Shown here: positions 1 to 32,133 of the stretch, in pieces
Layout of the letters: every line of letters starts with the position of its first letter
How positions within the stretch are numbered: position 1 is the first letter of the stretch
From: Planctomycetota bacterium
Lineage (GTDB): Bacteria; Planctomycetota; Phycisphaerae; Sedimentisphaerales; Anaerobacaceae
Length of the DNA: 32,133 nt
Assembly (NCBI GenBank): GCA_012719085.1
Contig: JAAYBA010000092.1
Location: 1-32,133 of the forward strand
Reading direction: 5' to 3'
The notes under the pieces: generated by a model
The model's database searches: none
What the model was told of the DNA's origin: nothing
What the model saw: the letters and a program-made list of their open reading frames with translations, nothing else
Program-made: the position numbers and the translations under genes

Positions 1-1849
1 CCGCCAGCGATGGGGCCGCCGTCTTCAGTTCCGCCAGCGCGTCCGCGACGGTCTTCGCCAGGGTCCGGCCGATGTGTTCGGTTGTCAGGCGTTCTCGTCG
101 CGTGACGTCGATGTGGTTGATGTCGCCACACGTACCCGTGCCGAACAGCAGAGTGAAGTCATCGCCCAGTGTCTTGCACAGATCCTGCTCCAAGTAGTAC
201 GGGTAATCGGCGGCATATTTCGTTCCCCCGACCGTGTCGAGATGCAGCGCGAAGTTGACCAGTCCGGCCAGCGCCGCGTTCTCGGCGGCCGTTCGGAACA
301 GGACGACGCCGACCTGCGGATCGACGGGCCCGGCGACGCGAACGATGTCCGGGTTCAGAACGCCCGGATTGAACCGCACTGTACCGTCGGCCATGTGGAA
401 CCGCCGGTTGAACGAAAGCCCCTGCTGCTGTGCGACGGCGGCCTCCACGCGCACGGGACGCATGGCCGCGTCGGCCTGACGGATTGCCTGAACGATGCCG
501 TCCGCCAACGCGGAAGCATAATCGACGCTCTCGCATGGATCCTGGCCGTGTTTGGTCAGCGCCTGTTCGTGGAAGTGATTCCGCAGGGCGCCGAAGTAGA
601 GCGGGCCGGTGTGGGAATGCGTTGCGGCCAGCAGGATGTTCGCCGCGGGGATGCCCGTCTCGGCCTCGGCCCGCCGCCGCGCCGCCCGCGAGACCTCCGG
701 TGACATTCCGATGATGTCACAGAAGACCATCGCCGCCTTCGTCGCCCCCTGGCGCATCACGAGGGCCTTGGCATGGAGGGGATTGGACACGCCTTCGCTG
801 AGGCGTTCGTGGAAGTAGCCGCTCATGCGATAGCCCATCGGCGGCGTGATATCGACGACACCGACACCCGCCTCCATTGGGGCCGCCGCCGGGCGAGCCG
901 CGTTCTGCGACTTCTGTCCTGTCAACTCCTCGAGAAAACGACGCGCCTTGATGGCTTCCCCGAGCGTATGCGGCAAATCACCCGGGTCGAGGCACTCGAC
1001 GATCAGCGGCCCGCCCTCGAACCCGCCGGCCCTGAGCTTCGCAAAGACGGCGGGGAAATCGACCTGTCCGGTCCCCGGCGTGACGGCCACGTCCTTGGGA
1101 TGGCGGTAGTCCTTGACGCACATGCCCGTGACCAGCCCATCGACCGTGGGCGCATCTTCGACCGGGCTCAGCTCGCCGTTGGAATAGTAGTAGATATTGC
1201 CCGGATCGTACCAGATGCGGAAGTTCTGGTGGCCGACCATCTCGATGGTCTGGCGGCACTGCGGACCGGTGGCGTTGAAGCCGCCATGCGGCTTGACACT
1301 GATGCCGATCCCTCGTGCGGCGGCGTAGTCGCAGCATTCGGTGATGGCCTTGTAGTACGGCTCGTACAAGTCCTTGTTGCCCGTGCCGCCCATGAGCAGG
1401 TTCGTCGAGCCGCAGGCGGCGCAGTTGTCGATCAGCTTGCGGAGCCCTTCGATACCCGCCTTGAGCGACTGGGCCACCGGGATGTCGCCTCCGTAAACGG
1501 AAGCGACCTTCAGGCCGCGCTGCCTGACCTCATCGCCGACGCGCACGGCCTCCTCGATCGGCGTGGCTACAGAGATCACCAGCCGGGTCTCGGATTTCGT
1601 CGTCATCAGGCCAACGTACTCGTACCCTGCTTCGGCAATCGCATCGAGCGCCACACGGTACTCGTACTGGTCCCACGGGCGCGTGTAGCAGCCGATCTGC
1701 CAGCGAGATCTGTTCGTCTGCCCCGGCAGAGTCTCGGCGTTGGCCAGCACCCAGCCGGCGGCGCCGATCTGCATCGCCCGACCCAGGAAACTACGGCGTG
1801 AAAACGAATCTGACAGGGTCCGTTCATCCTGTTTGCGTGTCGTCATCAT
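1..1849 (-). CDS. Fusion protein (3' end outside window): Tat-signal sugar phosphate isomerase/epimerase-like TIM barrel followed by neutral/alkaline ceramidase-like domain
   Basis: Codon-by-codon minus-strand reading from ATG at 1849 is open to position 1. N-term MMTTRKQDERTLSDSFSRRSFLGRAMQIGAAGWVLA (Tat); TIM-barrel part GCYTRPWDQYEYRVALDAIAEAGYEYVGLM...PHGGFNATGPQCRQTIEMV...WYDPGN; then MEAGVGVVDITPPMGYRMSGYF...NILLAATHSHTGPLYFG...FTLLFGTGTCGDINHIDVTRRE. Absent from ORF track because no stop lies in the window. Confidence 0.85.
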   Translation of the reverse strand, partial: MMTTRKQDERTLSDSFSRRSFLGRAMQIGAAGWVLANAETLPGQTNRSRWQIGCYTRPWDQYEYRVALDAIAEAGYEYVGLMTTKSETRLVISVATPIEEAVRVGDEVRQRGLKVASVYGGDIPVAQSLKAGIEGLRKLIDNCAACGSTNLLMGGTGNKDLYEPYYKAITECCDYAAARGIGISVKPHGGFNATGPQCRQTIEMVGHQNFRIWYDPGNIYYYSNGELSPVEDAPTVDGLVTGMCVKDYRHPKDVAVTPGTGQVDFPAVFAKLRAGGFEGGPLIVECLDPGDLPHTLGEAIKARRFLEELTGQKSQNAARPAAAPMEAGVGVVDITPPMGYRMSGYFHERLSEGVSNPLHAKALVMRQGATKAAMVFCDIIGMSPEVSRAARRRAEAETGIPAANILLAATHSHTGPLYFGALRNHFHEQALTKHGQDPCESVDYASALADGIVQAIRQADAAMRPVRVEAAVAQQQGLSFNRRFHMADGTVRFNPGVLNPDIVRVAGPVDPQVGVVLFRTAAENAALAGLVNFALHLDTVGGTKYAADYPYYLEQDLCKTLGDDFTLLFGTGTCGDINHIDVTRRERLTTEHIGRTLAKTVADALAELKTAAPSLA

Positions 1850-1869
1850 CTGGTCCCTTCGTGATGAGA

Positions 1870-3120
1870 TCATCCTTCGCGGATTTCTCGTTTCTGCGGA
1901 TCGTAGATCGTGCGTTTGCCGGTGTCGAACGAGCGAACGGCCATCAGGCAGGCGATGGCGTGCTGATAGCCGGCGTCGATCGAGGCGTTGGGCGTCTTTC
2001 GCGACCGCAGGCACTGGAGCCAGTCGAGGAAATGGTCCGGCCGGGGCACGTCTTCGACGGGGACCTTGCCGCGAATCTGGCCCCGACGCTTGGCGCCGCC
2101 CTCGGCGCTCAGGACGGGCGCCGTCCACGTCACCATGTCGAGCACGCCTTCGTCGCCGAAGATCTTGAAGCTGTTGCCGCTGCCGTTGCCGAAGTTCGTC
2201 GAGTAGCTGACCATGAACCCTTCGGGATAGATCCACAGGGCCTGCACGTGATCGGGACAGGTGAAGTTGTGCTCGTCCTTATAAGTGAACGTTCCGCCCA
2301 GGCAGACGCAACTCGTCGGGAACGTCGCGCCGGTGATATAATGGACCAGATCGATGAAGTGGCTGCCCAGGCCGGGGACGGGGCCGTCGGAGAAATCGCG
2401 GTAGCCATACCAGCCGGAATACTTCACCGGGTCGAACGCCTGCGCGGGCCGGTCGCCCAGAAATTCCTTCCAGTCCACATCCTCCTTCTTCACGTCCTTG
2501 ACGTACGAGTACCAGTAGGGTCGCTCGGCATTGCGGCACTGCTCGATCCGCCCCACCGTTCCGAGGACCCCGGTCTTGTACAGCTCGCGGCAGCCGGTGA
2601 AACTCGGCAGGCTGCGGAGCTGCGTGCCGATCTGGACCACGACGTTTGCCTTTTTGACGGCGTCGCAGGCCGCCTTGAGCTTGCCGAGATCCATCGCCAG
2701 CGGTTTTTCGCAATAGACGTCCTTGCCCGCCTCGGCCGCCGCTTTCAAATGGGTCGTGTGCATGTGGTCGGGCGAAGCGATCATCACGGCATCCAGATCG
2801 CTCAGGGCGAGCAGGTCGCGATACGATGCAAATTGCTGAGCCGGTCGGCCATACCACTCGTCGGCCAGAGCCGACGCCATCTCCCGGCGCACCCGCCAGG
2901 GATCGGACACCGCCGTGATCTCGATCTTCTGCTCGCCGGCGTGCGCGTGGACGCCCTTCATATGCGCGTTGATACCGCGGTCCCCGCAGCCGATGATCCC
3001 GATGGCGATGCGGTCGTTGGCGCCGACGATGCGAGCGTAGCTTGCCGCCGGAACGGCCAGAGCGGCGCCCCCGGCGATACTGCTCTTGAGGAACGTGCGG
3101 CGAGAGAGAGAATGCTTCAT
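1870..3120 (-). CDS. Gfo/Idh/MocA family oxidoreductase with Tat signal
   Basis: MKHSLSRRTFLKSSIAGGAALAVPAASYARIVGANDRIAIGIIGCGDRG...DAVMIASPDHMHTTHLKAAAEAGKDVYCEKPLA; start trimmed from the ORF's 3171 to the Tat-signal Met. Confidence 0.93.
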   Translation of the reverse strand: MKHSLSRRTFLKSSIAGGAALAVPAASYARIVGANDRIAIGIIGCGDRGINAHMKGVHAHAGEQKIEITAVSDPWRVRREMASALADEWYGRPAQQFASYRDLLALSDLDAVMIASPDHMHTTHLKAAAEAGKDVYCEKPLAMDLGKLKAACDAVKKANVVVQIGTQLRSLPSFTGCRELYKTGVLGTVGRIEQCRNAERPYWYSYVKDVKKEDVDWKEFLGDRPAQAFDPVKYSGWYGYRDFSDGPVPGLGSHFIDLVHYITGATFPTSCVCLGGTFTYKDEHNFTCPDHVQALWIYPEGFMVSYSTNFGNGSGNSFKIFGDEGVLDMVTWTAPVLSAEGGAKRRGQIRGKVPVEDVPRPDHFLDWLQCLRSRKTPNASIDAGYQHAIACLMAVRSFDTGKRTIYDPQKREIREG

Positions 3121-3251
3121 GTTCGTGTCTCCTTCAGGATCTCTATTCGGACTGTCAGGGCAAATGCTCATTCACCTCGACAAACACGACGAATACGAAC
3201 AATCGCGATTATATCCATCTCCGCACAGGGCGACAATCTTCGGCAATCCAT

Positions 3252-3280
3252 TTGACAGCGGGACAGATGGCGAGTATCTC
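3252..3280 (+). promoter_or_regulatory. Candidate sigma70-type promoter for the LacI-family gene
   Basis: TTGACA (3252-3257), 17-bp spacer, TATCTC (3275-3280). Confidence 0.4.
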
Positions 3281-3333
3281 TACGTCTGGATCGGACGTCC
3301 GGTCGGATCCTCCCAACGGGAATCGATGGGCCC

Positions 3334-4347
3334 ATGGCTACGAGACAGGTAACAGTCAAAGACATCGCCAGAAGACTCCGCCTGCACTACACGACGGTGT
3401 CGAAGGCCCTGCGCGACCACCCGGACATCAGCTCGGCGACGAAGCAGCGGGTCCTGGCCCTGGCGGAAGAGCTGGATTACCATCCGAACTCAATCGCAAA
3501 AAGCCTGAAAAATCAGTCCACCTGCACGCTGGGCGTCATCGTCCCGACGATCAAGAACGATTTCTTCTCCGCCGTCATCAGCGGCGCCGAAGAAGTCGCG
3601 TATGATCGGGAATTCAATACGGTCGTCTGCCAGTCCAACGAGAGCGCCGAGCGTGAGGCCGTCGCCCTGCGGACGTTGATTTCCAACCGGGTGGCCGGTG
3701 TGCTGATCTCGGTGGCCCAGACGACTACGTCCGGCAGCGGGTTTCGCGCGTTGCAGCGGCAAGGCATTCCCCTGGTCTTCTTCGATCGGGTCTGTGACGA
3801 CATCGAGGCCGACCGGGTGGTCGTCGATGACGTCGGCGGCGCCCGCCGGGTGGTCGAGCATCTGATCGAGAGGGGATACAGGACCATCGCCCACGCCGCC
3901 GGACCGCCGAACACGTCGATCGGCAGAGACCGTTGTCGGGGATATCTCGACGCGCTCAGAGCGCACGGCCTCGACGGCGACGAGAAATGGATCGTCCACG
4001 GCGGCTTCGAAGAGGCCGATGGGACCGCCGCTCTTGGCGCCTTTCGCTCGCGTGGGCCGATGCCCGATGCGATCTTCGCCGTCAACGATCCCGTCGCTCG
4101 CGGCATTCACGCCGAGATCAAGCGAAGCGGACTGACGATCCCACGCGACGTCGCGGTGGCGGGCTTTGGCGACAATCGACTCAGCGCCTACCTTGATCCG
4201 CCACTGACGACGGTTTCGCAATCCCCGTACGAGATCGGCAAGATCGCCGCCGCCATGCTGCTGCGGCGAATCGACGAGCCTTCGCACCAGTGCCTCTGCG
4301 AGACCGAAGTGATCCCGACCCAACTGATCGTGAGAAAGTCCACATAG
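3334..4347 (+). CDS. LacI family transcriptional regulator
   Basis: N-terminal HTH VTVKDIARRLRLHYTTVSKALRDHPDISSATKQRVLALAEELDYHPNSIAKSLK, then periplasmic-binding-like sensor domain. Confidence 0.96.
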   Translation: MATRQVTVKDIARRLRLHYTTVSKALRDHPDISSATKQRVLALAEELDYHPNSIAKSLKNQSTCTLGVIVPTIKNDFFSAVISGAEEVAYDREFNTVVCQSNESAEREAVALRTLISNRVAGVLISVAQTTTSGSGFRALQRQGIPLVFFDRVCDDIEADRVVVDDVGGARRVVEHLIERGYRTIAHAAGPPNTSIGRDRCRGYLDALRAHGLDGDEKWIVHGGFEEADGTAALGAFRSRGPMPDAIFAVNDPVARGIHAEIKRSGLTIPRDVAVAGFGDNRLSAYLDPPLTTVSQSPYEIGKIAAAMLLRRIDEPSHQCLCETEVIPTQLIVRKST

Positions 4348-4378
4348 GGGTGAATGATAAGCAGCCGAGAGTTGGAGT

Positions 4379-5539
4379 ATGGCCGGCATTCGTCAGATCA
4401 TTCACGTGGACATGGACGCCTTCTACGCCTCCGTCGAGCAGCGCGACCGGCCGGAACTGAGGGGTAAAGCCGTTATCGTCGGCGGTCCCGCCGAAGCCCG
4501 GGGTGTGGTCAGCGCCGCATCGTATGAGGCCCGCAAGTTCGGCGTCCACAGTGCGATGCCGACAGCGCAGGCGCTACGGCGTTGTCCGCACGCGATCTTG
4601 TTGCCCGTGCGCATGGAGCGGTACGCGGAGGTCTCGCGCGAGATTCAGTCGATCTTCGAGCGGTACACGCCGCTGATCGAGCCGATCTCGCTCGACGAGG
4701 CGTTTCTCGACGTGACCGCCAGCACGAACCTGTTCGGTCCGCCCGAGCAGATCGGACGACGCATCAAGGAGCAGATCCAATCGCAGACGCAGTTGACGGC
4801 CTCGGTCGGGATCGCACCGAACAAGTTCCTCGCCAAACTCGCCTCGGACCTGAAGAAGCCCGACGGCTTCGTCGTCATCACCGAGCAGAACAGGCAGCAG
4901 ATTCTCGATCCGCTCGACGTCGGACGCATCTGGGGCGTGGGCAAGGTGACGGAAAAGGCGCTGCACTCGCATGGCATCCGCACCATCGCGGAGCTTCGCG
5001 CGATGTCCGAAGCCGAACTCTCGCGGATCGTCGGCAGCGGCACAACGGAGCTTCTCCGGCTCGCCCAAGGGCAAGACGATCGTGAGGTCGAGCCGGCCCG
5101 ACAGGCCAAGAGCCTTTCCAGCGAGCGGACCTTCGCCACCGACGTCCGGGATCGCGACATGTTGCTTGGGGTCCTGCTCGAACAGGTCGAGGAGGTGGCC
5201 CAACGGCTTCGACATCGGCGACTGAAGGCCCGCACGATCACACTGAAGCTGCGCTACGGCGACTTCCGCACGGTGACGCGAAGCGAGACGCTGACGGAAG
5301 CCACGAACCTGACGCAGGTCTTGTGGGAGGCTGCCGATCGTGTCTTTGGCCGATGGCATCGCAGCGCATCCGGCGCCCTTCGCCTGGTGGGGTTCGGGGC
5401 CGGCGGCCTGGAACCGGAAGGGGCCGGACAGGCGAGCCTGTTTGCCGATCCCGAAGCGGAGAAGCTCCAGAGGCTCGACCGGGCCATGGACGCCATCCGC
5501 GACCGCTACGGCAAGCGCGCCGTCCATCGCGGCCGGTAG
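4379..5539 (+). CDS. dinB: DNA polymerase IV (Y-family)
   Basis: IIHVDMDAFYASVEQRDRPELRGKAVIVGG...ISLDEAFLDVTAS...TASVGIAPNKFLAKLASDLKKPDG. Confidence 0.97.
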   Translation: MAGIRQIIHVDMDAFYASVEQRDRPELRGKAVIVGGPAEARGVVSAASYEARKFGVHSAMPTAQALRRCPHAILLPVRMERYAEVSREIQSIFERYTPLIEPISLDEAFLDVTASTNLFGPPEQIGRRIKEQIQSQTQLTASVGIAPNKFLAKLASDLKKPDGFVVITEQNRQQILDPLDVGRIWGVGKVTEKALHSHGIRTIAELRAMSEAELSRIVGSGTTELLRLAQGQDDREVEPARQAKSLSSERTFATDVRDRDMLLGVLLEQVEEVAQRLRHRRLKARTITLKLRYGDFRTVTRSETLTEATNLTQVLWEAADRVFGRWHRSASGALRLVGFGAGGLEPEGAGQASLFADPEAEKLQRLDRAMDAIRDRYGKRAVHRGR

Positions 5540-5545
5540 GGGCGA

Positions 5546-6514
5546 TCAGGCAAACGACAGTCCCAGCCCGCGTCCGACGGAACGGATGTGCTCGGCGGCC
5601 TGTCGGTATTCCTCGGCATTAGGCAGGTGTTCGAGCATCAGCGGCACGCCGGGCAGCTTGCTCAGCTCTCGCAGGAATGTCGCATAATCCAGCTCGCCCT
5701 GCCCCGGACGCACCTCGTCGAGATGGGTCATCAGCTTCGGGTGCAGATAGATGTCTTTGGCGTGGCAGCTCTTGAGATAGGGCCCGAGCTTCTCGAAACA
5801 TTCGACGATCAATTTGCCGTTGGCGTAGTAGCGCTGCGGACTGCACACCAGATTCACCGGGTCCAGATGGGCTGCGAAGCGGTCGCGGTCGATCGCCTGG
5901 ATCAAACGGACGTAGGAATCGGCCGAGTCGGGATAGGCCCACGGCATCGTTTCCAGCGTGAACCACGTCCGCGTGGGCTTGACGTCGTCGATAATCCCCC
6001 GCGTGGTCTCGACGATCATCTCGAACGTCTCTTCCGTGAAGTTCTCGGCCGCCGGGCCGTCCCACTGCGTTCCGCGAGAGCCGGTGATGTTCACGCAGCA
6101 GCGGGCGCCGATCCGGTCGGCCAGGGCCAGTTGCAGGCGGCACTTCTCCAACGCGGCCTTGCGTTTTTCGTCGTCGGGACTGATCGGATTGCTCCAGGCC
6201 CCCACTTCCGCAATGACAATGTCGGCCTTCTGCGCGGCCCGCTCGTAGGCCCGCACCACGTCGTCAGCCACCTCGGCCCCGATGGGACAGTAGGCAGCGC
6301 TGTAGCCCAGCTTCCGGACGGCCTGGGCCCACCCGTCTGGGTCCTGGTACTTGTCGAAGACCGGCCCGCCCAGCCGCAGTTTGTCGTATGCCCGCAGGGG
6401 CGATGCATGCGTCGCCCTACGAACCGGCGATCCCAAATCCAGCGAGGCGACCGCCGCCCCCGCCAGAGACGTCTTCAAGAAACCTCGTCGCGATTGCCTG
6501 TGGCTGCCGTCCAT
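5546..6514 (-). CDS. Sugar phosphate isomerase/epimerase-like TIM-barrel protein with Tat signal
   Basis: MDGSHRQSRRGFLKTSLAGAAVASLDLG then TIM-barrel-like sequence; start trimmed from the ORF's 6661 to the Tat Met. Contains REP-like insertion coding ATHASPL. Confidence 0.85.
   Translation of the reverse strand: MDGSHRQSRRGFLKTSLAGAAVASLDLGSPVRRATHASPLRAYDKLRLGGPVFDKYQDPDGWAQAVRKLGYSAAYCPIGAEVADDVVRAYERAAQKADIVIAEVGAWSNPISPDDEKRKAALEKCRLQLALADRIGARCCVNITGSRGTQWDGPAAENFTEETFEMIVETTRGIIDDVKPTRTWFTLETMPWAYPDSADSYVRLIQAIDRDRFAAHLDPVNLVCSPQRYYANGKLIVECFEKLGPYLKSCHAKDIYLHPKLMTHLDEVRPGQGELDYATFLRELSKLPGVPLMLEHLPNAEEYRQAAEHIRSVGRGLGLSFA
6396..6420 (-). repeat. REP-like palindrome within coding sequence (copy A)
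   Basis: Minus strand GTAGGGCGACGCATGCATCGCCCCTGC; shares the 21-mer GGCGACGCATGCATCGCCCCT with copy B. Confidence 0.7.
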
Positions 6515-6570
6515 CGCTGCTGTCTCCTCAAATGTGTGTGTCGGCCCATAGCCTATGCACAGCACGTGTG

Positions 6571-6595
6571 CGGGCGAATCATCATTCGCCCCTAC
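6571..6595 (-). repeat. GTAG-footed REP-like palindrome, intergenic (copy C)
   Basis: Minus strand GTAGGGGCGAATGATGATTCGCCCG; near-palindromic; identical over 25-26 nt to copy D. Confidence 0.85.
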
Positions 6596-6612
6596 TTTAA
6601 CCCCATGGCGGC

Positions 6613-6658
6613 TTGCCGGCAACCCTTGCCGAGTTCGGTCTTGACGCAGCGGCAAGGG
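6613..6658. promoter_or_regulatory. Operator-like cluster of TTGCCG/CGGCAA motifs
   Basis: Perfect palindrome TTGCCGGCAA (6613-6622) plus inverted repeat CCCTTGCCG (6623-6631) / CGGCAAGGG (6650-6658) overlapping the predicted promoter. Confidence 0.45.
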
Positions 6659-6669
6659 CATGGTATCTT
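6641..6669 (+). promoter_or_regulatory. Candidate sigma70-type promoter for 6871..9699
   Basis: TTGACG (6641-6646), 17-bp spacer, TATCTT (6664-6669). Confidence 0.5.
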
Positions 6670-6795
6670 AATCTACTGTACAGAGCCGGGAACACGTCAT
6701 GCGTCGATGCCCGGAACCTATCCGGCCGACACCATCCCGGCGACAAGAACGCCAAGCCACTGCGTTTTTCGGAGAAGGAAGCCTGCATCATAAGC

Positions 6796-6821
6796 GTAGG
6801 GGCGAATGATGATTCGCCCGC
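6796..6821 (+). repeat. GTAG-footed REP-like palindrome, intergenic (copy D)
   Basis: GTAGGGGCGAATGATGATTCGCCCGC; head-to-head with copy C. Confidence 0.85.
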
Positions 6822-6870
6822 GCAATCCACTCGAATCCGCCACAATCTTGTGAAAAGGAGGGTAGCCAGC

Positions 6871-9699
6871 ATGACTGGAAGACTGATCTGTTCCGCCATC
6901 GTCCTACTGCTGATCGTCGCTGCGTGCGCTCAAGGCGTCTACTTCGAACTGCTGCCGACCTACGACACCTACGTCAGCAACGACCCGACGGAGGGGCCCG
7001 GCACCAGTCACGGCACCGGATCGGGCATGCATGTGCGTGACGTGGCGGACCGGCGCCGCGTGGGGTATCTGACGTACGATCTGACGGAGGCCAGGACGCA
7101 GGGCGCCTTTTTCTCCAACGTGAGCTTCAGCAACTACGGCCACGACACCGGGACGATCCACGTCTACGGGATTCTCGAAAGCCAGGAGGCCCTCGTCGTC
7201 GAAGGCCTGACGTGGAACAATGCACCGGGTGTGATGAACGACCCCACACCGGCGGCGAACTCGCCGGTGGCGCTGGACTTGGCCGATCTGACCGACGTGC
7301 TCCTGACGTTCGCGGCGCCCGCGCGAGGAACGCGAGCGGCAACGGAAACCAGCGAGGCGCTGGCCGATTTTCTCAACAGCGACACCAACGGATTCGTGGC
7401 CTTCCTGTTCGCCCCGGCCGAGGGTGGCAATGCGATCCTTCGGACCGTCGAGCTGGGCGCCGAGGGCGGGACGCTGCTGGTGTTCGAGATCGGCGGCCGC
7501 GCCACGGCGGCCCGCGACCCCGAACCGGAAGACGGCGCAACGGATGTTTATCGTGACGTCGAGCTGAACTGGACGCCCGGAGGGTATGCCGGGGCGCACG
7601 ATGTGTACCTCGGGACCGATTTCGACGACGTCAACGACGCCGATCGCGCCAATCCGAGAGGCGTGCTCGTCGGCCAGGGCCAGGAGGCTGCGACGTACGA
7701 TCCCGGGCGGCTCGAACTCGGGACCACCTACTACTGGCGCATCGACGAGGTCAATGCCACGCCCGATGCGACGATCTTCAAAGGTTTGGTGTGGAGCTTC
7801 ACAACCGAGCCGCCGGCCTATGCCATCGAGAACATCACCGTCACCAGCAACGGGGTCTCCGACGAGGGACTGGGGCCGGAGAACACGATCGACGGCTCCG
7901 GACTCAACGATGACGATCAACATTCGGTCGACCCCATGGCGATGTGGCTGGCCACACCCGACGGCGAGGACCCCATCTGGATTCAGTATGAGTTCGATCG
8001 CGTCTATCAACTGCACGAACTGTGGGTCTGGAACTACAACGTCCTTTTCGAGACGGTGCTCGGTTACGGCCTCAAGGACGTCACGATCGAGGTTTCCACC
8101 GACGGAACGGACTGGACCGTCTTCGGCGATGTCGAATTCGCCAGGGCGACGGCGAAGGTGAATTACGGGCACAACACCACGGTCGATCTCGGCGGCATCG
8201 CCGCCCGATTCGTCCGGCTGACTGTCAACAGCGGCTGGGGGTCGCTGGGGCACTACGGCCTCAGCGAAGTGCGATTCCTCCACATCCCGGCGTTCGCGCG
8301 AGCGCCGCAGCCTGCGGACGGCCAGACCGATGTGTCGCCCGATGCAGCGCTTCGCTGGCGGGCCGGGCGCGACGCCGACCTCCACCAGGTCTATCTCGGC
8401 GCCGATCCGGAGGCCTTGGCCCTGATCGACACGACCGCGCAGGACCGCATCGCACCGGCCGGCCTCGAATTCGGGACCACCTACTACTGGCGAATCGACG
8501 AGGTCAACGAGGCCGAGGCGGTCGCCGTCTGGCAGAGCGATCTGTGGCGCTTCGCCACGCAGGAGTACCAACCGATTGACGGCTTCGAGAGTTATACCGA
8601 CGACATCGACGCCGGCGAGGCGATCTTCGATACATGGCTCGACGGCTGGGTCAACGACACCGGTTCGACCGTCGGCTATCTCGAAGCGCCGTTTGCTGAG
8701 CGAACCATCGTCCGCAGCGGCGCGCAGTCCATGCCGCTGGCCTACGACAACAGCGACTCGCCCTGGTACTCCGAAGCCAAACGGATCTTCGACACGCCGC
8801 AGAACTGGGCGGTCTTCAGCGCTGAGACGCTGGTGGTCTACTTCCAGGGCCGTCCCGGTCCCTTCGTCGAACTGGCCTCGGGCCGCATCGTGATGGGTGC
8901 GGCCGGTGCGGACATCTGGGACGTGGCCGACGAGTTCCGCTTCGGCTACAAGAGTCTGGTCGGCGACGGCTCGATCGTCGCACGCGTCGAGAACCTGACG
9001 AACACGCATGAATGGGCCAAGGCCGGCGTCATGATCCGCCAGACACTGGAGCCCGGCTCGGCGTTTGCGGCGGTGTATCTGACGCCCGGCAGCGGCTGCC
9101 GCTATCAGGGACGTCTGACGACCGGCGCCGCCGCCGTCAGTGACACCGACGTGGCGACCGCCGAGCAGATCGCGATGACGGCGCCTTACTGGATCAAACT
9201 CGAACGCAGCGGCAGCGTCTTCAACGGCTACTATTCGGCCGACGGACAGAATTGGACCGCGATGTCATGGAACCCACAGACGATCGCCATGAACGGTACT
9301 GTCTATATCGGCCTGGCGGTCACCAGCCACAATACGGCGGCGCTGGCCAGTGCGGAGTTCTCAGGCGTCGCCACGACGGGCAACGTCACCGGTCCATGGG
9401 CGGTGCAGACCATCGGTCCCGAGCAGCCAGCGGGCAATTCGCCCGATACGCTCTACGTGGCAGTGGAGGACACCGCCGGAAAGACCGCGGTCGTGACCCA
9501 TCCGGCCGGCGAGGCGGCGACCCTACTGGCCGGCTGGAACCAGTGGCACATCTCCTTCGGCGACCTTGCCGGCGCCAGCCTGGACAGGGTCAAGTCGATG
9601 GCGATCGGCATCGGCGATCGAAGCAACCCCAAGGCCGCGGGCACAGGGTTGATCTACATCGATGATCTGAGTTTCGGAAAGCCGGCCGTCTCCGAGTAG
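6871..9699 (+). CDS. Large secreted multidomain protein (DNRLRE-like N-terminus, discoidin-like, fibronectin-like repeats, DUF1349-like lectin module)
   Basis: RBS aaaaggag then MTGRLICSAIVLLLIVAACAQGVYFELLPTYDTYVSNDP; GTTYYWRIDEVN occurs twice; discoidin-like DPIWIQYEFDRVYQLHELWVWNYN; GYKSLVGDGSIVARVENLTNTHEWAKAGVMIRQTLEPGS. Start trimmed from the ORF's 6613. Confidence 0.85.
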   Translation: MTGRLICSAIVLLLIVAACAQGVYFELLPTYDTYVSNDPTEGPGTSHGTGSGMHVRDVADRRRVGYLTYDLTEARTQGAFFSNVSFSNYGHDTGTIHVYGILESQEALVVEGLTWNNAPGVMNDPTPAANSPVALDLADLTDVLLTFAAPARGTRAATETSEALADFLNSDTNGFVAFLFAPAEGGNAILRTVELGAEGGTLLVFEIGGRATAARDPEPEDGATDVYRDVELNWTPGGYAGAHDVYLGTDFDDVNDADRANPRGVLVGQGQEAATYDPGRLELGTTYYWRIDEVNATPDATIFKGLVWSFTTEPPAYAIENITVTSNGVSDEGLGPENTIDGSGLNDDDQHSVDPMAMWLATPDGEDPIWIQYEFDRVYQLHELWVWNYNVLFETVLGYGLKDVTIEVSTDGTDWTVFGDVEFARATAKVNYGHNTTVDLGGIAARFVRLTVNSGWGSLGHYGLSEVRFLHIPAFARAPQPADGQTDVSPDAALRWRAGRDADLHQVYLGADPEALALIDTTAQDRIAPAGLEFGTTYYWRIDEVNEAEAVAVWQSDLWRFATQEYQPIDGFESYTDDIDAGEAIFDTWLDGWVNDTGSTVGYLEAPFAERTIVRSGAQSMPLAYDNSDSPWYSEAKRIFDTPQNWAVFSAETLVVYFQGRPGPFVELASGRIVMGAAGADIWDVADEFRFGYKSLVGDGSIVARVENLTNTHEWAKAGVMIRQTLEPGSAFAAVYLTPGSGCRYQGRLTTGAAAVSDTDVATAEQIAMTAPYWIKLERSGSVFNGYYSADGQNWTAMSWNPQTIAMNGTVYIGLAVTSHNTAALASAEFSGVATTGNVTGPWAVQTIGPEQPAGNSPDTLYVAVEDTAGKTAVVTHPAGEAATLLAGWNQWHISFGDLAGASLDRVKSMAIGIGDRSNPKAAGTGLIYIDDLSFGKPAVSE

Positions 9700-9733
9700 C
9701 ACAAGCACTCACAACGACACAGTCTATCAGAAT

Positions 9734-9771
9734 GCCTCCATGGTCCGCCGAGCATGTCGGGCCATGGAGGC
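9734..9771 (+). terminator. Hairpin, probable terminator after 6871..9699
   Basis: Perfect 10-bp stem GCCTCCATGG (9734-9743) / CCATGGAGGC (9762-9771), 35 nt after the stop; followed by pyrimidine-rich tccttcctc. Confidence 0.6.
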
Positions 9772-9799
9772 TCCTTCCTCACATTCCCACCCCCCGCGT

Positions 9800-9828
9800 T
9801 TGACGCTTGCCGGGATTCCTGCTACCAT
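9800..9828 (+). promoter_or_regulatory. Candidate sigma70-type promoter for the OLD-like ATPase gene
   Basis: TTGACG (9800-9805), 17-bp spacer, TACCAT (9823-9828). Confidence 0.45.
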
Positions 9829-9902
9829 GTGCGCTTCAGAAACGTGTCATTCAAAGGATTGTACTTGGTCCGCCAGAGGCGGAACGTAGAAGGAAAACGG
9901 AT

Positions 9903-11780
9903 ATGAGACTGCGAACCCTCCAGGTGAAGAATTTCCGCTGCATCGAAGATTCGACCGAATTCACGATCTGTCCGGTCACCTGCCTGGTGGGCAAGAACGG
10001 CGCGGGCAAAACCAGCCTGCTGGAAGCGCTGTACAAGGTGAATCCGGACGTCCGCGAGTTGGGGGCATTCGACGTTCTCATGGAATACCCCCGAGCCCGC
10101 CGTCGTCAGTATCAGAAGTCCGCGGCAGGCGAACCGACCGAGCCGGACGACGCCCTGATCACCACATGGGAACTGGAGGACCACGACGTCGCACGACTGG
10201 AAGAGGTCCTCGGCGCCGGAACGGTCAAGAGCCGTGCCGTCGTGATACGCCAGGGCTACTATCCCGAGCGTCACTGGACCGGAGCGCTGGAGGCGACGCA
10301 TGCATCGCCCCTACAGGCGGCGAATGGCGGACTCGACGCGGCGCCCAAATCCGCAATCCCGAATCCGAACTCTGAAATCGCCCAGATGGACGCGTTTTTC
10401 GAGCGGCATGTGGGGCCCCTGCTGCCCAAACTGCTGTACTTCTCCGAATGGCACATCATGGAGGGCCGCATCTCGATCGACGCCCTGCTGCACCGCAAGC
10501 AAAAAGGCGAATTGTCCGGCCCGGACCGGGTCTTTCTGGCCCTGCTCGAACTGGGCGGCACCAGCGTCGAGGCAATCAGCCGCATCGAACGGTCGGAGGA
10601 ACTCATCGCCGACCTCGAAGACGCCGCCCGTCCCGTGACCGATGAGATCGGCCGCTTCTGGAGCCAGGAGCGCGACCTGAGGGTCAGCTTCCATCTGTAT
10701 CCGGGCCGGCCGCAGGACCCCTCGCCGTTCGATCGCGGCCTGGTCTTCGAGACCCGCATCGTCAATACGAAGACGAATATGTCACTGAACTTCGAGGAGC
10801 GGAGTACCGGGTTCGTCTGGTTCTTCTCGTTTCTGGTTTGGTACTCGGACGTGCGACGACGTTGTGGCGACAACCTGCTGATCGTGCTGGATGATCCGGG
10901 TCTGGGCCTGCACGCCAAAGCCCAGTGGGACCTGATGCGGTATGTCACCGAACGTCTGGCCCCACACTACCAGATCATCTACACGACGCACTCGCCGTTC
11001 ATGATCGATCCCGACCGGATGGCCTGGGTGCGGACGGTCGAGGACCTCTCTGCACAGACCCCGGAAGGCACCACGAGACTGCTCGGCACGAAAGTGGGCG
11101 ACGAGGTCCTCAGCACGGATCATGACACGCTCCTGCCGCTGCAGGCCTCGCTGGGCTATCGGATCATGCAGGACATGGCCGCCGGCAAGCGGCGACTGCT
11201 GGTCGAGAAGCCGGCCGACGTGATCTACCTGAACTGGTTCTCCGCCCGGCTCCACGAGAGCGCGCGGCGTGGACTCGACCCGGCCTGGACCATCGTCCCG
11301 TGCGGTGACCTGGTTCGCCTGGCCACGCTGGTCGGCCTGCTGGCCAACGACCCGCGCGGCTTCGCGGTGCTGTTGAGCCTGTCGGAGCGCGACCCCGATG
11401 TGGTGAACCAGAGGGAACTGTCACGGATGCTCCAGTCGTGCCGGACATTTCCGCTGAGACGGTATGCCCAGCCGGTCACCAGCACGATCGAGGACCTGAT
11501 CGGGTCCCCTGCCTATCCGGCCCTTGTCGACCTGTGCTACAAACTGCCCCGCAAGCAGCGGCTGGCCGCCACGATTGTGAATGCGGACGAAACACCGATT
11601 CTCAGGACCGTCACCGAGCACCTGGGCGACTGCCCGTCGATGACGCAGCCCTTCGATCCGATGCTGCCGGCCGAGTTCCTGCTCTGCATGGGCGGTCGAA
11701 AGGCACGCAAGCTGCCCGGAATCCAGGAGGCCCTGTCCCGGTTCGAGAAGCTGTTTGCCGACCTCAATGCCAGTCTGTAG
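9903..11780 (+). CDS. AAA/OLD-like ATPase with C-terminal Toprim-like region (degenerate)
   Basis: MRLRTLQVKNFRCIEDSTEFTICPVTCLVGKNGAGKTSLLEAL (Walker A), DNLLIVLDDPGLGLHAKAQ (Walker B-like), YQIIYTTHSPFMIDP, RRLLVEKPADVIYL (Toprim-like start). Confidence 0.85.
   Translation: MRLRTLQVKNFRCIEDSTEFTICPVTCLVGKNGAGKTSLLEALYKVNPDVRELGAFDVLMEYPRARRRQYQKSAAGEPTEPDDALITTWELEDHDVARLEEVLGAGTVKSRAVVIRQGYYPERHWTGALEATHASPLQAANGGLDAAPKSAIPNPNSEIAQMDAFFERHVGPLLPKLLYFSEWHIMEGRISIDALLHRKQKGELSGPDRVFLALLELGGTSVEAISRIERSEELIADLEDAARPVTDEIGRFWSQERDLRVSFHLYPGRPQDPSPFDRGLVFETRIVNTKTNMSLNFEERSTGFVWFFSFLVWYSDVRRRCGDNLLIVLDDPGLGLHAKAQWDLMRYVTERLAPHYQIIYTTHSPFMIDPDRMAWVRTVEDLSAQTPEGTTRLLGTKVGDEVLSTDHDTLLPLQASLGYRIMQDMAAGKRRLLVEKPADVIYLNWFSARLHESARRGLDPAWTIVPCGDLVRLATLVGLLANDPRGFAVLLSLSERDPDVVNQRELSRMLQSCRTFPLRRYAQPVTSTIEDLIGSPAYPALVDLCYKLPRKQRLAATIVNADETPILRTVTEHLGDCPSMTQPFDPMLPAEFLLCMGGRKARKLPGIQEALSRFEKLFADLNASL
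10291..10314 (-). repeat. REP-like palindrome within coding sequence (copy B)
   Basis: Plus strand GAGGCGACGCATGCATCGCCCCTAC; minus strand begins GTAGGGGCGATGCATGCGTCGCC; codes for EATHASPLQ in the ATPase. Confidence 0.75.
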
Positions 11781-11787
11781 GCGCCCC

Positions 11788-14700
11788 CTACGGCTCGCCG
11801 TTGGCCTCGCCCGGCGTCGGAACGCGCAACGGTCCGAATTCGTATACGCCGGTATCGCCAAGGTATCGTCCGAGCGAAATTCCCGTCTCCGAGGCCCCGA
11901 AGAGCTGCTCGGTGCTGTAGCCGGTCAGATGGCCGCCCGAACCCGAGTGAAGATAGAGCGTCTCGCCGTTGCGACTGAGGCCGAACGACGCGTGGCAGCC
12001 CGGATCGTCCTCGTTGCCGAAATGCAGGTCATCGTAGAACACGATGTATCCATGGGGTTCGAGGATCGTCCCGGCGGCGATTTCATACTTGGTCAGATTG
12101 CGTCCGCCGTCGCTGAGGAACCAACCGCCGACGTCGATGGCCCGATCCGTGGTGTTGTGCAGCTCGATCCAGTCCGGCTGCCCCGCCTCGGGGGCCGCCA
12201 TCACCTCGTTGATCACCACGGCGCCGGGCGCAACGGCCTCGGCGGAATCATCGAAGCCGGGTGAGCCGCCGACATACACGCTGGGGCGCCAGGCGGCCCT
12301 CTCACCCAGGGCGTTGGGATCGCTCGCGACGAGGTCCGTGGCCGTCAGCGAAAAACCCAGCCCGTCGGTGATGTCGTACCAGTCGTCTTCGTATGCGAAG
12401 CTGTGGATGACCTGTCCGGCGGCGTCCTGTAGCTCGATCCACTCGCCTGCGTTGTCCAGTCGGCCGGTGTATTGGCCGGCGACGAGGAAGCCCTCGCCAT
12501 ATCTGGCTTCAAACGCCTCGATACCTTCAACCACCAGCACGCGGTCGCCCGGCGCCAGCTCGACGTTCGGGAACGTGAAGTCGACGCCGCGAGTGAATCG
12601 GACCAGGTTCAGATCGATCGTCTCATCGCCGACGTTGGCCAGCTCGATATACTCGGCGTTCGGGTCGGCCGGATGATACATGATCTCGCTGATCCGCAGA
12701 CTCTCGGCCACCGGCCCGACGGCGAAGACCGCCTCGGCCAGCCCGCTCCAGGGGCTGTAGGCGTGGCTCGTCACCAGCGTGCGAGCCTTGACCTTGGTGC
12801 TGGCGGTGACCGTGATCGGCCCGGTATACGTGCGAACGTCGGAACTCATCGTACTGCCGTCGGGCGATGCGACCCGGCCGACGATCACCTCCGGGCTGAT
12901 GAGGAAGTCGGAACTGGTCGTGCCGGAATTCATGCCGTGGATGGCCAGAACGTTGGACCCCTGCCTGAGCAGGCCCGCGTGCGCCGAAACGTCGAACGAC
13001 TCGAAGACGATCGCCGCCAGATCGTCATGATTGGCCTCGGCGGCGGAGTTCCAGGTTGGCGTCCCGCTGAAAAGCACCCGACTGATCTCGACGCCGTTGA
13101 GATAGGCGACAAATCCATCGTCGTACCGCACTCGCAGGACCATGTAATTGAACTCGCTCGGATCGCCCAGGAGGTTGAAGGGGATGCGGATGTAGCAACT
13201 CGCATTGCGGCCGTACATCGGCTCGCCCACGTCGACGCGGAAGAACTGCTCGTAGCCGGTGCTGGCTTCGAAGCCGACGCCGCCGCTGCCGCTGATCCAG
13301 CCGGAATCGTCGAACGGCCCGCCGCCCCGCCAGGCGTCGTCGACCGGCCCGGTCGGCACGAGCACGCGCTTGGACGCGGTGTCGGGAACGAGCGTCACGG
13401 TGTTGATCGTCGTCGGGGCCGTCTCCGGCGGACGCGGATCGGACCCATCGAGCGTATAGTACATCACACCGCTGCCGGCCTTGTTCACCAGGCTGACCTG
13501 CATGCCGGCCTCCACGTGACCTCCGTACGGGACGATCTCGGGAGGAGGCACGAACTGGCTGTCGACCCACGTGCAGCGTCGCCTCAGCCAGTTCTTCAGT
13601 TGGCTGATTTCGCCCTCGAAGCCGCCGTAGCGCGGGCCGTAGCCGCTCCACCGCTGGAAGTTGCGTTCCTGCGCCTCCCAGATTTCCTCGGCCATCGCAT
13701 CGATCGTCGCGTTCAGGCTTTCGTTGCTGAACGCACCCCGGCGCAGGGCGAACCAGCGGTCGATGTACTTCTGCCAGAAGTTGGCGTCCTCGAACATCCG
13801 GTCCCACCAGATGTAGCCGAGATAGTCCGTCCCATCCCCGCTGCCGCGCCAGCGCTCGGGATTGTCGTCGCGGCCGTCGGTGGAATTCAGCGACCGGTCG
13901 AAGTCCCATAGCGGCCCCATCTCGAGCTTGCCTCCGCGCCGCTTGTGCATGTGCGTGCTCAGACGAAGGGCATCGACGTTCATCGCCAGCATGTTGAGCA
14001 GGTTGTGATCGATGAACGAATCGATGTCGATGTATTTGGCGTAACCGTTCACTGGGTCGGCGAAGTCGGGCCCGTAGAGCGCCTCTTCAAAGGCATCGAG
14101 ATACCCGCGAATCCATGCGGACTGGGCGGCGGTGATCTCCGCCTCCTTTGGATCGACGTAGCACAGCGTCCCATCCCCATAGGTCGGATTGCCCCGGGCG
14201 GTGCGGAAGCCCCGGTCGCCTGTATCGGGCCGGTCGATCTTCAGCATATAGCCCCCGCTGATGGCGGGCTCGGCGTCGTGCCAGGGCTCAAGCTTCTCGA
14301 TATCAACGCGGTTCGGGTCCCTCTTGATCTTCTCCATGAAGATGTAGAGGCCGACGTAATCGCCCATCGAGACGGCGTTGCCGCTGGTGCCCAGGAACAT
14401 CTCCACGAACCGGGTGCGCACCGAGTATCGACCGATCTGATTGCTCAACTCGTGCATAAAGGCGTTGTTGATCATCGCCCGATCGAAGCTCAGCGGGGCA
14501 TACAGAATCCAGTCGGATTCGGCAGGCAGACCGAAGATCGATACCTCTTTGTCCCGATCGTTCTCATCCCAGGTCTCAAACCCGTACGAGCCTTTGGGCG
14601 AATTGATCGTGCTTCGCCCCCGCCGCTTCATCCCCCCGCGACCGGCATAGTCGGCGGCATCGACGATCCGTGCCCGGCCGTCGGCACCGACGTCGATGAA

Positions 14701-16824
14701 GGCAGAGCGAACGGGTCGGTAGGTGGTGCCGACGTTCTGGCGATTCGTGTCGACGATGACGATCGGCAGATCGGAACTGAAATCGAGCACGTCGTCCGAC
14801 AGACCGATGTACGTCTGACCGACCACGGCACTCGGCGCCTTGCCCGGCTCATAGGAGCGGGCCAGCACTTCCTTGGTGCCCAGAATCGAGAGGGGCTCGG
14901 TGTACTGCCTGGACGACGCGGTGGGAACCCGGCCGTCGAGGGTATAGTAGATCTCCGCATTCGGATTGGGCGAACTCAATTCGAGCAGCATGTATCCTGT
15001 GAATGTGCCTCCCGGATGGGAGAAGACCGGGGCGGCGGATACCTCCACGTATCCCGCGTTGTTGGCGGCCCCCGGCGTCGGCTGCGCGAAGTACTGGAAC
15101 TCGCCTGCAGAGAAGCCGTACGACAGATCGGCCCGCTGGGCCGGATACCCCTGCTCGACACCGTCGCCGTCGGGCAGGCCGTACTGGTGCGCTACCTGCA
15201 TGTCGGGTCGAACCAGCGCCAGATACTCCCCTTCGGCGCTGAGCGAGAAACTCGCGTGATAGTATCCCGCATCGTCGCGATAGGGCCAGTTGCCAAGACT
15301 GTCCTGCTCCTGTACGCCCGAGGCGAAGATCACGACAGACTCGCCGGCCGGCAGATGAATCGCCGGCAGCGCCCAACGACTCAAATCGTCGGGATCGTCC
15401 GTCAGATACCAGCCGGCCAGATCGACCGATTCGGCGCCGTAGTTGGTGATCTCGATCCAGTCCGGATAGACGGTCCGCCCGGCTACCACCGTCGAGAGCG
15501 TCGTCTCGTTGACCGCCATGAACTCGCTGATCAGCAGCTCTGAGTCCGGAAGCCGGCTGTAGGCGACGCTCAGGTCCGTAGTCTGCTCCCTGCCGACGTG
15601 GACCGTCCGGGCCGAAGGCCGCCCCCAGTCCGCCACCAGATGGAACTCCACGGTGTACGCCCCCGGGACCAGATCGCCCACCACGGCGCCGCTGTTGCGC
15701 CAGGCGCCGCCGTCGAGCCGCCACTGTGCCCCCACGGCCACCGCCTCGGCAGGCGACAGCGTCACGCGCAGGGCGCCCGTCCAATCGGCGAACCAGTCAT
15801 CGGCCAGGCGGGAGAAGTCGGCCAGCGTGACTCCGTCGTTGCCGGTCAGATCGGCGCAGCCGAACGGCCAACCCGCGCAGCCCGGCCCATCGAGCCATTG
15901 TTCGGCCAGAAGCATGACGTCGGCGAAACCGACCTTGCAGTCTCCCGACAGGTCGCCCAGCGGACACGGCGGCTCGACGACGAAGATCACCACCGTGTCG
16001 CGGCCTTCCTGATCGCGTTCGTCCCAGACCTGAAGCTGCAGCGTGTAAACACCCGGCTCGGGAAACGAGACCGTGGCGTTGGGTTCGTTCTCCGTGCCCA
16101 GGAAATCGGCGGCCGGCTGGCCCGTGGACGACCAGAGGATTTTAAGATAATCCGGATCGATCAGGCCTATATCGTTCGGATCGTCGTCGTCAATGATCGG
16201 ACGCATCTGAACGATCGTATGGCCGGCGCCGCGCCAGGGGATGGTTCGATCCTCGCCGGCGTCGACCTCGGGAGGCAATCCCCCTGCCGGACCGCCCAGA
16301 AACTCCACCTCGGCGATCTGCATGCTGTTGGCGCCCGCGGCGCTGCGAACGGATGGAAACAGCAGTTGATAGTGCGTGTACGCCGTCTTGTTGGCGAACG
16401 TGATCGGCGTTTCGTTCATCGTGAAACGAGGCCACGGCGAGGCTTGACCGAAATCCACAATGCTGCCGCTGGCGATCACCGTGTATGGGCCGTCAATGCT
16501 TACGTTGGACCCGCTCAACTCGAAGGCGGTTGGATCGCGCTCGACGGCATCATTGGCGGTGGTGAAGGTCAAGCCGGTGACAATCGTTGGTCCGACCGAC
16601 GGCGTCATCTGAAATCCGGTCGGCTCGGTTTCCCCCTTGAAGTGCAGGTACTTCGTGTTGACTTCGTCGTCGATCGCCAGAGGCGGCGCCTCGTTGCTGG
16701 GCCAGTCGCCGTCGTTCGGGACGCCCCGGACGAAGTCTCCGGGCCTGGTCACATCGGCCCCGGCCGACAAGGAAGCCACTGCCAGCATGAGGGCCAATAC
16801 GAAGAAATGCGTCCGGTTCATCAT
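11788..16824 (-). CDS. Secreted CotH kinase family protein with three lamin-tail-like domains, two chitobiase/hexosaminidase C-term-like modules and a dockerin-like segment
   Basis: Signal peptide MMNRTHFFVLALMLAVASLSAGA; CotH region GDYVGLYIFMEKIKRDPNRVDIEKLEPW...GGYMLKIDRP...GPLWDFDRSLNS; LTD-like LLISEFMAVNET..DWIEITNYG, LRISEIMYHPADPNAEYIELANVG, VVINEVMAAPEAGQPDWIELHNT; YYTLDGRVP and YYTLDGSDP; GDLSGDCKVGFADVMLLAEQWL. Confidence 0.9.
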   Translation of the reverse strand: MMNRTHFFVLALMLAVASLSAGADVTRPGDFVRGVPNDGDWPSNEAPPLAIDDEVNTKYLHFKGETEPTGFQMTPSVGPTIVTGLTFTTANDAVERDPTAFELSGSNVSIDGPYTVIASGSIVDFGQASPWPRFTMNETPITFANKTAYTHYQLLFPSVRSAAGANSMQIAEVEFLGGPAGGLPPEVDAGEDRTIPWRGAGHTIVQMRPIIDDDDPNDIGLIDPDYLKILWSSTGQPAADFLGTENEPNATVSFPEPGVYTLQLQVWDERDQEGRDTVVIFVVEPPCPLGDLSGDCKVGFADVMLLAEQWLDGPGCAGWPFGCADLTGNDGVTLADFSRLADDWFADWTGALRVTLSPAEAVAVGAQWRLDGGAWRNSGAVVGDLVPGAYTVEFHLVADWGRPSARTVHVGREQTTDLSVAYSRLPDSELLISEFMAVNETTLSTVVAGRTVYPDWIEITNYGAESVDLAGWYLTDDPDDLSRWALPAIHLPAGESVVIFASGVQEQDSLGNWPYRDDAGYYHASFSLSAEGEYLALVRPDMQVAHQYGLPDGDGVEQGYPAQRADLSYGFSAGEFQYFAQPTPGAANNAGYVEVSAAPVFSHPGGTFTGYMLLELSSPNPNAEIYYTLDGRVPTASSRQYTEPLSILGTKEVLARSYEPGKAPSAVVGQTYIGLSDDVLDFSSDLPIVIVDTNRQNVGTTYRPVRSAFIDVGADGRARIVDAADYAGRGGMKRRGRSTINSPKGSYGFETWDENDRDKEVSIFGLPAESDWILYAPLSFDRAMINNAFMHELSNQIGRYSVRTRFVEMFLGTSGNAVSMGDYVGLYIFMEKIKRDPNRVDIEKLEPWHDAEPAISGGYMLKIDRPDTGDRGFRTARGNPTYGDGTLCYVDPKEAEITAAQSAWIRGYLDAFEEALYGPDFADPVNGYAKYIDIDSFIDHNLLNMLAMNVDALRLSTHMHKRRGGKLEMGPLWDFDRSLNSTDGRDDNPERWRGSGDGTDYLGYIWWDRMFEDANFWQKYIDRWFALRRGAFSNESLNATIDAMAEEIWEAQERNFQRWSGYGPRYGGFEGEISQLKNWLRRRCTWVDSQFVPPPEIVPYGGHVEAGMQVSLVNKAGSGVMYYTLDGSDPRPPETAPTTINTVTLVPDTASKRVLVPTGPVDDAWRGGGPFDDSGWISGSGGVGFEASTGYEQFFRVDVGEPMYGRNASCYIRIPFNLLGDPSEFNYMVLRVRYDDGFVAYLNGVEISRVLFSGTPTWNSAAEANHDDLAAIVFESFDVSAHAGLLRQGSNVLAIHGMNSGTTSSDFLISPEVIVGRVASPDGSTMSSDVRTYTGPITVTASTKVKARTLVTSHAYSPWSGLAEAVFAVGPVAESLRISEIMYHPADPNAEYIELANVGDETIDLNLVRFTRGVDFTFPNVELAPGDRVLVVEGIEAFEARYGEGFLVAGQYTGRLDNAGEWIELQDAAGQVIHSFAYEDDWYDITDGLGFSLTATDLVASDPNALGERAAWRPSVYVGGSPGFDDSAEAVAPGAVVINEVMAAPEAGQPDWIELHNTTDRAIDVGGWFLSDGGRNLTKYEIAAGTILEPHGYIVFYDDLHFGNEDDPGCHASFGLSRNGETLYLHSGSGGHLTGYSTEQLFGASETGISLGRYLGDTGVYEFGPLRVPTPGEANGEP

Positions 16825-16902
16825 CACTCACACCTCAAGGAAACTCACGCATGGCGCCATCCCGTTCCGCCGATTTGGAGCCGTACCAAACGACATCCTC
16901 TT

Positions 16903-16931
16903 ATTGTAGCAGGCCCGACGCCTCATGTCAA
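16903..16931 (-). promoter_or_regulatory. Strong sigma70-type promoter for the CotH gene
   Basis: Minus strand TTGACA (16931-16926), 17-bp spacer, TACAAT (16908-16903). Confidence 0.7.
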
Positions 16932-16969
16932 TTCCGCCAAACCAGGTCCGGGTGAGTGGGGATTGGCCT

Positions 16970-17527
16970 CTACAGCAGATGGGCCAGAAGGATTCGGACG
17001 CCGATGGCGATGAGGACGAGACCGCCGAGGACCTCGATCCGGCTCTCGCAGAAGTGCCCGAACCGCTTGCCGATGACCACGCCGACATAGGACAGACCGA
17101 ACGTGATCAGACCGATGACGACGACCGCAAAGGCCACGGAACGGGTCAGGAGCGACAGCGTCACGCCGACCGCCAGGGCGTCGATGCTGGTCGCGATCGA
17201 CAACGCCAGCAGGACCATCAGATTCGATGGATCGAGATTCTTCTCGGCCGACTCGATCGCGAATGCCTCGTAGATCATCTTTCCTCCGACGAAGGCCAGC
17301 AGACCGAAGGCGATCCAGTGGTCGTAAGGGCTGATGTAGGTCTTCAGGCCCAGGCCCGCCAGCGAGCCGATCAGTGGCATCGCGGCCTGGAACGCTCCGA
17401 AGAACAGCGCCATGCGCAGCGCGTGTCGGACGCGCAACTGGCGATACACGCTGCCGGCGACGATGGAGACCGCAAAGGCATCCATCGCCAACCCGAGGGC
17501 TATGAACAGGACCGTGACAGGATTCAT
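16970..17527 (-). CDS. mntP: Manganese efflux pump MntP family
   Basis: MNPVTVLFIALGLAMDAFAVSIVAGSVYRQ...ALSIATSIDALAVGVTLSLL; six-TM MntP pattern. Confidence 0.93.
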   Translation of the reverse strand: MNPVTVLFIALGLAMDAFAVSIVAGSVYRQLRVRHALRMALFFGAFQAAMPLIGSLAGLGLKTYISPYDHWIAFGLLAFVGGKMIYEAFAIESAEKNLDPSNLMVLLALSIATSIDALAVGVTLSLLTRSVAFAVVVIGLITFGLSYVGVVIGKRFGHFCESRIEVLGGLVLIAIGVRILLAHLL

Positions 17528-17557
17528 GCGCGATCTCGATTGTGCGGTCGGCGCCGG

Positions 17558-18505
17558 CTATGGACCTGGAACGATGTCAAAGACGGCGATCTCCGGCCGG
17601 GCCAGAAACCTCACCTGGGGCGCGGGCCGCCGTTCGAGCCCCAGCCCCCGGTTGACGTAGAGCATCGTGTCACCCACACGATACGTCCCGGACTCGTATT
17701 TCTTGCCGTGCCGGGAGAATGTAATCAGAGCACCGTACAGAGGCAAGGCAACCTGCCCGCCGTGGGTGTGCCCGCAAAGATACAGACTGATGCCCAGGCC
17801 GTCAACGTCTTCGATCAGGTCGGGTGTATGATAGAGAAGGACGTTGAATCGGTCGTGCGGGAGCCCCTGGAGGAAGGCCTTGCCGTCGCGCGAGCGATCC
17901 ATCGCCAGTCCATAGATGGCGATTGTCTCGCCGTCCCTGGCGACGGACACTGTGTCCATATCGAGGCGCTGAAAGCCTGTTCCCTCCAGAAGATCCAGGC
18001 CGGACCAGCGATCAACCTCGAAATTGCCTGTCACGGCGAACTTCCCCAGCGCCGCGTCCAAGCGGCCGAGGGCCTCCTTCAGTCGAGGCAAGCCGGCGAT
18101 ATCGTTGAGATAGTCCCCTGTGGCAACGACGATGTCCGGCCGAAGGGCGTTGACCGTCCGGACCATCTGCTCTTCGTTGCGCGGCATCGCATCACAGTGC
18201 AGATCGGAGATCTGGACGATACGAAACGATGCCTTGCCAAGATGGGGGGTGTGCACGGTCATCAAATTGACCTCGACCCGGAAGGGTTCGATGAAGCGAC
18301 CATAGAGCATGCAGACGATGCCGAGGACTGCAAGAGAATGGACCACCAGGGCCGTCCGGCTCGTCAGTACGGCCCGGACCGGCCGCCGGCGGATCCGAGC
18401 GACAGCGGCGCGCCCGAGAAGAACGGCTTCCCATCCGTACAGAGCGAGCAACACCAGAAGGAAGACCGCAACGGATATCACCTCGTGTGGTCTGACGGGG
18501 ATCAT
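17558..18505 (-). CDS. Membrane-anchored calcineurin-like metallophosphoesterase (YkuE/YaeI-like)
   Basis: N-terminal TMs, then IVQISDLHCD, VATGDYLND, VTGNFEVD, LLYHTPDLI, CGHTHGGQVALP. Confidence 0.9.
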   Translation of the reverse strand: MIPVRPHEVISVAVFLLVLLALYGWEAVLLGRAAVARIRRRPVRAVLTSRTALVVHSLAVLGIVCMLYGRFIEPFRVEVNLMTVHTPHLGKASFRIVQISDLHCDAMPRNEEQMVRTVNALRPDIVVATGDYLNDIAGLPRLKEALGRLDAALGKFAVTGNFEVDRWSGLDLLEGTGFQRLDMDTVSVARDGETIAIYGLAMDRSRDGKAFLQGLPHDRFNVLLYHTPDLIEDVDGLGISLYLCGHTHGGQVALPLYGALITFSRHGKKYESGTYRVGDTMLYVNRGLGLERRPAPQVRFLARPEIAVFDIVPGP

Positions 18506-18600
18506 TTCACGAACGCACCTTCAGAAGACTCGCTGCTCCCTGCGGCCGGCTTCGCCCATCGATAACGTAGAGCAACGTGCGGGCTTCGTCCCTGACCGGG

Positions 18601-19554
18601 TCAGCCGTGCGAAACGGCAGCGCGTACGGCGGCCTTCATCTTGGCCAGGCCCTCTCGCGCGACGGCGAGCGGGTCCTTGTCCCAGTACACCTGACTGAAC
18701 AACTCCAGTGACAGGACCGCCTCGCTGCCGTTGTTGCACAGATCGCGCAGGATCTGCGTCAGCGGCGCGATGCCGTCGCCGGGCATGACGCGGTCGCCGT
18801 CGCGAATCGTTGCGCGCGGCGGGTTGGCCGGATAGTCGTTCAGATGAAACACCTGGATCGTCCGGCTGCTGATCGTCTTGAACCCGTGGAAGTCCGAGCC
18901 ACCCTTGTAGATGTGGTACACGTCGGGCAGCAAACACGCCTTGGGGTGACCGCTTTCGATCACCACGAACATCGATTGCCCAAGCCGGTGCAGGTTCTTG
19001 GAAGGCCCCCAGACCTCCACCTGCGGCACCACGCCGGTCTGGTCGCCCAGTTCCAGCAGCGCCCGGTAGCGCTCGGCCGCTTTGAGCAAATCGAGTTCGG
19101 CCCCATCCGTCGCGCCGGCCGGCGGAGCGGCGATCCGCTTGCCCCCGATCTGAGCGAGCAGGTCCATCTCCCGTTTGACCTGTTCGACGGCCTCGGCCCG
19201 GACGGCGTCGTCATCGACAATCCATCGCGGAAACGAGATGGCGCTCTCCACGCTAAGCCCGCGGTCCTCGATCCGCTTTCGGATGTCGCGGAGCGTGCCG
19301 CCGGAGCGGGTATGCTCCTGAAGGCTCGAAACCCAGGGCTCGATCGCATCATAGCCCGCCTCGGCGGCCACATCGACCTCCCTGGCCAGACCCAGCTTCT
19401 GGCCTCGTATCGTACTGGTGTTCAGGCAATAGCGAAAGCGATTGCCGTCCCCGATCGATGGCTGCGCCCCTGCAGCGGCAGAAACCCGTCCGCCTGCAAG
19501 CAAAGCACCGGCGGCCCCCACGAAATCTCGACGTGAAATGTACCGTTGACTCAT
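18601..19554 (-). CDS. Sugar phosphate isomerase/epimerase-like TIM-barrel protein with Tat signal
   Basis: MSQRYISRRDFVGAAGALLAGGRVSAAAGA then RFRYCLNTSTIRGQKLGLAREVDVAAEAGYDAIEPW; start trimmed from the ORF's 19707. Confidence 0.9.
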   Translation of the reverse strand: MSQRYISRRDFVGAAGALLAGGRVSAAAGAQPSIGDGNRFRYCLNTSTIRGQKLGLAREVDVAAEAGYDAIEPWVSSLQEHTRSGGTLRDIRKRIEDRGLSVESAISFPRWIVDDDAVRAEAVEQVKREMDLLAQIGGKRIAAPPAGATDGAELDLLKAAERYRALLELGDQTGVVPQVEVWGPSKNLHRLGQSMFVVIESGHPKACLLPDVYHIYKGGSDFHGFKTISSRTIQVFHLNDYPANPPRATIRDGDRVMPGDGIAPLTQILRDLCNNGSEAVLSLELFSQVYWDKDPLAVAREGLAKMKAAVRAAVSHG

Positions 19555-19580
19555 ACAGGTCTCCTCAGCGACGCTCCGAA

Positions 19581-20951
19581 TCAGTCGCGTTTGCCGAGCA
19601 CCTCTTCGATTTCCGCCAGCTTCTCGTCCAGCATCTCCTGTGTCCGCGCCTCGACGTTCAGACGCAGCAGAGGCTCGGTGTTGCTCGGTCGGCAGTTGAA
19701 CCACCATTCCTTGAACCCCACCGTCACGCCGTCGAGCCGGTCGATCTGGCCGTCTCCGTATCGGCGGGCCAGCTCCTCCATCCTGGTCTGCTTGTCCTCG
19801 ACCTTGAAGTTGATCTCTCCGCTGTTGGCATAGCGGCGCAGCGGAGCGATCAGCTCGCTGATCGGCTGATCGGCATCGTTGACCACGTTCAGCAGGTGGA
19901 CCATCGTGATAGCCGCCGAGTCGGCGCAGAAATTATCGGCGTAGTAGAAATGACCTGACAATTCCCCTCCGAAGACGGCATGGGAATCGCGCATCGCCTT
20001 TTTCATATAGGCGTGGCCGACCCGCTCGCGTCGCGGCGTTCCGCCGTGCTTGATGATCTCTTCCATCACGACCCGGCTGCTGCGCAGGTCGTAGACCACC
20101 GCCGATTTCGGCTTCTTCTCCAAGAAGTACGGCACCATCAGGGCCGTCAAAAGGTCGCAACTGACCGTCTGGCCCGTCTCATCGACGAGCATCATGCGGT
20201 CGGCGTCTCCGTCAAAGCACAGGCCAAAGTCGCACTTCTGCCGCTTGACCATCGCGCGAACCTGCGAGAGATTCTTCTCCTTCAGCGGATCCGGATCGTG
20301 CTTGAACTTGCCCGTGTGCTCGAAGTTGATCTCCATGATCTCGACGGGGCCGTCGCCGAAGAGCAGGGGCAGGGCCTTGCCCGCCATGCCGTTGGAGGCA
20401 TCGACAGCGATCTTCTTCTCTTTCAGGCCCGGCCGCAAGAACTGGAGCACATGCTGCTTGTACTCGGCGCCCAGGTCCTGTTCTCGGAACGAGCCGGTGG
20501 GATTGCCCTTGGTGTGCAGCATGGCCATCGCCAGATGCTGGATGTCCTTGAGGCCGGTATCGCCGCCGATCGGAACGGCGCCGCGTCCGGAGACCTTGAA
20601 CCCGTTGTACTTGGCCGGGTTGTGCGAGGCGGTCACCTGCACGCCGCCGCACGTCTTGAGATGATTGATCGCGAAGTACATCTGGGGGGTATCGATCATC
20701 CCGATATCGACCACGCCGACGCCGGCCGAGCGAATGCCCTCGATCAGCGCCTTGGCGATGGGCTCGCTGTGGGTCCGCATGTCCCGGCCGACGCAGATCA
20801 TATTGGCGCCGACCTGGCCCCGCTCGTACCCGGTCATCAGCGACGGCAGGAACCGTGCCGTCGCGCAGCCGATCTTCCAGGCATCTTCTTCGTTGAGCTG
20901 ATCGGGGTAAATGCCCCGAATATCGTACGCTTTGAAAATCTGTGGGTCCAT
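19581..20951 (-). CDS. Phosphomannomutase/phosphoglucomutase
   Basis: FKAYDIRGIYPDQLNEEDAW, VTASHNPAKYNGFKVSGRGAVPIGGDTG, LCFDGDADRMMLVDETG, GGELSGHFYYADNFCADSA, CRPSNTEPLLRLNVEA. Confidence 0.96.
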   Translation of the reverse strand: MDPQIFKAYDIRGIYPDQLNEEDAWKIGCATARFLPSLMTGYERGQVGANMICVGRDMRTHSEPIAKALIEGIRSAGVGVVDIGMIDTPQMYFAINHLKTCGGVQVTASHNPAKYNGFKVSGRGAVPIGGDTGLKDIQHLAMAMLHTKGNPTGSFREQDLGAEYKQHVLQFLRPGLKEKKIAVDASNGMAGKALPLLFGDGPVEIMEINFEHTGKFKHDPDPLKEKNLSQVRAMVKRQKCDFGLCFDGDADRMMLVDETGQTVSCDLLTALMVPYFLEKKPKSAVVYDLRSSRVVMEEIIKHGGTPRRERVGHAYMKKAMRDSHAVFGGELSGHFYYADNFCADSAAITMVHLLNVVNDADQPISELIAPLRRYANSGEINFKVEDKQTRMEELARRYGDGQIDRLDGVTVGFKEWWFNCRPSNTEPLLRLNVEARTQEMLDEKLAEIEEVLGKRD

Positions 20952-21164
20952 TCCGCCGACTCCTTTGGTCTTGCGATGCCAGTAAACCGATCCGGTCGCC
21001 CATCCGACCGCCCCGTAGAGGGCGGTTCATCATACCCGGCCCGAACACAGGGTGTCAACCGCCGATCGCGATGGATCCCAAGGTCGGTCGGGAGGGTCGA
21101 TCACATGAACCGGTCCGCCCGGGTCAAGAGCCCGGCACAAGCCTGCATTCGGCCGGGCAATCGC

Positions 21165-21194
21165 TTGACGCGGACGGTGTTGTGTCTGTATCAA
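21165..21194 (+). promoter_or_regulatory. Candidate sigma70-type promoter for 21274..22275
   Basis: TTGACG (21165-21170), 18-bp spacer, TATCAA (21189-21194). Confidence 0.35.
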
Positions 21195-21273
21195 CAAGAA
21201 CATGCGATGGCAAAGACACAAACCGGGGCGGCACCGACATCCGGCCGACGACCATCACCAAAGCCGGGGCCGA

Positions 21274-22275
21274 ATGATTGCCATCGCGTTCATTGGCGCG
21301 ATGGCATGGCTTCCTCCGACCCTGGTCGGCGCGCAGGGCCCGGAGATCGCCGCCGCGGACGCCGGCCCCTATTACACCGTCCAGATCCTCTCAGTGCCTG
21401 CCGTTCGGAGCGACCGCGTGCTCCGGGCCTATGATGACCTGAAGGCCAGGGGCCATCTCGTCTACTGCCGCCATGCGTACGTACACGAAAGGGCATACAC
21501 CCGACTGCGAGCCGGGTTCTTCCGCGATCGCCACGCCGCCGAGGCCTGCGCCGAAACGCTGCGCGACAAGGAAGGCCTCCACGGCTTCGTCACACAAGCC
21601 GACCTTGCCGTGGCATCGTTCGGCGAGGCATTCGATATCGTCACCACGCCCAACGATCTCTGGCTCCTGTCGCAGGGATCGCTACGACCGCTGTATCATT
21701 TCGACAGCATCGAGGCGGCCGCCACATGCTCGACCATCGCGATCGGCCCGGACGGAAGGACCATTGCCTTCGCCTGCGACAACCGGATCCTCAGGATCGA
21801 TCTCGACCGCGACACCACAACCACACTGGCGAAGGGACAGAGCGAAGACGCCCTGTTCCGCTGCACCCTGGCCTGGTCGCCCGATGGACGGCACATCGCC
21901 TATCTCGACAGGGTCGGATGGGAGTTGCCGACAAGGCTCTGGATCATGCGATCCGACGGAGACGCAAACCGCTGTCTGGCCGGTGACGACACCGGGCGGA
22001 CACGCGTCAAGAGCTTCCGATGGCATCCTTCCAGACTTGAGCTGTTCTATGTAAGCGGCCCGACCCACGGGACCGTCTCGGTCGGAGGCAGCCTGTACCG
22101 GGTGAATCTTCAGGGACGACGGGACCTCCTCGTGCCTGCCTGCCTCGCGGAGCGGACAGAGGTGTGCCGTCAATTCCGCATCGCCGGCGACCAGATCCAC
22201 TACCGAATCGCGCACTTCGACCCGGACTATCAGGAAATCACATATACGACCCAGACCGCCCCCCTCGACCCGTAG
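21274..22275 (+). CDS. Secreted protein with SPOR-like domain followed by a TolB/WD40-like propeller region
   Basis: MIAIAFIGAMAWLPPTLVGAQG signal; YYTVQILSVPAVRSDRVLRAYDDLKARGHLVYCRH..YTRLRAGFFRDRHAAEACAETLR (SPOR-like); IAIGPDGRTIAFACDNRILRIDLD...LAWSPDGRHIAYLDRVG (TolB-like). Confidence 0.75.
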   Translation: MIAIAFIGAMAWLPPTLVGAQGPEIAAADAGPYYTVQILSVPAVRSDRVLRAYDDLKARGHLVYCRHAYVHERAYTRLRAGFFRDRHAAEACAETLRDKEGLHGFVTQADLAVASFGEAFDIVTTPNDLWLLSQGSLRPLYHFDSIEAAATCSTIAIGPDGRTIAFACDNRILRIDLDRDTTTTLAKGQSEDALFRCTLAWSPDGRHIAYLDRVGWELPTRLWIMRSDGDANRCLAGDDTGRTRVKSFRWHPSRLELFYVSGPTHGTVSVGGSLYRVNLQGRRDLLVPACLAERTEVCRQFRIAGDQIHYRIAHFDPDYQEITYTTQTAPLDP

Positions 22276-22313
22276 CCGCAGGCCCCCCGCCCCTGGCCCG
22301 AGGAAGGTCCTTC

Positions 22314-22342
22314 TTGCGTTGCCATGGGCAAAGCAGTATGCT
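22314..22342 (+). promoter_or_regulatory. Candidate promoter for the structured leader and 22591..23940
   Basis: TTGCGT (22314-22319), 17-bp spacer, TATGCT (22337-22342). Confidence 0.3.
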
Positions 22343-22359
22343 GACGGTCAAGGAAGGTT

Positions 22360-22449
22360 GGCTCGGTCGAAGGTGTGCGCCGGGGAGTCTGCTGAACCGG
22401 CGCCACCGGCCTGCGTACAGGTCACATCGGCGTACGACGGGACCGAGCC
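22360..22449 (+). ncRNA. Candidate structured 5' leader RNA (three-way junction)
   Basis: P1 GGCTCGGTC (22360-22368)/GACCGAGCC (22441-22449), 9 bp perfect; P2 GGTG-t-GCGCCGG (22372-22383)/CCGGCGCCACC (22397-22407), 11 bp with one bulge; P3 GGCCTG (22408-22413)/CAGGTC (22418-22423), 6 bp with one G-U. Confidence 0.4.
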
Positions 22450-22590
22450 CGATGGACCGATGATCCCGGGTACCCGAAGTCGATCGTATGGCGGGCTCTA
22501 CGCTTCATACCGAGCTGAGCCGTACGAGGCAATTGCGTTGGCAACAAGAAATGCGTCCCACAAATCAGGCATGAATGAGGAGGTCAGAGA

Positions 22591-23940
22591 ATGGAACGAA
22601 GAAGAATAGCAGCAGCGGGGCTGGTCCTGCTGGCGGCGTTGTCGGCCCACGGCGCCGTGCCGGCCACACTGCCGGAGATGGTGGCCCAATTCACCCCGGT
22701 ATCGCCGACCTCGGCCGACACATTGGCCCTGACGCTTTCGGGCACATGGCCGAATTCGTGCGTTCCCCAGACGTTTCGGGTCATGGTCGTTTCCGGTGAC
22801 AGTCTCTGGATCGACCTGCTCCTTCCCGGCTGGGACCTGGGCAGTGACTGCGAACCGTTGATGTGCCTGCAGGTGCTGTCCGATTGGGAACTGACCGGGC
22901 CGGTTCCGGCCCTTCCGGCCGGATCGTATGACGTGTTCGCCCGCGCGGTGGACTGCGAGGAGGCGGGCCAGTACGTGCAGATCGGAGTGCTTCCGGTGGC
23001 CCCCGGCGTCGATGGCCCTCTTTCCGAGCGATTCGCGCCCGGCGAACGCATCGTGCTGCTGGAAGACGATCCCTTTGGCGGGTTCGGGCTGAAGGCCGGA
23101 CAGGCGGGCACGGTGATCTGCTGTGACAGCGAAGACTGTTCGGGCAATATCCTCGTCAGTTGGGACCTGTGGACCAACGGCAAGCTCGAACCGGTCCCGT
23201 GCGCCAACGCCGGCGAGACCCTGTATCCGGCCAATTCGGCCATCTGGATGGACCCCGAACAGGTCCGCTTCGGACGGCACTTCAACCAGTGCGGCACCAT
23301 TCGCAAGGGTCTGCAGGGCTGCGTCCACTTCGAGGCCAACGACGGCAAGACGTACAACGTGATCGCATCGGACGACATGTACTTGGCGCTGGACGGCGGC
23401 GGGGCCGTGGCGTTCGACGGGCGGGTCCGTGTGCGAGGTCTGCTGAACACCACACCGCCGAGGCCGGATGAGTTGAGGCTCTGCCTCCAGCAGGATGGCG
23501 ACATCTTCCATCCGACGATTTCTCTCTGTCCTCAGGCCGGCCCCGCACCCGACCCGAATTCCAAGCCGGACCCCGATCCGGAACCCGAACCCAAGCCCGA
23601 TCCCGATCCCGATCCGACCCCCGGGCCGGACAGCATCATGATCAACATCGGCGGCAACCCCCTGATGCTTCAGTTGATCTCGGGATCGACGGCCTCCTAT
23701 GCCGGCTGCGCCGATATCACCGTCCAGTTGAACTTTCAGGCCCAGCTTTCGGTCGAGATCACTCCCGCCGACGGCGTGGGCGGAACCTGGACCGGCACGT
23801 TGAATCCCGACATCATCGGCCCGGGCGAGGTGACGACGGAACTGTGCATTGAGGTCGTCGATCTCAATGTCGGCGCGATTGGCCCCGGCAAGGACATACA
23901 GGTCGCGACAGTCACACTGATGGCGGCGCCGGCATTCTGA
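22591..23940 (+). CDS. Hypothetical secreted protein with PDP-rich linker
   Basis: RBS aggaggt before ATG; signal MERRRIAAAGLVLLAALSAHGAVPA; linker PDPNSKPDPDPEPEPKPDPDPDPTPGPD between two domains; no recognisable family. Confidence 0.8.
   Translation: MERRRIAAAGLVLLAALSAHGAVPATLPEMVAQFTPVSPTSADTLALTLSGTWPNSCVPQTFRVMVVSGDSLWIDLLLPGWDLGSDCEPLMCLQVLSDWELTGPVPALPAGSYDVFARAVDCEEAGQYVQIGVLPVAPGVDGPLSERFAPGERIVLLEDDPFGGFGLKAGQAGTVICCDSEDCSGNILVSWDLWTNGKLEPVPCANAGETLYPANSAIWMDPEQVRFGRHFNQCGTIRKGLQGCVHFEANDGKTYNVIASDDMYLALDGGGAVAFDGRVRVRGLLNTTPPRPDELRLCLQQDGDIFHPTISLCPQAGPAPDPNSKPDPDPEPEPKPDPDPDPTPGPDSIMINIGGNPLMLQLISGSTASYAGCADITVQLNFQAQLSVEITPADGVGGTWTGTLNPDIIGPGEVTTELCIEVVDLNVGAIGPGKDIQVATVTLMAAPAF
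23548..23631 (+). repeat. Low-complexity Pro/Asp/Glu linker-coding repeat
   Basis: Repeated cccgatcc/ggaacccgaa units encoding (P-D/E-P) linker. Confidence 0.85.
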
Positions 23941-24013
23941 CCGGCCGCATGGGTGAGATCCGTTGAGCGACCGGCCAGACTGATGGGGAGTCGGGACTGG
24001 AAACCTGATGACA

Positions 24014-24054
24014 GAACGGGCACATGACGGTATCGTGAAGTCATGTGCCCGTTC
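24014..24054 (+). promoter_or_regulatory. Perfect 15-bp hairpin overlapping the start codon of the Lgt-like gene
   Basis: GAACGGGCACATGAC (24014-24028), 11-nt loop, GTCATGTGCCCGTTC (24040-24054); ATG 24043-24045 is in the right arm. Confidence 0.7.
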
Positions 24055-24825
24055 ATCGGACCAGTTCCGGCGTATGCGGTCTTCTATGTCGGTGGGATCA
24101 TCCTGCATTTTGTGATCGCCCGGCGAATCGCACGACGTACCGGTCTGAAACGTCGCGTCTGGATCGCAGCCAGCGTGTGCTACCTGCTCGCCATGACGCT
24201 TGGCGCCAAGGTCCTTTTCGACCTGCGTCACTCGGATTTCAACCTGGCCGCCCTTCTGACCGTGGATCGCTGGACCCGAGGCGGCCTGTGGGGCGGTTTG
24301 CTGGCCTATTTCCCTTTGGCCCTGGCCTGTACGCTCCTGCTGAGCGAGCGAAGAGCAGCAGCCATGGACCTTGTCGCCGGGTCTGTGCCCATCCCGTTGA
24401 TCGCGGCCAAGCTGGGCTGTCTGTTCAACGGCTGTTGCTACGGCAAAGCCTGTTCGCTGCCTTGGGCTATCACTTTCCCTGAAGGTGCGCGGGGCGCTCC
24501 GGCCGGCACTCCGCTTCACCCGACGCAACTCTACGAAATCGGCGTCATGGCGATCCTGCTGGCTGTCTTCCGGGTGTTTGCGTCGGACCGCTGGCGCGGA
24601 AGGAAGCCGTTGTGGTTTCTGTTGATCTATGGCGTGGGACGGGCGCTGACGGATCTTTTTCGAGGCGACACGGAGTATGGCGAATTCGCCGGATCGTTGA
24701 CGACGACGCAGCGCATCTGCCTGGGGGCCGCCGCCGGCGCGGCGGTTATCCTGGCGATCGTGTGGCCCAGCCGGTCCAGCACAGACCGTACCCCATCGCT
24801 GGAACAGGATACGGGACAGTGTTGA
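24043..24825 (+). CDS. Prolipoprotein diacylglyceryl transferase (Lgt)-like membrane protein, divergent
   Basis: Multi-TM; RGGLWGGLLAYF, AAKLGCLFNGCCYGKACSLPWAITFP, PLHPTQLYEIGVMAILL, GVGRALTDLFRGD. Confidence 0.8.
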   Translation: MCPFIGPVPAYAVFYVGGIILHFVIARRIARRTGLKRRVWIAASVCYLLAMTLGAKVLFDLRHSDFNLAALLTVDRWTRGGLWGGLLAYFPLALACTLLLSERRAAAMDLVAGSVPIPLIAAKLGCLFNGCCYGKACSLPWAITFPEGARGAPAGTPLHPTQLYEIGVMAILLAVFRVFASDRWRGRKPLWFLLIYGVGRALTDLFRGDTEYGEFAGSLTTTQRICLGAAAGAAVILAIVWPSRSSTDRTPSLEQDTGQC

Positions 24826-24861
24826 GACCCCGAATTGCCGAACCGGGTGCAAGACGAATCG

Positions 24862-25063
24862 ATGGTGACGCGCGTGCGTCCTGAGGATTCCATCGATCTG
24901 AAGGGATACGATCGAGCCTTCGATTTCACCCTGGCGTTCGCGGTCGTGCACGAGGTCTCCCATCCGGAACGTATCCTGGGCGATCTGGCGCGGCTGGTCA
25001 GGGGCGGCGCCCATCTGCTGCCGGCGGAGCCGGCCGGACATGTAACAGTGCAGGAGATCGAGA
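24862..25063 (+). pseudogene. C-terminal remnant of a class I SAM-dependent methyltransferase
   Basis: RPEDSIDLKGYDRAFDFTLAFAVVHEVSHPERILGDLARLVRGGAHLLPAEPAGHVT matches the post-SAM-motif region of class I methyltransferases; no N-terminal SAM-binding Rossmann portion in the window. Confidence 0.6.
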
Positions 25064-26338
25064 ATGAATCGCGTTCGGATTTCACATACGTCAGCGGTCT
25101 CAGCGGTTCTCCTCGTATCACTGCTGCTCGGCGTCTGTCCGGCGCCGGCACAGACCGACGGCCTGATCGCCTCGCCCGAGCCGGACTGGCCTCAGTGGCG
25201 CGGGCCGCGACGAGACGGCATCTCCGACGAGACGGGCCTGCTGGCACAGTGGCCTGAGGGCGGGCCCAAGTGTCTCTGGACCATCGACGGGCTCGGCAAG
25301 GGCTGGTCCTCGCCAATCATCGTGCGCGATCGCCTCTACATCACGGGTGACGTTGGTGAGGACCTGGTGATCTTCGCTTTTGCCCTGGACGGCACGCCGA
25401 TATGGCGCACCACGAACGGCGCCTACTGGAAGAACCCCTACCCCGGCGGGCGCGCATGTTGCGCGTTCTCCGAAGGCCGGCTCTATCACATGAACGCGCA
25501 TGGTCGCGTCGCATGTCTGGACGCCGCTTCGGGCAAGGAACTCTGGGCAGTGGACATCCTGGATCGCTTCGAGGGCAAGAACATCACGTGGGCGATGAGC
25601 GAGTGCCTGCTCGTCGACGGCCCGAATGTCATCGTCACCGTCAGCGGCAAGAAGGCCCTGATGGCGGCACTCGACAAAGAAACCGGCCGGACCGTCTGGA
25701 TCACCCCGCCGCTCGAGGACGACGTCGTCTCGCACTGTTCGCCGATCCTGGTGCACCACGGCGGACGCAGGCAGATCATCAATTGCTCGGCCGTCTACGG
25801 CTTCGGCGTCGATGCCGACACGGGCGAGTTGCTCTGGACCGTGCCAGTGAAGAACCGCTATGGCACCAACGTCTCGACGCCGGTCTATGGCTCCGGCCGT
25901 GTCTTCTTCATGACGCCCTATGATTCGCTGGGCCGCCAGTACCAACTCTCCGACAACCGAGCGGTGCTGACCTGGCAGTCCTTCATCGACGCCGTCACCG
26001 GCGGCGGCCTCCTCGTCGACGGCGTCCTCTACGCCGCCGGCTACACCCGGCCCAAGTGGTGGTTCGGGTTCGACTGGAAGACGGGTGCGACGAGATACGA
26101 GATGGAGGACTTCACCACGGGCGCCGCCATCTACGCCGACCGAAGGCTCTACCTCCTCGACGAGCAAGGCAACGTCGGCCTGATCCGACCTGCCGCCGAC
26201 CGCCTGGAGATCGTCGGGCGGTTCAGCCTGACCGGAAAGCGTCGCCTCGACGCCTGGGCCCACCCGGTCCTGTTCGACGGCCGGCTCTATCTGCGCTATC
26301 ACGACACGCTCTCGTGCTACGACGTGCGACAGCCGTGA
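25064..26338 (+). CDS. Secreted PQQ-binding-like beta-propeller repeat protein
   Basis: Signal peptide; DWPQWRGPRRDGISDETGLLAQWPEGGPKCLW; repeats such as GRVACLDAASGKELWAVDI, ALDKETGRTVWI, DADTGELLWTVPV. Confidence 0.93.
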   Translation: MNRVRISHTSAVSAVLLVSLLLGVCPAPAQTDGLIASPEPDWPQWRGPRRDGISDETGLLAQWPEGGPKCLWTIDGLGKGWSSPIIVRDRLYITGDVGEDLVIFAFALDGTPIWRTTNGAYWKNPYPGGRACCAFSEGRLYHMNAHGRVACLDAASGKELWAVDILDRFEGKNITWAMSECLLVDGPNVIVTVSGKKALMAALDKETGRTVWITPPLEDDVVSHCSPILVHHGGRRQIINCSAVYGFGVDADTGELLWTVPVKNRYGTNVSTPVYGSGRVFFMTPYDSLGRQYQLSDNRAVLTWQSFIDAVTGGGLLVDGVLYAAGYTRPKWWFGFDWKTGATRYEMEDFTTGAAIYADRRLYLLDEQGNVGLIRPAADRLEIVGRFSLTGKRRLDAWAHPVLFDGRLYLRYHDTLSCYDVRQP

Positions 26339-26344
26339 CGCACT

Positions 26345-27745
26345 CTATTCGATGCCGAGTTCCTTCTGGATCTTCTCCAGCGGCACGCCTTTGGTCTCGG
26401 GCATCATCACGATCACCCAGATCAACTGCAGCACCATCATCCCGGCGTAGAAGGCGAAGACACGCGCGCCCGCCTGGCTGGCGCCTGGGGCATCCGGGCG
26501 ACCCACCAGCATGGGGAAGGTCCACGAGATCGCCGCACACATGAACCAGTGCGTGAACGAGCCCAACGCCTGTCCTTTGGCGCGAACCTGCGTCGGGAAG
26601 ATCTCGCTGATGAACACCCAGATCACAGCGCCCTGGCCGAAGGCGTGCGAGGCGATGAACAGCAGGAAGCATCCCAGGACGATCGCGCCGCCCCGCTCGG
26701 TGTGAAACGCCCACGCCACGGTGCCGAGACTGATAATATAGCCCAGCGAGCCGACGAGCATGAGCTTCTTGCGGCCGAACTGGTCGATGATCGCGATGGC
26801 CAGCATCGTGAAGACCAGATTCGTCGCGCCGACGATCACGCTTTGCAGACGCGCGAAATCGGCGCTGGCTCCGGCCAGTTCGAAGATCCGCGTCGAGTAG
26901 TAGAGCAGCGCGTTGATCCCGGAAAGCTGATTGAACGCCGCAATCAGGAACGCCAGCAGGATCGGCTTCAAATAGATCTTCCGGAAGAAGGGCTCGCCGA
27001 TGCTGTGGTGGGCCAGCTCGATGGACTTCTGGATCTCCTGCATCTCCAAAGTCACATCGTCGGCGCCGAGTCGTTCCAGGATGCCGCGTGCCTCGTCGGC
27101 GCGGCCCTGGGCCATCAACCAGCGGGGACTGAGCGGGTTGCCCGCCAGCAGGAAGAAGAAGGCCACCGCCGGGAAGGCCTCGATGCCGAACATCCATCGC
27201 CATTCGATGTCACCGAGGTTCAGCGCACCGATGATGTAGTTGGACAGGTAGGCCAGCAGGATACCGAAGACGATGTTGAACTGGAACAGGGCCACGAGCC
27301 GGCCCCGGCTGCGGGCCGGCGAAATCTCCGCGATGTAGATCGGCCCGACGACCGACGAGCCGCCGACCGCCAGTCCGCCAATGAACCGCGCGATCACGAA
27401 CGACCACCAGTCCCATGCGAAGGCGCTGCCAACGGCCGAGACAAAATACAGCACCGCCAGCAGCGACAGGGTCTTGCGGCGTCCGAGGGCGTCCGACGGT
27501 TTGCTGCTCAACCACGCGCCGAGGATCGTGCCGATCAGGGCGCTGGCGGTGGTGCACCCATGCCAGAAGCCCGGCTTGCCCATGAAACCGAAGGCGCTCA
27601 TGCCGGCTGCCAGCGAGTCATACGTGGCGGCAAACAACTCCTGGAGCGTCTGCTCGGCGCCCGAGATCACGGCCGTGTCGAACCCGAACAGCAAACCTCC
27701 GAGCGAGGCCACAACGGCGCTTCTGAGCAGCAGTTCCTTCTTCAT
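26345..27745 (-). CDS. MFS transporter, sugar porter family
   Basis: LLFGFDTAVISGAEQTLQ, SDALGRRKTLSLLAVLYF, RFIGGLAVGGSSVVGPIYIAEISPARSRGRLV, DQFGRKKLMLVGS, PETKGVPLEKIQKEL. Confidence 0.97.
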   Translation of the reverse strand: MKKELLLRSAVVASLGGLLFGFDTAVISGAEQTLQELFAATYDSLAAGMSAFGFMGKPGFWHGCTTASALIGTILGAWLSSKPSDALGRRKTLSLLAVLYFVSAVGSAFAWDWWSFVIARFIGGLAVGGSSVVGPIYIAEISPARSRGRLVALFQFNIVFGILLAYLSNYIIGALNLGDIEWRWMFGIEAFPAVAFFFLLAGNPLSPRWLMAQGRADEARGILERLGADDVTLEMQEIQKSIELAHHSIGEPFFRKIYLKPILLAFLIAAFNQLSGINALLYYSTRIFELAGASADFARLQSVIVGATNLVFTMLAIAIIDQFGRKKLMLVGSLGYIISLGTVAWAFHTERGGAIVLGCFLLFIASHAFGQGAVIWVFISEIFPTQVRAKGQALGSFTHWFMCAAISWTFPMLVGRPDAPGASQAGARVFAFYAGMMVLQLIWVIVMMPETKGVPLEKIQKELGIE

Positions 27746-27937
27746 GCGTCGATCTCCTGACCTTCACAGTCGTTCATCCGATCCCCAACGCCGCAAAGAG
27801 TAGCAGATCGTCGCCCGACCGACCAGCGCCAACCTCGTGGAATGTCCATCGGCACGCACCGTGACCCCAGGCGCCGCCGCTGCCTTTACTGGATGGAACA
27901 GGAATGCAATGAACCGTCGTTTTTGGGAGACTGGACC

Positions 27938-28168
27938 ATGAAACGCACGCTTCTGATCACGCTCGTCTGCACGGCAGCGGTCACGCTGAGCGGGTGCATG
28001 TCTTTCAGCTACGAGGAACGGCACAGCCACCGACGGCCTCGCGTCGTGCACGCACCGGTCGTCAAGGTCGTTGAAGTCGTCCCCGCCCCACCGCCCAGAC
28101 CGCATCGGCCCGGTCCGTATCGGCCCGGTCCGTATCGGCCTGGTCCATATCGAGGTCATCGTCGCTGA
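27938..28168 (+). CDS. Small putative lipoprotein with RPGPY repeats
   Basis: MKRTLLITLVCTAAVTLSGCMSFSYEERHS (lipobox LSGC); C-term RPGPYRPGPYRPGPYRGHRR. Confidence 0.7.
   Translation: MKRTLLITLVCTAAVTLSGCMSFSYEERHSHRRPRVVHAPVVKVVEVVPAPPPRPHRPGPYRPGPYRPGPYRGHRR
28106..28150 (+). repeat. 15-bp tandem repeat x3
   Basis: cggcccggtccgtat x2 (28106-28135) then cggcctggtccatat (28136-28150), encoding RPGPY. Confidence 0.95.
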
Positions 28169-28249
28169 CTGAAGGCCGGCCGTGGCACAGTACGAGGGCA
28201 GATCACGACGGGGGTCGGCCCGACGGCCCGAACATCCATGCGTGTGGAA

Positions 28250-28277
28250 AGGGCCGGACCCCAACGGAACCGGCCCT
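28250..28277. terminator. Hairpin between convergent genes
   Basis: AGGGCCGG (28250-28257)/CCGGCCCT (28270-28277), 8 bp perfect; weak T-run on the minus strand (CCGGCCCTTTCC). Confidence 0.5.
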
Positions 28278-28290
28278 CATCCAGACGCGG

Positions 28291-29064
28291 TCAGCCGACG
28301 AGAAAGAAGAGAAGAGCGGCCAATACGGTAACGACACCGGCACACACACTCAGGGCCAGGGCGAGCGTCCAGGCATAGCGCCGGTTCATTTTCGAGATTA
28401 CGTACTTGAGATAGCGATCGCTGGCGGCAAACGTCCGGCTCATCTGAAGAATGCCTTCGGTGTTGCTGATCGTGTTGTGATTGAGCCGGTCGAGAGTCCC
28501 CTTGAACTTGACGAAGCTCTCGGCCAGTTGGACGTCGGTATCGGCAGCGGCCGCGAGCTGATGGTTGATCGAGGTCAACATATCGGTTTGTCGGGCCGTC
28601 TGCTGCGGAATCTGCCCCACGGCATCGATGAATTGCTGGTCCTTCAACGACGTGCTGCGCATCTGTTCGAGCAGACGCGTGGTCAGTTGCCGCTGGTTCT
28701 CTACCGACGCCGGCAGGCTTTCCAGCGCCTTGGGAAGTTCCCGCACGCGGTCCATTAACTCGGCGTGTTGGGAAAGCTGGCAATTCAGGTGCTCGTTGAT
28801 CTGCCGAAGCTGGTCCACCAGCCGGCTGATGCCTTCATGGAGTTTCTCAGCCGGATCACGATGGTCCAGTGAGGTAACGGGATTGACCACAACCGGACCG
28901 CTCGGTGTGTTGGCCGAGCGAGGGTCCGAGAAATCATCGTCGGCGTCGAACCCACAGGCGATCAGCCCGTCGTCGTTGAGCGCCGGCTCGCAACAGCCTG
29001 CCTCCTCATAGCGATGGGACCGCAACCAACTGCTCGTTCCCGTCAGAATCTCTTTCAACGTCAT
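28291..29064 (-). CDS. Hypothetical coiled-coil protein with C-terminal tail-anchor TM
   Basis: Heptad-rich middle (LVDQLRQINEHLNCQLSQHAELMDRVRELPKALESL) and C-terminal TM YAWTLALALSVCAGVVTVLAALLFFLVG. Confidence 0.75.
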   Translation of the reverse strand: MTLKEILTGTSSWLRSHRYEEAGCCEPALNDDGLIACGFDADDDFSDPRSANTPSGPVVVNPVTSLDHRDPAEKLHEGISRLVDQLRQINEHLNCQLSQHAELMDRVRELPKALESLPASVENQRQLTTRLLEQMRSTSLKDQQFIDAVGQIPQQTARQTDMLTSINHQLAAAADTDVQLAESFVKFKGTLDRLNHNTISNTEGILQMSRTFAASDRYLKYVISKMNRRYAWTLALALSVCAGVVTVLAALLFFLVG

Positions 29065-29368
29065 TCGCCGTGCTCCTTACCCCGATATCTACACGATTGC
29101 TGCTGCCGGGACAGCGACTCGCCCACCGGCGAGACTGTCATCGGAAAGGCATTGGCTTTCTCTTGAGGGAATATCCGCCGCCCGATCCAGCATTCCTGCG
29201 AACCCCGATTCCCAGCCCACAATCGCCATTCCTGCGCCCGCAATTTCGCTGCCATGTCACGCCGATATGGCCCAGAAAGCACGGGAGAGGCCCATTTCCC
29301 GTCGGAACAGCTATCACTTCTGCGAACGGGCGTTTTTTGGGACGTGACAGAGGCTGCCGCTGAGGCCC

Positions 29369-29396
29369 TTGTACGGCTCGCCGGAAGCGGTACAAT
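29369..29396 (+). promoter_or_regulatory. Candidate promoter for the FAH-family gene
   Basis: TTGTAC (29369-29374), 16-bp spacer, TACAAT (29391-29396). Confidence 0.4.
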
Positions 29397-29440
29397 ACCG
29401 TCCGAACGCACAACTGTCGGCCATTAGGAGACATACGAAG

Positions 29441-30388
29441 ATGAAGCTGGTAACGTATCGGCGTGACGGGGTGGTTTCCTGCGGCCTCGCAACGGATCGC
29501 GGCATCGTGGATGTCCCATCGGCCTGGCCCGACCGGGATGCCCCGCAGAGCGTCATGGACATTCTCCGGCGAGGTTCCGCCTGTCTGGATATTCTGGCAC
29601 GATTGCCCGAAACGATCGAAGCGGTCCCGCTGGATGCGCTGACACTTCTGGCTCCCCTGCCGGAGCCGGGCAAGCTCCTGGCCCTGGCCGGCAACTACGC
29701 CGAGCACATCAAGGAGGCATCCCAGAGTCGGGGCTTCGAACTGGGCCTGTCCGACTCGCCCCGCTGGACCACCGTGCCACGACCGTTCCTGATGCCGGCC
29801 AACGTCGTCTGCGGACCGGAAGACACGATCCCCTGGCCGGTCTACAGCCGCCAGATCGACTACGAGCTCGAACTGGCCGCTGTTATCGGAAGCAAGGCGA
29901 AGTGCGTACCGGCCGACCGCGCCCTTGACTGCGTTGCAGGCTATATGGTCGCCAACGATGTCTCCGCCCGCAGCGTGACATTCAAAGAGGGCCGGGGGAA
30001 GCGACCGTGGGACGAGTTCTACGACTGGCTCGGCGGCAAGTGGGCCGACGGCTTCCTGCCCACCGGCCCGTATCTCGTCACGAAGGACGAAATCGCCGAC
30101 GTCCAGAACCTGCACATGGTTCTCAAGGTCAACGGGCAGGTCCGCCAGGACGCCAATTCCTCGCAGATGATCTACCCCATCGCGGATATCGTCTCGTTTC
30201 TGAGCCACCTGATGACGCTGGAGCCGGGCGACGTGATTTGCACCGGCACCCCGTCCGGCGTGGCCATCGCCACCGGCAACTTCCTCCAGGCCGGCGACGT
30301 CATCGAAGGAGCCATCGACGGGCTCGGGACCCTCACCAACACGCTCGGCCCGCGCCCGGAGACGTTTTACGAGCCGCTGAAGCGGTAG
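29441..30388 (+). CDS. Fumarylacetoacetate hydrolase family protein
   Basis: LLALAGNYAEHIKEA, RQIDYELELAAVIGSKAKCVPADRALDCVAGYMVANDVSARS, LEPGDVICTGTPSGVA; start trimmed from the ORF's 29369. Confidence 0.95.
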   Translation: MKLVTYRRDGVVSCGLATDRGIVDVPSAWPDRDAPQSVMDILRRGSACLDILARLPETIEAVPLDALTLLAPLPEPGKLLALAGNYAEHIKEASQSRGFELGLSDSPRWTTVPRPFLMPANVVCGPEDTIPWPVYSRQIDYELELAAVIGSKAKCVPADRALDCVAGYMVANDVSARSVTFKEGRGKRPWDEFYDWLGGKWADGFLPTGPYLVTKDEIADVQNLHMVLKVNGQVRQDANSSQMIYPIADIVSFLSHLMTLEPGDVICTGTPSGVAIATGNFLQAGDVIEGAIDGLGTLTNTLGPRPETFYEPLKR

Positions 30389-30399
30389 CCCGACGCGCC

Positions 30400-31020
30400 C
30401 TATCCTGTCGATGCAGGGCTCAGGATCGGGCCGAGCCACTGGGACAGGCCGGAGAGCGTCATCTGTACCGCCACCGCCGTGACGATCAGACCTGTGATGC
30501 GGATCAGCGGACCGAAGGCGTGAAGCCGCTCGAGAATCCGACCGATCCACACCGACATCAGCATGACCAGGAAATTGACCGCCAGCGCTGCAGTCAACGA
30601 CAGTGCCGTGATCGCGACCCCTTGTGTCGCCGCAAACGAAATAGCGGCCGTGATCGTGCCCGGACCGGCGATCAACGGCGCCGCCAGCGGGACAATGGAA
30701 ATGTCCGTGGCCCCGTGAAAGTCCTGCTCGTAGAACCGCCCCTTCCGGACCGCCGTCAGACCAATGATGAACAGAACGATGCCCCCGGCCACCTGCAAGG
30801 AGTAGATCTCGACACGAAAAACCTCGTGCAGAATAAAGTGGCCGATGCCGGAGAGCAGCAGCAGGATCACCAGCGCCACCGACGAGGCTGTCACCGAGAC
30901 CTTCAACAACTCCGCCCGCGAATAGGGAGGGTCCATGGAGGACAGAAGAAAGACCTTGCTGGGCGGATTGATCAACGCCAGGAAGTACAGCGACGTTTGT
31001 ACGAATGCCTCCGCGCTCAT
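30400..31020 (-). CDS. MarC family integral membrane protein
   Basis: FVQTSLYFLALINPPSKVFLLSSM, LQVAGGIVLFIIGLTAVRKG, IVPLAAPLIAGPGTITAAI, MSVWIGRILERLHAFGPLIRITGLIVTAVAVQM. Confidence 0.92.
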   Translation of the reverse strand: MSAEAFVQTSLYFLALINPPSKVFLLSSMDPPYSRAELLKVSVTASSVALVILLLLSGIGHFILHEVFRVEIYSLQVAGGIVLFIIGLTAVRKGRFYEQDFHGATDISIVPLAAPLIAGPGTITAAISFAATQGVAITALSLTAALAVNFLVMLMSVWIGRILERLHAFGPLIRITGLIVTAVAVQMTLSGLSQWLGPILSPASTG

Positions 31021-31252
31021 ACACAATGCCCGAGATTCCCGTTCTTGTCCGAACGACCATCGCCTTGTTAACGATGCACGTTGTCGCCTACCATCACACG
31101 GTTCCGGCCCGCTGTCAACTGGAAAGCCGTCTTTTCGCTCGCCACCGACACGGAGAATCCTGGACAATCGGACGTGGGGCCGATAGGCTGGGAGCATCTT
31201 GCACCGACGCACTTGCGTTCAACGATGGGGCCTTCTTGAAAGGGTGGTTTCG

Positions 31253-32133
31253 ATGCGAAACATCAGCCGAACAATGCCTGTGATCGCCGTCATTCTCTCG
31301 ATAGTTGTCTGTGGAGCCTGGAGCGATCTTTCAAGGGCTCAGGACATCCCGCTGCCGGAGCATCCCCGGCCGGACTTTGAGCGGCCGCTGTGGATCAACC
31401 TGAACGGCCCGTGGCAGTTCCGTTTCGACAAGGAGGACGCGGGGCTGGCGGGCAACTGGTCGTCCGGCAAGACGGAGTTTCCGCTGTCGATCAACGTGCC
31501 GTTCCCGTGGGGCTCGGAGCTGTCCGGCGTCGAGGACCAGGCCGACATCGCGTGGTACAAGCGGACGATCCGCGTACCGGCCGACTGGAAGGGAAGCCGC
31601 GTCTTCGTCGTGGTCGGCGCCTGCGACTGGCTGACGACCGGCTGGCTCGACGGCCAGAAGGTCGGCAGCTTCCAGGGCGGGTACACGCCGTTCGAGTTCG
31701 AGTTGACCGACCATATCAAGTGGGACCGGGACCAAACCCTCGCGCTGCGCGTCGACGACACGCCGCATCCGTTCAAGCTCGAAGGCAAGCAGGGCTACGG
31801 CCCGGCCAAGGGCATCTGGCAGACGATCTATCTGGAGGCCCGGCCCAAGGTCGCGCTGGAAACCGTGCACTTCCTGCCGGACATCGACGCCGGCAAGGTC
31901 ACCGTCAAGGCCACGCTGAACCAGGCGGCGCCCGACGCGATGCGTCTGGCGATCCAGTTCAAGTCCGAAGATCGCCCCGCAGGCGCCGCACAGACGACCG
32001 TCGCCAAGGGACGCCAGGAAATCGAGTTCGACGTGCCCATCAAACCGATGCGGCTCTGGTCGCTCGAAGATCCGTACCTCTACGAGGTCAAGGCCGTCCT
32101 GTCGGGCCAGGGGGCCGAAGACGTCGTCTCGAC
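31253..32133 (+). CDS. Glycoside hydrolase family 2-like protein, N-terminal part (truncated by window edge)
   Basis: MRNISRTMPVIAVILSIVVCGAWSDLSRAQD signal; PRPDFERPLWINLNGPWQFRFDKEDAG, INVPFPWGSELSGV, AWYKRTIRVPADWKGSRVFVVVGACDWLTTGWLDGQKVGSFQGGYTPFEFELT. No stop in window, so absent from ORF track. Confidence 0.92.
   Translation, partial: MRNISRTMPVIAVILSIVVCGAWSDLSRAQDIPLPEHPRPDFERPLWINLNGPWQFRFDKEDAGLAGNWSSGKTEFPLSINVPFPWGSELSGVEDQADIAWYKRTIRVPADWKGSRVFVVVGACDWLTTGWLDGQKVGSFQGGYTPFEFELTDHIKWDRDQTLALRVDDTPHPFKLEGKQGYGPAKGIWQTIYLEARPKVALETVHFLPDIDAGKVTVKATLNQAAPDAMRLAIQFKSEDRPAGAAQTTVAKGRQEIEFDVPIKPMRLWSLEDPYLYEVKAVLSGQGAEDVVS

What the first reader, a model, noticed from the sequence alone, without database searches (positions are those of the whole stretch)
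6396..10314. REP-like palindrome inserted inside two unrelated protein-coding genes, both read as ATHASPL
The 21-mer GGCGACGCATGCATCGCCCCT is identical in the sense strand of the Tat TIM-barrel gene (6396-6420, ..SPVRRATHASPLRAYDKL..) and of the OLD-like ATPase gene (10291-10314, ..LEATHASPLQAANGG..). The proteins are unrelated, so this is DNA-level insertion rather than protein homology. Both copies end in a GTAG/CTAC foot and on the minus strand both are preceded by GGATTTGGG...CGCC, suggesting a longer composite element. The genes lie on opposite strands, so the element was used in opposite orientations, yet the palindromic core gives the same peptide. The core lacks stops in all six frames. 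In the TIM-barrel protein it sits in the linker just after the Tat signal, a tolerant site. Rickettsia palindromic elements (RPE) are the established precedent for in-frame palindrome insertions; REP elements mobilised by RAYT transposases carry GTAG feet.
Basis: partly seen in the sequence, partly recalled or inferred. Interest (0 to 1): 0.8.

Follow-up and report, generated by a model that had tools for sequence, protein, structure and literature searches.

The report
Protein-coding REP-like palindromes across bacterial phyla
A 28-base palindromic repeat has dropped, in frame, into at least nine protein genes of this bacterium (two of them in this window), adding a short peptide such as ATHASPL; it is a new case of the known in-frame REP/Rickettsia-palindrome phenomenon, and the same repeat turns up in many bacterial phyla.

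Summary
GGCGACGCATGCATCGCC lies in frame in a Tat-signal TIM-barrel gene and in an OLD-like ATPase gene, and shuffles give none. It belongs to a genome-wide palindrome family, GTAGGGGCGA-N8-TCGCCCC(TAC): 80 copies against 6 in the reversed control, and 67-221 per genome in its genus. Orthologues prove DNA-level insertion: the TIM copy is absent from four of five same-genus genomes; the OLD copy is absent from the closest one, and another genome has a palindrome nearby in a different frame. Eight further in-frame copies lie in real proteins (Kbl, CCA-adding enzyme, GntP, pterin methyltransferase and others); seven of the eight have relatives that lack the copy. Exact copies occur across many phyla, several inside conserved domains. 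The 'longer composite element' is not supported: in the TIM gene its flank is native sequence. RAYT mobilisation is unproven: the genome's RAYT is flanked by a different GTAG palindrome. In-frame GTAG REPs and Rickettsia RPEs are published (PMC3733652, PMC10969869). This is a large new example of a known kind, notable for cross-phylum spread and repeated hits at the same protein sites.

The parts
6391..6419 (-). In-frame palindrome copy 1 (gene-sense TCGTAGGGCGACGCATGCATCGCCCCTGCGG), read ATHASPL at residues 34-40 of the Tat TIM-barrel protein
   Evidence: Exact match. Net 21-nt gain in the alignment with G005, G001, G002 and G003; present in G004 as AMHASPL.
5546..6514 (-). Host gene 1: Tat-signal AP_endonuc_2 TIM-barrel protein; likely start ATG at 6514 after AGGAG rather than the longest ORF start at 6661
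   Evidence: Pfam PF01261 3.5e-24, TAT_signal; orthologues align from there.
10288..10314 (+). In-frame palindrome copy 2 (GGAGGCGACGCATGCATCGCCCCTAC), read ATHASPL in the OLD-like ATPase
   Evidence: Exact match. Absent in G004 (91.5% identical protein). G005 carries a palindrome nearby in another frame, DHTGDACVAPTT.
9903..11780 (+). Host gene 2: OLD-like AAA ATPase (ORF opens at 9807; first internal ATG at 9903)
   Evidence: Pfam AAA_15 1e-21, AAA_21 2e-13; the linker varies in length between orthologues.
10346..10380 (+). Adjacent separate repeat: AATCC-type heptamer array coding KSAIPNPNSEI, also in G004
   Evidence: genus-wide pattern AATCCSNAATCCSNAATCC, 0 in reversed control.
6572..6595 (+). 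Extragenic family member GGGCGAATCATCATTCGCCCCTAC upstream of the TIM gene
6796..6819 (-). Extragenic family member (GTAGGGGCGAATGATGATTCGCCC on the + strand), upstream of the F5/8C gene, inverted mate of 6572-6595
   Evidence: Inverted repeat I2, 97% complementary.

Best explanation
The palindrome is a 28-bp, GTAG-tagged, REP-like non-autonomous mobile element (GTAGGGGCGA-N8-TCGCCCC, often with CTAC at the far end). Copies land all over the genome. Those inside genes survive only when the element, together with the loss of some target bases, keeps the frame, and when the added 4-8 residues fall in a loop, linker or domain boundary. Because the element is palindromic it gives the same peptide in either orientation. 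One frame is shut by the TAG of the foot and another is shut in AT-rich variants, so survivors mostly read [V]GAxxxSP[L] (ATHASPL here), less often RG[DE]xxxAP[T]. Shown here: repeat family, insertion sites with relatives lacking the copy, in-frame survival, repeated use of the same sites, an apparent in-frame internal deletion in one relative, and cross-phylum distribution. Inferred: movement through a hairpin ssDNA intermediate by a HUH (RAYT-type) enzyme acting in trans, and near-neutrality of the added peptides.
For: Family: 80 against 6 in control in this genome, 67-221 copies in genus mates. Foot: 42 of 53 copies carry an exact GTAG on at least one side, 36 of them on exactly one side (one-sided tag, Fisher p=0.012). 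Insertions: relatives lacking the palindrome for TIM, OLD, GntP, pterin methyltransferase, FAD oxidoreductase, L154 protein, Kbl, MinD/ferredoxin protein and CCA-adding enzyme. Length differences from relatives lacking the copy are multiples of 3 (12-24 nt), less than the 28-bp unit, and I saw no target duplication. The Kbl insert falls at an alignment gap against PDB 3tqx. Turnover: the G004 CCA gene shows a 30-nt in-frame internal deletion relative to G005. Recurrence: OLD copies in two frames in G000 and G005; methyltransferase copy in G000, G004 and G002 but not in G001, G003 or outgroup G029, although flanks and tree place G002 with G003. Cross-phylum: exact 28-mers in at least 116 stretches over many phyla; in-frame ORF copies read VGAxxxSPL or RG[DE]xxxAPT, including inside HypD, HemD, RibD_C, Maf and Hydant_A_C domains.
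Against: No transposase gene carrying this palindrome at its flanks was found in the genus or in 116 cross-phylum loci, so the mobiliser is unknown. Draft MAGs break at repeats, so a linked gene could be missed. Cross-phylum copies could be convergent, given the short palindromic consensus, rather than one spreading family. Expression and tolerance of the peptides are not shown.
Confidence: 0.82

Rival explanations
1. A classic REP/RAYT system: the single RAYT of this genome mobilises this palindrome as well as its own flanking GTAGGGTGTGC palindrome, because both carry the GTAG foot. (This is a rival about the enzyme; it is compatible with the best explanation.)
For: A bona fide RAYT is present; both families share the GTAG tag; a one-sided tag is the GTAG-REP hallmark (PMC3733652).
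Against: The RAYT is flanked by at least five copies of the other family and none of this one. PMC3733652 describes repeat-specific REPtrons. G001, with the most copies (221), has only one Y1 hit, without the palindrome nearby.
Confidence: 0.35
2. No transposase: copies are templated by replication slippage or template switching, with microhomology-guided conversion writing the palindrome over target bases.
For: Length gains are 12-24 nt rather than 28, so target bases are replaced; same-site reuse across species; a G029 sequence without the insert already resembles the element at the MinD site.
Against: One resemblance in a GC-rich genome is weak; intact GTAG feet at many unrelated sites argue for a defined unit.
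Confidence: 0.2
3. Chance or protein-level convergence: two unrelated genes happen to encode ATHASPL.
For: None found.
Against: Zero matches in shuffles, 80 genomic copies, orthologues lacking the segment.
Confidence: 0.01

Closest known systems
Intragenic GTAG-tagged REPs (Di Nocera et al. 2013, PMC3733652)
   Same: 20-40 bp palindrome with GTAG at one end, mostly extragenic, some copies entirely inside ORFs; reported in several phyla including PVC (Opitutus terrae has the most intragenic GTAG copies).
   Different: Sometimes a fully symmetric 28-mer with CTAC at the other end; no REPtron found for it. The figure of 24 consensus sequences is not held, so I cannot say whether one of them is this family.
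Rickettsia palindromic elements (RPE)
   Same: Palindromes inserted in frame in unrelated protein genes, giving related peptides, with relatives lacking the copy.
   Different: RPEs are described as about 150 bp (PMC10969869), and RPE-4/6 as CGTC-tagged REPs (PMC3733652). This element is 28 bp, GTAG-tagged, and found in many phyla.
REPIN/RAYT (REPtron) systems
   Same: Same GTAG foot; a RAYT is present in the genome.
   Different: That RAYT's flanking palindromes are a different family (GTAGGGTGTGC), which often occurs as inverted pairs about 46 nt apart, as in REPINs.

Membership tests
GTAG-tagged REP | 20-40 bp palindromic unit in tens to hundreds of copies | tested here: met
   80 copies, control 6; 67-221 in genus mates.
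GTAG-tagged REP | GTAG tetranucleotide at one end | tested here: met
   42 of 53 have an exact GTAG on at least one side, 36 on exactly one side; Fisher p=0.012 against independent feet.
REPtron (REP with its own linked RAYT) | RAYT gene flanked by the same repeat | tested here: not met
   No Y1 gene examined in g1/G029 nor in 116 cross-phylum loci is flanked by it; own RAYT is flanked by another family. Not required of every GTAG REP: PMC3733652 notes that REPtrons are missing in some species.
GTAG-tagged REP | Consensus identical to one of the 24 published GTAG families | not testable with these tools
   Consensus sequences are in a figure that is not held.
Rickettsia palindromic element (RPE) | In-frame insertion in unrelated protein genes with relatives lacking the copy | tested here: met
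   Nine genes.
Rickettsia palindromic element (RPE) | ~150-bp unit or CGTC end tag, Rickettsia host | tested here: not met
   GTAG tag, 28-bp unit, different hosts. Works like an RPE; is not one.

The most novel reading that the evidence does not exclude
One GTAGGGGCGA palindrome family, without a linked transposase, has spread over much of the bacterial domain and acts as a general source of short VGAxxxSPL / RGDxxxAPT insertions in conserved enzymes, with preferred protein sites that are re-hit independently in sister species.
Probability: 0.35. Interest if true: 0.75.

Novelty: new member of a known kind. Interest (0 to 1): 0.55.

Why it matters
It gives a clean set of natural in-frame insertions of graded age (species-specific to genus-wide) in well-understood enzymes such as Kbl, CCA-adding enzyme and a pterin methyltransferase. 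It lets one ask how proteins take up selfish DNA, and which enzyme moves a GTAG palindrome that has no RAYT beside it. It also warns annotators that VGAxxxSPL-like segments in unrelated proteins may be mobile DNA, not motifs.

Tried and rejected
Composite longer element: rejected, because the TIM flank is native in G001/G005. RAYT neighbour of this palindrome: looked for around 20 Y1 loci of the genus and G029 and in 116 cross-phylum loci; none found (the query set was only 3 proteins, so one search used a motif scan instead). Literature search for the exact DNA or peptide strings: the listed matches are unrelated papers. PMC4666352 (intrastrand triplex repeats) was looked into and is unrelated. 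Copy L131 looks like native coding sequence and was not counted; L124 is in frame but all three relatives checked carry it, so no empty site was seen. A bulk hairpin listing was spoilt by a masked N run. An automatic codon-bias score missed the TIM copy, because the N-terminal region scores low, so the count of in-frame copies is a lower bound. Whether any copies disrupt genes out of frame was not checked.

Full report
What is in the window. GGCGACGCATGCATCGCC occurs in frame in a Tat-signal TIM-barrel gene (minus strand, host gene 5546-6514) and in an OLD-like AAA ATPase gene (plus strand, to 11780), both read ATHASPL. Shuffled windows give no match even with three mismatches. Two more members, at 6572 and 6800, lie in the divergent region between the TIM and F5/8C genes.

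It is a repeat family. The genome (4.5 Mb MAG, 658 contigs) holds 80 GGGCGA-N(4-16)-TCGCCC sites against 6 for the reversed pattern, and ten with the GCATGC core. Same-genus genomes hold 67-221; most other genera few; G029, of another genus, holds 110. Fifty-three copies with flanks give the consensus GTAGGGGCGA-N8-TCGCCCC with cores GGCATGCC, ATCATGAT, CGCATGCG and relatives. An exact GTAG stands on at least one side in 42, on exactly one side in 36 and on both in 6.

The insertions are real. Five same-genus relatives carry both genes. In the TIM gene the segment is present in G004 (AMHASPL) and missing, with a 21-nt gap in the alignment, in G005, G001, G002 and G003. In the OLD gene it is missing in G004; G005 has a full palindrome at nearly the same place in another frame (DHTGDACVAPTT).

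It is general. A codon-bias scan of the copies found further in-frame ones, confirmed by orthologue comparison and in most cases by domain matches: GntP permease (GANDHSP), MTHFR/pterin methyltransferase fusion (GANHDSP, next to the conserved INS segment), an FAD oxidoreductase linker (GARHASP), the unassigned L154 protein (RANHDSP), Kbl (GATHASP; an alignment gap against PDB 3tqx), a MinD/ferredoxin protein (GANDDSP) and the CCA-adding enzyme (RGDACVA). An eighth, in L124, is shared by the relatives checked. With the two window genes that makes ten in-frame copies, nine with at least one relative lacking the palindrome. Length differences are 12-24 nt, always a multiple of three and less than the 28-bp unit, so target bases seem to be lost on insertion; no duplication was seen.

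Turnover and same-site reuse. In the CCA gene G004 shows a 30-nt in-frame internal deletion relative to G005, and G002 has an AATCCGC-type insert at the same place. In the methyltransferase the copy is in G000, G004 and G002, is overwritten by other palindromes in G005, and is absent in G001, G003 and G029; protein and local DNA trees put G002 with G003. In the species tree G004 and G005 are sisters, so the TIM pattern (present in G000 and G004, absent in G005) also needs a loss or a second gain. Independent insertion at one spot, clean loss, or very short-tract exchange between species is needed; I cannot separate these.

Beyond the genus. ORFs crossing them read VGAxxxSPL or RG[DE]xxxAPT; the third frame is closed by the TAG of the foot. 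Several lie within conserved domains: HypD (cyanobacterium), HemD (Nitrospirae), RibD_C (Bipolaricaulota), Maf (Anaerolineae), Hydant_A_C (Chloroflexi). Empty sites were not checked for these, and many of the other ORFs in that list may be spurious.

Mobiliser. The genome has one RAYT (NF047646, 189 bits), ringed by GTAGGGTGTGC-N3-GCACACC palindromes, a second family that often forms inverted pairs. A G003 Y1 gene is ringed by a third family, GTAGGTCGAGCG and variants. No Y1 gene was found beside GTAGGGGCGA palindromes. So the enzyme is unknown; action in trans by a RAYT is an inference.

Known context. GTAG REPs inside ORFs, including in PVC bacteria, and RPE insertions in Rickettsia genes are published. 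The present case is a new and widely spread member of that kind. The genus is unnamed here; a planctomycete is my guess from gene content only.

Noticed in passing
L122 (G000:C361) 1599-2912: A REPtron: RAYT gene (191 aa, NF047646) surrounded by at least five GTAGGGTGTGC-N3-GCACACC palindromes; the family has 27 exact copies in the genome, often as inverted pairs about 46 nt apart.
   Followed up: partly
L109 (G003:C230) 2292-3282: A Y1 transposase hit in a same-genus genome surrounded by a third GTAG palindrome family (GTAGGTCGAGCGTCCCCGCTCGA and variants).
   Followed up: no
window 10346-10380; genus-wide: A seven-base-period repeat (AATCCGC/AATCCGA) occurs in the genus with none in the reversed control; in the OLD gene it codes KSAIPNPNSEI next to the palindrome, and a similar insert (NPRSAARNPQ) sits in the G002 CCA-adding enzyme at the same site as the palindrome in G000.
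   Followed up: partly
L165 (G005 methyltransferase orthologue): The palindrome site is overwritten by further GTAGGGGCA-type palindromes, giving an in-frame insert 42 nt longer than that of G000 (GATPRGCPAQPGQAQGPAP).
   Followed up: no
L053 (G004), upstream of the TIM gene: The upstream REP copy carries an inserted TCCGCCTCTGGCGGA palindrome, a possible further repeat family.
   Followed up: no
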